NCBI GenBank assembly: GCA_000953695.1
Contig: LN554846.1
Location: 1,488,001 to 1,552,000, forward strand
DNA from: Aliivibrio wodanis
GTDB lineage: Bacteria > Pseudomonadota > Gammaproteobacteria > Enterobacterales > Vibrionaceae
DNA: 64,000 nucleotides
Direction of reading: 5' to 3'
The notes under the pieces were generated by a model. The model was not told where the DNA came from. It saw only the letters and a program-made list of their open reading frames with translations, and ran no database searches. Both the position numbers and the translations under genes were made by a program. Of the stretch, positions 1 through 64,000 are shown one piece after another. Positions within the stretch are counted from its first letter, which is position 1. The number at the start of each line of letters is the position of its first letter.

Positions 1-60
1 CAGCTTCATTTCTTTAGTGAAGAAACACAAGAGTTTGTGAGTAGCTTGCTCGAAGAGTAA
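1..60 (+). CDS. C-terminal end of an unidentified upstream gene (partial)
   Basis: An open frame runs from base 1 to a TAA at 58-60 and encodes the last 19 residues of a protein, ending FVSSLLEE. It stops 32 bases before the DUF2442 gene in the same orientation, so the two are probably co-transcribed. DUF2442 genes are often preceded by a DUF4160 gene, but 19 residues are too few to identify this one. Confidence 0.4.
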   Translation, partial: QLHFFSEETQEFVSSLLEE

Positions 61-92
61 ACGTAATAATCCAAGTAAATTATAGGTGACGT

Positions 93-353
93 ATGTTAAA
101 AGTAATTGATGTTGATTTGGTAGCTGACTTTACACTTGAGCTTACTTTTAGTGACGGTTATGCCGGTGAAGCAAACTTAACTGAGTATTTCCAAAAAGAA
201 GCATTTAGCCATGTAGCTAATTTTCAAAAGTTTGCATTAACGGCTGACGGCTCTCTTGATTGGAGTGGTGTTGAATTATCAGCGGCAACGTTAAAAGAAA
301 TCACGGTTGATAGTTATATTGAATCTGATTTAACGCCTTTTGACGTTAAATAA
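93..353 (+). CDS. DUF2442 domain protein
   Basis: This 86-residue protein matches the DUF2442 pattern. It has an N-terminal V-x-D-V stretch, a strand-rich core with LELTFSDG, and a C-terminal segment with LDWSGVELSAATL, where the W and the following small residues are typical of the family. The function is unknown; DUF2442 proteins often sit beside DUF4160 proteins in toxin-antitoxin-like pairs. The start is supported by a purine-rich AGGTGA about 5 bases upstream. It follows the end of another gene by 32 bases, suggesting a two-gene unit cut by the window edge. The family call rests on sequence pattern and size only. Confidence 0.8.
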   Translation: MLKVIDVDLVADFTLELTFSDGYAGEANLTEYFQKEAFSHVANFQKFALTADGSLDWSGVELSAATLKEITVDSYIESDLTPFDVK

Positions 354-380
354 ATGGAAATGATAATTAAACAGGCTTCA

Positions 381-494
381 TTTGTTATATCTCCTCTGGT
401 TTAAATTCAGCCATTATATTTATTATGTTTGCCTTTTCGGCTATATCGGTCGCGTTATTCCCACGCATTCCATGTCATGTTGACAGTGTGGGCA
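381..494. repeat. Dispersed repeat Y, copy 1, in the 354-755 gap; transposase-tail relic on the minus strand
   Basis: About 114 bp here (TTTGTTATATCTCCTCTGG through GACAGTGTGGGCA) recur at 11164-11277 with scattered substitutions, and a short piece recurs at 13213-13243. Read on the minus strand, the unit encodes ACPHCQHDMECVGITRP, a CPxC zinc-ribbon-like tail of the kind found at the end of some IS91-type (Y2) transposases. The open frame 441-692 (minus) around it shows nothing else recognisable. I read it as a mobile-element relic. The rest of the 354-755 gap holds only the higBA promoter region. Confidence 0.6.
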
Positions 495-695
495 AGCTCT
501 TACTGCTTTGGTACGGATAGTCATAGTCGTTGTCGGAGTTTGATAAAAAACGCGAAGCATGAGTTGTTCGTCGATGATGATAGGGACAAAGATATTTTGG
601 TTCGGGTGGTCGATTTTTAAGTTGGGCAGGATTTTGGTTTGGGGGTTCGGGAGAAATCCTACAGCTTCGTTATATGTACAAATTCGCATCAATAC

Positions 696-722
696 TTGAT
701 TATAGGTTTAAACCTATATAAT
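696..722 (+). promoter_or_regulatory. Probable higBA promoter with palindromic operator
   Basis: A perfect 18-bp palindrome, TATAGGTTTAAACCTATA, lies at 701-718 and overlaps a TATAAT at 717-722. A TTGATT at 696-701 could act as a -35, although the 15-base spacing is short. The toxin start is at 756. A palindrome over the promoter is what an autorepressing HigA-type antitoxin would bind; that assignment is inference. Confidence 0.6.
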
Positions 723-755
723 ATGTAGCCTATATTGAGGTTGTAGGGAATTATT

Positions 756-1100
756 ATGTGGGAAGTTATTACTACGGATACATTTGATGAATGGTTTGAT
801 TCACTAAACGATTCAGAACGTGCAAATGTGATCGCAGGTATGTTGTTACTTCAAAATAAAGGCCCGCATCTTTCTAGACCTTACGCTGATACTGTTTATG
901 GCTCGAAGTTTACAAATATGAAAGAGCTTCGTGTTCAAAGTAACGGTGATCCATTGAGAGCATTTTTTGCCTTCGATCCTGAGCGTAAAGGTATTTTATT
1001 ATGTGCTGGTAACAAAGGCGGTAATGAAAAACGTTTTTACAAACAGATGATCCCAATAGCAGATCAAGAATTTCAAGCTCATTTGAATAATAGAGGGTAA
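756..1100 (+). CDS. higB: HigB-like RelE/ParE-superfamily toxin (phage Gp49-like)
   Basis: This 114-residue protein fits the Gp49-like HigB family, which are ribosome-dependent mRNA interferases of the RelE fold. The visible pattern is F-x-x-WF-x-x-L near the start, then KGPHLSRPYADTVYGSKFTNMKELRVQ, a basic middle with FFAFDP, and a final GNEKRFYKQMI. Toxin precedes antitoxin, which is HigBA order, and the next gene starts 5 bases after the stop. A palindromic operator-promoter lies just upstream. Such modules are common cargo of Vibrio chromosomal integrons and often stabilise the DNA around them. Family assignment is strong; activity is inferred. Confidence 0.88.
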   Translation: MWEVITTDTFDEWFDSLNDSERANVIAGMLLLQNKGPHLSRPYADTVYGSKFTNMKELRVQSNGDPLRAFFAFDPERKGILLCAGNKGGNEKRFYKQMIPIADQEFQAHLNNRG

Positions 1101-1104
1101 TAAT

Positions 1105-1407
1105 ATGGCTCGTACACTTCAAGAAATCATGGCGAATGAAAAGCCAGAAGTTGTTGCTCAAGCTCAAGAGTTGGCAACAGAAATGTTATTAAATATTCAT
1201 TTAGCAGAGTTACGTGAAAGAGCGGCTTTAACTCAGAATGAATTAGCTTTAGCTATGGGTGTAAAACAACCGACTATTTCTGGTATGGAAAAAGTAGGGC
1301 AAGATATTAAATTGTCATCACTAAAAAAATATATTGAAGCAACGGGCGGCAAGTTACGTCTTGATGTTGAAATGTCAGATGGTAGTCACTTTGGTTTTGC
1401 GGTGTGA
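1105..1407 (+). CDS. higA: HigA-like XRE-family antitoxin
   Basis: This 100-residue protein has a helix-turn-helix in the second half (LTQNELALAMGVKQPTISGMEK), the XRE/Cro fold used by HigA antitoxins to neutralise the toxin and repress the operon. The N-terminal 45 residues form a predicted helical segment with LATEMLLNIHLAELRERA. It starts 5 bases after the toxin gene with a GAGGGTAATA ribosome-binding stretch. The likely operator is the palindrome at 701-718. A dispersed repeat begins 8 bases after the stop codon. Confidence 0.88.
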   Translation: MARTLQEIMANEKPEVVAQAQELATEMLLNIHLAELRERAALTQNELALAMGVKQPTISGMEKVGQDIKLSSLKKYIEATGGKLRLDVEMSDGSHFGFAV

Positions 1408-1414
1408 TGTACTT

Positions 1415-1490
1415 ATAACAAATAAGGATTACGCGCTGTGCAGCCAGCGTTAAATTCCGGGTATTGAACAAGCCCGTAGCTACTACTTCC
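1415..1490. repeat. Dispersed repeat X, copy 1 (attC-like position, hairpin-forming)
   Basis: The block begins TAACAAATAAGGATTACGCG and continues CAGCGTTAAATTCCGGGTATTGAACAAGCCCGTAGC-like, written here in part. It recurs at 10970-11111 and 13074-13214 with few changes. The arms GGATTA-GCGCTG and CAGCGTTAAAT-CC can pair into a hairpin. In all three places it starts at or within a few bases of a stop codon, as integron attC sites do. The TAACAAA start and GCGTTA inside also resemble Vibrio attC ends. The hairpin is shorter than a canonical attC, so it may instead be the end of a mobile element. Confidence 0.7.
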
Positions 1491-1618
1491 TCGATTAAAT
1501 GCATAGTTTCTACTTAATGTCTCGTTTAGCCATTAGAAACAGCTCACCAAAATTACGTTTGGTATGATTTGCTGTTAATGTATGCAAATAAGTACAAAAA
1601 TCACTCATAAGGAAATTC

Positions 1619-2407
1619 ATGGAAGAACTTCAAGGTGGGCGTGAAGGGCAGGTTTTTCGCTCTGAACACAAGGTTTATCGACCACGTGGTAAGTGGTCTA
1701 AAACGATACATAGCTTGTTGTCCCATATTACCGAGAATGGCTTTAATGCAGCCCCTAAGCCTTACGGTTTTGATGACAAAGATAATGAAATCTTATCTTA
1801 TGTAGAAGGAGACGTTTTCAATTATCCGCTAAAAGGTAATATTGCCACGACTGAAGCACTAACTTCGGCTGCTAAACTTCTTCGTTTATACCACGATGCA
1901 TCTAGTTCGTTTCTATTAAATCATTCGGTTGAATCACTAGAGTGGATGCTCCCTAGTAGAGAGCCCATGGAAGTTATCTGTCATGGAGACTACGCGCCAT
2001 ACAATGTTGCTCTGATTGGCTCAGACGTCGTGGGTATTATCGATTTTGATACTGCGCATCCAGCGCCGAGAGTTTGGGATATCGCTTATGCCGTGTATTG
2101 TTGGTCTCCATTCAAAACCAATGAATACGATGCAATGGGGAATTTAGGATCTCAATCTATACGAGCTAAGCAGTTTTGTGATGCTTATGGTTTGCTTGAC
2201 GTTGATCGTTCGGTTTTAGTTAAAGCAATGACAGAGAGAGTTCAAGCGTTGGTTGACCATATGCATAATGAAGCAAGTAATGGCAATCAAGCTTTTATCG
2301 AAAATATCAGAGATGGTCATCATTTAGCGTACCTAGCAGATATCCAATATTTGAGTGACAATAAGCAGTATATTACCGATGTATTGGTTGGTAAAAAGGG
2401 CTTATAA
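1619..2407 (+). CDS. Aminoglycoside-phosphotransferase-family kinase (APH-like)
   Basis: This 262-residue protein has the APH/choline-kinase fold. The catalytic loop CHGDYAPYNV lies near residues 120-130 and the metal-binding segment IIDFDTAHPAPRVWDIAYAVY near 139-160. A nucleotide-binding N-lobe includes GREGQVFRSEHKVYRPRGKWS and the hinge-like ILSYVEGDVF. Members phosphorylate small hydroxylated substrates, including some antibiotics; the substrate here cannot be read from sequence. An AAGGAAATTC ribosome-binding region precedes the start. The gene stands alone, and its stop codon is followed by CAACGC, another TAACAA-type end like its neighbours in this region. Confidence 0.85.
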   Translation: MEELQGGREGQVFRSEHKVYRPRGKWSKTIHSLLSHITENGFNAAPKPYGFDDKDNEILSYVEGDVFNYPLKGNIATTEALTSAAKLLRLYHDASSSFLLNHSVESLEWMLPSREPMEVICHGDYAPYNVALIGSDVVGIIDFDTAHPAPRVWDIAYAVYCWSPFKTNEYDAMGNLGSQSIRAKQFCDAYGLLDVDRSVLVKAMTERVQALVDHMHNEASNGNQAFIENIRDGHHLAYLADIQYLSDNKQYITDVLVGKKGL

Positions 2408-2645
2408 CAACGCTTGGTGCTTTTCATTCCGCATTCCTTCACCTTTCACATCGAATTTAGAGTTACAACCACTTTTCTAATGCAACCAATGATAGCTGTT
2501 TTCTCAGATCTCGATGTTTACTGGTGAATAAAAAGGCAATCAACATTCATTTTGTGAATTATTACTTTCTATGTCTGATCGAACTTATCAAATATGTTAT
2601 GTTTTATAAATAATAAATAGATCAGCATAATTCGCTAGGTAAATA

Positions 2646-3137
2646 ATGAAAAGCAGTGGTTTTACTCTAATAGAGCTCGTCGTCGTAATCGTTCTTCTTG
2701 GTATTCTTTCAGTCGTTGCCGCACCTAAATTTCTCAATTCACAATCAGATGCACGTATCGCTGCATTGGATGGTTTTATTGCACAGTTTCATACGGCAGA
2801 TACCATAGCAGTGAGCAAAGCGGCCATTACGGGAGTTGATGATAGTGATGGTGACGTTTTATTACCCGGAACTGATGTGTACGTGAACCGTGGTTATATC
2901 AGTTTAAAAGCCGATAATGTAAAAAATGCGATGAACACAACAGGCTATTCAATGGAAAATTTTATGGGCAATAATATTCCACTACTAATGATTGGCTTAG
3001 GGGAGGATGTCGATTTTAGTAAATCGAGAACGGAGCAATGTTTTGTTATGGTTTCAAGAAGTTTTGGTAATTTTGGTGCTAATAACCAACTCGCTTACGG
3101 TGACTTAAAGATCACTAAATATTACCGAGATTGTTAA
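2646..3137 (+). CDS. Type IV pilin / type II secretion pseudopilin-like protein
   Basis: This 163-residue protein starts MKSSGFTLIELVVVIVLLGIL, a short leader ending in G, then F with glutamate at mature position 5. That is the prepilin peptidase cleavage and methylation site, followed by the hydrophobic spine helix. Two cysteines near the C-terminus (EQCFVMV and YRDC) could form the D-region disulfide of a pilin. The sequence resembles MSHA-type minor pilins. No pilus assembly genes lie nearby, so it would depend on machinery elsewhere. It is an orphan gene between a kinase and a GNAT gene in the mosaic region. The pilin class is certain from the N-terminus; its role is not. Confidence 0.85.
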   Translation: MKSSGFTLIELVVVIVLLGILSVVAAPKFLNSQSDARIAALDGFIAQFHTADTIAVSKAAITGVDDSDGDVLLPGTDVYVNRGYISLKADNVKNAMNTTGYSMENFMGNNIPLLMIGLGEDVDFSKSRTEQCFVMVSRSFGNFGANNQLAYGDLKITKYYRDC

Positions 3138-3177
3138 CTCATATCATTTAATGGAAAATCAATTAACATCAGGGTAC

Positions 3178-3244
3178 GTTGGTATGGCGTAATTGAGAGT
3201 TAACAAAGCAAGGATAATGAGCAATTAACTGTTTCGAGGAAAAT
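3178..3244 (+). repeat. Repeat A plus repeat B, contiguous copy upstream of a GNAT gene
   Basis: Repeat A (TTGGTATGGCGTAAT through AGAGTTAACAAAGCAA) and repeat B (GCAATTAACTGTTTCGAGGA) lie side by side just before the GNAT gene at 3245. A recurs at about 14652-14685 and B at about 15198-15221, where a different GNAT gene has been inserted between them. The A end, GTTAACAAAGCAA, resembles the TAACAA starts seen after other genes in this region. Confidence 0.6.
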
Positions 3245-4009
3245 ATGAACATACAGGAAGTTACTCGTATTTATAATGAATACGAACGAAAAGGAAGCAC
3301 TCTCGGTGGCTATACAAAAGTGGTCACTCCTGAGGTCGTTAAATTTGTTTCTGGTACCCAATATGGCAGTTTTATATCATTCTTTGACCTGAATGATGAA
3401 AATGTAGACAGTGTTATCGAAAGAGAAAAAGCGTATTTTGCACAGCGTGATCTAGCTTTTGAATGGAAGGTTTACGATACTGATTTACCAACCTCAATTG
3501 ATAAAAAATTGATATCCCATGGGTTTGAAAAGGGTGAGTCAGAATCCTTCATGGCGCTTAGTTTAGATGAGCTCTCTATGATAGATGTTGATAACGATCC
3601 ATGTGTCGAGGTGAGTGACGAACAAGGAATAAAGGATGCTATTTCTGTCCAAGAGCAAGTATGGGGCGGCGACTTTAGCGGCCAATTAGCTCAACTTATT
3701 AATGCGAAAAAATCAGCCCCTGATGATTTAACAATCTATGTCATTTATGAAAATGATTTACCCGTTGCATCTGGGTGGATTGTTTATACGTCCAATAGTC
3801 CATTTGCAGGGATCTGGGGTGGCAGTACACTTAAAGCCTACCGAGGCAGGGGCTATTATTCGACTCTTTTGCATCAACGAATGAATGATGCTATCAAGCG
3901 TGATATCCAGTATTTAATTATTGATGCATCTGATATGAGTAAGCCAATTGTAGAAAAGTATGGTTTTCAATTTGTTGCGAAAACAACGCCATATACTATA
4001 GAGGCTTAA
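3245..4009 (+). CDS. GNAT-family N-acetyltransferase
   Basis: This 254-residue protein has a C-terminal GNAT domain. The acetyl-CoA pyrophosphate loop is seen in AYRGRGYYSTLLHQRMNDA (about residues 199-217), preceded by the strand GIWGGSTL and followed by YLIIDASDMSKPIVEKYGFQFV, the usual motif B ending in a YGF turn. The first 110 residues are a less conserved N-terminal lobe, making the protein longer than single-domain GNATs. The substrate is unknown. The start has a CGAGGAAA ribosome-binding site. Its stop codon (4007-4009) directly abuts the start of a broken second GNAT gene. Confidence 0.85.
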   Translation: MNIQEVTRIYNEYERKGSTLGGYTKVVTPEVVKFVSGTQYGSFISFFDLNDENVDSVIEREKAYFAQRDLAFEWKVYDTDLPTSIDKKLISHGFEKGESESFMALSLDELSMIDVDNDPCVEVSDEQGIKDAISVQEQVWGGDFSGQLAQLINAKKSAPDDLTIYVIYENDLPVASGWIVYTSNSPFAGIWGGSTLKAYRGRGYYSTLLHQRMNDAIKRDIQYLIIDASDMSKPIVEKYGFQFVAKTTPYTIEA

Positions 4010-4320
4010 ATGGAAGTGTCTCTAGTAAAAATTAACGCTGAATCTCGCCTATTCTTGAGAATCTGTTCCCATATTATATTTATGATATGTCTGAATATAT
4101 GGGCTGGTCTCCAAATGACAACGGTCACTTTAGCTTTAATAAAAGCAGCTTAGACGTATATTGGGAGCGGGTAGATCATGCTCCATACTTTATTTACGTT
4201 GATAATGAATTAGCCGGTTTTGTTCTGGCTCGAAAGTACCCATCGAACAGACTTATTTACGATATTGAGCAGTTTTTTGTATTACGTAAGTTCAAAGGGA
4301 AAGGTACAAGCAATGGTTAA
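4010..4320 (+). pseudogene. GNAT acetyltransferase, N-terminal part, frameshifted and truncated
   Basis: An ATG at 4010 opens a frame MEVSLVKINAESRLFLR, which is lost after about base 4060. Adding one A there restores NLFPYYIYDMSEYMGWSP, which continues in the open frame from 4087. The protein then reads through YVDNELAGFVLARKYPSNR and IEQFFVLRKFKGKG, reaching the start of the acetyl-CoA loop, before the frame diverges at 4306 and stops at 4318-4320. The missing second half of the GNAT domain lies at 9258-9555, beyond the helicase gene. The gene was thus broken twice: by a one-base deletion and by the insert. Confidence 0.85.
4211..4305 (+). repeat. Direct repeat, left copy, flanking the helicase gene
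   Basis: These 95 bp of GNAT coding sequence are repeated at 9269-9363 with only a few substitutions, mostly in the first 30 bases. Both copies end in GGGAAAGGT, after which the sequences differ completely: ACAAGC here, and GTCGGT (the true GNAT continuation) on the right. The repeat brackets about 5 kb containing the DUF4011 helicase gene. Confidence 0.9.
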
Positions 4321-4463
4321 CTGGTAGCTCAACAACAAGTTTACGGTAAACAATTCCCGAGCATATACGATATAAATAGGTCATTTATTGATCCACATTA
4401 GGTAGCATAACTTACCATATAGAATATAATACGATTACCGAAATAATATGGTTTAACTGAAAG

Positions 4464-7400
4464 ATGAACTCAAATCTTAAAGATATATTTGATAAAAGCC
4501 GTCAAGAACTACTTGATATGGGGCTTAGAGGGAATACATTACTTAATGTTGGCAAGGGAGCCAAAGTTCTAGACATTGTTGACGAAAAGTCTGAGCAGGT
4601 GTTTGAACACTTGGTTGATGAGTCAAAAATGATGTCATTCCTACCTGCTCCTGACTCTCTGGATACAGAGGACAGCAAGTCGATATCTTTAACTGATTTG
4701 ACTACTCATCTTGAAGAAAAGAATGGTGACAAGAGGCACTCAGATAATGCCTTACAAACTCAGTTATTTAGAAAGTCATTAGACACTCGATTACTAAAAC
4801 TAAGCACAGAAGCCACCACATTTGTGCAAGAGCAAGGGGTTGACCTTCTTTATCTTGCGATGGGGTTTGTTAAGTGGTTTGAAGATGATAATTCAGATAA
4901 GCCTAGATACGCTCCTTTAGTGCTAGTTCCTGTCGAAATTTTTCGAGAAGATGCGGGTGATTCATATAAAATTCGCTATACAGAAAATGAGCTAGGAACA
5001 AACCTAACGCTTGCTGCAAAGCTTAAAATGGAATTTGGAATTATCCTACCTGATTTTGAAGAGGGTGAAGATGGTTATGATTTCCAAGGGTACCTAGACC
5101 TGGTTACTACGGCTATCGCGGGAGAAAAGCGTTGGTTAGTAGAAAGCAATAAAATCGTTTTGAGTTTTTTCTCGTTTGGTAAGTTTCAGATGTATCAGGA
5201 CTTATCAGATGATGTGTGGCCTGATGGTAAGAAACCATCTGAAAATAGCTTAATTCAAAAGCTATTCACTGAAGGCTTTGAACGTGATGCAACATTGCTT
5301 GATTCAACACCAATGGACGTAAACCGTGTTGAAGAAGTTCAACTCGTTTTAGATTCTGATTCAAGTCAAACCGAAGCGGTTTTGGCAGCTAAGTCAGGGG
5401 CGAATCTTGTGATTCAAGGTCCTCCAGGTACAGGTAAATCTCAAACCATCACCAACATCATCTCGCAAGCTTTAGCTGACAATAAAAAGGTGTTGTTTGT
5501 TGCAGAGAAGATGGCAGCTCTTGATGTCGTAAAACGCCGATTAGATAACTGTCATATTGGCGATTCAGTATTAGAACTTCACTCACACAAGGCGAATAAG
5601 AAGTCTGTTCTTTCTTCATTAGAAAATACATTGATGCAGCATGCTCCTGTTACCCCTGAGAGGAGTGAAGATATTGATCGCTTGGTTTCTCTACGTAATA
5701 AATTGGATGATTACTGCCAGTCGGTCAATGAGAGCATCGCAAATACAGATGTCAGCTATCATGATGCTTTAGGTTATAGCTCACAGCTAGAGCGAATCAT
5801 AACCAATGCTTCAATTGAGCTAAATGAGCTGCCTCATATCGATTTTGATTTAAACGTTTGGGATAAGAGTTACTACCTGTCAGCCCTTGCTAAGATCACG
5901 GAGGTCGTTGATTATTTAACAGAGCACGCTGCACCAAGCCTGAATCTGTTTTCATCTACTAATCTTAAAGACTATTCGCCATCAGATGACAAGTCGGCAC
6001 AAAAGCTTGTTGCTGAAGTCGTGCAAACACAGCAAGAGGTCATTGATCAAGTTAAAGCTCTTCATGCCTGCGCTGGTTACGTCTCACCGATCGTTACTTA
6101 TACGGATTGCATTTCAGTGCTTGATGGCCTATCCCTTATTGCAAATAGACCCGAGCTTGAGAGTGTTGATGTAAACGCTCCTGCTTGGGATTCGAAAGGC
6201 GATACGATACTCGATTTTGCGCTTCAAGGAGCAACGCTACAAGATAAAAAATCCGAACTTTCAGAGCACTTTGTCGATAGTTCATTAGATTATGATTGGA
6301 TGCCAATTCGTGGCTCGTTGCTTACAACAGGTCAAAAGTGGTGGCGATTCCTATCTGGTGATTACCGTAAAGCAAAAAGCACCTACGCAGGCATGTGTAA
6401 AAATGGGCTTGCTGGTGGAGCAAGTGAATGGATTGAGAAGATTGATGCGGTACTGGAGTATCGTTCGACTCAAAAAAGCTTTATCGACTCGGCACAATTG
6501 GTAATTGATACTATCGGTAGTCATTTTAAAAATGAGAGTACCGACTGGAAAGCAATACTAAAGCCGCTTCAATGGGTGCAGCAATGCCATTCAGGAATTA
6601 AATCTGGAACGCTGGATCACAGTGCAGCGCAATACCTAGACCCATCAAAGGAAATTTCTTTTACTACCGCTGAGCTTGATAAGGTTAAGGCGCTTATTGA
6701 GAAGCGCACGAACGTGATCAATGAAATCGCATCGCTGTTGCAACTGAATCTAAGTTCCTTTGTTGAAAGATGTGATGCCCTGCAATGTGATGAAGTTGAA
6801 ACGATTGATAGTGATATTCAGAAGTTCTACCCATTAACACGTTTCAATCGTTTAGGCTCAAATCTTGATACCATCGGACTTTCTGATTGGAGACAACAGG
6901 CATTTACGTGGTCGAAAGCATCTATGCTTATTCGAGATTGCTTTAAATTCACGTACTACAGTTCGCTTGTTGATCACCAATATGATTCACGAGATGAAAT
7001 CCGCTACTTTGATCGTGTTGAACATGAAAAACAGATTGAACAGTTCAGCTCTATTGATGGTCAATTGTTCCACTTTGCTCAAGAGACGTTGGTGAAACAG
7101 CTTTACGATAATCTACCGAATCCGTCAGCAAGAGGTGAGGTAGAAACGTTAAGACGTGAATTTAATAAGAAACGCCGCCAGATGCCAATTAGACGGCTGC
7201 TTAATAAATCAGGCAGAGTGATCCAGCAGATCAAACCTGTATTTATGATGAGTCCAATGTCGATCGCAACTTACTTAGAGCCAGGTGTGGTTAATTTCGA
7301 TTTGGTTATTTTCGATGAAGCATCACAGGTTAAGGTTGCTGACGCTCTTGGGGCTATTATGCGTGGTAAACAGGTCATTGTTGTTGGTGATACTAAGCAA

Positions 7401-9167
7401 ATGCCACCGACCAGCTTCTTTGGTAAGCAGTTAGTCCTTGACGATGAAGAGGCCGAAGAGAGCTTAACGGCTGATATGGAAAGTATCTTGGGGATGTTTT
7501 TAGCGTCAGGCACGCCAGAAAAAATGCTTAAATGGCACTACCGTAGCCGCCATGAGTCGTTGATCGCAGTGTCTAATCAAGAGTTTTATGACAACAAACT
7601 AATGATTTTCCCGTCATCAGGAATTAATCCTAATGCAAAAGGTTTGAGTCTCAATTACTTGCCGAATACTACTTATGATCGAGGTGGTTCAAGAAGTAAT
7701 AAGGGTGAAGCCGCAGCCGTTGCAGAGGCGGTGATTAAACATGCTAAAACAACGCCAAACCAAACACTGGGCGTTGTTGCATTCAGTACAGCTCAACGTG
7801 ATGCTATCTTGCTAGAAGTTGAACGCTTAAGAAAGGCGAACCCAGATCTCGAACACTTCTTTGGAGAGCATGAAGAGGGGGAAGACTTCTTCGTTAAAAA
7901 CCTTGAGAACGTACAGGGTGACGAGCGCGATACTATCTACATCAGTATCGGTTACGGTAAGACGAATGAAGGGCGCTTACCAATGAGTTTTGGACCACTT
8001 AATGGGGAAGGTGGAGAGCGAAGGCTTAACGTACTTATTTCACGTGCTCGTATGTGCATGGAAGTATTTAGTAACTTTAAGGGTGAAGAGATGCCCACCA
8101 CTGACGCATCTCCATTCGGTGTACGTTCGCTGAAAAACTTCTTACATTACGCTGAAACAGGTGATTTGGTTAAGAGAGAAGAAACGGGTAAAGGGCCTGA
8201 TTCGCCATTTGAAGAAGAAGTCATCTCTTCAATTCGTTCGTTAGGCTACCTAGTTCAACCGCAAGTCGGTTGTGCAGGTTTCTATATTGACATTGCAGTG
8301 AGAGATCCACATAAACCTGGTCGTTATATGCTTGCAGTAGAGTGTGATGGGGCAACTTATCACAGCTCTAAGAGTGCTCGAGACAGAGATCGCATCCGTC
8401 AGAGCGTGCTTGAAGGGTTGGGTTGGCGTTTCCACCGTATCTGGAGTACTGATTGGTTCCGCAATCGCCACAAAGAAACAGGAAGACTTGATGACGCTAT
8501 TAAATCTGCGATTGCATATTACGAAGCTTATGATTCAGAATCACTAGTTGAAGAGGTCGTACAATCAAAGCCAAAAGTCAAAGCTGCGATTGAAAGGGTA
8601 GAAGTTGAACATCAATCGTCTGCTGCGATCTATCAGGTCTATCCAGCGGATCAGTTATATCTTGGGCTAGGTGATACGATACCTGATATCAATACAGCAA
8701 CATTAGCAGAAGATATATTTAAAGTGGTTGAGCTTGAATCTCCAATTCACGTTAAGCAGCTTAGTATTCGTTTGTTATCGGCCGTTGGTAGTTCTCGAAG
8801 TGGTGCTCGAATCAACCGAGCAATCTTTGATGGTATTAGTTTGCTTAACAGGCAAGCTAAAGTAGATCTTGATGGTGAGTTTATTATTGCGAGCCAAAGC
8901 GAAATTACCATTCGTAGCCGATCCGAATTGCCATCCAATGAGCGTAAGTATGATCTGATTTATGACGGTGAAATTGCAAAAGCAGCAATAGATACCGTTA
9001 GGGATACATTCTCAATATCAAATGATGATTTAGTGAAGTCAATTACGGAAGTATTAGGCTTTTCAAGCACAAGCAAAGCGATGAAAGTTAGAACTGAAAC
9101 GGTACTTGCGGAACGAGTAAAATCTGGTGACTTGGGATTAAAAGGCGATACTTACCAGATTTCTTAG
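4464..9167 (+). CDS. DUF4011 / SF1 helicase / MTES-type nuclease / DUF3320 multidomain protein
   Basis: This 1567-residue protein combines an N-terminal DUF4011-like region (about 1-290), a superfamily 1 (Dna2/NAM7/UPF1-like) helicase, a PD-(D/E)XK nuclease and a C-terminal DUF3320 region. Helicase motifs are clear: Walker A GPPGTGKS at 319-326, Walker B FDEAS with DE at 951-952, VVGDTKQMPPTSFF, WHYRSRHESL, LENVQGDERD and LNVLISRAR. Between Walker A and B is a long helical insert of about 600 residues. The nuclease (about 1245-1335) shows an early E, then YIDIAV and VECDGATYH with E1293 and D1295, as in the REase_MTES_1575 family. This architecture recurs in bacterial accessory islands and is suspected of acting on foreign DNA; that role is inference. 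It is a single-gene unit inserted in a GNAT gene, with a hairpin at 9184-9209 after it. Confidence 0.9.
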   Translation: MNSNLKDIFDKSRQELLDMGLRGNTLLNVGKGAKVLDIVDEKSEQVFEHLVDESKMMSFLPAPDSLDTEDSKSISLTDLTTHLEEKNGDKRHSDNALQTQLFRKSLDTRLLKLSTEATTFVQEQGVDLLYLAMGFVKWFEDDNSDKPRYAPLVLVPVEIFREDAGDSYKIRYTENELGTNLTLAAKLKMEFGIILPDFEEGEDGYDFQGYLDLVTTAIAGEKRWLVESNKIVLSFFSFGKFQMYQDLSDDVWPDGKKPSENSLIQKLFTEGFERDATLLDSTPMDVNRVEEVQLVLDSDSSQTEAVLAAKSGANLVIQGPPGTGKSQTITNIISQALADNKKVLFVAEKMAALDVVKRRLDNCHIGDSVLELHSHKANKKSVLSSLENTLMQHAPVTPERSEDIDRLVSLRNKLDDYCQSVNESIANTDVSYHDALGYSSQLERIITNASIELNELPHIDFDLNVWDKSYYLSALAKITEVVDYLTEHAAPSLNLFSSTNLKDYSPSDDKSAQKLVAEVVQTQQEVIDQVKALHACAGYVSPIVTYTDCISVLDGLSLIANRPELESVDVNAPAWDSKGDTILDFALQGATLQDKKSELSEHFVDSSLDYDWMPIRGSLLTTGQKWWRFLSGDYRKAKSTYAGMCKNGLAGGASEWIEKIDAVLEYRSTQKSFIDSAQLVIDTIGSHFKNESTDWKAILKPLQWVQQCHSGIKSGTLDHSAAQYLDPSKEISFTTAELDKVKALIEKRTNVINEIASLLQLNLSSFVERCDALQCDEVETIDSDIQKFYPLTRFNRLGSNLDTIGLSDWRQQAFTWSKASMLIRDCFKFTYYSSLVDHQYDSRDEIRYFDRVEHEKQIEQFSSIDGQLFHFAQETLVKQLYDNLPNPSARGEVETLRREFNKKRRQMPIRRLLNKSGRVIQQIKPVFMMSPMSIATYLEPGVVNFDLVIFDEASQVKVADALGAIMRGKQVIVVGDTKQMPPTSFFGKQLVLDDEEAEESLTADMESILGMFLASGTPEKMLKWHYRSRHESLIAVSNQEFYDNKLMIFPSSGINPNAKGLSLNYLPNTTYDRGGSRSNKGEAAAVAEAVIKHAKTTPNQTLGVVAFSTAQRDAILLEVERLRKANPDLEHFFGEHEEGEDFFVKNLENVQGDERDTIYISIGYGKTNEGRLPMSFGPLNGEGGERRLNVLISRARMCMEVFSNFKGEEMPTTDASPFGVRSLKNFLHYAETGDLVKREETGKGPDSPFEEEVISSIRSLGYLVQPQVGCAGFYIDIAVRDPHKPGRYMLAVECDGATYHSSKSARDRDRIRQSVLEGLGWRFHRIWSTDWFRNRHKETGRLDDAIKSAIAYYEAYDSESLVEEVVQSKPKVKAAIERVEVEHQSSAAIYQVYPADQLYLGLGDTIPDINTATLAEDIFKVVELESPIHVKQLSIRLLSAVGSSRSGARINRAIFDGISLLNRQAKVDLDGEFIIASQSEITIRSRSELPSNERKYDLIYDGEIAKAAIDTVRDTFSISNDDLVKSITEVLGFSSTSKAMKVRTETVLAERVKSGDLGLKGDTYQIS

Positions 9168-9183
9168 CGAGTCATTGGTTATA

Positions 9184-9209
9184 TTCCACTGAGTCGTAAC
9201 TCAGTGGAA
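9184..9209 (+). terminator. Hairpin after the helicase gene
   Basis: TTCCACTGAGT-CGTA-ACTCAGTGGAA forms a perfect 11-bp stem with a 4-base loop 17 bases after the helicase stop codon. There is only a weak pyrimidine tract (CCCTTTC) behind it, so it may be a partial terminator or an mRNA-end stabiliser. Confidence 0.6.
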
Positions 9210-9257
9210 CCCTTTCACTTTAAATAAAACTTATGTCTAACTGAGGGAGTAGAAATG

Positions 9258-9555
9258 ACTACTAGTATTAGGCGGTTTTTTTCTGGCTCGAAAGTATCCA
9301 ACGAACAGACTTATTTACGATATTGAGCAGTTTTTTGTATTACGTAAGTTCAAAGGGAAAGGTGTCGGTAAACAAACGTTAAAATTGGTGACTGAGCAGT
9401 TTTCAGGTCAATGGCAGATCAGAGTACTCATTGGTAATGAAGCCGCATTGAAGTTTTGGCAGTCTGCAATTTCTGGTTTAGTTGGTGAAAATTACACACA
9501 GTCTGAGCAAGTCGACATAGATTTACTTATGCACTTTCTCACGTTTAAAGTCTAG
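9258..9555 (+). pseudogene. GNAT acetyltransferase, C-terminal part, without a start
   Basis: An open frame after a TGA at 9255-9257 encodes GGFFLARKYPTNRLIYDIEQ, then FKGKGVGKQTLKLVTEQF (an intact acetyl-CoA-binding loop), then RVLIGNEAALKFWQSAI and a normal C-terminus ending at TAG 9553-9555. The nearest in-frame start codon is missing. The ATG at 9255 is in another frame and hits a stop within 25 codons. The first 32 residues duplicate the end of the fragment at 4010-4320. Joining the two fragments gives one ordinary GNAT of about 160-170 residues. Confidence 0.85.
9269..9363 (+). repeat. Direct repeat, right copy, flanking the helicase gene
   Basis: This is the partner of 4211-4305. It continues into the genuine downstream part of the GNAT gene, so the right copy is the one attached to the original gene end. 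Such a long flanking duplication is not a simple transposase target duplication (usually 2-14 bp). Recombination between two similar gene copies, or integration next to a carried gene fragment, would explain it better. Confidence 0.9.
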
Positions 9556-9590
9556 CCAGTATCTAGTTATTCTTTTTTATACGATATTCA

Positions 9591-9624
9591 AAAACCGAGC
9601 AGGGTAACTTGCTCGGTTTTTTTT
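9591..9624 (+). terminator. Rho-independent terminator after the broken GNAT gene
   Basis: AACCGAGCA-GGGTAAC-TTGCTCGGTT forms a GC-rich stem followed by eight T, 38 bases after the GNAT stop codon. This is a textbook intrinsic terminator. It probably belonged to the GNAT gene before it was split. Confidence 0.88.
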
Positions 9625-9792
9625 GTATTTAATGGTTGGAAGAAGAGAAAAACCATCACTTATAATTAATATTATCAATAGTTTAAGTGTTAATAAAAAT
9701 GGAACTTAAACGACAAATAAGAAAGAATCCCATGAAACTTATCTCAGAAAGAGTATGATGTACGTACGGTAAATAAATGGTTTACGCCTGAG

Positions 9793-9965
9793 CTAACGGC
9801 ATAAAGCGACACGTTGTCGTAAACATGAGTGCAGAAATTACACTGTATAGTTATAGTGTTGATTTATTGGGGGTTTAGAGAAAGGCTAGATGATTTAGTA
9901 AAATAATTAGTGACAAATGTTATAGGTGAACTATAAGACATTGTGTCGTAGATCAAGCGTTATAT
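9793..9965 (+). other. Candidate degenerate attC-like recombination site upstream of the DUF2971 gene
   Basis: The left end GCTAACGGCATAAAGCGACAC and the right end GTGTCGTAGATCAAGCGTTAT can pair over TAACG/CGTTA and CGACAC/GTGTCG, separated by an unpaired stretch. This matches the two-box layout of an attC, with AAC on the left and GTTATAT (core site GTTRRRY-like) on the right. The DUF2971 start codon lies 21 bases beyond, as expected for an integron cassette. Spacings are not canonical, so this is a hypothesis. The rest of 9556-9986 holds a terminator and small hairpins but no gene. Confidence 0.35.
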
Positions 9966-9986
9966 TTTTTATCGGAGTACAAGAAA

Positions 9987-10973
9987 ATGAATGAATATCT
10001 TTATAAATATACAAAATTCCGAGAAGATTTTCTGTCGGACCCTTATATTCGGGCAACTCAAATTGAGGGCTTGAATGATCCATTTGAAGCGAATGTAACT
10101 TTGGAACAAATTATTAAAGCAAGGAAGCAGCATAATGAGTTTTATGATGTTTCTGAAGAGTTTCAGGGAGAAGACTTTGATTATATGATGGAAGAATTTC
10201 TTAGTCTTTCACAACAAGATTTGTCAGAAATAGGAGTTATTTCTCTTACAGAAGACCCAATTAATCCTCTGATGTGGGCTCATTATGCTGATGAGCACAA
10301 AGGAGTTGTATTACAAGTTAAGAATGAGCACTCTTTTTTATGTGGTGCGAACGAATACATTGGTGGGAAGAGAGTCAGATATAATAAAGATATTTTTGGT
10401 TTTGCAAGTGAATTACCTAAACCTGTAGCATATCGTAGAAATCGACCTCAATTTGATTTTATAGAAGAAGTAGCACCTGAGCATAGACAAGCTTATCCAC
10501 ATAAAAAATTTAACGAGAAATTAATCTACACAAAAGCCAACGATTGGCTTTATGAAAAAGAAAGTCGCTCAGTTGTTTACTTAAAAGATGCAGATCGAAT
10601 TGTGTGCTCTTATGATGAACATACTTTCAAATTTTGCGATAACCATGAATTTTTAACAGTTAAAAACCTAAGTGACAACAGAATTCAAATAGATTTCCCT
10701 ATTAATTTTGGAAATATATTAGACTTTGCGAATGTCGATGATGCTTTATATGATGAGTACGAAGATAGAAATGACTTATACTTATGGACAAGGGGCTTAG
10801 ACGCTCAATATTTCTTTAAGTTAAACCCTAGCTCAATATCAGCTTTTATATTTGGTTGCAAATCAAGTTTTGGCGATATTGAAATCACCAAACAAAAATT
10901 GTCATGGGATGCAGATCTTTACAAAGCGAAAATATCTAAAGATAAATTTGAGTTAGACTTAGAAAAAATATAA
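9987..10973 (+). CDS. DUF2971 family protein
   Basis: This 328-residue protein shows the DUF2971 pattern: LYKYTKFREDFL near the start, an ATQIEGLNDPFEAN segment, and the conserved GVISLTEDPINPLMWAHYADEHKGVVLQV around residues 86-114. Then come a KLIYTKANDWLYEKESR motif and FGCKSSFGDIE near the end. The biochemical function is unknown; family members are frequent in bacterial defence and mobile-element neighbourhoods. A GGAG lies about 8 bases before the start. The stop codon TAA is the first three bases of repeat X, so the gene and repeat form one unit. Strong AT-richness sets it apart from the core genes downstream. Confidence 0.82.
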   Translation: MNEYLYKYTKFREDFLSDPYIRATQIEGLNDPFEANVTLEQIIKARKQHNEFYDVSEEFQGEDFDYMMEEFLSLSQQDLSEIGVISLTEDPINPLMWAHYADEHKGVVLQVKNEHSFLCGANEYIGGKRVRYNKDIFGFASELPKPVAYRRNRPQFDFIEEVAPEHRQAYPHKKFNEKLIYTKANDWLYEKESRSVVYLKDADRIVCSYDEHTFKFCDNHEFLTVKNLSDNRIQIDFPINFGNILDFANVDDALYDEYEDRNDLYLWTRGLDAQYFFKLNPSSISAFIFGCKSSFGDIEITKQKLSWDADLYKAKISKDKFELDLEKI

Positions 10974-11111
10974 CAAATAAGGATTAAGCGCTGCGAAGCC
11001 AGCGTTAAATCCCGGGTGTTGAACAAGCCCGTAGCCACTTCTTTATAGTAAATTGTACGATCTAGTTTGGTGGGCGTATCGCCTTGAATCTTTCTTCAAG
11101 GCGAGCGAAGC
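10970..11111. repeat. Dispersed repeat X, copy 2, fused to the DUF2971 stop codon
   Basis: This is the longest and best-preserved copy, about 142 bp. It starts at ATAACAAATAAGG, which contains the stop codon. It has a hairpin from GGATTAAGCGCTG and CAGCGTTAAATCC around a CGAAGC loop. The tail (TTTATAGTAAATTGTACGATC through CAAGGCGAGCGAAGC) is shared with 13074-13214 only. A second small stem, GCCTTGAA/TTCAAGGC, lies in the tail. Copy 1 at 1415-1490 shares only the first 76 bp. Confidence 0.85.
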
Positions 11112-11163
11112 TAAGGTTTCGATAGTAACGTTATCAATGGGTTATCTGTTTTTGTTGTCTTTT

Positions 11164-11277
11164 TTTGTTATATCTCCTCTGGTTTAACTTCAGCCATTAT
11201 CCTTACTATGTTTGCCTTTCGGCTATCTCGGTCGTGTTATTACCACGCACTCCATGTTATGGTGACAGTGTGGGCAG
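11164..11277. repeat. Dispersed repeat Y, copy 2
   Basis: This copy is closely similar to 381-494 and again encodes a CPHCHHNMECV-like zinc-ribbon tail on the minus strand, here broken by stops. It sits between repeat X and an IS4-type relic, so the 10974-11829 gap is filled with mobile-element debris. Besides the relics, the gap holds only a 30-codon frame at 11684-11776 without recognisable features. Confidence 0.6.
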
Positions 11278-11378
11278 CAAGAACTCAAGAGTGGGTAAGG
11301 TACGTGTCTTTATTGCATTGGTTTTGCTTTCTTTGTAACGGAAGGTGACGTTATGATCATCACTGTGGATGACTGTTT

Positions 11379-11636
11379 TCAATTCAAGTGAGTGTTGTGT
11401 TTACGGTGTAATTGATGATTTCCAAGTAATCTATCTACGCGTTTAATAGCATGTTTAACGGTGGTGTTGGTGTTGGTGTCGACCTGTCGCCCCAACTTGG
11501 TTAGAATTAAATCAGAGCCCCTAAGCACTCTTTTTGTGGCAAGTATTAGAGAATTGAGGCATTTTTTGTGAATTGTAGGGCATTGGTTCTGAATAGTTTG
11601 GTGTAGAATCTGAATACCGCGCATCGTACCGCCCAA
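11379..11636 (-). pseudogene. IS4/IS10-type transposase, N-terminal relic
   Basis: The 85-residue frame has the N-terminal pattern of IS10/IS4-family transposases: ILHQTIQNQCPTIHKKCLNS, then LTKLGRQV and the highly characteristic KHAIKRVDRLLGNHQLH. An intact enzyme has about 400 residues with a DDE active site. Everything after LLGNHQLH is missing, and the frame ends in HRKHNTHLN. It is a dead fragment. The final part recurs at 13288-13328, showing that the same debris lies behind two different genes. Confidence 0.8.
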
Positions 11637-11829
11637 TTGATTAAAATGTGTGTTTGGCGATATTAATTAGATCAAAGGTATCGATGCGTGTCTACCTTAT
11701 TGTTTCTATGGGAGATTATGAGGGGATTCGTAAGAGCAAGGCGTTAGCTATTTGGAGCTCGATTCTACCAATGTAAGAACCGTATCAATTTGATATCATA
11801 ATAATCTTGTACCCCTAAAATATGAATAT

Positions 11830-13077
11830 ATGAAAGATATAGACTTTAATTTCACCGGCTTCCATGGAACCCCAGGTCGTTGCCATATAAGAATTGCGAG
11901 AAAAAGTGCTAATCACAAAATTGTTGTAGTATGTTCTCAGTATAAAAATTATTACGGTACTTCCGTGACTAACGCGATGGAGATTATAGCAAGAAAACTA
12001 TTTAATGAAATTCACAATAACAATTTATACGACTTATCTTTATCAGAGCGTAGCGTAGAGTTAGTTTGGCATGATGATGTTAACTGGTTTGAAAAAAAGT
12101 TAGTTGAACTCAATGAAAATAAATATAAGTATCGATTTATGAGTCACACTCTTAACTTACACACAGTTTTCGATGAGGTTTTGTGGATCGAGAGATACCC
12201 TAAAGGAGTCTGTTCATTTGAATTTGATGATTTATATTCTGTAGCGACAATCAAAGAGAGTGGCTTTCCTGAATGGAAGGGAAGACCAACAAATGAACTT
12301 GTAAAGGAAAATACGGGATATGATATTGAAGAGCTATTCTTAGAGAGTGACTTTGATCTTAAATCTACAAAAGAATCACAAATTGTAAATAATGGTTTGA
12401 CTGTTAGCACAGAGCCCTTGATTGACTTAAATAGTATTGAAAGAAATTTTGAATGGATAGATGACATACTAAAGATTCTTCCAGCAAAAATCATTAGCCA
12501 TGAGTTTGATTCTGGGACTAAAGAAAATGAAATGCTTTGGGAAAAGGATATTCAAAGCCTTGTTGGTTCAATATTTAATACTTGTTTTCCTCATCGTGAC
12601 TTATTTGATAATGAGTATGCTGTTTCATCAAAAATCGGTGTGGCTAATAAGTCGGGTAGCAAGAAAAAGTGCGATTTAGTGATCTTTTCTCCTGGAAAGA
12701 AAGACCCTTCATCTATGGTTGAAGTAAAAAGAGTAGTTTGCTCAGATGTACCATACGGAGCATTTTGCCAGGATCTAGGCAAATTATTGCTTTACTCAAA
12801 GTTAATTAAATCTAATGCTTATTTCTTAGTATGTGGAGAGCCTGATGGTATTAATAATTTTCAGGAACTGATTAGAGAAGAATTCTCTGTTCATAAGTTA
12901 AAATTATCAGATGAGTATTCTAGTTTACTGAAAAAAAATCATATTTTTACGGTGTTTACTAAATTGGTTGGTAGTAGTAGAGATGGAAGTGTTGCAATCT
13001 GGAAAATAGCACATGACAAAGATTCTATAGATAGAAATAACTCTGCACGGTATGTAATATCAGAGAAAAATAGCTAA
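11830..13077 (+). CDS. Unrecognised protein with a PD-(D/E)XK nuclease-like signature
   Basis: I do not recognise this 415-residue protein as a named family. In the second half, E238 (WEKDIQSLVGSIF), D282 (KKKCDLVIF) and E298-x-K300 (SMVEVKRVV) are spaced and framed by hydrophobic strands as in PD-(D/E)XK nucleases, followed by a helix and strand (DLGKLLLYSKL, AYFLVCGE). The first 200 residues are a separate acidic/aromatic domain of unknown type, with a strand-rich start (CHIRIARKSANHKIVVVCSQY). There is no signal peptide or membrane segment, so it is cytoplasmic. The stop codon begins repeat X, exactly as for the DUF2971 gene. It is very AT-rich with no convincing ribosome-binding site. DNA cleavage is inference. 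Confidence 0.65.
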   Translation: MKDIDFNFTGFHGTPGRCHIRIARKSANHKIVVVCSQYKNYYGTSVTNAMEIIARKLFNEIHNNNLYDLSLSERSVELVWHDDVNWFEKKLVELNENKYKYRFMSHTLNLHTVFDEVLWIERYPKGVCSFEFDDLYSVATIKESGFPEWKGRPTNELVKENTGYDIEELFLESDFDLKSTKESQIVNNGLTVSTEPLIDLNSIERNFEWIDDILKILPAKIISHEFDSGTKENEMLWEKDIQSLVGSIFNTCFPHRDLFDNEYAVSSKIGVANKSGSKKKCDLVIFSPGKKDPSSMVEVKRVVCSDVPYGAFCQDLGKLLLYSKLIKSNAYFLVCGEPDGINNFQELIREEFSVHKLKLSDEYSSLLKKNHIFTVFTKLVGSSRDGSVAIWKIAHDKDSIDRNNSARYVISEKNS

Positions 13078-13214
13078 CAAATAAGGATTAAGCGCTGCGA
13101 AGCCAGCGTTAAATCCCGGGTGTTGAACAAGCCCGTAGCCACTTCTTTATAGTAAATTGTACGATCTAGCTTGGTAGGTGCATCGCCTTGAGTCTTTATT
13201 CAAGGCGAACGAGG
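13074..13214. repeat. Dispersed repeat X, copy 3, fused to the nuclease-like gene's stop codon
   Basis: This copy is about 95 percent identical by eye to 10970-11111 over its whole length, starting at the stop codon CTAACAAATAAGG and ending CAAGGCGAACGAGGC. Two unrelated genes thus share the same 3' junction base for base, pointing to a common recombination or mobilisation end. Confidence 0.85.
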
Positions 13215-13328
13215 CTATATCGTCGTGTTATTCCCACGCACTCTTTGTAAGCCTTTAGGCAGTACATGCTGCAAGATGAGCATGACCGTTTTCAGTTCAA
13301 GTGAGTGTTGTGTTTACGGTGTAATGGT
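13213..13328. repeat. Shortened copy of the repeat Y and IS4 relic block
   Basis: The stretch GGCTATATCGTCGTGTTATT to CACGCACTC (13213-13243) matches part of repeat Y, and 13288-13328 matches the end of the IS4 relic at 11374-11413. The order X, Y, IS4 tail is the same as at 10970-11413, with about 180 bp missing in total. The 13078-13368 gap therefore holds a degraded duplicate of the debris behind the DUF2971 gene. Confidence 0.65.
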
Positions 13329-13368
13329 TTAGGTTAGGTGGTTGCGTGCTTCACACCTGAATTGGGCG

Positions 13369-13920
13369 TTAGCACTCAAGGCGTCGTAAAATCTTCACAC
13401 TGCTCTCTATCACTTCAGCGCTTGTGCCTGCCATATAAGCAGTTGTGATTGCCCCTTCTTTTAATAAGCATATCGCATTGAGTAAATCCTCTGAATTTCC
13501 ACTTAACTTACTTTGTATTAACTGGCGTACTTGTTTTTTGTGAAATCGACAATAGGTAGATATTTCACTTTTAGCGTCATGGAATTCCGCCGAAGTGTTT
13601 ATAAAGAAACAACCGTTAAAATCACCTAGTTCAGGCTCTTCACCTTCAAACCAACCCTCTAAAGAGCGGAATAGTGTATCAATCAACTCATTATTATTGG
13701 TTGTGTTTTCAAGTTTCGCTTCAAGCCATTGCACAAAGATAAGGTGTCTTTTCTCTAACGCTTTAAGCACCAGATCTTCTTTGCTGCTGAAGTGGCTGTA
13801 TAGAGTCTTCTTAGCCACACCTGAAACCTTGATTACTTCATTGATACCAATGGAATTAATGCCGTGTCGGTAAAAAAGCTCTAATGCTGTATTTAACAAT
13901 AAATCTCGCTTCTTGCTCAT
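13369..13920 (-). CDS. TetR-family transcriptional repressor
   Basis: This 183-residue protein begins with the TetR DNA-binding domain: LLNTALELFYRHGINSIGINEVIKVSGVAKKTLYSHFSSKEDLVLKALE (split by the recognition helix around KKTLYSHF). A C-terminal TetR_C-like ligand domain follows, with GDFNGCFFINTSAEF. Such repressors release DNA when they bind a small ligand. It is transcribed away from the HPP gene at 14023, and two GTAGAC/GTCTAC-type operators lie in the shared promoter region. It probably represses itself and the HPP gene. The ligand is unknown. Confidence 0.9.
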   Translation of the reverse strand: MSKKRDLLLNTALELFYRHGINSIGINEVIKVSGVAKKTLYSHFSSKEDLVLKALEKRHLIFVQWLEAKLENTTNNNELIDTLFRSLEGWFEGEEPELGDFNGCFFINTSAEFHDAKSEISTYCRFHKKQVRQLIQSKLSGNSEDLLNAICLLKEGAITTAYMAGTSAEVIESSVKILRRLEC

Positions 13921-13950
13921 AAAAACACCCCAAAATTAGTTTTATGTATA

Positions 13951-14003
13951 TTGACAAAGGTAGACCGATCTGTCTACAATTAAAAGTAGACAGATTGTTC
14001 TAC
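13951..14003 (+). promoter_or_regulatory. Promoter with two TetR-type operators between the TetR and HPP genes
   Basis: TTGACA at 13951-13956 and TACAAT at 13975-13980, with 18-base spacing, form a strong promoter reading towards the HPP gene. GTAGACCGATCTGTCTAC at 13960-13977 is a palindrome lying between and over these boxes. A second, GTAGACAGATTGTTCTAC at 13986-14003, lies just downstream. Two similar palindromes inside a divergent TetR promoter are convincing operators for the adjacent repressor. Confidence 0.82.
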
Positions 14004-14022
14004 TTTTAATTGTGAGGTTTAT

Positions 14023-14481
14023 ATGAATCATTATGTGTCAGCTTTAGTTGCGGGAGTTGGGGCTTCAATTACTCTTGGTTTTCTCTTGATGGTGGAGGCT
14101 AATGTAGAAAGTGCAGCTTTGGTAATGGCTCCATTTGGGGCAACAGCAGTGCTAGTTTTTGGTTTACCACAGAGCCCACTTGCTCAACCCAAAAATGTAA
14201 TTTTAGGTCATTTGATCACAGCCGTTATTGGTATAGTGTTTTCTCAGTATGTAGGTGTAACACCAATGAGTTTAGCCATTGCAACAGGGTTAGGGATTAC
14301 ATGTATGTTGGTATCTAAAACAACGCATCCACCGGCAGGTGCGAATCCAATTCTAATTATGTTGGCAGGACATGGTTGGTCATTCTTAGTTACACCTGTC
14401 TTGATTGGCTCTATCGTGATAATTTTAATGAGTAAAGGTCTTCAAAAAGTTCAACAATACACTTTAAAATCAAAGTGTTAA
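14023..14481 (+). CDS. HPP-family membrane protein
   Basis: This 152-residue protein has about four to five hydrophobic segments and the family-defining motif THPPAGANPILIML near residues 103-116, plus MAPFGATAVLVFGLPQSPLAQPKNV. HPP proteins are inner-membrane proteins; some plant and cyanobacterial members move nitrite, but the bacterial role is generally unknown. The start has GTGAGG 9 bases upstream. Control by the divergent TetR-family repressor is suggested by the two operators in its promoter. Confidence 0.88.
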   Translation: MNHYVSALVAGVGASITLGFLLMVEANVESAALVMAPFGATAVLVFGLPQSPLAQPKNVILGHLITAVIGIVFSQYVGVTPMSLAIATGLGITCMLVSKTTHPPAGANPILIMLAGHGWSFLVTPVLIGSIVIILMSKGLQKVQQYTLKSKC

Positions 14482-14527
14482 TAAAGTTTTTAAGAGTGAT
14501 TTGCAAATCTTGGCGCTTTCACTTCGC

Positions 14528-14590
14528 TCAAGTATAGCCAAAATGCAGCTCTCTGTGGCAATTTGGGCATAGGGCAATAGAGTTTTCGAC
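14528..14590 (-). pseudogene. HNH endonuclease, C-terminal relic
   Basis: On the minus strand the last 20 codons read VENSIALCPNCHRELHFG, the C-terminal zinc and HNH motif of McrA-like endonucleases (ALCPNCHRxLH). Upstream in the same frame (to 14725) the sequence LLAAIDNFLMIDQQ could be older gene material but lacks the first HNH histidine. Only a fragment remains, another sign of turnover in this region. Confidence 0.55.
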
Positions 14591-14649
14591 TTGTTGATCA
14601 ATCATTAGAAAGTTATCGATGGCAGCAAGAAGATCATCAATACCAAGAT

Positions 14650-14716
14650 ACCTTGGTATGGTGTAATGTAGAGTTAACAAAGCAAACTGCATAATTATTG
14701 CATTTAGCGTTATGCC
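14650..14716 (+). repeat. Repeat A, copy 2, with attC-like hairpin before a GNAT gene
   Basis: TTGGTATGGTGTAATGTAG and AGTTAACAAAGCAA match 3178-3217. Here the repeat is followed by a TGCATAAT/ATTATTGCA hairpin and the end AGCGTTATGCC, giving a TAAC...GTTA layout like a very short attC. The GNAT gene starts 29 bases later. The companion repeat B appears only after that gene, at 15198. Confidence 0.5.
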
Positions 14717-14744
14717 TTTTCTCATTAAAAATGGAGTTCTTTAT

Positions 14745-15188
14745 ATGGAAATAGTAAAAGTAAAACATAGTGATCTGGATATTGTGAGTCCGCTGTTTGA
14801 TTCATATCGTGTGTTTTATGGACAAAAAAGTAACCCTGAATTAGCTTTTGAATTCTTATCCCAAAGAGTCAAAAATGAAGAGTCAGTAATATTTTTAGCA
14901 TTAAATGAGAATGGTGAAGGTATGGGTTTTACTCAGCTTTATCATGGTTTTTCATCAGTATCGGCGACTAGAGTTTGGGTATTAAATGATTTGTATGTTG
15001 CATCTAAATTTAGAAATAATGGTGTGGCAAAACAGCTAATGAATGCAGCAAAAGAGTTGGCTTTAGTGGATAACGTAAAAGGTTTATCGTTAGAGACAGC
15101 AGAAGATAATGTAAACGCTCAGAAACTGTATGAATCTCTAGGCTATGTTAAAGAAGTCGGGTCTTATCATTATTTCTTGGAATTATAG
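14745..15188 (+). CDS. GNAT-family N-acetyltransferase
   Basis: This 147-residue single-domain GNAT has a central strand VWVLNDLYVASKFRNNGVAKQLMNAAKELA carrying the acetyl-CoA loop (RNNGVA). A GLSLETAEDNVNAQKLYESLGYVKE segment completes the fold. The start at 14745 is preferred over an upstream ATG at 14712 because GGAG lies 8 bases before it and homologues begin with a short MxIVKV-type strand. The substrate is unknown. The gene lies between repeats A and B, which are contiguous elsewhere, so it behaves like an inserted cassette. Confidence 0.85.
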   Translation: MEIVKVKHSDLDIVSPLFDSYRVFYGQKSNPELAFEFLSQRVKNEESVIFLALNENGEGMGFTQLYHGFSSVSATRVWVLNDLYVASKFRNNGVAKQLMNAAKELALVDNVKGLSLETAEDNVNAQKLYESLGYVKEVGSYHYFLEL

Positions 15189-15197
15189 GCATCATAA

Positions 15198-15298
15198 AGC
15201 AATTAACTATTTCGAGAAAATAACGATTGCTGCATTAATTGCGTTTGCTGCAAATTCGGTACTATGCAAATAGCGCTGAAAGATGATGCCATTGATGC
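15198..15298 (+). pseudogene. Repeat B plus a 75-bp copied fragment of the EamA transporter gene
   Basis: Repeat B (AGCAATTAACTATTTCGAG) at about 15198-15221 is followed at 15224-15298 by a copy of the EamA coding sequence at 16346-16420 (ATTGCGTTTGCTGCAAATTC through GATGATGCCATTGATGC). The copy carries a few substitutions and a one-base deletion that breaks the frame. After this point the sequence leaves the transporter gene and enters the toxin-antitoxin promoter. The fragment and the real gene thus flank the TA pair directly. Confidence 0.85.
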
Positions 15299-15340
15299 GT
15301 ATTTCACCCCTTAATACGGCGTCACCAAGCTTAAGAAATA

Positions 15341-15420
15341 ACTCCGTACTAGCTCTGTACAAATTGCGCTTTGGTTGTTTAAATCTTATACTCAGATTAA
15401 TTACGGAATTACTCCGTACA
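15341..15420 (+). promoter_or_regulatory. Probable operator region of the DUF1778/GNAT toxin-antitoxin pair
   Basis: An inverted repeat TACGGA-ATTAC-TCCGTA lies at 15402-15418, just before the antitoxin ribosome-binding site. The half-site ACTCCGTAC also occurs at 15341-15349. Repeated half-sites directly before such a pair fit cooperative autorepression by the ribbon-helix-helix antitoxin with its toxin. Binding is inferred. Confidence 0.55.
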
Positions 15421-15432
15421 ATTGGAGGTTTT

Positions 15433-15702
15433 ATGGCTACTGCAAGACTTGATATCCGTTTGGATGCAGAAATCAAAGCTAAGGCTGAGAAAGCTTCAGC
15501 TTTACTTGGTTTAAAAAGCTTAACTGAATATGTTGTTCGTCTAATGGATGAAGATTCAACTCAGGTAATTTCTGAGCATGAAAGCATCACTGTTGAAGCA
15601 AATGTATTTGACCAATTCATGGCAGCTTGTGACGAGGCTAAGGCTCCGAATAATGCATTACTTGAAGCCGCTGCATTTACTAAAAGTGATGAGTTTAAGT
15701 GA
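15433..15702 (+). CDS. DUF1778 antitoxin (TacA-like)
   Basis: This 89-residue protein starts MATARLDIRLDAEIKAKAEKA, a ribbon-helix-helix DNA-binding segment of the DUF1778 family. Its C-terminal part (about 50-89), TVEANVFDQFMAACDEAKAPN, is the toxin-neutralising tail. The start at 15433 is supported by TTGGAGG 7 bases upstream; a longer frame reading back into 15283 has no such signal. Its stop overlaps the GNAT toxin start (GTGA), which indicates translational coupling. It counteracts the acetyltransferase toxin and represses the operon. Confidence 0.92.
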   Translation: MATARLDIRLDAEIKAKAEKASALLGLKSLTEYVVRLMDEDSTQVISEHESITVEANVFDQFMAACDEAKAPNNALLEAAAFTKSDEFK

Positions 15703-16229
15703 GTTACTCCAAAACTTTCAAAGAATTGGATAAATTACAGCACGATAGAGCATCATTTGACTGTGGGGAAAAAGAGTTAAACGATTTTATCCAAACTCAA
15801 GCCGCTAAACATATGCAAGCAGGTATTAGTCGCACAATGGTTTTGCCTGCTTCTCTGCCTCTACCAAATCAAAAATATCCAATTTGTTCGTTTTATAGTA
15901 TTGCGCCAAGTTCGATTAGCCGTGATACGTTGCCACAAGCGATGGCTAAAAAATTACCACGCTATCCAGTTCCTGTTTTCCTTTTAGCTCAACTGGCGGT
16001 TCATAAAGAATTTCATGGAAGTGGGCTAGGTAAAGTTAGTTTAATCAAAGCTCTCGAATATCTTTGGGAAATTAACTCTCACATGAGAGCTTATGCCATT
16101 GTTGTTGATTGTTTAACTGAACAAGCTGAGTCATTCTACGCAAAATATGGTTTCGAGGTTCTTTGTGAAATCAACGGTCGTGTAAGAATGTTTATATCAA
16201 TGAAAACAGTCGGTCAGTTATTTACTTAG
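15699..16229 (+). CDS. GNAT-type toxin acetyltransferase (TacT-like)
   Basis: This 176-residue GNAT has the TacT/AtaT pattern. It begins with FDCGEKELNDFIQTQAAKHMQAGISRTMVL and continues with YSIAPSSI. The acetyl-CoA core is LAQLAVHKEFHGSGLGKVSLIKAL, followed by AIVVDCLTEQAESFYAKYGFEVL. Known relatives acetylate the amino acid on charged tRNAs and stop translation. It starts with GTG overlapping the antitoxin stop codon. The pair sits between a copied fragment of the EamA gene and the intact gene, suggesting arrival as a unit. Confidence 0.92.
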   Translation: MSYSKTFKELDKLQHDRASFDCGEKELNDFIQTQAAKHMQAGISRTMVLPASLPLPNQKYPICSFYSIAPSSISRDTLPQAMAKKLPRYPVPVFLLAQLAVHKEFHGSGLGKVSLIKALEYLWEINSHMRAYAIVVDCLTEQAESFYAKYGFEVLCEINGRVRMFISMKTVGQLFT

Positions 16230-16286
16230 ACGTATTAGCTAGTGTGTTTGCAGACGTTAAATAAAATCGTCTAGCCATAATTTCAT

Positions 16287-17189
16287 ATGCCAAAGAGATT
16301 AAGACAGGTGATTAATATAAAAAACATTCAAACTATGGGGTATACCATTGCTGCACTAATTGCGTTTGCTGCAAATTCGGTACTGTGCAGAATAGCACTG
16401 AAAGATGATGCCATTGATGCATCAAGCTTTACCGCGATACGTCTTTTATCTGGCGTTCTCATGTTTTTCATTTTGTTTCGTTTCAAAACTAAATCATTCC
16501 CCAGTATTTCTGAAAAGAAAGGCAGCCACTGGAAAACAGGATTTATGCTTTTTCTCTATGCGATAACCTTTTCATTTGCGTATATATCATTGGATACAGG
16601 GACGGGTGCGCTTGTTTTATTTGGTGCTGTTCAACTTACAATGATAATCACCAGTATAGTGAAGGGAAATAAATTACATGTCTCTGAATGGCTAGGCATT
16701 GCTATCTCTTTTAGTGGTCTTGCTTATTTAGTTTATCCGACACTGACGACACCTAGCTTCTCAGGTTTTGTTTTAATGGGATTGTCAGGTATTGCCTGGG
16801 GATTATACACATTGTCTGGTCGTGGGTCGGTTGATCCTATGGGAGATAGTGAGCTTAATTTTAAATATACAATCCCTTTAGTTTTATGCTTGATTGCCAT
16901 TACCTTCCCAATGATGGAGATTTCATTTTATGGGGTGGTATTAGCGATTCTTTCAGGTGCTTTCGCGTCAGCGTTAGGTTATACAATTTGGTATGTCGCA
17001 TTAGGTGGTTTATCAGAAATAGAGGCCGCCGTTGTTCAATTATCGGTTCCGGTTATAGCAGCAATCGGTGGGATTATATTTGTCTCAGAATCAATTAGTT
17101 TTCGGCTAGTTATAGCATGCTTACTTGTCCTTGGTGGGATCTTAACTGTGCTGATTGGTCGTTGGAAATTTGCGCATAAACGAGCGTAA
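16287..17189 (+). CDS. EamA/DMT-superfamily transporter
   Basis: This protein of up to 300 residues has ten hydrophobic segments arranged as two EamA repeats, with FAANSVLCRIALKDDAIDASSFTAIRLL in the first helix pair and ALGYTIWYVALGGLSEIEAAVVQLSVPVIAAIGG in the second half. DMT proteins export metabolites or drugs across the inner membrane; the substrate is unknown. Neither possible start (16287 or 16335) has a good ribosome-binding site, so the N-terminus is uncertain. The segment 16346-16420 is duplicated at 15224-15298. Confidence 0.85.
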   Translation: MPKRLRQVINIKNIQTMGYTIAALIAFAANSVLCRIALKDDAIDASSFTAIRLLSGVLMFFILFRFKTKSFPSISEKKGSHWKTGFMLFLYAITFSFAYISLDTGTGALVLFGAVQLTMIITSIVKGNKLHVSEWLGIAISFSGLAYLVYPTLTTPSFSGFVLMGLSGIAWGLYTLSGRGSVDPMGDSELNFKYTIPLVLCLIAITFPMMEISFYGVVLAILSGAFASALGYTIWYVALGGLSEIEAAVVQLSVPVIAAIGGIIFVSESISFRLVIACLLVLGGILTVLIGRWKFAHKRA

Positions 17190-17300
17190 TAATCATACCA
17201 ACACGGTTTACTTGATTCGATATTCTTAGATTGGTTTTGGGTTTACCGTATTAAGTGGTAAATTTAGGCTTAATTGCATATTTTAAGTAAGGGAAATAGA

Positions 17301-18062
17301 TTGGCTCAAAAATACTACGTAGTCTGGGAAGGTCGCGAAATAGGAATATTTACAACATGGGCTCAATGTAAAGCTCAAGTCGATAAATTTGCCGGAGCGA
17401 GGTATAAATCATTTCCTTCATTAGTTGAGGCTGAATCGGCTTTTGGCCATAAATCGAGTATTCAATCATCTGCTGCTAAGACGGCGAAAGCACCAAGTAA
17501 GTCAAAAAAGACGCCTCTTACTCAAAAACAAATAACGGATATGCTATTTGATATTAAAATCTTCACGGATGGAGCAAGTGTTCCTAACCCTGGCGAGGCG
17601 GGTGCTGGTATTGCGATCTATGAGAATAATAAGATAAGTGAATTGTGGTATGGTATTTATCAAGCGGTAGGTACAAACAATACAGCTGAGCTAAATGGAT
17701 TGCATCAGGCTTTTATATTGGCAAAAGAGAAAATGGCGAAAGGGCATTCAGTTGCTATCTATTGTGACTCTACTTATGCGATACAAAGTATAACTCAATG
17801 GGCTGAAGGCTGGTCAAAGAAAGGCTGGACGAAAGCAGGTGGAGAAATCAAAAACTTAGACATCATTAAACCAATGTATGCGTTGTACCAAGAGATAGCG
17901 AGCAAAGTGGAAATCTATCATGTTAACGGTCACGTTGGCATTGAAGGCAATGAATTGGCGGATAGAATGTCGATTGTAGCGATTGAATCTAAAGATGCGT
18001 CGTTAACTCTTTATCGAGAAACGACAGACATAGCGAAAATTTTAGCGCTTCGTGCAGGTTAA
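17301..18062 (+). CDS. Ribonuclease H with N-terminal viroplasmin domain
   Basis: The protein (about 253 residues) starts with a caulimovirus viroplasmin-type domain: KYYVVWEGREIGIFTTWAQC and FAGARYKSFPSLVEAESAF, which binds RNA:DNA hybrids in eukaryotic RNase H1. A basic linker follows, then the RNase H domain. Its metal ligands are visible: D in FTDGASVPNPG, E in NNTAELNGL, D in IYCDSTYAI, and the late D in GNELADRM, with H in HVNGHVG. It would cleave RNA in RNA:DNA hybrids. A TTG start at 17301 is chosen because AAGGGA lies 7 bases upstream; an earlier TTG at 17274 has no such signal. Confidence 0.88.
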   Translation: MAQKYYVVWEGREIGIFTTWAQCKAQVDKFAGARYKSFPSLVEAESAFGHKSSIQSSAAKTAKAPSKSKKTPLTQKQITDMLFDIKIFTDGASVPNPGEAGAGIAIYENNKISELWYGIYQAVGTNNTAELNGLHQAFILAKEKMAKGHSVAIYCDSTYAIQSITQWAEGWSKKGWTKAGGEIKNLDIIKPMYALYQEIASKVEIYHVNGHVGIEGNELADRMSIVAIESKDASLTLYRETTDIAKILALRAG

Positions 18063-18155
18063 GAAATACATACACAATTTTATAGCAATAAATGTGTTCT
18101 AATTTTAGTGACACACTCTGGTTTTTCTCTGGTTTGGTAATAAAAAGGAAGTAGT

Positions 18156-18437
18156 ATGAATTTGGATAAAGCTAAAAAACGCATCGCTAAACAGGTTAAG
18201 AAAGGTTTCCATGGCTACCCTAAAATTACGTTGGCTTATTACGGAGTAACGAAAGATTGTGCAACCCAAGTGGTTGTTCAATTTACGATGGGAGAAGGTG
18301 ATAGCTCACAAGAAGAACGCTTCTCTTGTGAGACTGAAATAAGAGAAAATGAATTGATTCAAACAACATTGTTGAAAATTATTGAGAGAGCAGATGCCAA
18401 TTCAGTGATCGAAATAGAAGGTGTTGGACTGCTTTAG
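18156..18437 (+). CDS. Small conserved-looking protein of unknown function
   Basis: I do not recognise this 93-residue protein. It is soluble, with a basic start (LDKAKKRIAKQVKKGFHGYPKITLAYYG) and an acidic second half. There is no signal peptide or membrane segment. A good AAAAGGAAG ribosome-binding site lies 6 bases before the ATG, and codon use looks normal, so it is probably real. It stands alone, 93 bases after the RNase H gene. Confidence 0.65.
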   Translation: MNLDKAKKRIAKQVKKGFHGYPKITLAYYGVTKDCATQVVVQFTMGEGDSSQEERFSCETEIRENELIQTTLLKIIERADANSVIEIEGVGLL

Positions 18438-18524
18438 TGTGCCTAAGCTAGGTCTTACACATTGATATGTATATATCGTCTGCTAAAGGCGATTTATACT
18501 TAAATGGTAAGATTAGTTTTTTGA

Positions 18525-19205
18525 TTAATCTGGTGTTTTCCATTCAAGCAGGGTAATACCTAAACGATCTACCCAAAAATTGATGGCATCTTTTGCGTCA
18601 TCCAGTGAATCAATCATGGTTGAGAAATCTTTGTTTCCTCCTTCACGATCAATTGCTGCAAATAATGGTTGGTCTGTCGACGCATCACTAACGAGTAACT
18701 CGATAGTCGCACTGCCTACATTGGTATGCTCACCTGTTGCTAATTTCGAAATGGTAGAGATAATTAATCCGTAAGGAAGCACTGTACTTGTTACTGCGAG
18801 TATTGGGTTTGGTGTTTCAACATTACTTAAAGCAATACTAAGGCGTAATGAGCTTTCAGTCGGGGTATCTATTACGGGTTTGTATGGCGAAACCTTTAGC
18901 GTGAGTTGTTCTATGGTGTAATCTACTAATTCTTCGATCTGCTCTTTATCTAACGTATCTTCATCGGCAACGACAATCACTTTATCGATAACAATAGAAT
19001 CGTACGTCATTAGTTTTTGATGTAAACGGCTAGGGTCTCGTAAACCAATCCTTGCCCAGACTAAATCAACACCACCTTCTGGGCCTGCTTGAAAATCATC
19101 ATAAGACGTAAATTTTGTTGCGTGTTGAAGAGGGCCATTTGCACAACCAAATAAAAATACAGATAGAAGTGTAATTATTGCGACCTTAAAATTGTTTAAA
19201 CTCAT
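18525..19205 (-). CDS. DUF3313-type lipoprotein
   Basis: This 226-residue protein has a lipoprotein signal (about residues 8-21, ending VFLFGCANG, so Cys21 would be lipidated). The mature part fits DUF3313: GGVDLVWARIG near the start, a middle YDSIVIDKVIVV, and LTLKVSPYKPVIDTPTESSLRLSIALSNVETPNP, then VGSATIELLVSDASTDQPLFAAIDREGG. Family members are periplasm-facing lipoproteins of unknown function. The gene is monocistronic and reads towards the RNase H region. Confidence 0.8.
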   Translation of the reverse strand: MSLNNFKVAIITLLSVFLFGCANGPLQHATKFTSYDDFQAGPEGGVDLVWARIGLRDPSRLHQKLMTYDSIVIDKVIVVADEDTLDKEQIEELVDYTIEQLTLKVSPYKPVIDTPTESSLRLSIALSNVETPNPILAVTSTVLPYGLIISTISKLATGEHTNVGSATIELLVSDASTDQPLFAAIDREGGNKDFSTMIDSLDDAKDAINFWVDRLGITLLEWKTPD

Positions 19206-19328
19206 TTCATATTCTCTAAATTATTTTAATTTACAGTATACCTAATTGAAAATGAAAATAATGTGAATTTGACCGTAATATATCTCTTTTATAATAGACT
19301 TATGCTTATTTGGTTCTTCTCTAAAGAG

Positions 19329-19368
19329 ATATTAGGCAATATAACCATATGACTTTACTGCCTAATAT
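19329..19368 (-). terminator. Hairpin after the retropepsin-like lipoprotein gene
   Basis: ATATTAGGCA (19329-19338) and TGCCTAATAT (19359-19368) form a 10-bp stem with a 20-base loop, 12 bases past the stop codon of the minus-strand gene. A CTCTTT tract follows on that strand. It is a plausible terminator, though the loop is long. Confidence 0.55.
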
Positions 19369-19380
19369 TTTCACGAATAA

Positions 19381-20571
19381 TTAAATGTTGATAATAATGA
19401 CTTCACCATTTCGGCGGATTGTAACTGAAAGATTACCTTTTTCAGTGTAAGACAATACATCATTTAATTTATCTATTTGTATCGGCTTATATACATTATT
19501 ATTTACTTTTAGAATGATATCCCCATTTCTAAGCCCATAATCAGCTATTATTGTTTCTGGGTTGTAGAATATTTCAAGTTCTTCATTGATATAACGAGTA
19601 CGAATGGTTCGATTTGGTTTGGTCCACTCTTTTTGAATTGTATCTGCATTGTAACAGAACATCATTTTACTTGGGATAAATGCATATTGCTGGAAACGAG
19701 AGAAAAAGTTCATACCTACAGCAAATTTTTCTTGTGGTGTTCCACCAATTTCAAGATCGCCTAGAGGCATGTTATTAAATGTTAAATCACTAAGAACATA
19801 TGTATCAGTGTAAGTTAGGCCATTCGCTTCAATTGCTAATGCAGCTTGTGGGATAGTTGCCACCGATTGTGTGTTTTGGTTTAGATAATCAATAAACTCT
19901 TGCCCAAAGTAACTATGACTTGCCCCTGTATCAACAAGAACTGAAATATCATAATCACTATATGCAAGATATAGGATAGGAGAGTGATTGTAGCTATCAG
20001 AATAACCAATACATTGATCAAATTGTGTTGTTAAAGGAGAATCATTTAATAATGTTAGGCGCTTAGTTGAGTTATTAACTAACCAGTTCATTTGTCTAAA
20101 TGTATCAATTCCAATAATACCGTCTATATCAATGCCAATAGCTTGTGATAGAAGCTCCATATCTAATGATAGCCAAACCTCATGATCGCGAATGGTTTGT
20201 GAACCAATAGACATAGGAACTGGTTTAAGAAACGTAATATCGGTGCCATTCATTGAACCTGAGACGGTTCTGATGCTTTCTAAATCTTTTTGATAATGAA
20301 GTGCTAGATTAGAAAATTCAGTGGTTTCAGTTATTTCACTAGCAATGTTGCTATCAATTACAGTTACGCTAGCACCGGTATCCACTAAAAATGAGTATGT
20401 TTTATTGCCAATAATGACAGGAATAATTAAACTTTCTTCAATGTTAGTTTCTAAAATAGGCGAAGTTTGGTCTGTAGTGGTTTCTAATAAAGTTGATGTA
20501 CACCCCGAAGTTAGGCTAATACCTAAGATGAAAGCGAGCGAAGCAGATAATTTCGAATTTTTTATATTCAT
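19381..20571 (-). CDS. Lipoprotein with two retropepsin-like aspartyl protease domains and a PDZ-like tail
   Basis: This 396-residue protein starts with a lipoprotein-type signal (LTSGC, Cys24). It then has a first aspartyl-protease half, SFLVDTGASVTVID with D64, and a second, SVLVDTGASHSYFG with D214. Each is followed by an IGID/GGTP-type strand pattern. The last 70 residues (IIADYGLRNGDIILKVNNN and VTIRRNGEVIII) look like a PDZ domain. Retropepsins need two DTG copies for one active site. Two in one chain would allow an intramolecular pseudodimer, as in pepsins. Location would be membrane-anchored, facing the periplasm. Activity is inferred. Confidence 0.82.
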   Translation of the reverse strand: MNIKNSKLSASLAFILGISLTSGCTSTLLETTTDQTSPILETNIEESLIIPVIIGNKTYSFLVDTGASVTVIDSNIASEITETTEFSNLALHYQKDLESIRTVSGSMNGTDITFLKPVPMSIGSQTIRDHEVWLSLDMELLSQAIGIDIDGIIGIDTFRQMNWLVNNSTKRLTLLNDSPLTTQFDQCIGYSDSYNHSPILYLAYSDYDISVLVDTGASHSYFGQEFIDYLNQNTQSVATIPQAALAIEANGLTYTDTYVLSDLTFNNMPLGDLEIGGTPQEKFAVGMNFFSRFQQYAFIPSKMMFCYNADTIQKEWTKPNRTIRTRYINEELEIFYNPETIIADYGLRNGDIILKVNNNVYKPIQIDKLNDVLSYTEKGNLSVTIRRNGEVIIINI

Positions 20572-20795
20572 TGGTATATGTTTTTTGTTTTATTGATTCA
20601 CTATGCTAATTCAAAAGGGAGTCTTGGTAAATAAATCACCATGAAATAAGGGTTATTTTATAAATTAACGACATCTCAGGTGAGTTACTTAATCTCTGGT
20701 TTTCAATCCCTTAAATAATTTAAGTCTAATTCTTATCTTTGTTGACTATAATGTCTGTAAGGTATCACCCTTTTATAGCTGAGGAGGTTAGCTTT

Positions 20796-21302
20796 ATGTC
20801 TCTATTAAATGGTCCTTTAGATAATCATCAGAGCTACTTAAATCATATCGCGCTAGAGAATTGTTTTGATTATTTTGGTTTAGTGGAACGGCAAAAGAAG
20901 CAAACAACTATTATGTTAGCTGAAAAGTATCATAGACTTAGATTGTTTCTTAATGCCATTGAGTCATTAAATACAGTGTTAGAGTATTTTTTTCATGAAC
21001 AGAAGAAGTCACAAGGGTGGAATGATCACCAAATCATAAATATTCTTGAAATAATAAGAAAGAAACACCCAGTTCTATATCAAGCGAATCACTTATTAAA
21101 TGTTTATAAACGCGGTGAGCATTATGGTATGAAAGAGAGTGTAGCTGTCGACTTACAGGCAACGGTGGTATCAATTAGTTCAATTAAGCAGAAAATGGAA
21201 ATTGATTTTAATTCAACTAAAGATGAACGTATTATTAGTGAGGCTTTTGACTTTTGGTTTGAATATAACCAAAACCCAGATGTAAGCATATTGTTACCAT
21301 AA
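20796..21302 (+). CDS. Unknown soluble protein, mostly helical
   Basis: I do not recognise this 168-residue protein. It looks soluble and alpha-helical (EKYHRLRLFLNAIESLNTVLEYFFHEQ; EIIRKKHPVLYQANHLLN) with no signal peptide. The start at 20796 is chosen because GAGGAGG ends 8 bases before it; a longer frame from 20739 lacks a ribosome-binding site. The gene stands alone. A possible HEPN-like helical bundle cannot be confirmed, because the R-x4-6-H motif is not evident. Confidence 0.6.
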   Translation: MSLLNGPLDNHQSYLNHIALENCFDYFGLVERQKKQTTIMLAEKYHRLRLFLNAIESLNTVLEYFFHEQKKSQGWNDHQIINILEIIRKKHPVLYQANHLLNVYKRGEHYGMKESVAVDLQATVVSISSIKQKMEIDFNSTKDERIISEAFDFWFEYNQNPDVSILLP

Positions 21303-21398
21303 ATTAATGGTTGATTTGTTGATGTAACAAGTGGTTGTTTTTTTAGAGGTGAGTGCAGTTTTAAAAGTGATATAAAGATATTTCCTCAAGGTTTAGTA

Positions 21399-21444
21399 TA
21401 ATAATCATCAATACTTAGCTTTGAAGTTAAGTTTATGATTATTA
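21399..21444 (+). other. Inverted repeat before a small membrane-protein gene
   Basis: TAATAATCAT at 21399-21408 and ATGATTATTA at 21435-21444 are perfect reverse complements around a 26-base spacer that contains its own short stem. It lies 18 bases upstream of the next start codon. It could be an mRNA leader structure or an AT-rich operator. Confidence 0.4.
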
Positions 21445-21462
21445 TTTAAATAAGGGAAATGG

Positions 21463-21915
21463 ATGTCTGATAGTACGAATGAAATAAGCGAAGAAGAATT
21501 TCAGGATGCTAAAGTAGTTAGAAAAATATATTCACCGACTCAGGTTGCATGTAGTACAGTAGGTGGGCCTATTGGGTTAATTTATTTTTTAGCCTCTAAT
21601 TTTTCAACTTTAAACGATGAAGAGTTGAAAAATAAAACCATAAAATATGGAATCGCATTAATAGTTGTATTAATCATTATTCTTCCATTGCTTCCAGATG
21701 ACGTATCAAGTCTTCCATTCACTATCTTTTACATTGTAGTAGGGAGATACGTATCTGAAAAATATCAAATGAAAAAAGTCGATATTGAGAGTGCAGAGGA
21801 GTTCGATTTTCACTCAAACTGGAGAGTTCTTGGTTTATCATTGCTTTGTTTAATTGGAAGTATCATCGTCCTTCTTGGGCCGATATTTATCTTAATAGCA
21901 TTAGGTATTCTATAA
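21463..21915 (+). CDS. Unknown small inner-membrane protein
   Basis: This 150-residue protein has an acidic N-terminus and about four hydrophobic segments: near residues 30-46 (VGGPIGLIYFLASNF), two around 65-95 (IALIVVLIIILPLLP and a second short one), and a long one at the end (LGLSLLCLIGSIIVLLGPIFILIALGIL). No family is recognised. It has an AAGGGAAAT ribosome-binding site. It belongs to a run of small envelope genes between 20.8 and 25.2 kb, each with its own upstream stem-loop. Confidence 0.6.
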   Translation: MSDSTNEISEEEFQDAKVVRKIYSPTQVACSTVGGPIGLIYFLASNFSTLNDEELKNKTIKYGIALIVVLIIILPLLPDDVSSLPFTIFYIVVGRYVSEKYQMKKVDIESAEEFDFHSNWRVLGLSLLCLIGSIIVLLGPIFILIALGIL

Positions 21916-21991
21916 TATGAAAGAAGATATCGACTTGATTTTTTTTAGTCTACTTTCTGTAAATTTTTAATGCATATTTAAATAAATACAA

Positions 21992-22028
21992 TCAGTTGTA
22001 GTATTCTTGTTCGAGAGTCTACAACTGA
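21992..22028 (+). other. Inverted repeat just before a lipoprotein gene
   Basis: TCAGTTGTAG (21992-22001) and CTACAACTGA (22019-22028) are perfect reverse complements with a 17-base loop, ending 13 bases before the start codon at 22042. Position so close to the start suggests a leader structure affecting translation, or a terminator of the previous gene without a T tract. Confidence 0.45.
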
Positions 22029-22041
22029 ATATGAGTGTAGA

Positions 22042-22527
22042 ATGAATAGAGTAGTAAATGGATTAGTTGTCATTTTATTATCAGGCTGTTCGATGCCTAG
22101 TCTCCCGGAAATCAAACCTATTTTACTTTCGGATATTAAAGCTCAAACCTTTACTTATTCAGAGCTTAAGGGTCAGCAAGGTGTTCTTTGGGAAAAGGCA
22201 CGGCACCACATAGTAGCAACGTATGGAAAAAGCCAACCAGTATTAAGGGTTGAGAATGAACTGAATGGCACTTTATTGGGGAAGGGAGTGATACGTTGGA
22301 AGCTACAAGAGGGAGCTAGCTCGATATATTGTTATTCTGATTATGATATACGCTTTATGGCGAGAGATAATAAAGCGCGGTTTCAGCTGAAACTACTAGC
22401 TGGCATCCCTGAAATATCTGAATGTAGTGACTGGGAGTTGCCTTCTAAATACGGTTATGAACAAATCTTACATGAATTTAAGGAAATGTCAGATAGGCTT
22501 GAGCTTTCTTTTAAAGTTGGCATATGA
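22042..22527 (+). CDS. Small lipoprotein with a DUF4468-like domain
   Basis: This 161-residue protein has a short signal ending VVILLSGCSMP, so Cys16 would be lipidated. The mature part resembles the DUF4468 pattern: FTYSELKGQQGVLWEKARHHIVATYG, then VENELNGTLLGKGVIRWKLQEG. It continues with a strand-rich end. DUF4468 is mostly known from Bacteroidetes lipoproteins of unknown function. No ribosome-binding site is evident, and an inverted repeat ends 13 bases upstream. Confidence 0.6.
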   Translation: MNRVVNGLVVILLSGCSMPSLPEIKPILLSDIKAQTFTYSELKGQQGVLWEKARHHIVATYGKSQPVLRVENELNGTLLGKGVIRWKLQEGASSIYCYSDYDIRFMARDNKARFQLKLLAGIPEISECSDWELPSKYGYEQILHEFKEMSDRLELSFKVGI

Positions 22528-22555
22528 TGGATTTATAAAATTACCTTGCTCAGAT

Positions 22556-22605
22556 AGACATTCTCACTTAGTTTGGTGCTATAAGTGTGAGTAACTCTAA
22601 TGTCT
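22556..22605 (+). other. Long imperfect stem-loop between a lipoprotein gene and ygjV
   Basis: AGACATT (22556-22562) pairs with AATGTCT (22599-22605), and CTCACTTA pairs imperfectly with TAAGTGTGAG inside it. The structure lies between two genes in the same orientation, before a GGGGAATA ribosome-binding site. It may end the lipoprotein transcript. Confidence 0.45.
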
Positions 22606-22622
22606 AACTACAGGGGAATATA

Positions 22623-23141
22623 GTGTCATTATTTTTTATATCTCAAATTTTAGTTGCAATAGCAATTGGATTTGACCTTATGTCGTTTCAATTCAAAGAG
22701 AGAAAAAGAATTGTTGCTTGTCTTTTTTGTGCCGGTATTTTAATTTCTAGTCATTTTATACTGCTTGAGCAATGGACTGCTGCTGGGTTAATGATGATTG
22801 CAACCGTTCGCTATTTGACCAGTATATTTTCAACGGCTTTAAAACTGAAATACTTGTTCTGTTCGTTATCTATTATTACATCGATCGTTACGTATTCAGG
22901 GCTGGCAAGTATATTAAGTTGTATTGGTTCTATGTTTCAAACCGTTGCCGCTTTTAATCAAGATGATAAGCGTTTACGAGAGTTGATGGTTATTGGCACC
23001 AGTTTTTGGCTAGTACACAACTATGTCATTGGATCACCAACCGCAGTATTAATGGAAGTGTTGTTTATTAGCAGTAATCTTGTGGGCTATTATCGGTTTT
23101 ATTATAAAAAGCAATTAAGAAGTGAAAGTACTCATGAGTAA
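22623..23141 (+). CDS. ygjV: YgjV-family inner-membrane protein
   Basis: This 172-residue protein with about five or six hydrophobic helices fits the Imp-YgjV family. It shows QILVAIAIGFDLMSFQFKERK, then SSHFILLEQWTAAGLMMIATVRYLTS, and HNYVIGSPTAVLMEVLFISSNLVGYYRFY. The function is unknown. The start is GTG with AGGGGAATA just upstream. The last codons overlap the start of the next small gene at 23134, so these two are translationally coupled. Confidence 0.82.
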   Translation: MSLFFISQILVAIAIGFDLMSFQFKERKRIVACLFCAGILISSHFILLEQWTAAGLMMIATVRYLTSIFSTALKLKYLFCSLSIITSIVTYSGLASILSCIGSMFQTVAAFNQDDKRLRELMVIGTSFWLVHNYVIGSPTAVLMEVLFISSNLVGYYRFYYKKQLRSESTHE

Positions 23142-23397
23142 GGTAACTATTATTGGACTAATAGCGTCATTCTTGGCTCTGATTTCAATGATAACTTTGT
23201 TATCCATAGACTCACATTTCCCATTTTATCAATGGCCTTATGAAGCCTTTCAAGGTTTGGTTTTTTCGTTGGCTTGGGGGTTTGGTTTTTCTGTTGGCTT
23301 TAGTTATTTGGTATCGGCTGTTTTTATTCTAGTTTTTCTTGCGATTGTCTTTGCGATCGGTTCTACAATATCACGCTGTTTTTTTGAAAGAAAATGA
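23134..23397 (+). CDS. Small three-helix membrane protein of unknown function
   Basis: The protein (87 residues from the ATG at 23134) is almost entirely hydrophobic, with about three membrane helices (IIGLIASFLALISMITLL; LVFSLAWGFGFSVGFSYLV; FILVFLAIVFAIGS). The ATG overlaps the end of ygjV by eight bases, indicating coupled translation and a shared job at the inner membrane. No family is recognised. An in-frame GTG at 23122 is a less likely start. Confidence 0.6.
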   Translation: MSKVTIIGLIASFLALISMITLLSIDSHFPFYQWPYEAFQGLVFSLAWGFGFSVGFSYLVSAVFILVFLAIVFAIGSTISRCFFERK

Positions 23398-23434
23398 GGT
23401 TATTAGATTTGTTTATTAACGTAAGGAGTTAACG

Positions 23435-23815
23435 TTGTTTGATTGCTATAGAGAATCTATATATATCCAAGTAAAAAAGGATTGTTTTCATTTAAGAAAC
23501 TGTAAAACTAATCGTGAGCATTTGGAGATGTCAGATCTACCATTCTCAACAGAAAGATTAGCGGTTGGGGATTTTTATGCCGCAGATAAAGCTCTACGTA
23601 ACGGTTTGTCTGAGATCTTATCAAAAACAATGTTTAAATTGCCTCCAATCATCATTGTTCACCAGCGATATTTATGCGAAGGAGGACTTTCTAATGTTGA
23701 AGAGAGAGTCTTATTTGAACTAAGCCATAGTACAAAAGTACATAAAGTGGTGGTTTGGCAAGGTAGAGAGTTATCAAAGGAGGATATCGTAAATAAGGTT
23801 TATGAAACATCGTAA
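23435..23815 (+). CDS. Short protein resembling an MreB-like C-terminal lobe (uncertain)
   Basis: This 126-residue protein starts at a TTG preceded by TAAGGAGTT, a strong ribosome-binding site. The pattern IYIQVKKDCFHLRNCKT at the start, KLPPIIIVHQRYLCEGGLSNVEERVLFELSHS in the middle and KVVVWQGREL near the end resembles short actin-fold proteins sometimes annotated as rod-shape-determining related. It is far too short to be MreB itself and lacks the nucleotide-binding phosphate loops. I would treat it as unknown. A strong terminator follows. Confidence 0.5.
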   Translation: MFDCYRESIYIQVKKDCFHLRNCKTNREHLEMSDLPFSTERLAVGDFYAADKALRNGLSEILSKTMFKLPPIIIVHQRYLCEGGLSNVEERVLFELSHSTKVHKVVVWQGRELSKEDIVNKVYETS

Positions 23816-23865
23816 TATTTACAGTATAATCATCTATAGATTTAAATAGTGTATACCTTATTAAT

Positions 23866-23916
23866 AAACACCTAAGTGTGAGCCATGCGACAGTTGCTCA
23901 CACTTAGGTGTTTTTT
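23866..23916 (+). terminator. Strong rho-independent terminator
   Basis: AAACACCTAAGTGTGAGC (23866-23883) and GCTCACACTTAGGTGTTT (23896-23913) form an 18-bp perfect stem with a 12-base loop, running into a T tract. It ends the transcript of the gene at 23435 and, by symmetry, could act in both directions. Confidence 0.92.
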
Positions 23917-23956
23917 ATAAAAATAAGTAAGCTAGTTTATAGGGATTAAAATTTTA

Positions 23957-24520
23957 ATGTTAGATTCTAAAATGACCGAAAAAGAAAATATGCTTGCAGG
24001 CATTCCATATGATGCATGGGATGAAGCCTTATTAAAAGATCGTATGAACGCGAAGGCGATATGTCATCAATTTAACTTAGCAGATCCTACTAAGCTAGAT
24101 GAACGAATGCTTATATTAAAAGACCTTCTTAACATAAAAGATAGCGCGCATATGGAGCCAAATTTTTTTTGTGATTATGGCTATAATATTGAGATTGGGA
24201 GCGACTTCTATTCTAACCATAATTTGACGATCATTGATGTTTGCAAGGTTACTATCGGAGATAATGTATTGATAGGCCCACACGTAATGATCTCAACAGG
24301 AACACACCCACTAAATCCTATCGAACGTCAAAGCACTGAATATGGTATTAGCATTCACATTGGAGATAACGTTTGGATCGGTGGTAATGTATCTATCTTA
24401 CCTGGAGTAACGATTGGTAATAATTGTGTGATAGGTGCAGGTAGTGTAGTAACTCGTGATATTCCAGATAATTGTGTTGCTGTCGGTAATCCATGTCGTG
24501 TAACTAAATCAATCGAATAG
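23957..24520 (+). CDS. Maltose O-acetyltransferase-like hexapeptide-repeat protein
   Basis: This 187-residue protein has the Mac domain at the start (EKENMLAGIPYDAWDEALLKDRMNAK) and a left-handed beta-helix of hexapeptide repeats from about residue 75 (IEIGSD, VTIGDNVLIGPHV, IHIGDNVWIGGN, VTIGNNCVIGAGS). The catalytic histidine is in ISTGTHPLNP. Relatives transfer acetyl from acetyl-CoA to sugars such as maltose, galactosides or nodulation-type oligosaccharides. It is monocistronic behind a strong terminator. A second, diverged homologue lies at 34913-35524. Confidence 0.88.
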   Translation: MLDSKMTEKENMLAGIPYDAWDEALLKDRMNAKAICHQFNLADPTKLDERMLILKDLLNIKDSAHMEPNFFCDYGYNIEIGSDFYSNHNLTIIDVCKVTIGDNVLIGPHVMISTGTHPLNPIERQSTEYGISIHIGDNVWIGGNVSILPGVTIGNNCVIGAGSVVTRDIPDNCVAVGNPCRVTKSIE

Positions 24521-24569
24521 TACGATTAATATAGAGATTGTATGATGAGTAAGAGTCACAATAAGTAGT

Positions 24570-25232
24570 ATGGATAGTTTTTTTAGCAGTGAGATAATCC
24601 TTTCACATTCAACCTTTTTCGTTTTTTTTACCTTGTTACTTACAGGGGCTCTTCATGTTCCTTTATTGTGTGGTAAAAACTTGTCGAAAGTTCAATGGAA
24701 GAAGGTTGATTATCTTTGGCCACTTGTAGCTGGTATTGGGTTAATGGGAACGGTATCTGAGGTAAGGTCGAGAGTTGCCACTGATTGGGCTGAAACAGAG
24801 CATACTAGAGCAGTATTGAGCCTAGAATCGATTAATAATTTTACGACTACTCAATTGAAAAATGTTATTTGTTCTGGGGAGTCAATTATGAGTGAGCAGA
24901 ATGAAGCTCAAGAGTCTTGCGTGTGGTTTTTAGCGTCTGCAAAGTATTTACAATCGGTCAATTTTCTTGAACTTCCAAATATCACGTTTGATGATCTCCC
25001 CCCAATTACATTCGACTCTAATTTTATTGAATCGGATGTGATGTGGTTACAAGGAATGTTTGATAGCTACCAAAGTCAAAAACAGATTTATGAAACAACC
25101 TTATTAGAAACAAAGAAGCACCCATTAGAAGAGCTATTTTGGTATTTGAGCCCTTATTTGATCTGTATTGCAATTTCAGTTCGTGTTACTAAAGTATCTG
25201 CAGAGTTAAAGATGGAGAGGCAATTTGAATGA
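24570..25232 (+). CDS. Unknown membrane protein
   Basis: I do not recognise this 220-residue protein. It has two hydrophobic segments at the N-terminus (about 11-32 and 47-62), a long soluble middle of about 120 residues, probably periplasmic, with two cysteines (KNVICSGES and QESCVWF) that could form a disulfide, and one C-terminal membrane segment (WYLSPYLICIAISVRV). No signal peptide is cleaved. There is no partner gene nearby. Function cannot be inferred. Confidence 0.6.
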   Translation: MDSFFSSEIILSHSTFFVFFTLLLTGALHVPLLCGKNLSKVQWKKVDYLWPLVAGIGLMGTVSEVRSRVATDWAETEHTRAVLSLESINNFTTTQLKNVICSGESIMSEQNEAQESCVWFLASAKYLQSVNFLELPNITFDDLPPITFDSNFIESDVMWLQGMFDSYQSQKQIYETTLLETKKHPLEELFWYLSPYLICIAISVRVTKVSAELKMERQFE

Positions 25233-25365
25233 ACTAGCCTAATAAGTGGTCAGTCCAGGTGGTATCTGGTTCACACTATGACTAAGGAATAATAGCATTC
25301 CCTTATTTAAGCGGTATTTTTATTAATGTAGATAACAATACTAATAAAATACATAAGGAAATGTG

Positions 25366-25803
25366 ATGCTCACTGAAAAGCTATCAGGCTTAGAATTAAT
25401 GCAGGCAATGGTGACGGGGGATTTTCCTCATCCATCAATGGCTGATGTTGTTCCAATGAAAATTATCTCAGCAGAATATGGCAACGTGGTGTTTGAAGCG
25501 ATGGCTGACGAACGACACTTAAACCCACTTGGTGGCGTGCATGGTGGTTTCTTCGCAACGGTGATGGATTTAGTGACAGGTTGCGCTGTTCATACAACAC
25601 TAGAACCGAATATTGGGTATGGAACGATTGATTTACATGTAAAGATGCTCAGAGCTATCCCTAAAAATACGTTATTGATTGCAGAAAGTCGAGTGATTCA
25701 ATCTGGTTATTCTTTGGGGATATCGGAAGGAAGTTTGAAAGATGAAAAAGGGACTTTATATGCCCATGCGACCGCAACTTGTATGATCTATCGGGATAAG
25801 TAA
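25366..25803 (+). CDS. PaaI-type hotdog-fold thioesterase
   Basis: This protein of about 145 residues has the hotdog thioesterase core: HLNPLGGVHGGFFATVMDLVTGCAVHTTLEPN (the HGG motif followed by the catalytic acidic residue D in VMDLV), then GTIDLHVKMLRAIPKNTLLIAES and AHATATCMIY. Such enzymes hydrolyse acyl- or aryl-CoA thioesters in the cytoplasm; the substrate is not readable. The start at 25366 follows AAGGA by 6 bases; a GTG three bases earlier is possible. It ends at a hairpin shared with the minus-strand relic downstream. Confidence 0.88.
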   Translation: MLTEKLSGLELMQAMVTGDFPHPSMADVVPMKIISAEYGNVVFEAMADERHLNPLGGVHGGFFATVMDLVTGCAVHTTLEPNIGYGTIDLHVKMLRAIPKNTLLIAESRVIQSGYSLGISEGSLKDEKGTLYAHATATCMIYRDK

Positions 25804-25844
25804 GAGCGATTTATAAGAGTAAATAAGAGAAAAGGGTTAAACAG

Positions 25845-25882
25845 CTAAGAGCGGTATATTAACCATACCACTCTTAGTTTTA
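25845..25882. terminator. Bidirectional terminator
   Basis: CTAAGAG-GGTAT and ATACC-CTCTTAG form a 12-bp stem with one mismatch (25845-25877), followed by TTTTATT on the plus strand. It lies between convergent transcription units and can serve both. Confidence 0.75.
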
Positions 25883-25904
25883 TTCGTTTATTTTGGATAC
25901 TCGA

Positions 25905-26108
25905 TTACGCGTTTTTTAGCATATCTAGAGCAACCGCTTCAGCGATTTTAATTCCGTCAATACCTGCAGATAAAATACCACCCGGACACATACAGAAGCT
26001 GTATACAGAGCGACCATTAATAGACAGTGTGCTTAAAACTGCATTTTTCAGTTCGTCTTCACTGTGATCCAGCGGTAATTTAACTTGTTGATATGTATCA
26101 TAATTCAC
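25905..26108 (-). CDS. 67-residue mini-protein built from pieces of an FAD-dependent dehydrogenase family
   Basis: The short protein reads QVKLPLDHSEDELKNAVLS, then GRSVYSFCMCPGG, then ILSAGIDGIKIAEAVALDML. Each piece resembles a different part of the NAD(FAD)-utilising dehydrogenase family (about 540 residues): the N-terminal domain, the middle SFCMCPGG motif and the C-terminal GIxIAEAIA helix. The intervening FAD-binding parts are absent, yet the frame is intact. It is either a relic shaped by in-frame deletions or a small protein that kept these segments. The ribosome-binding site is weak. Oxidoreductase activity is very unlikely. Confidence 0.55.
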   Translation of the reverse strand: MNYDTYQQVKLPLDHSEDELKNAVLSTLSINGRSVYSFCMCPGGILSAGIDGIKIAEAVALDMLKNA

Positions 26109-26202
26109 CTGATAGTTGGCATGAAAATAAGCGCGTAGTTTACGTGTTCTATCTCAAAAATGTAATCAATATTACCGCTTAAAAACGGCAAAAGTACTCA
26201 TT

Positions 26203-27147
26203 TTATATCACACCATACCAATGATGTTTTTTTGCCAGTTTTTTCAATAATGTAATTTCATTTTCTGAACTCACTTTTAACCATTCGATTAGATCATCAA
26301 TTACGGCGGAATGAGTACGTTGGTGTCCATAATAGGTCCATGCGCTGTGCTGAATTTTCACATTTTCAGGGCAATAGAAGAAGCCTCTTTCTAATTCTTG
26401 AAGTATTAACAATAAATCGGTAACTGTCACGCCTTGTCCTGATAAACAGGCGCTTAATGCGAGATCTAGAGAAAGAAAACTGGTATTTCTTATCTGTTGA
26501 TACGGGGGCATAGCGACATCTGCTAGCCACATCTTCCAATCGTGGTGATCAAGCGTAGGGTGCAATCTTGGCATCGTTAAAATTGAATCTATATTCGTAT
26601 GCTCTGTTGCGATACTTGCGGCACACACAGGAGCCATAAACTCTTCTCGAAGAAGGAACATATTTTCTTTGTTGTCGTAATGATCTTTTAAGCGTGTATG
26701 GAAGATCAGTAGATCATAATCTGGGTTATCTAAACATTCGTCTTCTTCTAAAGAAGGGATAATTACGATTTCGTAATCAGGGTAACGTTCATTAAGCTCT
26801 CGAACTTTAGGGATGAGTACTCGAGTAGCAAAGCTGAGCGTTGCTTTAATAACGATTCGTTTCTGTTTTGGCTCTTGCCAAGATGAAATGATTGATTCTA
26901 ATGTGGAATAGTTACCTTGTAACGCATGATAAAGCTCTAATCCTTGTAAAGTCAGTTCAATGGCTCGATGCTTTCGTATAATCAGGGATGCACTGAGATC
27001 ATCTTCAAGCTGCTTTACTTGACGACTTACTGCACTTTGAGTCACATTCAATTCATTGGCGGCAGAGGTAAAACTCATTAGGCGCGCCACGGATTCAAAG
27101 GTTTTTAGTCCATTATGTGAGTACGGTAAATTGGGATAAGGGGTCAT
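26203..27147 (-). CDS. LysR-type transcriptional regulator (GcvA-like group)
   Basis: This 314-residue protein starts with the LysR winged helix (GLKTFESVARLMSFTSAANELNVTQSAVSRQVKQLEDDL) at about residues 13-51, then a linker helix and the effector-binding domain from about 95 on (RIVIKATLSFATRVLIPKVREL). It is transcribed divergently from the MATE transporter gene with 123 bases between them, the usual layout for a LysR regulator and its target. The effector is unknown. Confidence 0.9.
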   Translation of the reverse strand: MTPYPNLPYSHNGLKTFESVARLMSFTSAANELNVTQSAVSRQVKQLEDDLSASLIIRKHRAIELTLQGLELYHALQGNYSTLESIISSWQEPKQKRIVIKATLSFATRVLIPKVRELNERYPDYEIVIIPSLEEDECLDNPDYDLLIFHTRLKDHYDNKENMFLLREEFMAPVCAASIATEHTNIDSILTMPRLHPTLDHHDWKMWLADVAMPPYQQIRNTSFLSLDLALSACLSGQGVTVTDLLLILQELERGFFYCPENVKIQHSAWTYYGHQRTHSAVIDDLIEWLKVSSENEITLLKKLAKKHHWYGVI

Positions 27148-27270
27148 AATTTATTCACATGAGTTTTTGGAATGTCAGTGTGACGGATATATCAATTGAA
27201 TACCAGCCTCTAACCCTTTAACTTTGGCTAATTGATACCTTGGTTTAATTAATATAAGAATTCTCTTTTT

Positions 27271-28623
27271 ATGAAAAAAATACTGTCACTCGCATTCCCA
27301 CTCATCATCTCACAACTTATTTCTATGGCATTGGTGTTGACTGATGTTTGGATGATGTCGCGGTTAAGTGTTTCGGCATTGGCTGGTGGTGGGCTTGGGG
27401 CTTCAATCTACTTTTTTATTTTTATTATCGGTAGTAGCACCGTTGGCTGTGTCGCTAACTTAATCGCGATTGCTTATGGGCAGCGTTTAGCAAGACCTGA
27501 TTATGGCAATCAACAGATCCGTTTAGCGGTTAAAGGGGCAGTATTACTGTCTGTGCTATTAAGTACTGTTCTTATGCTTCTTTTTTCGTATGCACCAGTA
27601 GTATTAAGAGCAGCGAATCAACCAGAAGAGATGATTACTTTGGCGATGGAATATGTTCACGCTTTGAAATGGGTGATGTTTCCGTCATTAATTTTGTTGG
27701 TATTACGTGGATTAACTAGTGCACTTGGAAATGTTAGGTCCATTATGGTGATGTCTGTTATTACTGTGATTTTAAATGTGCCTATTAGTTATCTATTAAC
27801 GTTTCAATTTGGAATGGGTTTAACAGGGTTAGGTTTAGGGACGGCAATTGCGGCGTTCATCGTGATGGTTGGTTACGGGGTATGGGTATTTAAACAATCA
27901 GAGTACCAGCCATTTGCTCCATGGCTTAATAGAGAGGAGTATTCACTTAAATTAATGCTTCCTTTATTGATGATGGGGCTTCCTATTGGTTTGGCGGCAC
28001 TGCTTGAGCATGGATTAATTTATGGCGGTACGTTAATGGCGGGAACCATCAGTATTGCATCTTTAGCACTGCATCAAATTCTATTGCAATGCTTAAGTTT
28101 TACTTGGAACTTTAATTTTGGTTTTTCACAAGCGGCAGCCATTTTAGTGGGAAGAGATTTTGGCTCGGAAAATTACGCAGGCATAAAGCAAACCTCATTA
28201 CATAGCTTTTTGCTTGTGACTGCTATTAGTGTCTTTTTATCTGCTGTTTTTATCATTTGGCCAGACAGCATTGCAAACTTGTTCCAGCTTGATGATGGTA
28301 CTAATAACATGTCCGCATTATTGTCTTCTGTTATTTGGGTTGTGGCTTTGTGCTTTATTGTGGATGCATGGCAGTTGTTAGCGATTAATCTATTGCGTGG
28401 GATGAAGATAGTCTCTATGCCAACTGTTATGACGGCGATTGGTTATTGGGTATTTGGTTTACCTGCGGCGTGGTTACTCACGCCTTTATTTGGGCTAGCG
28501 GGGATCTGGGCTGGTATTGGTGTTGGGTTAGGAGTAACAGGGGTATTGTTACTGATACACCTAATGATCGCTATTCGTCGTCATAACGGTATAAAGAACC
28601 ATACTATTCATGCAGTGATCTAG
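27271..28623 (+). CDS. MATE-family multidrug/metabolite exporter
   Basis: This 450-residue protein has twelve hydrophobic segments in two MATE halves. The first starts LAFPLIISQLISMALVLTDVWMMSRLSVSALAGGGLG and the second LLMMGLPIGLAALLEHGLIYGGTLMAGTISIASLALHQI. MATE proteins export cationic drugs or metabolites in exchange for Na+ or H+; Vibrio NorM is the reference. No drug specificity can be read. It is divergent from a LysR regulator that probably controls it. The ATG follows TAAGAATTC, a weak ribosome-binding site. Confidence 0.9.
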   Translation: MKKILSLAFPLIISQLISMALVLTDVWMMSRLSVSALAGGGLGASIYFFIFIIGSSTVGCVANLIAIAYGQRLARPDYGNQQIRLAVKGAVLLSVLLSTVLMLLFSYAPVVLRAANQPEEMITLAMEYVHALKWVMFPSLILLVLRGLTSALGNVRSIMVMSVITVILNVPISYLLTFQFGMGLTGLGLGTAIAAFIVMVGYGVWVFKQSEYQPFAPWLNREEYSLKLMLPLLMMGLPIGLAALLEHGLIYGGTLMAGTISIASLALHQILLQCLSFTWNFNFGFSQAAAILVGRDFGSENYAGIKQTSLHSFLLVTAISVFLSAVFIIWPDSIANLFQLDDGTNNMSALLSSVIWVVALCFIVDAWQLLAINLLRGMKIVSMPTVMTAIGYWVFGLPAAWLLTPLFGLAGIWAGIGVGLGVTGVLLLIHLMIAIRRHNGIKNHTIHAVI

Positions 28624-28698
28624 TCTGGTAAGATGTGCTAACTGGTGTATTTCAGGTAAATTCGAGTTCCTTTATATAAACAGTTTCGGGTACAAGTA

Positions 28699-29355
28699 AT
28701 GAATAAAGAGTCAGCAACGTTTGCTGGACAGGCGGTGTATTCTAAAAAAGTACTCTCTATCTATGATTTATGGGTATTAGGTTTTTCAAACCATTATTTA
28801 TGGAAATGCCCAACGAAGTTAATTAGCCAACAGTTTATTGAGCTTGCATCAAAGAACCATTTAGATGTAGGGGTTGGTACGGGGTATTATTTAAAAAACC
28901 ATTTATCGTTAACAGAGAGACGAGTCGCTTTAGTCGATCTTAATGAAAATAGCCTTGAATCAACAGCAACTGCTATTCAACATTTTAACCCAGAAGTATA
29001 TCGTAGAAATATACTGGATCCTCTAGAGCTTAAATGTGAGAAATTTGATTCAATCAGCATCAATTATTTACTGCATTGCTTACCTGGAGAGTTATCGGAA
29101 AAAAGCGTTGTTTTTACGCATCTACATGAGGTGCTAAATGATGGTGGGGTGTTATTTGGCAGTACTATTTTAGGCCAAGGCGTTCCGAAAAATGTGTTTG
29201 CAAGTAAATTAATGAACTTCTATAACAAGAAGGGGATTTTTACTAATGAAGACGATGACGTTCATACGTTAGAAACGGTATTGAACGATACTTTTGTTGA
29301 TGTGGAAATTAATATTATTGGTTGTGTGGCTCTCTTTTCTGCTCGAAAAAAATAA
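28699..29355 (+). CDS. Class I SAM-dependent methyltransferase
   Basis: This 218-residue protein has a Rossmann-type methyltransferase core. Motif I is HLDVGVGTGYYL (about residues 55-66), the acidic end of strand 2 is RVALVDLNENSL, and motif IV is FDSISINYLLHCLPG, followed by LNDGGVLFGSTILG. The substrate is unknown; the pattern resembles small-molecule methyltransferases. The gene starts 75 bases after the MATE gene in the same direction and is followed by a clear terminator, so the two might form a unit. Confidence 0.85.
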   Translation: MNKESATFAGQAVYSKKVLSIYDLWVLGFSNHYLWKCPTKLISQQFIELASKNHLDVGVGTGYYLKNHLSLTERRVALVDLNENSLESTATAIQHFNPEVYRRNILDPLELKCEKFDSISINYLLHCLPGELSEKSVVFTHLHEVLNDGGVLFGSTILGQGVPKNVFASKLMNFYNKKGIFTNEDDDVHTLETVLNDTFVDVEINIIGCVALFSARKK

Positions 29356-29373
29356 CAAAATTACCTGCTATTT

Positions 29374-29407
29374 AGCACTCAGCATTCTAATGTGCTGAGT
29401 GCTTCTT
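29374..29407 (+). terminator. Terminator after the methyltransferase gene
   Basis: AGCACTCAGCA and TGCTGAGTGCT form an 11-bp stem around a 7-base loop, followed by TCTTCTC. It begins 18 bases past the stop codon. Confidence 0.8.
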
Positions 29408-29515
29408 CTCAAACTCTTCTTTTTTCATTCTAGATATTTAAATAAGTTCACAAATTGCATCCTAAATTAATGGTAATTTATCTCTATGTTAAATGTTTTA
29501 AATCAAGGGGATGTA

Positions 29516-29641
29516 ATGGGAACAGTAATAGGCTTAGTACTACTGGCTCTTATCGCTTACATGGTAAGAAAGAAGACGGGACTGCATTTGCATCGTTGGA
29601 TAGAAAAGAAATATCAAGAGTACGAAGATTCAAAAAAATGA
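29516..29641 (+). CDS. 41-residue single-pass membrane protein (small ORF)
   Basis: The frame MGTVIGLVLLALIAYMVRKK has one membrane helix followed by a positively charged segment (RKKTGLHLHRWIEKKYQEYEDSKK), a classic N-out, C-in small membrane protein. AAGGGG lies 6 bases before the ATG. A longer overlapping frame at 29455-29658 has less plausible composition. It is too short for family assignment, and reality rests on the ribosome-binding site and composition. Confidence 0.5.
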   Translation: MGTVIGLVLLALIAYMVRKKTGLHLHRWIEKKYQEYEDSKK

Positions 29642-29706
29642 GTCTATCTATTCTGTAATGATTCATGCCAAGTGAAAAGTATTGTTGTATCTATGAAAAG
29701 GAATTT

Positions 29707-30291
29707 ATGATGATTCACACGATTAAAGAAACGGTATTTACCTATCATCAACGACTACTTGATGATTGGATAAAGGGAAAGAGAGAGTGGTTACCGTTGA
29801 GTTTATTTACCCCAACAGTGGTTGAGCAGCAACCCAATGAGTATTTTGGATTATCTCAATATATGAAACAAGGTTGGCTAGGTACGGCATTTTATGCTTT
29901 AGGCAATTGGGAACCAGATAACCCTTTGTATACTGAAGGACGAATTTTACTGGCACAATATATAAATCCGAATAAGTTATCTCTTTTTAAAGGATTACGA
30001 ACAGGGGTAACTTCTGGAGAGCCTGATTTGTTCTTATATAAAACAGATGGTTCTAAAGGTTCAAGACATCAAAAGTTTATACTTCGTTTAGATAATCGCT
30101 TAACCATTTTGATTGCACATAATATTGACTTAGCACCGAGAATTCCAAACTTAAGAAAAGGCGATACTGTTAAGTTTTATGGTGAGTATGAATATTCAAA
30201 TAAAGGCGGTGTCGTACATTGGACCCATCTTGATCCAGGAAATCGTCATACTCATGGATGGTTAAAGCACAACGGACGTACTTACGAATAG
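29707..30291 (+). CDS. Protein with C-terminal DUF3465 domain
   Basis: This protein of about 194 residues ends with DUF3465: [29 protein letters not shown], then [39 protein letters not shown]. That looks like an OB-fold-type domain seen in Vibrio and Pseudomonas proteins of unknown function. The first 95 residues form a separate helical segment ([23 protein letters not shown]), so it is longer than single-domain members, which are usually exported. No signal peptide is present here. The ATGATG at 29707 follows AAAAGGA; an upstream frame to 29665 is possible but unsupported. Confidence 0.75.
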
Positions 30292-30297
30292 AAATTT

Positions 30298-30327
30298 AAA
30301 TCCCCTTCCTAAACAGAAGGGGATTTT
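30298..30327. terminator. Bidirectional terminator between DUF3465 and deacetylase genes
   Basis: AAATCCCCTTC and GAAGGGGATTT form an 11-bp perfect stem with a 7-base loop between convergent genes, with T tracts on both strands. It lies 6 bases past one stop codon and 2 bases before the other. Confidence 0.92.
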
Positions 30328-30329
30328 CA

Positions 30330-31667
30330 TTATAAGGGTGTGCAAGTTTTAATTATTTCCCATGGCGAGTTTTCTACGAGCCCAGGGATTTCTAACTGTG
30401 TCCACCATTGAGCTTGCCACATTTTTCCTTGGTAAGTGACCGTATTGCCTTTTTGATAAACATTATGCACTTGCCATTCTTTTTGCGGGCATAATGTTAA
30501 TGGCTCAGGAGAAACCATCCAATCAATGATCTGCTTGTGGTTTACAAATCTTACTTCTGGTTTTGTTAGTGCATACTTGATAAACCGTTTTAATACATTT
30601 TGACGGCTCTTAACGGTTGTTTCTGGCATGCCAACATGCTCTTCTCCATTTATGTAACCATAAAAAGCAGAATGTAGCCCAAGAACAAGTGGTGCTCTAT
30701 TGCCTTTTAAGCGAAGGTCTAGGTTGTAGCTATATATGGCAACTACATCATTTTCATTAAGACCAGCCGCTCCCCAGTTTGGCGTGGTATAGAGGTTCCA
30801 GTCAAAATTATCTCCTTTGCCTGAGATAGGATCAAAATAGCCAATACGACTCGCTATTTTGTCTCTGAGGGAATAATTTAATCCATAATTTTCTAATTCA
30901 CTGTCTGGCGGAACGATTAATGTGTGTAAAGGGATCTCCCATAGACCTGGGTAGTTATTGATACTAGGTTTCCACCAACCGTTTACTGCTTGATTATGCG
31001 ATGGACTGCCGTTATCTAAAGTAAACGGCCAATAATTGTTAAGACCATTTTGTTCTGAAGTAATTCCTGCGGGAAAGCTGACATCATAACGAATTTTCTC
31101 ATTTACGATGGCTTTAAGCGTATTGTCGTTATAAGTCATATATGGAGATCGAAACCCAGAAATACTTTGTACCCCAATCCCTCCATCTTTAATCGATTGT
31201 TTTAACCAAGAGTTACAGCTCTCCACCTCTTGCTGCCATTGTTCTGAAGTCATCCATGATTGAAGAGGATTATAGTTAACCTTATCATCAGGGTGAGTTT
31301 CTGTGTGGTTACCTATATCGTGACCTGCAATGACAAGTTGTCGCCATAATGACTTTATTTCGTCCTTGTCTCTTGCTGGCTCGCAATGCATAAAGAAAGA
31401 GGCTGATAATGGCTGTTCGGCGTATTTATCATTTCCTATCGGGTTAGTTGTATCTGCCAATTGATTCATTACCCATATCAAACCATCAGATTCTACATTG
31501 TCATCAAAACCTAAACTAACAAACATAGGCGTTTTTGATACTGGAATAGGTGACTCTGATGAGGGAGGAACGTTATCGCTAACGATAGGAAAAGCTTGTG
31601 TTGGTAGTGAATTAAGGGCGAGTACGCAGCTTAGCATTGAAATCTTGGATATCGTTAATTTTGTCAC
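30330..31667 (-). CDS. Secreted chitin-oligosaccharide deacetylase (CE4) with chitin-binding module
   Basis: This 445-residue protein has a signal peptide (residues 1-25, ending LPTQAFP) and a polysaccharide deacetylase domain with metal/catalytic motifs MFVSLGFDDN and AGHDIGNHTETHPDD, plus GFRSPYMTYN. A C-terminal CBM5/12-type chitin-binding module follows (KEWQVHNVYQKGNTVTYQGK and MWQAQWWTQ). In Vibrio, such enzymes remove one acetyl group from chitin disaccharides, producing the GlcN-containing dimers used in chitin sensing and catabolism. The gene is monocistronic and ends at a shared terminator. The family assignment is strong; the substrate follows from Vibrio homologues. Confidence 0.88.
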   Translation of the reverse strand: MTKLTISKISMLSCVLALNSLPTQAFPIVSDNVPPSSESPIPVSKTPMFVSLGFDDNVESDGLIWVMNQLADTTNPIGNDKYAEQPLSASFFMHCEPARDKDEIKSLWRQLVIAGHDIGNHTETHPDDKVNYNPLQSWMTSEQWQQEVESCNSWLKQSIKDGGIGVQSISGFRSPYMTYNDNTLKAIVNEKIRYDVSFPAGITSEQNGLNNYWPFTLDNGSPSHNQAVNGWWKPSINNYPGLWEIPLHTLIVPPDSELENYGLNYSLRDKIASRIGYFDPISGKGDNFDWNLYTTPNWGAAGLNENDVVAIYSYNLDLRLKGNRAPLVLGLHSAFYGYINGEEHVGMPETTVKSRQNVLKRFIKYALTKPEVRFVNHKQIIDWMVSPEPLTLCPQKEWQVHNVYQKGNTVTYQGKMWQAQWWTQLEIPGLVENSPWEIIKTCTPL

Positions 31668-31942
31668 TTTACAAATTCCTTTTCAAAATGAAAAAAGAGT
31701 GTAGTAAATGCCGATTACAAAACAAATAATGAGTAAGAACTTTATATAGGCGTGTGTAAATCTGCGACGTTATTCACCATGAGGTGTAACTAAAAGAAAT
31801 GCTGATTATATTGTTAATAGTTGGAGGGGAAAAAGAAAATCTTATTACAGATGATATTTTAAAGAATGGAACGACAGTAGGCTAGATAATTTGATATAAC
31901 TGAACCAAACTCAATCTATGCATTTATGGAAAAGGATTTTCA

Positions 31943-33862
31943 ATGCGGTTAGTTAAAGTGAATTGGTTTGTTATTTTTATTGGGATGTTTAGCTCCCCAA
32001 GCTCTGTTGCGGTATCTGAATTATGGCTAAATCGCTATGCTTATGATGCGATTCAACAGGGGTTTAATAACAAAGACATTTCTGTTTATCATAGAAAGCG
32101 TTCGAGTATAGATGACTACCCGCTAGCAGCTTATACTGATTACCGCGCTTTCTTATTTGATATAAATAACAAAACCCCTCAACAAGTGAATCAATTCTCA
32201 CAAGATTTTTTTGATTATCCATTCTCTGTATCTATACGTGTTGATTATCTTAATGCCATGATAGCCACGAGAAACTGGGGTAATCTATTAGACTATCAGA
32301 AAGAGCTGCCTAAAGACCAAAACTACCAATGTTATTATTACACTGCCTTTTATCATCAAGGGAAAAAAGATATTGCCTTTGATGGCGCTAAATCTTTATG
32401 GCTAAATGGAAAGAGTGTTTTTAGTGCCTGCGATGAGCTGTTTCAACATTGGGCAAATGCAGGGTTAAGAACAGATGATGTGATAAAGCAACGAGCTTTG
32501 CTATCTATTGAAAAACGAAATCCTAAGTTAATCAAATACCTTGCGAAACTGGTTTCAACTAAAGCCGATCGTTTGATCCTTAATGAAATGTATATGTTGT
32601 ATCAAAACCCAATCAGAGTAACAGAGGCATTTACAAATAAAGACGATACGCCATTTTATCGAGACTATGCTCAAGTCCTATTAAAACATTTAGCTCGGAA
32701 TCACATAGATAAAGCGTACTTAGCATTTACTCATATAACAGACCATTACTCTTATAAAGGTGATGAGATCCAAAATACGTCAGAATTTATTGCGGTTCGA
32801 CTTTTACAAAGTACAGATGATAAAGAAATAACATGGAGAGACGATGTTTTTAAACATTCGGATAACGATTATGTATTAGAACAAAGGGTTCGTTTAGCCA
32901 TAAGTAAAACAAAGTGGCAAGAGGCTTACTTCTGGATTGCTCGTTTATCAGATGAAGCACAAGCAACGTATCGTTGGCAGTATTGGTTAGCAAGGAGTGA
33001 AATCGCCTTAAAAGAAACAGAGAACGGTGAAGCTCGTTTGAAACGGATAATGGGGTATCGACACTTTTATAGCTTTGCAGCAGCAATTACATTAAATAGA
33101 GCAATTAAATACCCAATTGCTAACGTTGATTTTCAATTCGATGATCTAACTCATTATCATCCAGATCTTCAAAGGGTTAATGAATTACTCCGTTTAGGCA
33201 AAGAGGCACCGGCAAAAAGTCAGTGGAGATACCTAATAGCGAGAGCTAGTCATGACGATAGAGCCAAGCTGGCCGCTTATGCCAAGCAAGACTTTTCATT
33301 TGAAAGTACGTTGCGTGGAGAGCTATGGGACTATATAGATTTACGTTTTCCCGTTCGTTATTACTCTTTGTTTAAGCATTATGGGAAAAAACATAAGATA
33401 GAACCAATTACCTTATTGGCGCTAGCAAGACAAGAAAGTGGATTTAATTCTTTATCTCAATCACCCGTTGGTGCGTTGGGTGTGATGCAAGTCTTACCAA
33501 GTACCGCTAAGTATATGGCGGATAAATACAAATCAAAGTATAAGCAGCCTACTGATTTGTTAGATGCAGAGAAAAACATAGCGATAGGCAGTCAGTATTT
33601 AAGTTCCTTGTTAAGACGTTATAAACAAAACAGAGCCCTGGCATTTTCAGCTTATAACGCAGGACCTACCATGGTTGCGGTATGGCGAAAACAAGCAAGT
33701 GATGAGATGGATATTTTTGTTTATATTGAATCTATAACGTTTAAAGAAACAAGAGTTTATGTTAAGAATATACTGATGTTTGAAGAGTATTACCGTTATG
33801 TCTTAGGTGTAAAGGGTGATTTTTTGAATGATTCAGAATGGGGCTTTAAGAAAAGCAATTAA
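31943..33862 (+). CDS. slt: Soluble lytic murein transglycosylase
   Basis: This 639-residue protein has a signal peptide (residues 1-23), a long alpha-superhelical U-domain and a C-terminal lysozyme-like SLT domain. The catalytic glutamate is in LLALARQESGFNSLSQSPVGALGVMQVLPSTAKYM, followed by NIAIGSQYLSSLLRRYKQNRALAFSAYNAGP. Slt cleaves peptidoglycan glycan strands in the periplasm to 1,6-anhydro products for recycling. The length agrees with E. coli Slt70 (about 645). It is followed 21 bases later by a small DUF4144 gene, so the two probably share a transcript. Confidence 0.93.
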   Translation: MRLVKVNWFVIFIGMFSSPSSVAVSELWLNRYAYDAIQQGFNNKDISVYHRKRSSIDDYPLAAYTDYRAFLFDINNKTPQQVNQFSQDFFDYPFSVSIRVDYLNAMIATRNWGNLLDYQKELPKDQNYQCYYYTAFYHQGKKDIAFDGAKSLWLNGKSVFSACDELFQHWANAGLRTDDVIKQRALLSIEKRNPKLIKYLAKLVSTKADRLILNEMYMLYQNPIRVTEAFTNKDDTPFYRDYAQVLLKHLARNHIDKAYLAFTHITDHYSYKGDEIQNTSEFIAVRLLQSTDDKEITWRDDVFKHSDNDYVLEQRVRLAISKTKWQEAYFWIARLSDEAQATYRWQYWLARSEIALKETENGEARLKRIMGYRHFYSFAAAITLNRAIKYPIANVDFQFDDLTHYHPDLQRVNELLRLGKEAPAKSQWRYLIARASHDDRAKLAAYAKQDFSFESTLRGELWDYIDLRFPVRYYSLFKHYGKKHKIEPITLLALARQESGFNSLSQSPVGALGVMQVLPSTAKYMADKYKSKYKQPTDLLDAEKNIAIGSQYLSSLLRRYKQNRALAFSAYNAGPTMVAVWRKQASDEMDIFVYIESITFKETRVYVKNILMFEEYYRYVLGVKGDFLNDSEWGFKKSN

Positions 33863-33883
33863 TACAACAGAGGAAGATAATAA

Positions 33884-34210
33884 ATGGTAGTTTGGCCCGC
33901 AATTGTAAAATTTGAAGGTGATTCAGAGCTTGATTACATTTCCAGCGAAAGCGAATGGAAAATAGAATCGGAATTACATTATTTAGGCTATCAAGACAAA
34001 GACATCTTGGTTGATTCGACGGGGGCTATATTTAGTTTGAATGACCCAATCAATAATACGACTAAGATTATTAGTACCAACAAAACAATAACGATGAATA
34101 TTTTACTTGAGCTAATTAAAGAGCATCAATCTTCTTTAGGTTTATGTTGCGCCGCTAAAGTTGGTTTTGACTCTATTAAAGGCGCGATTGATTCTGTAAA
34201 AGAGTCATAA
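33884..34210 (+). CDS. DUF4144 protein
   Basis: This 108-residue protein matches the short DUF4144 family of vibrios: VVWPAIVKFEGDSELDYISSE, then LGYQDKDILVDSTGAIFSL, and a helical end HQSSLGLCCAAKVGF. It is soluble with no signal peptide; function unknown. GAGGAAGATAATAA precedes the start. It lies 21 bases after slt in the same orientation. Confidence 0.75.
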   Translation: MVVWPAIVKFEGDSELDYISSESEWKIESELHYLGYQDKDILVDSTGAIFSLNDPINNTTKIISTNKTITMNILLELIKEHQSSLGLCCAAKVGFDSIKGAIDSVKES

Positions 34211-34331
34211 AGAAACCTGGATGGTAAAGTATACCTCGAGGTTTTCATACGCGAGAGCCGCAACAAAATCGAGGTTCACCGTGTTTTTTCCTCTGCTTTT
34301 GATTTTTATAGGTGAGAAAGGGTACCTAATG

Positions 34332-34352
34332 GTCCATCTGAATTTCAGATGG
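34332..34352. other. Perfect hairpin between DUF4144 and PACE genes
   Basis: TCCATCTGAA-T-TTCAGATGGA is a 10-bp perfect stem with a one-base centre in the gap 34211-34418. There is no T tract, so termination would be weak. The rest of the gap is AT-rich and shows only an unconvincing 60-codon frame. Confidence 0.4.
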
Positions 34353-34418
34353 AAACTAACTTTATCTATCATTTTTTGTTTATATAATACCGCTAATATT
34401 TAATTTTGGAGTTATATA

Positions 34419-34862
34419 ATGAGAACTCGTTTTGATCGTATTCGTCACGCTATTTTATTTGAACTAATTGGTTTGGTATTGATTGTTGGTGTCTTAAGTC
34501 AGTTTGGCTTTGAAATGGGGCATGTAGGTATTATGGGAGTTGTTTTCTCTGTGGTGGCTACGGGATGGAACTATGTCTATAACATTTTATTTGATAACTA
34601 CATGATAAAAAGAACAGGCAGCACAGCAAAAACGACGATGAATCGTGTCATGCACAGTTTAGGTTTTGAAGGGGGATTATTGGTTCTTACTATTCCAGCA
34701 ATGGCTTGGTTCTTAAATATCAGCTTAGTTGAAGCCTTTATTTTAGATATTGGTCTCGTTGTGTTTTATCTGTTTTATGCTTATATCTATAACTTGGCTT
34801 ATGATAAAGCTTTCCCTATACAGCATAAAACTCAGTTAAAGAATGAGAACGTAACAATATAG
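34419..34862 (+). CDS. PACE-family efflux transporter (AceI-like)
   Basis: This 147-residue protein has four membrane helices in two tandem bacterial transmembrane pair (BTP) repeats. The motifs are RFDRIRHAILFELIGLVLIV with the conserved glutamate in helix 1, GWNYVYNILFDN, RVMHSLGFEGGLLVLTIPAMAW and YNLAYDKAFP. PACE proteins export biocides such as chlorhexidine, and possibly polyamines, by proton exchange. GGAG lies 9 bases before the ATG. It stands alone. Confidence 0.9.
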   Translation: MRTRFDRIRHAILFELIGLVLIVGVLSQFGFEMGHVGIMGVVFSVVATGWNYVYNILFDNYMIKRTGSTAKTTMNRVMHSLGFEGGLLVLTIPAMAWFLNISLVEAFILDIGLVVFYLFYAYIYNLAYDKAFPIQHKTQLKNENVTI

Positions 34863-34912
34863 TTTTATTTGGTTGGATTTAAATAGGGAGCCTAATTTAA
34901 CAAGGAGTGAGA

Positions 34913-35524
34913 ATGAGTCATAAATTGTCAGATTTTAGTGTGCATATCCCTATTGATCGTGAATTGATGGATTTTCAAAACCAAGTAAAAGAAAAACTCT
35001 ATGATTTTAACCATAGCCGTCCGTCGCAAGACGTATTTAGACAAGCTCTATTGGATGATCTCTTAGGAAGCAATAAAGGAGTTACCATCATTCCTCCTTT
35101 TTATTGTGATATGGGGAAAAATATTCGCTTTAAACAAGGCGGTTTTTTAAACACAGGTGTCACTATTCTTGACCTTGCTCCCGTAACTATTGGTGAATAC
35201 ATTCAAATTGGCCCTAATGTGGTTATTAGCACTGCCGGACATCCTTTTGATCTTGCTGAACGAGTGCTTCCTATTGCTACAGGTAATCCTATTGTTATTG
35301 GCGATAACGTATGGATTGGTGCTAATAGTGTTATTCTGGATGGAGTAACCATTGGTAATAGAAGCATTATTGGGGCGGGGAGTATTGTCACCAAAGACAT
35401 TCCTTCTGATTGTGTGGCTGTTGGTAATCCTTGTCGTGTAATTAAGACAATTTCTCATAGTAAAATGCCGACAAATGAAGAATTAGACGAGATGTGGTTG
35501 CCATTGTTTGATGTTCATAATTAA
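34913..35524 (+). CDS. Hexapeptide-repeat sugar O-acetyltransferase (maltose/galactoside acetyltransferase-like)
   Basis: This protein of about 203 residues has a left-handed beta-helix with repeats from about residue 65 (IRFKQG, VTIGEYIQIGPNV, IVIGDNVWIGANS, VTIGNRSIIGAGS) and the catalytic histidine in ISTAGHPFDL. It is related to the protein at 23957-24520, but its N-terminal 60 residues differ and lack the clear Mac-domain start. The ATG at 34913 follows AAGGAG by 6 bases; a GTG two codons earlier is less likely. The acceptor sugar is unknown. Confidence 0.85.
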   Translation: MSHKLSDFSVHIPIDRELMDFQNQVKEKLYDFNHSRPSQDVFRQALLDDLLGSNKGVTIIPPFYCDMGKNIRFKQGGFLNTGVTILDLAPVTIGEYIQIGPNVVISTAGHPFDLAERVLPIATGNPIVIGDNVWIGANSVILDGVTIGNRSIIGAGSIVTKDIPSDCVAVGNPCRVIKTISHSKMPTNEELDEMWLPLFDVHN

Positions 35525-35676
35525 AGATAGAATTAACAATTGTCTTTTTTTTGAACAACTTGTGTTATTAGTGATCGCGATTGCATTTTGTCTTTATTAA
35601 ATTTCCTAAACTGTAAAGTGACTAACTTGTTTTGGAGTACAAGTTAATAGTTAACATTATAAACAAGGAGGTAATC

Positions 35677-36060
35677 ATGGATAATGTAGCCATAGCTCTA
35701 CACCAACTAAATAGGGCAATTGATCTATATGTTAATGATCAAGATTTTGTAAGTACAATAACATTAAGTAATGCAGCTCAATCTTGTTTTGTAAAGAGAT
35801 GGGCAATAGAGAATCAAGCTAGGGCATGCGAAGATGTTATTTTTAACTCAACCCATAGTCATGTTTCTCATTCTCAGACATATAATCATAAAATGGATAT
35901 ATATGTATCAATAACAGCAGAAGAAAGTCACGATGAGTGGGAGGCTAAAGCAGTTCAATCACTTATGTACTGTTGCGATAGTGTAATGAAACTGCATTTA
36001 CCACGTAGTAAACAAGTATCTGACTTTGTTCGTTCCAAGAGTAAAATATTAGTATATTAA
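35677..36060 (+). CDS. Unknown small helical protein
   Basis: This 127-residue protein starts after an excellent AAGGAGG ribosome-binding site. The opening NVAIALHQLNRAIDLYVNDQDFVSTITLSNAAQSC resembles the helical start of a widespread uncharacterised family in which a helix pair precedes an AGAAE-like motif. The rest has several cysteines and histidines but no recognised motif. It is soluble. A longer frame from 35632 lacks a start signal. A strong terminator follows. Confidence 0.6.
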   Translation: MDNVAIALHQLNRAIDLYVNDQDFVSTITLSNAAQSCFVKRWAIENQARACEDVIFNSTHSHVSHSQTYNHKMDIYVSITAEESHDEWEAKAVQSLMYCCDSVMKLHLPRSKQVSDFVRSKSKILVY

Positions 36061-36066
36061 CCCATC

Positions 36067-36106
36067 AAAGAAGCGTGCTCTTTTGTTCCTCACGCTTCTT
36101 TAATTT
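36067..36106 (+). terminator. Rho-independent terminator
   Basis: AAAGAAGCGTG (36067-36077) and CACGCTTCTTT (36091-36101) form an 11-bp perfect stem, followed by AATTT. It begins 6 bases after the stop codon of the preceding gene. Confidence 0.85.
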
Positions 36107-36174
36107 AAGTGAAACTTTTTTTTCACCCTAGCGGTCATTTAATTTATTTCCACCCCTCTTATCTCTTGTTTAAC

Positions 36175-36223
36175 ACCTTTAAATGGCCATTTTGAGCAGT
36201 TTTAACTTGCTGTTTTTAAAGGT
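36175..36223 (+). promoter_or_regulatory. Stem-loop in the qnr leader region
   Basis: ACCTTTAAA (36175-36183) and TTTAAAGGT (36215-36223) are perfect complements with an inner AGCA/TGCT stem, placed 68 bases before the qnr start. A leader structure could influence qnr expression. There is no CTGT-N8-ACAG LexA box here, unlike qnrB genes. Confidence 0.4.
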
Positions 36224-36290
36224 TTTATATTTGTTGGTATTTATTAGAGATACTGATAGTCTTCTCTGACACAAATTAGAGAGGTTAGAC

Positions 36291-36947
36291 ATGGCTATAT
36301 ATAATGAAGTATTCGACAAAATAGATTTCTCACGCCAAGACTTAAATGATTCGTATTATGAAGGGTGTAAGTTTTATTGTTGTAATTTTAGCCGCGCAAA
36401 CCTTAGAGACGCTCGATTTGTTGATTGTACTTTCATTGAACAAGGTGCAATTGAAGGCTGCCATTTTGATTACAGCGACTTGCGTGATGCTTCGTTTAAA
36501 AACTGTCGCTTAACCATGGCTAACTTTAAAGGCGCAAATGGATTCGGAGTAGAGTTCAGAGATTGCGATCTAAAAGGGGCTAATTTTTCTCAAGCCAGTT
36601 TTGTAAATCAAATTAGCCATCAAATGTATTTCTGCTCTGCCTATATCACGGGTTGTAACTTGTCTTATGCAAACTTTGAACGTTTGTGCATTGAAAAGTG
36701 TGATTTATTTGAGAATAAATGGAACGGTGCTAATTTACAGGGGGCTTCATTTAAGGGTTCTGATTTATCTCGTGGTTCATTCTCTGAAGACGTATGGGGA
36801 CAATTTAAAATGCAAGATGCTAATTTGTGTCATTGTGAATTAGAAGGCTTAGATCCTCGTAGGGTTGATTTAACAGGCGTTAAAATTTGTGGTTGGCAAC
36901 AAGAGCAATTATTAGAACCACTGGGTTTAGTCGTTTTACCTGATTAA
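36291..36947 (+). CDS. qnr: Chromosomal Qnr-type pentapeptide repeat protein
   Basis: This 218-residue protein is a continuous right-handed quadrilateral beta-helix of A(D/N)LxX pentapeptides (CNFSRANLRDARFVDC, LKGANFSQASF, NGANLQGASFKGSDLSRGSF). It breaks at a glycine (GANGFGVEF) and has loop insertions and the C-terminal dimerisation segment, as in Qnr. The length is exactly that of plasmid Qnr proteins (214-219). Qnr mimics DNA, binds DNA gyrase and topoisomerase IV and lowers quinolone susceptibility. Vibrionaceae chromosomes are the recognised reservoir of such genes. A cupin gene follows 12 bases later, so the two probably form an operon. Confidence 0.92.
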   Translation: MAIYNEVFDKIDFSRQDLNDSYYEGCKFYCCNFSRANLRDARFVDCTFIEQGAIEGCHFDYSDLRDASFKNCRLTMANFKGANGFGVEFRDCDLKGANFSQASFVNQISHQMYFCSAYITGCNLSYANFERLCIEKCDLFENKWNGANLQGASFKGSDLSRGSFSEDVWGQFKMQDANLCHCELEGLDPRRVDLTGVKICGWQQEQLLEPLGLVVLPD

Positions 36948-36959
36948 TAGGAGAGTGCG

Positions 36960-37271
36960 ATGAGTAATTTGTTTACAAACCTTCCTAATGATCTCAGCAA
37001 TGAGGTATTTACTGATTTAGTGACAAGTCATTCTGTGCGTATAGAGAGAATAGTATCGTCAGGCCAAAGCTCTCCTGAATCTGGTTGGTATGATCAAGAT
37101 GAAAATGAATGGGTTTTAGTACTTGAAGGTTTTGGTACGATTATATTTGAAGATGGAACAGAGAAAACCTTATGTAAGGGAGATTACTTAACTATCCCTG
37201 CACATCAAAAACATAAAGTGAGTAAAACAGATCCTGATAATTTAACGATTTGGTTAGCGGTCTTCTATTGA
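36960..37271 (+). CDS. Single-domain cupin protein
   Basis: This 103-residue cupin has ESGWYDQDENEWVLVLEGFGTIIFEDGTEKTLCKGDYLTIPAHQKHKV, covering cupin motifs 1 and 2, with E and H as likely metal ligands. The function is unknown; such small cupins bind metals or small molecules. It starts 12 bases after qnr with AGGAGAGTG upstream, implying co-transcription. Confidence 0.88.
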   Translation: MSNLFTNLPNDLSNEVFTDLVTSHSVRIERIVSSGQSSPESGWYDQDENEWVLVLEGFGTIIFEDGTEKTLCKGDYLTIPAHQKHKVSKTDPDNLTIWLAVFY

Positions 37272-37346
37272 GTAAATGAAGGTTCTTACATTTGGGCTTT
37301 TAATCGTTTACTCTGTCTTCTCTATTAATAGAACGGAACAAATATA

Positions 37347-37637
37347 ATGACTCAAACACTGACTATTGTTGCAAGAATTGAAGCACAAGAAGGTAAAGCG
37401 GAATTTGTTAAAGCAGAAATGCTTAAGTTACTTGAACCAACACGAAAAGAAGTTGGTTGTATTCAGTATGATTTACATCAAGACAATGACAACCCGTGTG
37501 TATTTGTGTTCCATGAGCAATGGGAAAGCGAAGCGCTTTTACAAGATCATTTAAATGCGGCTCATATTGCTGAGTATGTAAAAGCGGTAGACGGCTCAGT
37601 CGCATCATTTGTGCTTAATCGCATGACGAAGCTTTAG
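37347..37637 (+). CDS. YgiN-like antibiotic-biosynthesis-monooxygenase (ABM) domain protein
   Basis: This 96-residue protein is a dimeric alpha-beta barrel ABM domain: LTIVARIEAQEGKAEFVKAEMLKLLEPTRKEVGCIQYDLHQD, then FVFHEQWESEALLQDHLNAAHIAEY, the pattern of E. coli YgiN, a quinol monooxygenase. It probably acts on quinones or other small aromatics. It is separated from the cupin gene by 75 bases and followed by a terminator, so it could be third in the qnr transcript or have its own promoter. Confidence 0.88.
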   Translation: MTQTLTIVARIEAQEGKAEFVKAEMLKLLEPTRKEVGCIQYDLHQDNDNPCVFVFHEQWESEALLQDHLNAAHIAEYVKAVDGSVASFVLNRMTKL

Positions 37638-37710
37638 TATAGATTAAACACCGACGATTTATTAGATGCAGCAAGCTTATTGTATAGCTAGTAAGTCATG
37701 AAAAAGAAAA

Positions 37711-37745
37711 AACCACTCACGTATCATCATGAGTGGCTTTTTTAT
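37711..37745. terminator. Terminator between ygiN-like gene and nupC
   Basis: CCACTCA (37713-37719) and TGAGTGG (37730-37736) form a stem with a 10-base loop, followed by CTTTTTTT on the plus strand and preceded by a long A run, so it can stop transcription from both convergent genes. Confidence 0.85.
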
Positions 37746-37774
37746 ATGTTATGTATCTTTTAGTATCGACTCCC

Positions 37775-38995
37775 TTAGAAGGAAAGGAAGATACCAGCAA
37801 CTGTTGCGCTCATTAAGTTTGCTAATGTTGCGGCAAAGATAGCTTTCATCCCTAGGCGTGCAATATCTGGACGGCGACTCGGTACTACGCCACCTAATCC
37901 ACCCATTAACATGGCAATAGAAGTTAAGTTTGCAAAGCCACATAAAGCAAAGGTAACGATAGCTTGAGAATGCTCACTTAATTGGTCTTTTACTGCCATT
38001 AAATCTGCAAAGGCGACAAATTCATTAATCGCGATTTTTTTACCAATTAAACTTGCAGCAACGGTTGCTTCTGACCATGGAACACCGATTAACCATGCAA
38101 CAGGGGCAAATAGGTAACCAAAAATAAGATCTAAGCTTAAGTTATCAAAACCAACTAATAAGCCAACTTTATGTAATCCACCATTTACTAGGGCAATTAA
38201 GCTAATAATAGCCAGTAAGCTTGCACCTACTGCGAAGACAATTTGTAATCCGTTTAATGCACCTTGTGAGGCTGCATCAATAATATTTACAGGTGCATCA
38301 TCAACAGTATCTTCTTCGTATTGATCCGTTTCATTAATTTCTTCGGTTTGTGGGACAATAAGTTTAGCCATCATTAACCCAGCAGGAGCTGACATAAAGC
38401 TTGCTGCGATTAAGTAACGTAGTTCAACGCCTAAACCTGCATAACCTACCATTGTTCCACCAGCGACAGAGGCTAAACCACCCACCATTACGGCAAACAA
38501 TTCAGAACGAGACATTTTAGCAAGGAAAGGGCGAACAACTAACGGTGCTTCAACAGAACCAACAAAGATATTAGCGGTTGCTGACATTGATTCTGTACGA
38601 GTTGTACCAAGGAAGCGCTGTAAACCGCCGCCAATAATTTTAATTATCCATCCCATGATACCTAAGTAGTAAAGAACAGATATTAGTGCTGAGAAGAAAA
38701 CGATGGTAGGCAAAACGTTGACGGCAAAAATAAAGCCTAATTTGTATTGGGCTAAATCACCAAAAAGGAATTCTGTGCCTACACGTCCATAAGCAATAAT
38801 GTCTGAAACAGCCATGGAGATACTATTTAGGATAGTTTGGCCAATTGGTACGTAGAGGATGAACCCGGCGAACAATAACTGAATTAAGAACGCGCCTAAT
38901 ACAGTGCGCCATTTGATGGCTTGTCGGTTTTCTGAAAAAAGAAACGCAATTGCGAATAGGCAAACAATGCCTAAAATACTGACCAAAAAGTTCAA
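37775..38995 (-). CDS. nupC: NupC-type concentrative nucleoside transporter
   Basis: This protein of about 406 residues belongs to the CNT family. Markers are AIAFLFSENRQAIKWRTVLGAFLIQ, GGGLQRFLGTTRTESMSATANIFVGSVEAPLVVRPF (the conserved G-x-T-x-x-E and EAP substrate and ion motifs) and FALCGFANLTSIAMLMGGLGG near the end. It imports nucleosides with Na+ or H+ across the inner membrane. The start is probably TTG at 38995, 7 bases after TTGGAG. The longer frame to 39100 gives an N-terminus not found in the family. A convergent terminator closes it. Confidence 0.9.
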   Translation of the reverse strand: MNFLVSILGIVCLFAIAFLFSENRQAIKWRTVLGAFLIQLLFAGFILYVPIGQTILNSISMAVSDIIAYGRVGTEFLFGDLAQYKLGFIFAVNVLPTIVFFSALISVLYYLGIMGWIIKIIGGGLQRFLGTTRTESMSATANIFVGSVEAPLVVRPFLAKMSRSELFAVMVGGLASVAGGTMVGYAGLGVELRYLIAASFMSAPAGLMMAKLIVPQTEEINETDQYEEDTVDDAPVNIIDAASQGALNGLQIVFAVGASLLAIISLIALVNGGLHKVGLLVGFDNLSLDLIFGYLFAPVAWLIGVPWSEATVAASLIGKKIAINEFVAFADLMAVKDQLSEHSQAIVTFALCGFANLTSIAMLMGGLGGVVPSRRPDIARLGMKAIFAATLANLMSATVAGIFLSF

Positions 38996-39287
38996 GGTCA
39001 AACTCCAATAGTATTTAGTTAATGATTGCGGGGGTATTCTAGTCAAAAATAAAAGTGTGACAAGGATCAAAATGTTATTGAAACTACATAGCCATAACAA
39101 AAATAAGGTGATTTGTTTGTAGTTTCATCAATAAAGGCTTATTTGAGAGTTTTGTCACATATAAAAGAGTTAGTTGTTACTATATGGGATAATAATGCGA
39201 TTTAATTATGATTATTATCCCTAAAATAAGGTGATTTTTTACCGATTAATATAATTAACAAAGATTGAAAAGTTGATTAGGTACCCA

Positions 39288-40199
39288 TTACACATTATCA
39301 ATCTTCTCTGCATTAATGTGGTGGCGAACAAACTCCATAAAGATCTGTACTTTTTTGGCTAAGAATTTACGACGCGGATAAACAGCATAAAGAGGCATTG
39401 ATTGATTTAATTCCCAATCAGGAAGAAGTTGCACAAGCTTACCTGTTCGTAATTCATCAGAAAGCAGATAAGTCGCAATGTAGCCTATACCATTACCTGA
39501 AACGGTCGCATTACGAATCGCATCGGCAGAATCAATTCGATAATTCCCTGACACTTTTATTTGTAGATTCTCATCTCCTTTATGGAAACCCCACACATTA
39601 TCTTTACGCTCACGACTCATGTAAGTTAGACAGTTATGCTTCTTAAGATCATAAGGGTGATAAGGGATCCCATGCTTAGCTAGATAGGTAGAGTTAGCGA
39701 CTAACACAAAATGACAATCAATTAGATGCCTTGCGACAAATCCTTCAGGAGGAGAATCCATCACACCTATCCATAAGTCTAATTGCTCTGCAATCACATC
39801 AATCTTATGATCAAACAAAGTTATTTCTATATTGAGCTGTGGATAGCGCTGATGAAGCTCAGATAAATATGGCAATATATGATTGGTTGCAAAAGACTGT
39901 GCGATACCGACACGTAACTTACCATTTAGTGTATCGATATTAGAAAGCAATTCGTTTTCAGCTTCGTTAATCTCATCGGCGATATTGGCACAATGCACAG
40001 CGAATGATTGACCTGCTTCAGTAAGGGAAAAAGAGCGTGTAGTTCGTTGAACTAACTGAACACCTAAACGCTCCTCAAGAAGCTGAATTTGCAGGCTAAC
40101 TTGTGTTCTCGAGATATCTAGAAGCTGAGCAGCCTTGGTAAAGCTTTTCTGCTGGGTGAGCGCATTAAACACGATCATTTGTTTGGCTTGCTTTAACAT
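39288..40199 (-). CDS. LysR-type transcriptional regulator
   Basis: This 303-residue protein starts with a winged helix (FNALTQQKSFTKAAQLLDISRTQVSLQIQLLEERLGVQLVQRTTRSFSLTEAG) and continues with a periplasmic-binding-like effector domain typical of the CrgA/DsdC-like group (LDLWIGVMDSPPEGFVARHLIDC). It lies upstream of nupC in the same direction, 292 bases away, and divergent from cobB. Which neighbour it controls cannot be told. Confidence 0.9.
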   Translation of the reverse strand: MLKQAKQMIVFNALTQQKSFTKAAQLLDISRTQVSLQIQLLEERLGVQLVQRTTRSFSLTEAGQSFAVHCANIADEINEAENELLSNIDTLNGKLRVGIAQSFATNHILPYLSELHQRYPQLNIEITLFDHKIDVIAEQLDLWIGVMDSPPEGFVARHLIDCHFVLVANSTYLAKHGIPYHPYDLKKHNCLTYMSRERKDNVWGFHKGDENLQIKVSGNYRIDSADAIRNATVSGNGIGYIATYLLSDELRTGKLVQLLPDWELNQSMPLYAVYPRRKFLAKKVQIFMEFVRHHINAEKIDNV

Positions 40200-40366
40200 A
40201 GGCTTCTCTATTGGTAACTTTAACAGTAAAAAGAACGTTTCTATTGTAATAGAGCGATTGAATTGAATAAAGTGAGTTGTGTCTTTGTTTTAAGTTATCT
40301 ATTGAAAGTACATGGTTTTTTCATGGTAAAGTTTACCTATAAATAAGAGCAGTTAAGGATGATTGA

Positions 40367-41080
40367 ATGTTATTTCCATATAAGAATATTGTTATTTTAA
40401 CAGGAGCAGGGATCTCTGCTGAATCAGGAATTCAAACGTTTCGCGCAAGTGATGGGCTATGGGAAAATCATCGAATTGAAGACGTAGCGACACCTGAAGG
40501 TTTTTTTAAGGATCCTGATTTGGTTCAAGACTTTTATAATAAGCGCCGTGCTCTGTTAAAAAGCGATGCTATACAGCCCAATGCGGCTCATAAAGCGCTC
40601 GCTAAGCTTGAAAAAGAGCTCGATGGCACAGTTACTATTGTGACGCAAAATATTGATAATTTGCACGAACGTGGTGGCAGTTCAAATGTGATTCATATGC
40701 ATGGTGAATTGAATAAAATACGCTGTGAAGAATCAAATCAAGTGATTACGTGTACGGATGATATTCATACTGGCGATCTCTGCCATTGTTGCCAGATCCC
40801 CGCACAACTACGACCTCATGTAGTTTGGTTTGGTGAAATGCCATTAGATATGGGACAAATTCACGATGCGTTAAGTAAAGCTGATCTGTTTATTTCAATA
40901 GGTACGTCTGGCTCTGTGTATCCGGCAGCAGGTTTTGTGCATGAAGCGAAACTTCATGGTGCGCATACGATTGAGATTAATTTAGAACCAAGTGCTGTTG
41001 ATGATGAGTTTGAAGAAAAACGTTATGGTAAGGCTGGGGTGTTAGTTCCTGAGTTAGTCTCAGAGTTATTAGAGAATTAA
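40367..41080 (+). CDS. cobB: NAD-dependent protein deacylase CobB (sirtuin)
   Basis: This 237-residue sirtuin has all family motifs. [20 protein letters not shown] binds NAD near residues 13-32. [12 protein letters not shown] and [11 protein letters not shown] hold the catalytic histidine. Zinc cysteines follow: CEE, then CTDD and CHCCQIP, with [10 protein letters not shown] and [13 protein letters not shown]. The Y and R (Y57/R60-like in FYNKRR) expected of desuccinylating class III sirtuins are present. It removes acetyl and succinyl groups from lysines, including acetyl-CoA synthetase. The length is close to the short CobB form. It is monocistronic. Confidence 0.93.
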
Positions 41081-41107
41081 GCATACACTCATATAAATGT
41101 ATGCTTA
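41079..41107. terminator. Terminator between cobB and a small secreted-protein gene
   Basis: AAGCATACA (41079-41087) and TGTATGCTT (41099-41107) form a 9-bp perfect stem with ATTTCTT behind. It sits between convergent genes and overlaps the cobB stop codon. Confidence 0.75.
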
Positions 41108-41122
41108 TTTCTTAGTTGGCGC

Positions 41123-41344
41123 TTATGCCCAAGTACATGTATTACTACTTGAGTCAAATACTAACCCTACTGGACATTGATTAAGATAAGTTAATTCATT
41201 AAAGCATTGATAAAATGTAGTAGGGTTTACCGGATTGGCATAATAACCATCTAATTTCCCAGCACAGAAACCTGTATTAGCACTTGTAATAGCACTAATA
41301 CTTAATAAGCCTAAACCAACTAACAACTTTTTAAATGTAAACAT
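41123..41344 (-). CDS. Small secreted peritrophin-A-like (CBM14) chitin-binding protein
   Basis: This 73-residue precursor has a signal peptide (residues 1-22, cleaved after ITSANT-like AxA site). The mature part is a single CBM14-type module: FCAGKLDGYYANPVNPTTFYQC, then QCPVGLVFDSSSNTCTW. Cysteines lie at 27, 47, 57 and 70. The YYxxPxxxxxFYQC and CPxGLVFD motifs are those of insect peritrophins, although the family's other two cysteines are missing. It would bind chitin outside the cell. ATATCCTTTT (AAAAGGATAT on the coding strand) gives a ribosome-binding site. CBM14 is chiefly eukaryotic and baculoviral. Confidence 0.8.
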   Translation of the reverse strand: MFTFKKLLVGLGLLSISAITSANTGFCAGKLDGYYANPVNPTTFYQCFNELTYLNQCPVGLVFDSSSNTCTWA

Positions 41345-41447
41345 AATATATCCTTTTATTATTTTGAGATGATAAATATCTCAAAATAAATTTAGTCTAA
41401 TATTCACAGAGTTCAATGTTAGGTAAATAAATCGTGACGCTTAAAAC

Positions 41448-41482
41448 ATAAAAAATGCAAGCATTGTGAGTGCTTGCATTTA
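41448..41482 (-). terminator. Terminator of the pot operon
   Basis: On the minus strand AAATGCAAGCA and TGCTTGCATTT form an 11-bp stem with a 7-base loop, followed by TTTTAT. It begins 14 bases after the potD1 stop codon. Confidence 0.88.
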
Positions 41483-41495
41483 TATGCGGCTTATA

Positions 41496-42539
41496 TTACA
41501 TATCTACTTTTAGACGTTGGAAGTATTCGTCGTAAAGCGCACTTGCTTCACCGACTTCATCTTGCCATTCGCCTGAATCCATTACTTCTTGTGGTGGGAA
41601 GATGTTTGGATCATTAGCAAACTCTTTTGGAAGAAGAGGGTATGCTGATTTTACTGGTGTTGGGTAACCAATTTCTAATGCAATTTTTGCTGCATTTTCA
41701 GGGCGAAGTAGGAAGTCCATCATTTGATGAGCTGCATCTACGTTTTTAGCGCCAGCAGGAATTGCTAGGCTATCCATCCAGAAAATAGTGCCTTTGTCAG
41801 GCCAAACGATTTGAATGTCAGCGCCTTCTTCACGAGCCATGTAAGCTGAGCCATTCCAAAGCATACCAACGCTTGTTTCACCCGCTAAATATGGGTTTGC
41901 TGGGAAGTCAGAGTTAAATACTAATACGTTTGGCATTAGTTTTTTAAGCTCTTCATAAGCTGCTTTGATTTCATCAGGGTTGGTTGTATTTGCTGAGTAA
42001 CCAAGTTTTGTTAAAGCGATGTGGAACACTTCACGTGAGTCATCCATCATCATTAACTGACCCTGCCACTTTTCATCCCAGAAATCATTCCAAGAGTGAA
42101 GTTCATTCGGGTTCATCATATCAGCATTAACACCGATACCTGTCGCGCCCCAAATATAAGGAATAGAGTAGTTATTATTTGGATCAAACGGTTTATTTAA
42201 GTAGTTTGAATCTAAATCTTTAAAATGAGCCAGTTTTGTTTTATCAATTTTTTTTAGCATGCCTTCTTTGCGCATTTTAGACACAAAGTAAGTTGAAGGA
42301 ACAACTAGATCATATCCTGAACCTTGAGTTTTTAACTTAGCGTACATGCTTTCGTTAGACTCATAAGTCGAATAATAGACTTTGATACCGGTTTCTTTAG
42401 TGAAGTCTTCTAGTACTTCATTAGGAATATATTCTGACCAGTTATAAAAATAGAGCTCTTTATCTGCAGCTTGTGCATTACCAGCGATTAAGGCTGCAGC
42501 GCACAGTCCTGTAGAGACGAGAGTTGTCCACTTTTTCAT
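41496..42539 (-). CDS. potD1: Spermidine/putrescine-binding periplasmic protein PotD (last copy)
   Basis: This 347-residue protein has a signal peptide (residues 1-24, ending GNAQA) and a PotD/PotF-type binding protein: ELYFYNWSEYIPNEVLEDFTKETGIKV, YDLVVPSTYFVSKMRKEGML, and the substrate-shaping YIWGATGIGVNADMMNP and WNGSAYMAREEG segments. It delivers polyamines to PotABC. In V. cholerae the distal of two tandem potD genes (potD1) is the norspermidine/spermidine binder. Here it is separated from the proximal copy by 207 bases and a terminator-like hairpin, so it may be expressed at a different level. Confidence 0.92.
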   Translation of the reverse strand: MKKWTTLVSTGLCAAALIAGNAQAADKELYFYNWSEYIPNEVLEDFTKETGIKVYYSTYESNESMYAKLKTQGSGYDLVVPSTYFVSKMRKEGMLKKIDKTKLAHFKDLDSNYLNKPFDPNNNYSIPYIWGATGIGVNADMMNPNELHSWNDFWDEKWQGQLMMMDDSREVFHIALTKLGYSANTTNPDEIKAAYEELKKLMPNVLVFNSDFPANPYLAGETSVGMLWNGSAYMAREEGADIQIVWPDKGTIFWMDSLAIPAGAKNVDAAHQMMDFLLRPENAAKIALEIGYPTPVKSAYPLLPKEFANDPNIFPPQEVMDSGEWQDEVGEASALYDEYFQRLKVDM

Positions 42540-42691
42540 TTCCTTCTCCTATTAAGATGAGGGCATTTCAACAAATAATTATCTATTATAGCAATTTTTG
42601 AGACTGACTTCATGGCTTTATAAATCAACACCTTGCCTTATGTCAATTAACCTTGATAAATCAGCTGGTTGAAGGATCAGGATATAACAGA

Positions 42692-42720
42692 TAAAAAAAT
42701 AGCAGCGATAAACGCTGCCA
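42692..42720 (-). terminator. Intra-operon terminator between the two potD genes
   Basis: On the minus strand GGCAGCG-TTTAT-CGCTGC is a 6-bp GC-rich stem followed by TATTTTTTTAT, 26 bases after the potD2 stop codon. This looks like a real intrinsic terminator inside the operon. potD1 would then depend on read-through or on its own promoter in the remaining 150 bases. Confidence 0.82.
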
Positions 42721-42746
42721 TTAATTAAGGTCAGTAAAGGGTTAGG

Positions 42747-43781
42747 TTACTGTCCGGCTTTCAGTTTTAAGAAGTACTCTTCGTATTTCACAGTCATATC
42801 ACCAACGGCAGATTGCCATTCAACACGGTCAAGATCTTCTTGAGATGGAAACAGTGGAGCTACATCTTTAAATTTATCATTTGATGCTTTAACTGCTGTT
42901 AAGTAACCAGTATCACCTGAAATGCGTGCGGCAATTTCTGGGCGAAGTAGGAAGTCGATCATCTTATGTGATGCTTCTACATTCTTTGCACCAGAAGGGA
43001 TAGCAAAGTTATCAACCCAACCAATGCCACCTTCTTTAGGGAAGATCAATTTGATTGGTAGGCCTTCTGCTTGTGCAGCCGCCGCTGAACCATTCCAAAG
43101 CATACCAAGACCAACTTCGCCAGCCATGTATGGTGCTGCAGGGTTATCTGAGTTAAACACTAATACGTTTGGCATTAGTTTTTGCAGCTCAGCGTAAGCC
43201 TCATCAATTTCTTTTGGATTTGTTGAGTTACCAGAATAGCCCAATTTACGTAATGCAATGTGGAACACTTCACGTGTGTCATCCATTAGCATTAATTGAC
43301 CTTCAAATTCTGGGTTCCAAAGGTCATTCCAGCTATTAAAATCATCTGGATTATACATTTCAGTATTTACGGCAAGACCAGTAATAGCAACTACGTGTGG
43401 AATAGAGTATTCATTTTTTGGATCGAATGCTTTATCTAGGTAGTTTGTATCTAAGCCATTAAAGTTTGAAATTTTTGATTTATCAATTGGTTGTAGCATT
43501 TTTTCATCACGCATTTTTGCTACGAAGTAAGTTGATGGAACAACTAGGTCATAGCCTTTATTATGCGCTTTCATTTTTGCGTATAAAGTTTCGTTAGACT
43601 CATAAGTAGAGTAGATAACTTTAATGCCAGTTTCTTTAGTAAATTCTTCTAAGATATCACTGTTGATGTATGGTCCCCAGTTCATGAATACCAATTCATC
43701 ATTTTCTTTTGCGTTAGCAACATTCATTGTTAGTGCTAAAGCACAGGCGGTTCCAGTAAAAAACGCAGCCATTTTGTTCAT
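42747..43781 (-). CDS. potD2: Spermidine/putrescine-binding periplasmic protein PotD (first copy)
   Basis: This 344-residue protein is a tandem paralogue of the gene after it, with the same motifs (FMNWGPYINSDILEEFTKETGIKV, DLVVPSTYFVAKMRDEKMLQ, MLWNGSAAAAQAEG) and a signal peptide (residues 1-23, ending NVANA). The start at 43781 has GGAGAG 9 bases upstream; a longer frame to 43850 is not supported. Substrate-pocket segments differ (HVVAITGLAVNTEM here against YIWGATGIGVNADM), so ligand preference probably differs. It follows potC by 108 bases. Confidence 0.92.
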   Translation of the reverse strand: MNKMAAFFTGTACALALTMNVANAKENDELVFMNWGPYINSDILEEFTKETGIKVIYSTYESNETLYAKMKAHNKGYDLVVPSTYFVAKMRDEKMLQPIDKSKISNFNGLDTNYLDKAFDPKNEYSIPHVVAITGLAVNTEMYNPDDFNSWNDLWNPEFEGQLMLMDDTREVFHIALRKLGYSGNSTNPKEIDEAYAELQKLMPNVLVFNSDNPAAPYMAGEVGLGMLWNGSAAAAQAEGLPIKLIFPKEGGIGWVDNFAIPSGAKNVEASHKMIDFLLRPEIAARISGDTGYLTAVKASNDKFKDVAPLFPSQEDLDRVEWQSAVGDMTVKYEEYFLKLKAGQ

Positions 43782-43888
43782 TAATAGACTCTCCATTAGA
43801 GTGATAAAAAAGAAGACATGTCGAACAAAAGGCATGCCTTCCAGAGTCATTGTTTGTAATAAACAATTGATTTTAATTTGTATAAATC

Positions 43889-44659
43889 TTACTTAATCTT
43901 TTCTCTTGCAAGTAGTTGTGATAGCACAACTAGAGCAAGCGAAACAATTAACATTACGGTTGCTAGGGCATTCACTTCAGGTGAAATCCCCACTTTTACC
44001 ATTGAGTAAATCTTCAGTGGTAAAATTTCGTAAGTTGGACCGGTTACAAATGAGCTAATAATTACGTCATCAAGAGATAAGGTAAAGCTCAGTAACCAGC
44101 CAGCAGCAACAGCTGGTTTTGCAAGCGGTAATATAATCTGTTTTAGAATTACCCATTCACTTGCCCCTAAATCACGGGCCGCTTCTAGCATTTTTACATC
44201 AAAGCCTTTTAAGCGACTGTATACTGTTACAACTACAAATGGTAGACAGAAAGTAATGTGAGCAATTAATAAGGTTAAAAAACCAAGTTCAAAACCGATT
44301 ACAAGGAAAATAGCCAGTAATGAAATTGCCATTACGATATCTGGTGACATCATTACGATAAACAGCAGACCATTAACGAACTTCTTACCTTTAAACTGAT
44401 AACGGAATAGGGCAACTGCTGTTAAGCTACCAATGATAGTTGCTGCTGTACCTGAAATTACCGCAATAGTAATTGAGTGCCAAGCGGCTTGCATCAAACT
44501 GTCATTATTTAGTAGCGCTTCATACCATTTAGTAGTGAAGCCGCCCCATTTCATGCCAAATTTACTTGCGTTAAATGAGTTAACAATCAAAACAATGATT
44601 GGCAGGTATAAGAAAATATATACCAAACTCATGAAACTGAATTTTATCGTGCGTCCCAT
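43889..44659 (-). CDS. potC: Spermidine/putrescine ABC transporter permease PotC
   Basis: This 256-residue permease has six membrane helices and the cytoplasmic EAA loop [25 protein letters not shown] that contacts the PotA ATPase. It pairs with PotB to form the polyamine channel. Its start overlaps the potB stop by one base (ATGA-type junction), a sign of coupled translation. Confidence 0.93.
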   Translation of the reverse strand: MGRTIKFSFMSLVYIFLYLPIIVLIVNSFNASKFGMKWGGFTTKWYEALLNNDSLMQAAWHSITIAVISGTAATIIGSLTAVALFRYQFKGKKFVNGLLFIVMMSPDIVMAISLLAIFLVIGFELGFLTLLIAHITFCLPFVVVTVYSRLKGFDVKMLEAARDLGASEWVILKQIILPLAKPAVAAGWLLSFTLSLDDVIISSFVTGPTYEILPLKIYSMVKVGISPEVNALATVMLIVSLALVVLSQLLAREKIK

Positions 44660-45516
44660 TAATCTAGATCCGCCTTTTTATTTAATAACTTGCCTGCACG
44701 GTAGTATGCGTACAGCATTAATGCCATTGCTAAGGTTAGGGCAATACTGGTTGCTGCGCCAAATGGCCAGTCACGAGCATTAAGAACCTGGCTCTTAATC
44801 ACGTTACCAATTAACAGATTCTTCGCACCACCTAGTAGATCAGAAATATAGAACATGCCTAACGCTGGCAACAAGACCAATAAACAGCCACCGATAATAC
44901 CAGGCATGGTTAATGGTAAAACAATCTTCCACAATGTTTGAAGTTTGTTTGCCCCTAAATCACGAGCAGCTTCTAGATACGTACCATCCAATTTTTCAAT
45001 GGCTGAATACAGTGGCAAGATCATAAAAGGCAATAGGATATAAACTAAGCCGATCATAACTGCACTTTCTGTATACATAATACGGATTGGTTTATCAATT
45101 ATATCCATAGCAATTAAGCTTTTATTCAAAATACCTTGTGTACCTAACACAATTTTTAACCCGTAAGTTCGGATCAATGAGTTAGTCCAAAAAGGAACAA
45201 TGATCAAAAACAGCATAAATGGACGCCATTTTTCAGGCATTTTTGCAACAATGTAAGCGAATGGGTAACCCACAACTAAACATATTAGCGTTGCAACAAT
45301 GGCCATATAAAATGAGTGCCATAGTACTTTTGCATATAAAGGATCAAAAAGACGCAGATAGTTATCCATCGTAAACGTCATTTCAATTAAATTTGCTTCA
45401 TCACGAGTTAAGAAACTGGTGCCGATAATCATTACATTTGGAATGAAAACGAACAGCAGTAACCAAGTTACGATAATTGTGATGATGATATTTTGGAGAT
45501 TAAACTTCTTGTTCAT
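44659..45516 (-). CDS. potB: Spermidine/putrescine ABC transporter permease PotB
   Basis: This 285-residue permease has six hydrophobic helices and the EAA loop [25 protein letters not shown]. The opening [21 protein letters not shown] is typical of PotB. It overlaps the end of potA by 17 bases and the start of potC by one, so potABC is a tightly coupled unit. Confidence 0.93.
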
Positions 45517-46618
45517 CTGCTAACACCACTTCCCAGCTTTCAACCCAAGTAATTGCTACTTTTTGACCTAAAGAGTGATCAACATCTGGATCATCTTCAT
45601 TAAAGAACTCACTGATCATTACTCTCATACCAGAATCTAATTCAAGTACAGAATCTAATGTCATCCCTTTGTAGGTACGTTCACGAACGTAGCCTGTGAT
45701 GCCTTTAGTATCTGATTCTTTAATTTCTTCAAGTCGTAAATCTTCAGGACGCAGTAAGACTTGTACTTTATCACCTGGATTGACATCCAGATCACAGTAA
45801 ACAATCGCTGACGTGTCTTCGATTTCAGCTTTAATGCGCTTTTCATCAAGACGTTCTAGCACAGTGGCTGCGAACACGTTGATTTCACCAATAAAGCGAG
45901 CAACAAATAAGTTCTTTGGCTCTTCATAAATTTCACGAGGCGTTCCGTCTTGTTCGATAATACCATCACGCATAACGATAATGCGGTCTGACATCGAAAG
46001 GGCTTCTTCCTGATCGTGAGTTACAAAAATAAAAGTAATACCCAGCTGACGTTGTAATTGTTTAAGCTCAATCTGCATTTGTTTACGTAATTTGTAATCA
46101 AGAGCAGATAAAGATTCATCTAATAGTAGAACCTTAGGCTTATTTACTACTGCGCGTGCAATAGCGATACGTTGCTGTTGTCCACCAGATAACTGATGAG
46201 GTTTACGATTTGCCATTTGTGCTAGTCGAACCATCTGTAACGCTTCAGTTACGCGAGGTTCAATTTCATTACTTGGCACATTTTGCATACGTAGACCAAA
46301 CGCAACGTTTTCAAATACCGTCATATGTGGGAATAGGGCATAGCTTTGGAATACGGTATTCACATGCCTCTGTTCTGCGGGTATTGACGTTACATCTGTC
46401 GAATCCAGTAAAATTGTTCCTGCATCTGCGGTTTCAAAACCTGCGATCATGCGTAACACTGTGGTTTTACCACAACCTGATGGCCCGAGAATTGTTAAAA
46501 ATTCACCGTGATTTACATCTAAATCAAATTTAGAGATCACTTCTTTGTCATCAAAGCTTTTTGAAATGCCTGTTAATTTAATAACGGCTTCTTTTTTGGA
46601 TTGTTGTGTAACGTTCAA
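45500..46618 (-). CDS. potA: Spermidine/putrescine ABC transporter ATPase PotA
   Basis: This 372-residue ATPase has Walker [10 protein letters not shown] (about residues 44-52), the signature [15 protein letters not shown], Walker [13 protein letters not shown] and the switch histidine in [12 protein letters not shown]-terminal TOBE regulatory domain follows ([14 protein letters not shown]). It powers polyamine uptake through PotBC. It is the first gene of the operon potA-potB-potC-potD2-potD1, the order known from V. cholerae. Confidence 0.95.
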
Positions 46619-46943
46619 TGTCTTTTTATCTCCGCCTTGGGTAGTGATACCGCGCTTAGTGTTATGAATGTAAGATGGGATTTCGGGCGCATAATAGACC
46701 CCAAGTTACGATATTCAAAGTGTTTTTTATTTGATAATTTAGTTTTTTTTGAAATGTGTTATTTTTTAATCAGTTAGTGTATCTAAAATCAGCATAATTA
46801 TAGACTAAGTTCAGTGATGTTGTCGTGTTTGTTACAATTTAACTCGCCTGTTTTCAACAGATTAGTGAATTTATTTTTTTGATTACTGCACTGTGAGGTC
46901 GAAAGCCGTATAATCGACTCATGTTTTATTGTGGTACACAGAA
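46619..46943. promoter_or_regulatory. Divergent promoter region between potA and an envelope gene cluster
   Basis: This 325-bp gap separates two divergent transcription units and must hold both promoters. It is AT-rich with T tracts. I see no strong palindrome or recognisable operator and no small gene. Confidence 0.4.
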
Positions 46944-47774
46944 ATGAGTGATCAGTTAAAAGAAAAAACGTTTATCCTTGGTGGAAGCATTGAAAAAGCA
47001 ATGTCTGGAGATGTTGAGCTAAGCCCTGTTGGCGTGCTTCAAGAGGCGTGGCAAAATACAGTTAAGCATTTTTTCACATTTTCACCTGCAATTTTATTAC
47101 TGACATTTACATATATGGCAGTGTTCTTTATTGCGTTGCAAGTTCAACTTGGTGATCCTGCAATATTGTTTCAAGCTTTTCTTGGCGAAACTGAGCTAAC
47201 GACAAACATATCTTATGCTGCATTTGTAGCAGGGCTAAGTGCTCAAGTTATTGTTTCTCCATTGACTGCTGGCGCTAGTTTAATGGGAATGAGTCATGCT
47301 GCGGGATTAAAGTGCCGTTCAAGTTATATCTTTAAAGGTATTGCCTCTGCCGGTATGGTTGCATTAGTAACAATTCTTTCTGAAGTTTTACAGGGCTTGG
47401 TTAATATCTATTTACCGATGGTTGCTCTTTATCTTTCAATGGCCTTTGGTTGTGCCATTTTATTAGTTTGTGAGAAAAAGCTTCCGCCACTAAAAGCATT
47501 GTTATATTCCTTTAGAGCAACAAACAAAAAACTGACATCTATGTTACTTATTCATGTAGTAATTATGCTTGCATTGGTGTTTGGGATTGCGTTATACGGC
47601 GTTGGCTTAATTGTGGTTATGCCGTTTATTTTTAATGTTAAGGGTATTATTTATCGTAATATGTTCGGTGTTACATTAAAAGTTCTGGTTAAAGAAGGTG
47701 AAGATACGGATGATGATAACAGCGAAAATGGACGAAAAAATAAAGATGTTCAACATGATACCTTCAACGCGTGA
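46944..47774 (+). CDS. Unknown polytopic inner-membrane protein
   Basis: This 276-residue protein has about six membrane helices (FTFSPAILLLTFTYMAVFFIALQ; VAGLSAQVIVSPLTAGASLMGM; MLLIHVVIMLALVFGIALYGVGLIVVMPFIFNV) and an acidic, charged C-tail. No family is recognised, though the arrangement (a DUF-type helix bundle beside a glucosaminidase gene) recurs in vibrios. The ATG at 46944 is used; an upstream frame to 46929 has no signal. Its stop lies 8 bases before the next gene's ATG, so the three genes here form an operon. Confidence 0.65.
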   Translation: MSDQLKEKTFILGGSIEKAMSGDVELSPVGVLQEAWQNTVKHFFTFSPAILLLTFTYMAVFFIALQVQLGDPAILFQAFLGETELTTNISYAAFVAGLSAQVIVSPLTAGASLMGMSHAAGLKCRSSYIFKGIASAGMVALVTILSEVLQGLVNIYLPMVALYLSMAFGCAILLVCEKKLPPLKALLYSFRATNKKLTSMLLIHVVIMLALVFGIALYGVGLIVVMPFIFNVKGIIYRNMFGVTLKVLVKEGEDTDDDNSENGRKNKDVQHDTFNA

Positions 47775-47782
47775 ATTTAATT

Positions 47783-48511
47783 ATGATTAAAAAAATAATG
47801 ATGTTATCAACCGTATTGATAATTACAGCTTGTACACCAAAGGATCAAGTTCCTGATTTTAAAGCTTTTACTGATGTAAAAGAGAAAAAAGCGGCTTTCT
47901 TTAACTTTATGTACCCAGCTGTTATTGCTGAAAATGCCCGAGTAAAAGAAGAACGTGAATTCTTAGAGTCATTAGTGATGAAACTAGATAATGACGTTTC
48001 TTCTAAAGAGCTAGAACGAGCAACTGAGTTATCAACGTTATATAAAGAGACGTTGACTGATTCTGGTATTACAGCTGATTGGGTCAATACAATGCTTGTT
48101 AAAGTTGACTATATTCCAGCACCGCTTGTATTAAGCCAAGGTGCGAATGAATCAGCGTGGGGGACTTCTCGTTTTGCTCGTGAAGCCAATAACTACTTTG
48201 GTCAATGGTGTTACACTAAAGGTTGTGGTGTAGTACCAAGTAAGCGTAATGAAGGTGCTGCTCATGAAGTCGCTAAGTTTGATTCATCTCAAGGCGCAGT
48301 TCATGCGTACTTTATGAATGTAAATCGTAATAATGCGTATGCAGAACTTCGTATTATTCGAGCGAAGCTACATAGCTCTCCTGAAGCATTAACACCAGAA
48401 CAAGAAGCGAATGCATTAGCAAATGGACTTATTCGTTACTCTGAGCGTGGCGAAGCTTACGTTGAAGAGATCCAAGCGATGATCCGACATAATAGTCAAT
48501 ATTGGAGATAA
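47783..48511 (+). CDS. Bax-like glucosaminidase-domain lipoprotein
   Basis: This 242-residue protein has a lipoprotein signal (MIKKIMMLSTVLIITACTP, Cys17). Its glucosaminidase-type domain has the catalytic glutamate in YIPAPLVLSQGANESAWGTSRFAREANNYFGQWCY, then KFDSSQGAVHAYFMNVNRNNAYAELR. This matches E. coli Bax and related peptidoglycan hydrolases acting on glycan strands. Membrane anchoring through the lipid distinguishes it from soluble forms. The ATG at 47783 is chosen over a GTG at 47771 because it gives the intact signal peptide. It is the middle gene of a three-gene operon. Confidence 0.87.
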   Translation: MIKKIMMLSTVLIITACTPKDQVPDFKAFTDVKEKKAAFFNFMYPAVIAENARVKEEREFLESLVMKLDNDVSSKELERATELSTLYKETLTDSGITADWVNTMLVKVDYIPAPLVLSQGANESAWGTSRFAREANNYFGQWCYTKGCGVVPSKRNEGAAHEVAKFDSSQGAVHAYFMNVNRNNAYAELRIIRAKLHSSPEALTPEQEANALANGLIRYSERGEAYVEEIQAMIRHNSQYWR

Positions 48512-48512
48512 A

Positions 48513-49160
48513 ATGAAAAAATGGATTGGTGCGACAACGTTGTCACTGTTGTGTTTGGCGTTACCAGTTAAAGCTGAGCAGTATCGTTTTACATATTCGA
48601 AACTGTATTACCAGTTAAAAGTGAATCAGAAAGAAGGTCATGATAACGTTCGCATGGCGCTGTTTTTTAATGATTCACAAACAGGTAAAGCGTGTCATAT
48701 AACAAAAGCATGGATGGAAAAAGAAGAGCATTACGAGGAATTTACGATTCCAAGTAGTCAGGAATTACCTCTTCCAATTGATGACAATCTAAAATCAGCC
48801 AATCCATTGGTTTATATTCAAACAGAAGAAGGTAAGCAATGCGATATTTCGATGGAAGTATTAGCAGATAAAGCGTTATCTGGTTCTGTCAGCTTTAATG
48901 AACTGGCTTTATTAACGACTGAAATGGATGCAATGCTTTCTGATATTGGTGGCATGTTCTCTAAATATTTCATGCCAGATGTTGAAGGGGTTCGCTTTGT
49001 TTTTAGTGACAATGTAACGTCGTCAATAAAAGTCTCTGATGGTACGGTTATTCCTGTTGAAAATGCAAAAGCGACGATTGATCTTAGAAAGTTTAATGAG
49101 AATATTTCTTTTGAGTTACCAGCAACAGCATTGAAAGTAACCCCATGGCTTGTGAAATAA
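48513..49160 (+). CDS. DUF2987 periplasmic protein
   Basis: This 215-residue protein has a cleavable signal peptide (residues 1-21, ending LPVKA). It matches DUF2987, a family of vibrios and shewanellas: YRFTYSKLYYQLKVNQKEGHDNVRMALFF, then CHITKAWMEKEEHYEEF and CDISMEVLADKAL. Two cysteines may form a disulfide. The function is unknown. It starts 2 bases after the glucosaminidase gene, so the two are coupled, which suggests a cell-envelope role. Confidence 0.85.
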   Translation: MKKWIGATTLSLLCLALPVKAEQYRFTYSKLYYQLKVNQKEGHDNVRMALFFNDSQTGKACHITKAWMEKEEHYEEFTIPSSQELPLPIDDNLKSANPLVYIQTEEGKQCDISMEVLADKALSGSVSFNELALLTTEMDAMLSDIGGMFSKYFMPDVEGVRFVFSDNVTSSIKVSDGTVIPVENAKATIDLRKFNENISFELPATALKVTPWLVK

Positions 49161-49222
49161 TATCAAGTTATACCAGAATAATTAGATAATTACTGAAATT
49201 GATTTTCATTTATTAAATGCAT

Positions 49223-49263
49223 AAAAAATGGCGCTACTTAATGATTAAGTAGCGCCATTTTTA
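49223..49263. terminator. Bidirectional terminator between DUF2987 and ttcA
   Basis: AAAAAATGGCGCTACTTA and TAAGTAGCGCCATTTTT form a perfect stem of about 17 bp with a 5-base loop between convergent genes, with T tracts in both directions. Confidence 0.93.
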
Positions 49264-49289
49264 TTATTTGTAGAGTTACATCAATAAGA

Positions 49290-50213
49290 TTATTGAACGT
49301 TAACTACTTCTAATTGAAGAGATGGGTCAAACTCGGTAACAGCATCGTCACTATCAACAGTTTGAACTGGCATCTCTTCTTTATCAAAACCGATATCACC
49401 ACCATTAATGATCCCTGAGTCACGGTTAATGCTCTTAAAATCAAACAGGTTAAAATCTGCAAGGTGACTTGGAACTACGTTTTGCATCGCAGTAAACATA
49501 GATTCAATACGTCCTGGGAACTGTGTATCCCAAGTATTTAGCATTTGCTTGATATTTTGACGTTGCATATTCGGTTGTGAACCACAAAGGTTACAAGGAA
49601 TAATAGGGTAGTCAGCCATGTCAGCGTATTTGATAATGTCTTTTTCACGACAGTAAGCAAGCGGACGGATAACAACGTGCTCGCCATTATCAGAAACTAA
49701 CTTTGGTGGCATACCTTTTAGCTTGCCGCCATAGAACATGTTTAAGAACATGGTTTCTAAAATATCATCGCGGTGGTGACCAAGTGCAATTTTAGTTGCG
49801 CCTAGCTCTTTCGCTGTACGATATAAAATACCACGACGTAAACGTGAGCATAAAGAACAAGTCGTTTTACCTTCAACCAGTTTATCTTGAACAATCGAAT
49901 AGGTATCTTCTTCTACGATCTTGTATTCAACACCTAGTTTTTCTAGGTACTCTGGTAAGATTTCCGAAGGAAAGCCAGGTTGCTTTTGATCAAGGTTCAC
50001 TGCGATTAGATCAAATGAGATAGGCGCACTTTTCTTTAAGCCCATAAGAATATCAAGCATGGTAAAGCTGTCTTTACCACCAGATAGACAAACCATGATG
50101 CGGTCGCCATCTTCAATCATATTGTAATCAGCGATTGCATTACCTGTATTACGACGGATTTTCTTTTGAAGTTTATTGAAATTGAATTGCTGCGCTTTGG
50201 TTAATTCGCTCAT
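49290..50213 (-). CDS. ttcA: tRNA 2-thiocytidine biosynthesis protein TtcA
   Basis: This 307-residue protein has the PP-loop ATP pyrophosphatase motif [13 protein letters not shown] (about residues 44-56) and the two CxxC pairs of Ttc[15 protein letters not shown] and [12 protein letters not shown], that bind an iron-sulfur cluster. [19 protein letters not shown] is also diagnostic. It thiolates cytidine 32 of certain tRNAs. The location near uspE and fnr is conserved in enterobacteria and vibrios. Confidence 0.95.
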
Positions 50214-50309
50214 TTACTTACTCTAACCTAGTGATGAAACTGATAAGGCGGGTATTATACCCAATCAAGATCAATAAGCGAGTTTCCACAAAGATTATTT
50301 TGAGACAGA

Positions 50310-50340
50310 AAGTTGAGGGCGAATAAATAACCCTCAACTT
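50310..50340 (-). terminator. Hairpin after uspE
   Basis: AAGTTGAGGG and CCCTCAACTT form a 10-bp perfect stem with an 11-base loop, 2 bases past the uspE stop codon on the minus strand. The following T tract is weak (TTCTGTCTC). Confidence 0.7.
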
Positions 50341-50342
50341 GA

Positions 50343-51290
50343 TTAGGTATGATTAGGGTCTAGTGGGCTTATGTAGCCATCTGGTTTTAATGCCAAAATA
50401 TCACTATTGAGTAGATCTAATGTGTTTTCAGCAGTATTACCAATGAATATTGCAGATAAACCTGTGCGCCCTGTTGTTCCTAATATTACCAGTGCTGCTG
50501 AAAGCTCGTCTTCAACTTCAGAAATAATCTCTTCTGTTTGGCCTTCATAAACATGAGTTTGCTCTTCAGGGATCCCATGCTGCTGTCGTAGCGCTTTCAT
50601 TTGAGTTAAATGGTGGCCTCGTATCGCGTCTTTATATTGAATCGCATCAAATTCAGGTAGTTCGACATGAATCGAAGGTGGAGTGGACGGATAAGCATTT
50701 ACTAAGTGTGGTGTTGAGTTGAGTATATCAGCAAAATATTTTGCTTCATCAACCATTTTATCATTGAGCTGCAAATGTGAAGGGTTTTCAGAACCGACAT
50801 GGACAGAAGCAAGAATATTACCATGTTCAGGCCATGCTCTTTGTTTTACCAATAAAACAGGAATGGGGGATTTTCTTAAAAGGTGCCAATCGGTTGGAGT
50901 GAAAAATACAGTTTCTAACTTTGGATGTTGTCGTGTGGCCTTAACAACTAAATTATAATTGTCATTAAAAATCTCATGGATAATAGCTTCATAAGGTCGA
51001 TTATGCCAAACCACTTTTACGGAAATGGTAATATGTTCAGGGTATTGGTAGTTATTAATAAGAGCCTTAAATACCTTCTCTTTTTGAGAAACAACGCCAT
51101 TTCTCATTGCATTTCTCTCATCAGCAGAAAGCATCGATGTCATTTCATAAGAAAAGTCATAAATAGCACAAAATAGAGTGATATCAGATGATTTTGTACT
51201 GCGTTTAGCTATTTCTAGCGCACGGCTTAATGCTGGTTGTTCATCCTGATCCAGTATTCCAGCAACTAATATTTTACGATAGCGGTTCAT
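50343..51290 (-). CDS. uspE: Universal stress protein UspE
   Basis: This 315-residue protein has two tandem Usp domains. The first starts RKILVAGILDQDEQPALSRALEIA; the second ends with the nucleotide-binding-like VILGTTGRTGLSAIFIGNTAENTLDLL. A double-domain Usp beside fnr is UspE, which responds to stress and affects motility and adhesion in E. coli. The start at 51290 has GGAGG 7 bases upstream. An upstream extension to 51314 is unsupported. Confidence 0.93.
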   Translation of the reverse strand: MNRYRKILVAGILDQDEQPALSRALEIAKRSTKSSDITLFCAIYDFSYEMTSMLSADERNAMRNGVVSQKEKVFKALINNYQYPEHITISVKVVWHNRPYEAIIHEIFNDNYNLVVKATRQHPKLETVFFTPTDWHLLRKSPIPVLLVKQRAWPEHGNILASVHVGSENPSHLQLNDKMVDEAKYFADILNSTPHLVNAYPSTPPSIHVELPEFDAIQYKDAIRGHHLTQMKALRQQHGIPEEQTHVYEGQTEEIISEVEDELSAALVILGTTGRTGLSAIFIGNTAENTLDLLNSDILALKPDGYISPLDPNHT

Positions 51291-51381
51291 ACTAACCTCC
51301 CTTGGTAAAACCAATTCATAAAATCATTCTGTGTATTTACTGTAGCAGTTTGTGGGTAAAAATGGGGGAGGGAGATGTAAA

Positions 51382-51415
51382 AAAGTGAGATACATCAAGA
51401 GATATACCTCACTTT
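51382..51415 (-). terminator. Terminator after fnr
   Basis: On the minus strand AAAGTGAG and CTCACTTT form an 8-bp stem followed by a T run (CTCACTTTTTTACATC). It starts 23 bases past the fnr stop codon and separates fnr from uspE. Confidence 0.8.
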
Positions 51416-51437
51416 AAAAGATTTTAATTGATTTGGA

Positions 51438-52199
51438 TTATTTAACTTCTTTTGCTGATCCAGCAAGTTCAGCTAATGCATCATGATCATTGATTGTGAT
51501 GTATTTACCTTTAACCGTTAGCATCTCTGTTTTTTGGAAACGACCAAGCAAACGGCTGATAGTTTCAACAGTTAGACCTAGGTAGTTACCAATATCACCA
51601 CGAGTCATAGTCAAACGGAACTCTCTTGGAGAAAAACCACGCTGGTGGAAACGAGTCGATAGGTTGTATAAGAAAGCAGCTAAACGCTCTTCTGCATTTT
51701 TCTTAGACAGCAACAAAATCATTTCTTGGTCGCCTTTAATTTCATTACTCATTAAACGCATGATTTGTTGACGTAGTTTTGGCATCTTACCTGATAGGTC
51801 ATCAAGGATTTCGTATGGGATTTCACAAACCATTGATGTTTCTAGCGCTTGAGCAAAGCTTGGATGTTCAGCGTCAGTGATAGCATCAAAGCCAACAAGA
51901 TCGCCAGCTAGATGGAAAGCGGTAATCTGTTCATCACCTTGCTCAGTGATAGTGTAGCTTTTAATCGTGCCTGAACGAATCGCATATAATGAACGTAACT
52001 CATCACCGGCTTTAAATAGTTCTTGGCCTTTTTGAATCGGTTTTTTACGTTCAATAATTTCGTCAAGTTGATCTAATTCTGATTCATTCAAAGTAAATGG
52101 AATGCATAATTGACTGATACTGCAATCTTGGCAGTGAATGGCACAACCGCCTGATTGAATTCGTTTGCTTGCTGAGTTATCTGACATCATCTGCTTCAA
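51438..52199 (-). CDS. fnr: Anaerobic global regulator Fnr
   Basis: This 253-residue protein is nearly collinear with E. coli FNR. Iron-sulfur ligands are C23, C26 and C32 in [14 protein letters not shown], plus a fourth in SMVCEIPYE. The cAMP-receptor-like beta roll, the dimer helix and the HTH ([21 protein letters not shown]) follow. The oxygen-labile 4Fe-4S cluster allows DNA binding only when oxygen is low. The gene is followed downstream by uspE and preceded by the cbb3 assembly genes. A near-consensus Fnr box lies 12 bases upstream of the start, implying autoregulation. Confidence 0.96.
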
Positions 52200-52210
52200 T
52201 GCTCTTATAA

Positions 52211-52224
52211 TTGATATATGTCAA
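52211..52224. promoter_or_regulatory. Fnr box upstream of fnr
   Basis: TTGATATATGTCAA fits TTGAT-N4-ATCAA with a single mismatch. Its position 12 bases before the fnr start would put it over the promoter or start of transcription, a position that favours repression. This is the arrangement of autoregulated fnr genes. Confidence 0.7.
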
Positions 52225-52285
52225 TTTTAGCACTAACCAGTACCAAAGTGGTAGCATAAAAACAAAAGTATGCAAAAATTTATAA

Positions 52286-52960
52286 TTAAATTAATTGTTG
52301 TAACGCAATATAAACGGTATGAATACCATAGCCGAGTAATAAAGTAGCACTTATGTTTTTGGTTAGTTTATTATTTATTAATGTATGAAAGGTGTGTGCA
52401 CCAATACCAACTAGAAACATAGCCGGTAATGTTCCAAGTCCAAACGCTAACATAATTAAAGTACCGTTGAGCGCTCCTCCAGAAACCGCCGCCCAACTTA
52501 AGGTTGAATAGACTAGTCCACAAGGTAACCATCCCCAGAGAAATCCAAAAGGGATAGCATGAAATGGGGATTTTAAAGGAAGCAGCGGCTTAGTTAGAGG
52601 GGATATATATTGCCAAAGTTTCTTACCAATGACTTCTATATAAGCAAGGCCTTTCCACCAATTAGCGATATAAAGAGCAAGCAGACACATGAGTAATCCA
52701 GCGAAGATACGCAAGCAAACTAGTGCACTATAACTTTGTGCTGTTGAGGCAATAGATACAAATAACCCTCCGATTATAAAACCAAAAGTTGAATACGAAA
52801 CGATTCTTCCAATATTATAAAGAAGTATAAACAACCAACGAGGGTAGCCAGTTTTAACAGAATTCATTGAAATTACCGCAGAAATGCCACCGCACATTCC
52901 AATGCAGTGGCCGGCTCCCATTAATCCAACAACAAACGCACCGATAAAATCAATGTTCAT
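52286..52960 (-). CDS. TauE/SafE-like membrane protein of the cbb3 assembly cluster
   Basis: This 224-residue protein with about six membrane helices contains MGAGHCIGMCGGISAVISMN near the start (a CxxxC metal-site-like motif) and GFLWGWLPCGLVYSTLSWA later. It belongs to the group annotated as sulfite exporter TauE/SafE or heavy-metal transporter, found beside ccoS in many proteobacteria. It may help in copper or redox delivery for cbb3 oxidase; the exact role is not settled. It overlaps the end of ccoS by 11 bases, so it is part of the ccoH-ccoI-ccoS unit. Confidence 0.8.
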   Translation of the reverse strand: MNIDFIGAFVVGLMGAGHCIGMCGGISAVISMNSVKTGYPRWLFILLYNIGRIVSYSTFGFIIGGLFVSIASTAQSYSALVCLRIFAGLLMCLLALYIANWWKGLAYIEVIGKKLWQYISPLTKPLLPLKSPFHAIPFGFLWGWLPCGLVYSTLSWAAVSGGALNGTLIMLAFGLGTLPAMFLVGIGAHTFHTLINNKLTKNISATLLLGYGIHTVYIALQQLI

Positions 52961-53120
52961 CTTTTTTCTTTTTTATTGGTGTCTCTTCATCAAATAAGAT
53001 TTCTGTTCCTTGACGGTCAAGATCTTCAAACTGGTCACTTTTTACTGCCCAAATGAAAACCGCAACAGCGACACACACCAACATAATAGCGATTGGAATT
53101 AATAAATATAAACTAGCCAT
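52950..53120 (-). CDS. ccoS: cbb3 oxidase assembly protein CcoS
   Basis: This 56-residue protein (MASLYLLIPIAIMLVCVAVA) has one N-terminal membrane helix, then FIWAVKSDQFEDLDRQGTEIL, the CcoS signature where DLD and the QG are conserved, and a charged tail. CcoS is needed for haem and copper insertion into the CcoN subunit. It overlaps ccoI by 8 bases and the TauE/SafE-like gene by 11, indicating tight translational coupling. Confidence 0.93.
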   Translation of the reverse strand: MASLYLLIPIAIMLVCVAVAVFIWAVKSDQFEDLDRQGTEILFDEETPIKKKKDEH

Positions 53121-55491
53121 TTTCTTTTAATAACCTAAGAGAGTTCGACACAACAATAATAGAACTTCCAGACATGCCTACAACAGCAATATAAGGAGCA
53201 ACTAAACCCATAACTGCTAACGGTAATATAATGGCATTATAACCTAAAGCCCATGCTAAGTTTTCACGGATAATTTTACGAGTTTTCATCGCTAGCTCTC
53301 TAGCTTCTATCAGTCGAGATAAATTATCACCAAGAAGGATCATATCTGCAGAGGCTTTGGCAACATCAGTTCCTGAACCCATTGCAATTGATAAATGAGC
53401 GCCAGCAAGGGTAGGAGCATCATTAATGCCATCACCTACCATTAAGCTCACTTCATGCTTTGGTAATGATTTTAAATAATCCAGCTTTCCTTGCGGTGTT
53501 GCTCCGGAAATAACTTCATCAATGTTCAAAGCATTAGCCACTTTCCCTACCGATGAGCTACTGTCACCAGTTAACATCGTCACTTTAATGCCTAAATTAT
53601 GCAGTGATTGAATTAAGGCCTGGCTTTCTTGACGAATTGGGTCATCTAGAGAAAAAGCAGCAACTGGTTGTCCATTTTTAGACAACCATACTTGATAATC
53701 TTGATGGTTTTCTAATTCACAATCTTTCGCGGCAAAAGCTTTATGACCAATTTTCCATTCATCATTGCCAATAAACCCTTGTAAACCAGATCCAATAATA
53801 TTTTCAACGCTATCAAAGTGAGTTTGAGTTGAGTCTCTGTATTGTGAGAAAGCACGTGCAATAGGGTGATTAGCAAAAGATTCCATTTCAGCTGCTATCA
53901 TTTTTGTTGTGTCTTCTGACATATCAGTAAAGGAATGAACTTGAGTTAATCTAATATTCCCTTCGGTTAACGTGCCTGTTTTATCAATAACTAAACGGTT
54001 AACTTTACACAGTGTTTCTAAAACATGGCCACGACGAAGCATTAGCCCAAGCTGTGCTAGTCGAGAGGTTGAACAGGTAATGGCTGTTGGTGTTGCTAGT
54101 GATAACGCACAAGGACAAGTAGCCACAAGAACTGAAAGCATGATCCAAAAAGCATCGTCTGGTTTTGTTTCGTGCCAGTAAAACCAAGTAAATGCAGAGA
54201 TGATTAGAATACCAGCCACAAAATAACGAGCGACCAGATCTGCAATTTCAGCAACTTTAGGTTTAGACATTTGCGCTTCATCTTGAAGTTTTACAATGTT
54301 TGATATCAAAGAGTCGGCTTTGGTTTTGGTTACTTTTATTGTTAAGTTACCATCGCCATTGATAGTACCAGCGTAAACTGGATCGGTTTCTTTTTTTGCT
54401 ACTGGCATTGATTCACCAGTAAACATAGACTCATCAATTGCACTGCACCCTGAAATAACAATACCATCAGCAGGGAGATGCTCTCCAGGAGGAACAATTA
54501 CCGTATCATCAACATCAAGTGTTCGAGCAGGAACTTTCTTACCTGATGTTAATGTTGCCATTACTGGAATAAGCTTTAACAGGTTTCCTGTAATTGCAGC
54601 TGCTTTTCGACGTGCGCGCATTTCAAGGAATCGACCGAGCAATAAAAAGAAGGTAAACATGGCGACAGATTCAAAGAAAACTTCGCCAGATTCAGTAACG
54701 GTTGCTACGACACTTGCGAAATAAGCAAATAACATAGCAATTGATACGGGAACATCCATTCCTAGGGTTCTGGCTTTTAAACTGCGCCATGCATTCATAT
54801 AAAATGGTAGTGCAGAGTAGAGCATAACCGGCGTTGCAAAAACTAAGCTAACATAGCGTAGGTAATTTTTAAATTCGGCATCAAGATCACCAAAGACTTC
54901 AAGATATAAAGCAACGGCAAGCATCATGACTTGCATCGTAGCTAAACCTGCAACACCTAAACGATATAAGTATTGCTTCATTGAACGGTGATATTCTTCT
55001 TCTTGTTTGTCTGCTTCAAATGGAGCTGCTTTATACCCCAGTTGATGAATAAGAGTAAGAAGGGTACTTAATTTAGTTTCTTCTGGGTTCCAACTCAGCA
55101 ATGCTCGATGTGTAGAGGTGTTCACTTTTATTTGATGAATACCTTGTGCATTAGCAAGTTGCTTTTCGATTAACCAAGCACATGCAGCACAAGAAACGCC
55201 ATCGAGTGACAGCGTCACTTCTTTGAAGTTGTTATTCGTACGTATGAACTCTTTTTGAATCTCATTATGATCATAATGAGCTAGGGCTTTTAGTTGCTCT
55301 GGGACTAAATCTGCTTTATCGGCAGGGGCCGTACGATATTGATAATAAGAAGAAAGGCCATTTTCAACGATAGTTTGCGCTACTGATTCACAGCCTGGGC
55401 AACACATATCACGGGTTTCACCTAAAATATCGATTTGAAAACTAGAGCCTGAAGGTACAGGCTCACTGCAGTGATAACAATCCTTCGACAT
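53113..55491 (-). CDS. ccoI: Copper-exporting P1B-type ATPase CcoI (FixI)
   Basis: This 792-residue protein has an N-terminal cysteine-rich zinc-finger-like segment (CYHCSEPVP and MCCPGCESV) and a heavy-metal-associated domain GVSCAACAWLIEK. Eight membrane helices carry the copper-binding CPC (VATCPCALSLATPTAI), and the P-type ATPase core shows FTGESMPV, DKTGTLTEG and GDGINDAPTL. CcoI sends copper to the periplasm for cbb3 assembly rather than for detoxification. It lies between ccoH and ccoS, the conserved order. Confidence 0.95.
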   Translation of the reverse strand: MSKDCYHCSEPVPSGSSFQIDILGETRDMCCPGCESVAQTIVENGLSSYYQYRTAPADKADLVPEQLKALAHYDHNEIQKEFIRTNNNFKEVTLSLDGVSCAACAWLIEKQLANAQGIHQIKVNTSTHRALLSWNPEETKLSTLLTLIHQLGYKAAPFEADKQEEEYHRSMKQYLYRLGVAGLATMQVMMLAVALYLEVFGDLDAEFKNYLRYVSLVFATPVMLYSALPFYMNAWRSLKARTLGMDVPVSIAMLFAYFASVVATVTESGEVFFESVAMFTFFLLLGRFLEMRARRKAAAITGNLLKLIPVMATLTSGKKVPARTLDVDDTVIVPPGEHLPADGIVISGCSAIDESMFTGESMPVAKKETDPVYAGTINGDGNLTIKVTKTKADSLISNIVKLQDEAQMSKPKVAEIADLVARYFVAGILIISAFTWFYWHETKPDDAFWIMLSVLVATCPCALSLATPTAITCSTSRLAQLGLMLRRGHVLETLCKVNRLVIDKTGTLTEGNIRLTQVHSFTDMSEDTTKMIAAEMESFANHPIARAFSQYRDSTQTHFDSVENIIGSGLQGFIGNDEWKIGHKAFAAKDCELENHQDYQVWLSKNGQPVAAFSLDDPIRQESQALIQSLHNLGIKVTMLTGDSSSSVGKVANALNIDEVISGATPQGKLDYLKSLPKHEVSLMVGDGINDAPTLAGAHLSIAMGSGTDVAKASADMILLGDNLSRLIEARELAMKTRKIIRENLAWALGYNAIILPLAVMGLVAPYIAVVGMSGSSIIVVSNSLRLLKENG

Positions 55492-55509
55492 ACGGTTTAC
55501 TTACCTTAT

Positions 55510-55989
55510 CTATTTACCTAAGGGGAAAAAATCTTCAGTGGGAAAGTTTGTGCGGCCTTGGATCATCCATGAACTATCATGAGGTAATAATTCAATAAAC
55601 CAAGGGCCTGTTAATGGTTCATCTAGGTTAATACGATAAATGTTTTTCGCATCCGATGTTAATAATTGTGAGAAATCGTGGTTTGGTAACGTTCTATGGG
55701 TGAAAGTAGCATTAATTGCAGGGTTATGCTCTAGCTTACCTTTATTAATTTTAATTTCAATTGTGTTACCTACACTGCGAACCTTAGCAAAAATGGAAAG
55801 TTCTTGAGCTACTTTGATTTTTGAAAGATCGACGTTTATTGCTTTGCCTTTCTTATAATAGTCCTCTGCGACCAGATCAACATCGTGCTCTACAAATAAA
55901 ATGTAAGTTGATATACAAGCAACGACAACGGTACCAGGAAGGATGATGAGAAACCAAGGCCAGAACTGCTTATACCAAGGTTGAGACAT
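55510..55989 (-). CDS. ccoH: cbb3 oxidase assembly protein CcoH (FixH)
   Basis: This 159-residue protein has one membrane helix (FWPWFLIILPGTVVVACISTYILF) followed by VDLVAEDYYKKGKAINVDLSK, the FixH hallmark, and a periplasmic beta-rich domain ending RTNFP. It stabilises the oxidase during assembly with CcoI. The start at 55989 matches the family; a longer frame to 56076 does not. It starts 108 bases after ccoP, in the same direction. Confidence 0.9.
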   Translation of the reverse strand: MSQPWYKQFWPWFLIILPGTVVVACISTYILFVEHDVDLVAEDYYKKGKAINVDLSKIKVAQELSIFAKVRSVGNTIEIKINKGKLEHNPAINATFTHRTLPNHDFSQLLTSDAKNIYRINLDEPLTGPWFIELLPHDSSWMIQGRTNFPTEDFFPLGK

Positions 55990-56096
55990 AGTAATGATTC
56001 CTATTAAAGATCTTTCTAATTGCAAAAAGATGAGTTTATAAAGTAGCGTCTTAAGGCGGAAAAAGCCCCTGAACATACAGGGGCTATTATGATTTA

Positions 56097-57068
56097 TTAC
56101 TTGTTACTTAAGCTCCAGACATAGGCAGAAAGAAGTTGAATTTTCTCTTCACCTAATATGTCTTTCCAAGCTGGCATTACACCTTGACGGCCATTAGCTA
56201 CTGTTTCAGTAACATCGGCACGAGAATCGCCAAATAACCAATCATTGTCAGTTAGGTCCGGTGCACCTAGAGCAGGGTTACCTTTACCATCTGTACCATG
56301 ACAAGCAGCACAAACGATGAATCGTTGTTTACCTGCAGCGGCATCTTTAACGTTTACTTTACGGCCAGATAGGCTAAGAGTATAAGTTACTACTTCTTTA
56401 ACGCCATCAGCACCTAAAGCATCTCCCCAAGCTGGCATGTTACCAATACGACCATTCATAATAGTTGTTTTGATTGCTTGTGGCTCACCACCATATAACC
56501 ATGCGTTATCGGTTAGGTTAGGGAAGCCTTTCATGCCTCTTGCATCTGAACTATGACATTGAGAACAGTTCTGTAGGAACAAACGTTGACCTACTTTCAA
56601 TGCTTCGTCGTCATTTGCAATATCAGTAATAGCTCGGAACTCAGAGGTTCCTGGCTTATATGCAAGTTTTGAGAATGTTTCTCCGAAATTCGTATTTGCA
56701 TCATCTAATTCACGGGCAAACTGATCAAGCGTTTTCTCTTTATGAGAACGCTCAATTGATGCGCGTGATTCTTCAACAGTACGAACAGTTTGGTCTGAAC
56801 TTGTCCAGCCTAAAACGCCTTTAAAGTTACCTAATCCTGGATAAAGAATTAAGTAAACAACAGAAAAAGCAATGGTAGCCCAAAACATGTAAGTCCACCA
56901 TTTTGGTAATGGGTTGTTGAGTTCACGAATACCGTCGTATTCATGACCCATGTCTTCACCTTCAGGAACACCTGTTGTGTTTTTTAGGCAAAAACGAAGT
57001 AGTAAACCACAACCAATTAATGTACCAATACTAATGATACTTATCCAGAGACTCCAAAAAGTACTCAT
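56097..57068 (-). CDS. ccoP: cbb3 oxidase subunit III, diheme cytochrome c CcoP
   Basis: This 323-residue protein has two membrane helices at the start (WISIISIGTLIGCGLLLRF and WWTYMFWATIAFSVVYLILYPGL). Two cytochrome c domains follow, with haem motifs CSQCH (about residue 169) and CAACH (about 255), each followed by NLTDNAWL/DLTDNDWL. CcoP passes electrons from the bc1 complex to CcoO and CcoN. It starts at the overlapping TAATG end of ccoQ. Confidence 0.95.
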   Translation of the reverse strand: MSTFWSLWISIISIGTLIGCGLLLRFCLKNTTGVPEGEDMGHEYDGIRELNNPLPKWWTYMFWATIAFSVVYLILYPGLGNFKGVLGWTSSDQTVRTVEESRASIERSHKEKTLDQFARELDDANTNFGETFSKLAYKPGTSEFRAITDIANDDEALKVGQRLFLQNCSQCHSSDARGMKGFPNLTDNAWLYGGEPQAIKTTIMNGRIGNMPAWGDALGADGVKEVVTYTLSLSGRKVNVKDAAAGKQRFIVCAACHGTDGKGNPALGAPDLTDNDWLFGDSRADVTETVANGRQGVMPAWKDILGEEKIQLLSAYVWSLSNK

Positions 57069-57247
57069 TATTTATCAACTCCTGTCTTATTTTGGCTTGA
57101 AGTATCTTCGTGTTCATCAGCAAAAACTAAGTTAGCCGCTTCATCGAAGCGAGCGGTCTGTTTTTTACTGTAAGCCCAGAAAATAATACCTATCATGCTG
57201 CAGAACAGAATGACAGTCCAAATTGCATGAATAGTTCCAGCGTCCAT
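57068..57247 (-). CDS. ccoQ: cbb3 oxidase subunit CcoQ
   Basis: This 59-residue protein begins MDAGTIHAIWTVILFCSMIG, one membrane helix, and continues IIFWAYSKKQTARFDEAANL, the CcoQ pattern. CcoQ stabilises the oxidase under oxygen. AGGAGG lies 7 bases before the start. It overlaps ccoP (stop and start share TAATG) and follows ccoO by 10 bases. Confidence 0.93.
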   Translation of the reverse strand: MDAGTIHAIWTVILFCSMIGIIFWAYSKKQTARFDEAANLVFADEHEDTSSQNKTGVDK

Positions 57248-57257
57248 ATGGACCTCC

Positions 57258-57869
57258 TTACTTCATTGCATGACCAAGAGATTGAAGATAAGCAATAAGC
57301 GCATCCATCTCTGTCTTGCCTTTAACCGCATCAGCCGCATTTTTTACGTCTTCTTCAGTGTATGGAACACCAAAGTTATTACGGAAAATAGCAATTTTTT
57401 GCGATGTTAGTTCACCATCTAACACGTTTTCTTCCAACCAAGGGAAGCCTGGCATGTTTGATTCAGGAACCACATCACGAGGGTTGATTAGGTGAACACG
57501 GTGCCATTCATCAGAATAACGCTCACCAACACGAGCTAGATCTGGACCAGTACGTTTAGAACCCCATAAAAATGGATGTTCCCAAACGCTTTCACCAGCA
57601 ACAGAGTAATGACCGTAACGTTCCGTTTCTGCACGGAATGGTCGGATCATTTGACTATGACATACATTACAACCTTCACGGATGTAAATATCACGGCCTT
57701 CCATTTCTAATGGCGTGTAAGCTCGTAAGTTTTCTACCGGCTCAGTCGTTTGTTTTTGGAAAATTAGAGGAGTAATCTCAACTAATGCACCAAAACTGAT
57801 TGCAACGACAATTAAAACCGCAAGAAGGCCCACATTTTTTTCTATGATTTCATGACGATTAGAACTCAT
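57258..57869 (-). CDS. ccoO: cbb3 oxidase subunit II, monoheme cytochrome c CcoO
   Basis: This 203-residue protein has an N-terminal membrane anchor ([23 protein letters not shown]) and one haem c motif in [15 protein letters not shown]. It also has the family motifs [30 protein letters not shown] and [15 protein letters not shown]. It carries electrons from CcoP to the CcoN active site. The start at 57869 matches homologues; the longer open frame to 58109 reads into ccoN and is an artefact. It follows ccoN by 11 bases. Confidence 0.95.
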
Positions 57870-57880
57870 AACATGGTCTC

Positions 57881-59311
57881 CTATAATACTGGTTGTGGAA
57901 TTGCTTTTAGGCTGTTCTTCGGAGCAGAGATAGTCTTGTATGCATTGTATGCAAGTAAGAACATTCCTGATAAGAAGATTAGACCACCTAAGAAGCGAAC
58001 AAAGTAGAATGGGTAAGATGCTTCTAGTGATTCCACAAAGCTGTACGTTAATGTGCCATCCGCATTTACTGCACGCCACATTAGACCTTGCATAACACCT
58101 GAAATCCACATTGCTACGATATAAAGAACTGTACCGATAGTCGCTAACCAGAAATGAACATTGATTAGTGATACAGAGTACATACGCTCTTGGCCAAATA
58201 GCTTAGGAATTAAGTGGTATAAAGAACCAATTGAAACCATTGCAACCCAGCCTAACGCACCAGAATGCACGTGACCGATAGTCCAGTCAGTGTAGTGAGA
58301 TAGGGCGTTTACAGATTTAATCGCCATCATAGGGCCTTCAAAGGTAGACATACCATAGAAAGACAGAGACACAATTAAGAATCGAAGAATAGGGTCATAA
58401 CGAAGTTTATGCCAAGCACCAGACAGCGTCATTATACCATTGATCATGCCGCCCCAAGATGGTGCGAATAGAACTAATGACATAACCATACCTAGTGACT
58501 GAGTCCAGTCAGGTAAAGCTGTGTAATGTAAGTGGTGAGGACCGGCCCAGATATAAAGTGATACTAATGCCCAGAAGTGAACAATAGATAAACGGTAAGA
58601 ATATACAGGACGTTCCGCTTGTTTTGGTACAAAGTAATACATCATGCCAAGGAAGCCAGCAGTCAGTAGGAAGCCTACTGCATTGTGACCGTACCACCAT
58701 TGAACCATTGCATCAACAGCACCAGAATAAATCGAATACGATTTTGTCATCGATACAGGAACAGCAAGGCTATTCACAATATGAAGAACTGCAACGGTTA
58801 AAATGAAGGCTCCAAAGAACCAGTTTGCAACGTAAATATGTGATGTCTTACGTTTAAACAAAGTTCCAAAGAAAACGATAGCATACGCAACCCAAACTAA
58901 AGTGATTGCGATATCAATCGGCCACTCTAATTCTGCGTATTCTTTACCTGATGTCATACCTAGAGGCAACGTAATCGCTGCTGCTAAGATAATTGCTTGC
59001 CAACCCCAGAAGGTGAACGCAACTAATGGACCACCGAACAAACGTGTTTGACAAGTGCGCTGAACAACATAATAAGATGTTGCGAACAGGGCGCTTGTAC
59101 CGAATGCGAAAATTACTGCATTTGTATGCAGAGGACGCAGACGGCTATACGTAAGCCACGGTGTGTCGAAATTAAGTTGCGGCCAAACTAATTGAGCGGC
59201 AATTAGTACACCCACACCCATGCCAACAATACCCCATAGTATGGTAACTAAAGAGAACTGACGAACAACGGTATAGTTGTAGTTTTGTTCATGCTGCTGT
59301 ACTTGGCTCAT
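57881..59311 (-). CDS. ccoN: cbb3 oxidase catalytic subunit I CcoN
   Basis: This 476-residue protein has twelve membrane helices and the haem and copper ligands of a C-type haem-copper oxidase. Low-spin haem histidines lie in [13 protein letters not shown] and [13 protein letters not shown], CuB histidines in [10 protein letters not shown] and [13 protein letters not shown]. It reduces oxygen to water with high affinity and pumps protons, supporting respiration at low oxygen. It is the first gene of ccoNOQP; the assembly genes follow. The oxidase is normally induced by Fnr, but no clear Fnr box is visible in its promoter region. Confidence 0.96.
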
Positions 59312-59359
59312 AATTGCATGCTTCCACTTTTATTATAACTACACTTTACTTTCCATAGT

Positions 59360-59376
59360 GCGAACAAAATGTTCGC
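59360..59376. promoter_or_regulatory. Palindrome in the ccoN promoter region
   Basis: GCGAACA-AAA-TGTTCGC is a perfect 7-bp inverted repeat 49 bases before the ccoN start, in the gap to a divergent small gene. It is not an Fnr or ArcA consensus site. It may bind another regulator or form a leader hairpin. Confidence 0.5.
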
Positions 59377-59579
59377 AATGCCATCCAAAGTTCAATTTCA
59401 AATAATAAGGTTTTTACTTCTTTTATTTTGAAATATCCTCTTTTAATGCAAAAATGGCATTTTCGGTGTCAATGATACTTCACTTCAAAAATGAATCATA
59501 GTTGAAGCCCATAGTAATTTTACGGTTAAGCAACATTTTTTCATTTTTTTTGAACTAGATAACACAGGGTTTTTCAACT

Positions 59580-60035
59580 ATGGCTGTAGAAAAGTTAACA
59601 GGTCCACGTTTATATCAACTTATTTTCTTATTGGTTGTGCTAATTTCAGCATTTACTTGGAGAACAATCACCTATACGTCACAAAGCGACAATGAGAAAG
59701 TAGATAATTTATCTATAATTTGTAACATTACCCAATCACCGTGTGAAATTAATATCGATAATAATCAAGTTATTATTGATGTAAAAGAAAGACCAATTAC
59801 TCAAAATTCAGAGATGATATTAGTAATTTCTGGTCTTCAAATGCCTTTAAAGGTCGAAGCACAAGGCACTGAAATGAATATGGGTATATTGAAATTTTCA
59901 CCTCAATCTGAGTCTTCAGATTCGATTATGTATTCTGCATTTCTACCAAAATGTAAACATAATGAGATGAAATGGACAATTGATATATCATCAGGTAAAA
60001 ATAAGTTAAGTGTTCTTTTTAATTCTAAAAAGTAA
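59580..60035 (+). CDS. Unknown single-pass membrane protein divergent from ccoN
   Basis: This 151-residue protein has one N-terminal membrane helix (LYQLIFLLVVLISAFTWRTI) and a periplasmic-looking domain with two cysteines close together (SIICNITQSPCEINI) and one later (PKCKHNEM). Strands alternate through the rest. No family is recognised. It reads away from ccoN, sharing a 268-bp intergenic region, and might thus be regulated with the oxidase. The cysteines could bind copper or form disulfides, but this is speculation. Confidence 0.65.
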   Translation: MAVEKLTGPRLYQLIFLLVVLISAFTWRTITYTSQSDNEKVDNLSIICNITQSPCEINIDNNQVIIDVKERPITQNSEMILVISGLQMPLKVEAQGTEMNMGILKFSPQSESSDSIMYSAFLPKCKHNEMKWTIDISSGKNKLSVLFNSKK

Positions 60036-60131
60036 TATTTATCATAAGATTAAAAGTGTAATGCTTTAAAACTAGCCACTCAGAACGAAACTGTTCAAAT
60101 TTTCAAATAACTATGACTATATAGGGCGTTT

Positions 60132-61313
60132 ATGAAGATAGTTAGTAGCATTTCACAGAATAAAAATTCAATAGAAGCCATTAATCAATGCATAAAAAAA
60201 TTATCTAATGAATCGATTCATCCTAGTATTTTACTTTGTTATTTTACTGAAGAGCATGATGCAATCTCTATTGTTAAACAGTTAAAGCAGCGTTTTCCAA
60301 ACAGTAAAATTCATGGATGCACATCATGCCAAGCTGTCATGACCGATGAGTTATTCGCTCAGCAATCAGTAGCCTTGTGGGGGTTTTTCGATCCTCATAT
60401 TGGGAGTTATGGGACTAGTATTATTGAACATAAGGGAAGTGCTAACATTGCAAAAACAACTCATTTTCTTTTAGATAATGCAATTAAGGATAGTGGGCGA
60501 AATGGCGAATTACCAACTCTAGTTTTACTTCATGCAACTCCTGGTAATGAAGAAACTATTATCGCTGCTATTGATGATTTTTTTGGTACTCCTGTTCCAT
60601 TAATTGGGGGAAGTGCTGCTGATAATAATGTAGAAGGTGATTGGCACATTTTTACTCAAAAAGGTATCGTAACATCCGGTATCTCAATTTCAGTATTTTA
60701 TCCTTCTTGTAAAGTATCCTATTCATTTCATTCTGGTTATGCCAATTCAAATATTTCAGGAATTGCTACAAAAACAGATAAAAGAGTAATTTATGAAATA
60801 GATCATCGACCGGTTATAGATGTCTATAAAGAGTGGACAAAATTAGCAATGATTATTGGAGATGACATTAATCTTTTAGAGCAAGTAACTCAATATCCAC
60901 TTGGACGGATTGCTGGATATATGCATGATGTTCCTTACTTTAAATTAACTCATCCGGTAAGATTTACTCATGATGGTGGAATGGCTTGCTTCGCTAATAT
61001 TAAAGAAGGTGAAGAGCTATTCATGATGTATGGTGAAAAAGAACAAATAATATCTCGACCACAGCGAGTGATAGATTCAGTATTAGGTTATCATAAATGC
61101 GATCTTAAACCGATTGGTGGTATTAATATTTTTTGTGCCGGTTCGATGATGCATATAAAATCACACATGTCTGAAGTTTGTCACTCTTTAAATACAGCGA
61201 TGCATTATGCACCTTACATATGTCCATTTACATTTGGCGAACAAGGCCGATTTACTGGTGGAGAAAATGCACATGGGAATTTAATGGCATCTGCTGTTTT
61301 ATTTCATCATTAG
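60132..61313 (+). CDS. FIST-domain sensory protein
   Basis: This 393-residue protein has FIST_N (about 20-215) and FIST_C (about 220-375) domains. Marked segments include HPSILLCYFTEEHDA and SKIHGCTSCQAVMTDELF, then PLIGGSAADNN (the FIST GG-S-A-D motif) and the C-terminal GGINIFCAGSMMHIKSHM with FGEQGRFTGGENAHGNL. FIST proteins bind small ligands, possibly amino acids or nitric oxide, and act with signalling kinases. It lies 9 bases before a hybrid kinase gene, clearly as its partner. Confidence 0.9.
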   Translation: MKIVSSISQNKNSIEAINQCIKKLSNESIHPSILLCYFTEEHDAISIVKQLKQRFPNSKIHGCTSCQAVMTDELFAQQSVALWGFFDPHIGSYGTSIIEHKGSANIAKTTHFLLDNAIKDSGRNGELPTLVLLHATPGNEETIIAAIDDFFGTPVPLIGGSAADNNVEGDWHIFTQKGIVTSGISISVFYPSCKVSYSFHSGYANSNISGIATKTDKRVIYEIDHRPVIDVYKEWTKLAMIIGDDINLLEQVTQYPLGRIAGYMHDVPYFKLTHPVRFTHDGGMACFANIKEGEELFMMYGEKEQIISRPQRVIDSVLGYHKCDLKPIGGINIFCAGSMMHIKSHMSEVCHSLNTAMHYAPYICPFTFGEQGRFTGGENAHGNLMASAVLFHH

Positions 61314-61321
61314 GATAAATT

Positions 61322-63400
61322 GTGAAGGCTCATTCCGAAAAAGAACAAGTCCAAGAGTTACTATTAGAGCTTAAACGAAGTCATGATAGGGAATCTCATC
61401 TTCAAAAAGAAAATCAAGCTATACTTAATGGCTTATCCGTCATATCAGATGCTCAAAATAAAGAAGATATCTTTAAAGGGCTCCTTGATGTAATAAAAGA
61501 ATTCGTAACTTTTGAAAATGCACTCGTCATATCCTCATCAGGAAATGAAGAGTTTTCTGTTTTAGCATCCACTCAATGTTGTTTTGAACATCTCACTTGG
61601 TCATTCAGTAATCTTTTTTATAGAGCTTGCCATAATGAAGCTATTGTTTTATTTAAACCAAATGATAGTGAACAGTTCTCACTACTTCCAGAAGAGCTCA
61701 AACCCTATTTTTCATCAGTCGCTATAACAGGAATTAAAAGTCATTCAGGTTATGCGGTGATTATTTTAATGAGCTCTCAATTTGGTGTTTATTCTAACTC
61801 GACAAAAGATAGTATCCAAAAATTTACACCGTTAATAGAACGAGCTGTTATCGACATTGATTATAAAGAACGCCTTCAGTCGTTGGTTGAAATAAAAACT
61901 AGAGAAGTTCATTTAAGTAAAGATAGGTTCAAAGATTTTGCAGAAACGGTAGGAGATTGGTTCTGGGAAACTGACACCAACTTTAATTTTACTTATTTAT
62001 CAAGTAATGAAGTGCAGGGTGTTGCTATATCATCTCAAAACATTCTGACATTTATAGATGATGAGTTCATTTGCTCTAAGATCAAGATGGCACGGCACGA
62101 GCTGTTGCCATTTAAAGAACTAGAATGGCAAACTGAAAAATTCAGCACCCAATTGTGGTTGAGTTTAAGCGGGACCCCTTTTTTTGATGAACTTGGTTTG
62201 CTATGTGGTTATCGTGGAACTGCAAAAAATATTTCGACGCGAAAAAAACGAATACGAGATATGCAAATTGCACAAAGAGAAGCAGAAAAAGCGAACAAAG
62301 CTAAGTCCCAATTTTTAGCAATGATGAGCCATGAGATAAGGACACCGCTAAATGCTATATTAGGAATGATTGATATTTTTCAAGATAGTTATTTATCAAA
62401 AGAACAATATCAGTGGCTTGGTCAAATGGAACATTCAGCCCAATTACTATTAACTATAATTAGCGATGTGCTAGATATATCAAGAATAGAAGCAGGAACA
62501 TTTACTCTTGATGAACAGTCTATTAATTTGATTGATACAATCAGTAGCTCTGTTGATTATTTCAAGAAGAAAGCCAGTGAGAAAGACATAATCTTTACAG
62601 TGACAGTGTCACAAAGTATCCCTCAATATATTTACTCGGACCCAACACGCCTAGCACAAATCATCTTCAATTTGGTTGGAAATGCTGTAAAATTTACGGA
62701 AAACGGCTCGGTTTGTATAGATATCAACCAGCTCGAGCCTGATGTTATCACTTTTACTGTTTCAGATACTGGTATAGGTATATCTGAGGAAGTTCAAAAG
62801 CATTTATTTCAGCCTTTTATTCAAGCAGATAGTTCAATAACTCGCCAATTTGGTGGTACCGGTTTAGGATTATCAATCATAAAACGGCTTACTGAATTAA
62901 TGAATGGTTCAATATCTGTTAATAGTAAACAAAATGAAGGAAGTACTTTCACAGTAAGATTACCATTGAAAGGATCGGTCCAACAAAAAGGTACAGAAAA
63001 ACTCTTAACTGACGATCAACTACCAATAGATACTCCGAATTTATGTATTCTTGTTGCTGAAGACAATAAAGCAAATCAAGCTGTTATTCAGTTGCTTTTA
63101 GAAAGGCAAGGACACAAAGTCGTTTTGGTTAACAATGGCAATGAAGCGATTAATGAGTTATCAAACTCAACTAACTTTGATTTAATTCTCATGGATGTAT
63201 CAATGCCGATTAAAGATGGTATCAGTGCAACTAAAGAGATCAGAGCGTTAGGTCTAACGATTCCAATAATTGCAATAACTGCGCATGCTTTAGAAAGTGA
63301 AAAGAAAACGTGTATCGAGGCTGGTATGAATGATTTTATTTCTAAGCCAATTAGATCAAAGCAATTAAAAACAATTTTGCATTCTTTTAATGTTAAATAA
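61322..63400 (+). CDS. Hybrid sensor histidine kinase / response regulator
   Basis: This 692-residue cytoplasmic kinase has an N-terminal coiled coil, a GAF-like region (about 35-180), a PAS-like region (DWFWETDTNFNFTYLS) and a HisKA domain with phospho-accepting H337 in MMSHEIRTPLNAILG. An HATPase domain follows (NLVGNAVKFTENGSV, DTGIGI, GGTGLGLSI), then a receiver with D625 in LILMDVSMPIKDG and the conserved lysine in ISKPI. There is no membrane helix. The start is GTG with AGGATAAATT upstream, 8 bases after the FIST gene. It most likely relays the FIST signal, with the output unknown because no phosphotransfer protein or regulator follows. Confidence 0.93.
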   Translation: MKAHSEKEQVQELLLELKRSHDRESHLQKENQAILNGLSVISDAQNKEDIFKGLLDVIKEFVTFENALVISSSGNEEFSVLASTQCCFEHLTWSFSNLFYRACHNEAIVLFKPNDSEQFSLLPEELKPYFSSVAITGIKSHSGYAVIILMSSQFGVYSNSTKDSIQKFTPLIERAVIDIDYKERLQSLVEIKTREVHLSKDRFKDFAETVGDWFWETDTNFNFTYLSSNEVQGVAISSQNILTFIDDEFICSKIKMARHELLPFKELEWQTEKFSTQLWLSLSGTPFFDELGLLCGYRGTAKNISTRKKRIRDMQIAQREAEKANKAKSQFLAMMSHEIRTPLNAILGMIDIFQDSYLSKEQYQWLGQMEHSAQLLLTIISDVLDISRIEAGTFTLDEQSINLIDTISSSVDYFKKKASEKDIIFTVTVSQSIPQYIYSDPTRLAQIIFNLVGNAVKFTENGSVCIDINQLEPDVITFTVSDTGIGISEEVQKHLFQPFIQADSSITRQFGGTGLGLSIIKRLTELMNGSISVNSKQNEGSTFTVRLPLKGSVQQKGTEKLLTDDQLPIDTPNLCILVAEDNKANQAVIQLLLERQGHKVVLVNNGNEAINELSNSTNFDLILMDVSMPIKDGISATKEIRALGLTIPIIAITAHALESEKKTCIEAGMNDFISKPIRSKQLKTILHSFNVK

Positions 63401-63676
63401 ACAGAATATTTAAAGGCTAATAATCAGTAGATAAATACGAAGTATTATTTAGTGATTATTAGCTATTTTATGGTAAATACGATTATGGTTAAATAGCTAG
63501 TGTATGAGAGCTACCAAGTGAAGATAGGGAAGCTTTCGAGCAGTCTAAAGATTAACAATCACTTTATACCAAACACTATTTAACATAATATACATAATGC
63601 GCACTCATACTGTGGGCGCAAAATAGAAATGTCCTCCTATGATTACTATATGAGTCATTTTTTAAGGCCAGATTCG

Positions 63677-64000
63677 ATGTTAATTAGTATGAATGATCTA
63701 GAAATTAATCGTTTCAAAGTTTTACAAGACGTAATTGATAAACGGCTAAAGCAAGTTGATGCTGCTAAGCAATTAAATCTATCGACACGTCAAATACACC
63801 GGCTCTTATACAAACTCTCTCACTTTGGTGTTTCGAGTCTTGCACATGGTAACCGTGGTAAGCCAAGTAATCATCGTTACTCTGACGCATATAAGACTTC
63901 AATTCTTAAATTAGTCAGAGAAAACTATACTGACTTTTCTCCAACGAAAGATAAAATGAAGCCGTTACTATTTCATTTTTATACGTTGGTTCTCTATTGA
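63677..64000 (+). pseudogene. ISNCY-like transposase N-terminus, broken
   Basis: The frame encodes the DNA-binding start of an ISNCY-type transposase: MLISMNDLEINRFKVLQDVI, then DAAKQLNLSTRQIHRLLYKLSHFGVSSLAHGNRGKPSNHRYSD and YTDFSPT. After SPT the expected LAxEKL continuation is replaced by KDKMKPLLFHFYTLVLY and a stop at 63998-64000. The catalytic domain would lie beyond. The element seems dead at this point by a frameshift or deletion, unless the frame resumes past the window edge. Confidence 0.8.

Follow-up and report, generated by a model that had tools for sequence, protein, structure and literature searches.

The stretch of Aliivibrio wodanis DNA analysed here, referred to as the window, comprises 64,000 nucleotides (LN554846.1, positions 1,488,001 to 1,552,000). 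Near its left end, a large helicase-nuclease gene lies between two pieces of a GNAT acetyltransferase gene. For comparison, the genomes G001 and G011, a Vibrio locus (G249), and plasmid P2 of V. parahaemolyticus CHN25 [GenBank:NZ_CP010886.1] were of particular value. The following features were defined:

3245-4009, + strand: upstream GNAT-like gene, 254 aa, open, ending just 5' of the split GNAT gene (ORF; Acetyltransf_9, below the curated cut-off)
4010-4305, + strand: 5' portion of the interrupted GNAT gene, frameshifted by one base near 4049 (translation; Acetyltransf_1 at 4096-4311; G011 match)
4209-4305, + strand: left copy of a 97-bp repeat, internal GNAT coding sequence
4306-4398, + strand: 3'-end remnant of a plasmid replication gene (CyRepA1-like), forming the left end of the insert (G249 DNA and peptide matches)
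4424-4463, + strand: helicase 5' region in common with plasmid P2, putative promoter (DNA match 4424-9221, 81%)
4464-9167, + strand: helicase-nuclease gene, 1567 aa, with DUF4011, SF1 helicase (AAA_11/AAA_12), MTES_1575 nuclease and DUF3320 (ORF, domain and PADLOC matches)
9184-9209, + strand: hairpin 3' of the helicase gene, putatively terminator-like (fold of 9160-9270, z -2.98)
9222-9266, + strand: 45 bp at the right end of the insert, without a match outside its own genome (query 9200-9266)
9267-9363, + strand: right copy of the 97-bp repeat
9267-9555, + strand: 3' piece of the split GNAT gene (translation; G011 match)
9544-9962, + strand: native DNA on the right side, joined directly to 3159-4220 in G001

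An ATG at 4010 opens the left GNAT piece, which after a change of frame follows the GNAT reading frame from about 4050 onwards. The right piece contains no stop codon before the one at 9553-9555. A comparison of the two flanks by Blast yielded an E value of 5e-41, caused by a direct repeat of 97 nt with 93 identical positions and a spacing of 5058. Its four mismatches are confined to the first 35 nt, and the remaining 62 nt are the same in both copies. In the preliminary description, the repeat had been given as 95 bp (4211-4305 and 9269-9363); its presence was confirmed, but it is two bases longer at the left. Similarly, a one-base lesion had been noted in the left piece. Relative to G001 there is indeed a frameshift, but its position is near 4049 and not 4060.

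To determine how the two pieces are related, they were compared to an intact GNAT of 164 aa encoded in G011. Positions 4096-4305 correspond to residues 30-99 of this protein and 9271-9552 to residues 69-161. The pieces are therefore complementary, they overlap only in the repeat, and no coding sequence has been lost between them. These residue ranges bear out that two halves of one acetyltransferase surround the helicase-nuclease gene, as had been proposed, and that the repeat copies come from one gene and not from two different GNATs. Matches to the right piece were detected in 117 out of 296 Vibrionaceae genomes at E values up to 0.001, the best one elsewhere being 66% identical; the weaker matches are other GNATs. 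Two of the four repeat differences result in right-copy residues that are absent from all 31 relatives compared, which suggests decay rather than a working donor allele.

The helicase reading frame (4.7 kb) is open throughout. By the profile criterion it belongs to PDC-S37 of PADLOC, since residues 1-1563 match positions 1-1543 of the 1550 in this profile with 1952 bits. Relatives with E values up to 1e-200 are present in 11 of the 296 Vibrionaceae genomes, including its own. An anti-phage role is probable, as judged from family membership only. The term PDC-S37 was not found in the literature searched. In one report, a DUF4011 gene is named at the border of a defence hotspot, which has no bearing on this locus (PMC10250203). 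Among insert ORFs of at least 80 aa, the helicase gene is the only one on the + strand, and the sole ORF on the - strand (7271-7513) lies inside it. No tRNA or Rfam RNA was detected in the window.

Searches with the insert indicated its likely source. Homology to G249 extends from 4304 to 9194 with 88.7% identity, and the helicases are 94% identical. It begins a few bases from the edge of the left repeat, and a gapped local alignment reaches back to 4298. With positions 4306-4423 alone as query against the 296 genomes, G249 was obtained with an E value of 1.2e-11 and the next best genome with 0.003; at E values up to 1, 185 of these genomes matched, mostly as noise. The match to the upstream flank of G249 covers 4306-4410 (74% at the DNA level, E 1.2e-11) and starts at 4304 if a 15-kb query is used. 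In G249, the gene upstream of the helicase is a Rep-like ORF of 318 aa, and its last residues were recognized in the window at 4302-4343 and 4363-4398, in different frames and with an E value of 0.004 each. On P2, the gene preceding the helicase encodes a protein whose end shares 57% identity with this ORF. For this P2 protein, 62 plasmid records matched. Among the 40 of the 62 that were listed, identities besides P2 itself were 20-25%, and most of the proteins are annotated as CyRepA1 replication proteins. Homology of the P2 neighbour gene to annotated CyRepA1 members was thereby found; no Pfam model matched the P2 protein. Accordingly, the window remnant corresponds to the end of a CyRepA1-like gene by comparison with G249, the family name being carried over from P2. 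The end of P2's own replication gene matches the left junction weakly (E 1.4), and with 4306-4423 against P2 alone, an equally high score was reached by 46 of 2000 shuffled sequences and by 28 of 923 other sequence windows. The identity of the remnant therefore rests on G249. Among plasmids, neither the left-junction DNA nor a 25-aa peptide encoded by 4324-4401 had a match. The G249 Rep-like ORF (L263 12221-14254) is short and adjoins an ORF that we take to be transposase-like; here, the same plasmid segment may have been captured by a chromosome independently.

The limits of homology vary among the relatives. In Photobacterium malacitanum only 4452-9167 is homologous at the DNA level, on P2 4424-9221, and in G249 the region mentioned above; the homologous unit is thus without fixed ends. 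The hairpin at 9184-9209 is within the DNA in common with P2 and incomplete in G249. For 9200-9266, no match was obtained outside its own genome in the 296 genomes at E values up to 0.01, and none on P2 past 9221. No convincing GNAT match was found beside the helicase in the P2 (14.8 kb) or G249 (20 kb) stretches. There is also no transposase of its own in the insert, which together with the variable ends of homology does not conform to a transposon with target-site duplication. The earlier view that the repeat is not an ordinary transposase target duplication agrees with this, as no sign of such a duplication was found. When the junction DNA was compared to loci outside its own genome to check for an integron cassette, the longest matches were 14-15 bases. 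From its sequence, the insert is best interpreted as part of a rep-helicase segment of a plasmid, lacking the ends of an element. What is new is the remnant of a plasmid replication gene at the insert edge.

If the helicase gene was inserted, relatives lacking it should be found. Fourteen genomes of the genus, its own included, were compared, and both sides of the locus were matched at one place in one of the 13 relatives, G001. There, 3159-4220 is joined directly to 9544-9962, and the helicase had no match at E values up to 0.001. A relative without the insert thus exists, but the clean empty site that had been asked for, with an intact GNAT gene, was not found among the 13 relatives, because in G001 the second half of the GNAT gene is deleted. 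For this reason, insertion in the A. wodanis lineage and loss in G001 are not strictly polarised. A third state is seen in G011, in which a 100-bp piece spanning the GNAT start adjoins a fragment resembling recombinase-like ORFs of the A. wodanis genome; the intact GNAT gene of G011 is on a different contig. Small remnants of the same helicase were observed in G011:C66 (L090) near 14091-14305, with peptides 77% and 83% identical. Between A. wodanis and G001, 36 of 403 positions differ in the right flank (9556-9962), 6 of 206 in the 5' GNAT piece, and 25 of 765 by substitution in the syntenic upstream gene (3245-4009). As an estimate of age, the 4 differences in 97 nt between the repeat copies offer too few sites for a conclusion when set against these values.

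Several other arrangements were noticed around the locus. The segments 9586-9775 and 9789-9962 are 13 bp apart in the window; elsewhere in the same genome (L087) and in G001 (L200) they flank a GNAT gene of 179 aa, which is absent between them here. Downstream of the split GNAT gene, 9987-10973 encodes a DUF2971 protein with a PDC-S31 match, and 11830-13077 shows a weak SduA-like match; the two genes perhaps form a small defence cluster. A repeat family located at 1414-1488, 10963-11300, 13067-13217 and in L087 has 19 matches in the A. wodanis genome. It sits after the stop codons of single genes (antitoxin-like, DUF2971, SduA-like), and some copies contain a truncated N-terminal domain of a tyrosine recombinase (Phage_int_SAM_4). 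From these properties it looks like a mobile element carrying single genes, which may be IS91-like. An integron integrase is encoded about 370 kb from the window (G000:C1:1117150-1118097), with a second match over the cut-off on C2. Repeats near this integrase (L088) resemble 13310-13371 of the window (region 13277-13371). They may be attC ends, and if so, the window contains an attC-like remnant away from the integron.

Taken together, the complementary pieces and the relative without the insert support the view that foreign DNA interrupted a single GNAT gene. How the 97-bp duplication arose is a separate question. We consider it probable that a plasmid-derived fragment was inserted into one GNAT gene by a non-homologous left joint. 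The donor would have been a piece of about 5 kb from a Vibrio-type plasmid, or from a plasmid remnant in a chromosome, which started within the final codons of a CyRepA1-like replication gene, contained the PDC-S37 helicase-nuclease gene and ended shortly after it. Its insertion into a single GNAT gene on the Aliivibrio chromosome would have broken the gene and left 97 bp on both sides. Capture may have occurred by non-homologous joining, with about 2 bp shared on the left side, at a break with a long stagger whose fill-in would produce the duplication. The helicase would be expressed from its own promoter and act against phages. The left joint is informative in this respect: the GNAT and G249 sequences share about 2 bp there, so that the left side does not look homologous but rather like illegitimate joining. 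Fill-in of a staggered break is preferred, as it can do without a GNAT in the donor; the stretches around the helicase of P2 and G249 did not show one. Taken alone, however, this step is held with somewhat less than even confidence. A stagger of 97 nt is long, which counts against it, and the confinement of the mismatches to the first 35 nt could mean that one repeat copy came from a diverged donor, contrary to the favoured route. The lack of a match for the last 45 bp of the insert also speaks against the overall interpretation.

The main rival is a single crossover with a circle composed of the plasmid fragment and a 97-bp internal GNAT fragment, which would generate one copy truncated at the 3' end and one truncated at the 5' end. 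Insertion by means of an internal gene fragment gives this geometry, donor and recipient alleles might differ as the two copies do, at 4 of 97 positions, and lacZ of E. coli provides a laboratory precedent (PMC3240628). It does require a GNAT fragment already joined to plasmid DNA, of which the P2 and G249 stretches gave no indication, and the right-copy residues seen in none of the 31 relatives look like decay and not like a donor allele; we regard this route as rather unlikely, but as the first to be considered after the favoured one. The preliminary description had likewise suggested a GNAT fragment on the incoming DNA, or recombination between two alleles. This was not substantiated. At the left edge, GNAT sequence is joined to the end of a plasmid replication gene, the two sharing about 2 bp. 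Less likely still is homology-facilitated illegitimate recombination (HFIR) during DNA uptake, with an illegitimate joint at 4305/4306 and a homologous crossover within the right GNAT copy. The left joint would fit, and within the right copy the mismatches are restricted to the 35 nt next to the insert, as if the crossover had occurred near 9302. A donor with a truncated GNAT gene 45 bp past the shared helicase DNA would be needed, though, the unmatched 9200-9266 region offers no such donor, and the four HFIR clones of the E. coli study (PMC3240628) had deletions. Finally, the helicase gene could lie between two different genes from an ancestral tandem GNAT duplication, each of which decayed. 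GNATs are common in Vibrionaceae, as the 117 genomes with some match to the right piece indicate, and a second GNAT-like gene is situated directly upstream. Because the pieces are complementary with only the repeat as overlap, and the G001 flanks are contiguous around a single broken GNAT gene, this is very improbable.

If the helicase were a discrete mobile unit generating duplications of about 100 bp at insertion, similar repeats should flank its relatives. From 398 relatives found, 80 were kept and 77 tested, three being too short. Direct repeats of any kind flank nine of the 77 helicase loci and three of 80 mock segments. Applying a strict rule of at least 40 nt and at least 90% identity, four of the 77 loci remained (L101 67 nt, L102 101 nt, L137 42 nt, L169 53 nt) compared to 0 of the 80 mock segments, which were, however, drawn from other genomes. 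The L102 repeat is the 3' end of the neighbouring ORF, and at L101 one copy lies within a neighbouring ORF of 352 aa and the other at the contig edge. By sequence, L102 resembles the split GNAT case, and L101 perhaps does as well; those at L137 and L169 have the appearance of terminators or intergenic repeats. A weaker repeat (81 nt, 75%) was detected at L107. At the six named Vibrio, Aliivibrio and Photobacterium loci, L093-L098, no flanking repeat was found. Considering also the differing ends of homology, a discrete mobile unit is very improbable. It is a long shot, too, that PDC-S37 has spread as bare rep-helicase fragments from CyRepA1-type plasmids, with repeated capture through a joining process in which about 100 bp of the target gene are duplicated and which the helicase-nuclease itself possibly promotes. 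If this were true, a defence gene would assist in its own integration.

The locus appears to be a real insertion, well explained as the capture of a plasmid-derived, predicted defence gene. It would exemplify how a large defence gene can pass from a plasmid into a chromosome with no transposon, integrase or recognised cassette site involved. With both junctions and a relative without the insert at hand, the route of capture can be read from the sequence.

Comparison with known systems revealed similarities as well as differences. In the E. coli study (PMC3240628), a diagnostic PCR product for lacZ duplications was obtained in 56 out of 60 Lac-negative recombinants, and 14 duplications were sequenced, ranging from 109 to 950 bp. 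Its authors concluded that a circle had recombined by a single crossover after loss of part of the homology. As in A. wodanis, a gene fragment is duplicated next to foreign DNA, but the lacZ duplications are longer and arose in the laboratory, whereas the duplication of 97 bp is natural and no donor homology was found in the P2 and G249 stretches. Among anti-phage proteins, Hhe, which also contains DUF4011, gave strong partial matches (743 bits in the PADLOC search and 1012 bits with NCBIfam). The latter score is below the equivalog cut-off of 2000, and the helicase has 1567 aa compared to model lengths of 1797 (NCBIfam) and 1911 (PADLOC). ProA (NCBIfam NF058533) matched with 1398.7 bits over model positions 360-1902, leaving the first 359 positions unmatched and staying below the equivalog cut-off of 1500. 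The full-length match is to PDC-S37, likewise a single-gene helicase and itself only a candidate system. A similar arrangement is that on P2, where a Rep-like gene is followed by a helicase gene whose product is 87.7% identical. P2 differs in having no GNAT match nearby, DUF262 genes downstream, and a full Rep-like gene of 792 codons.
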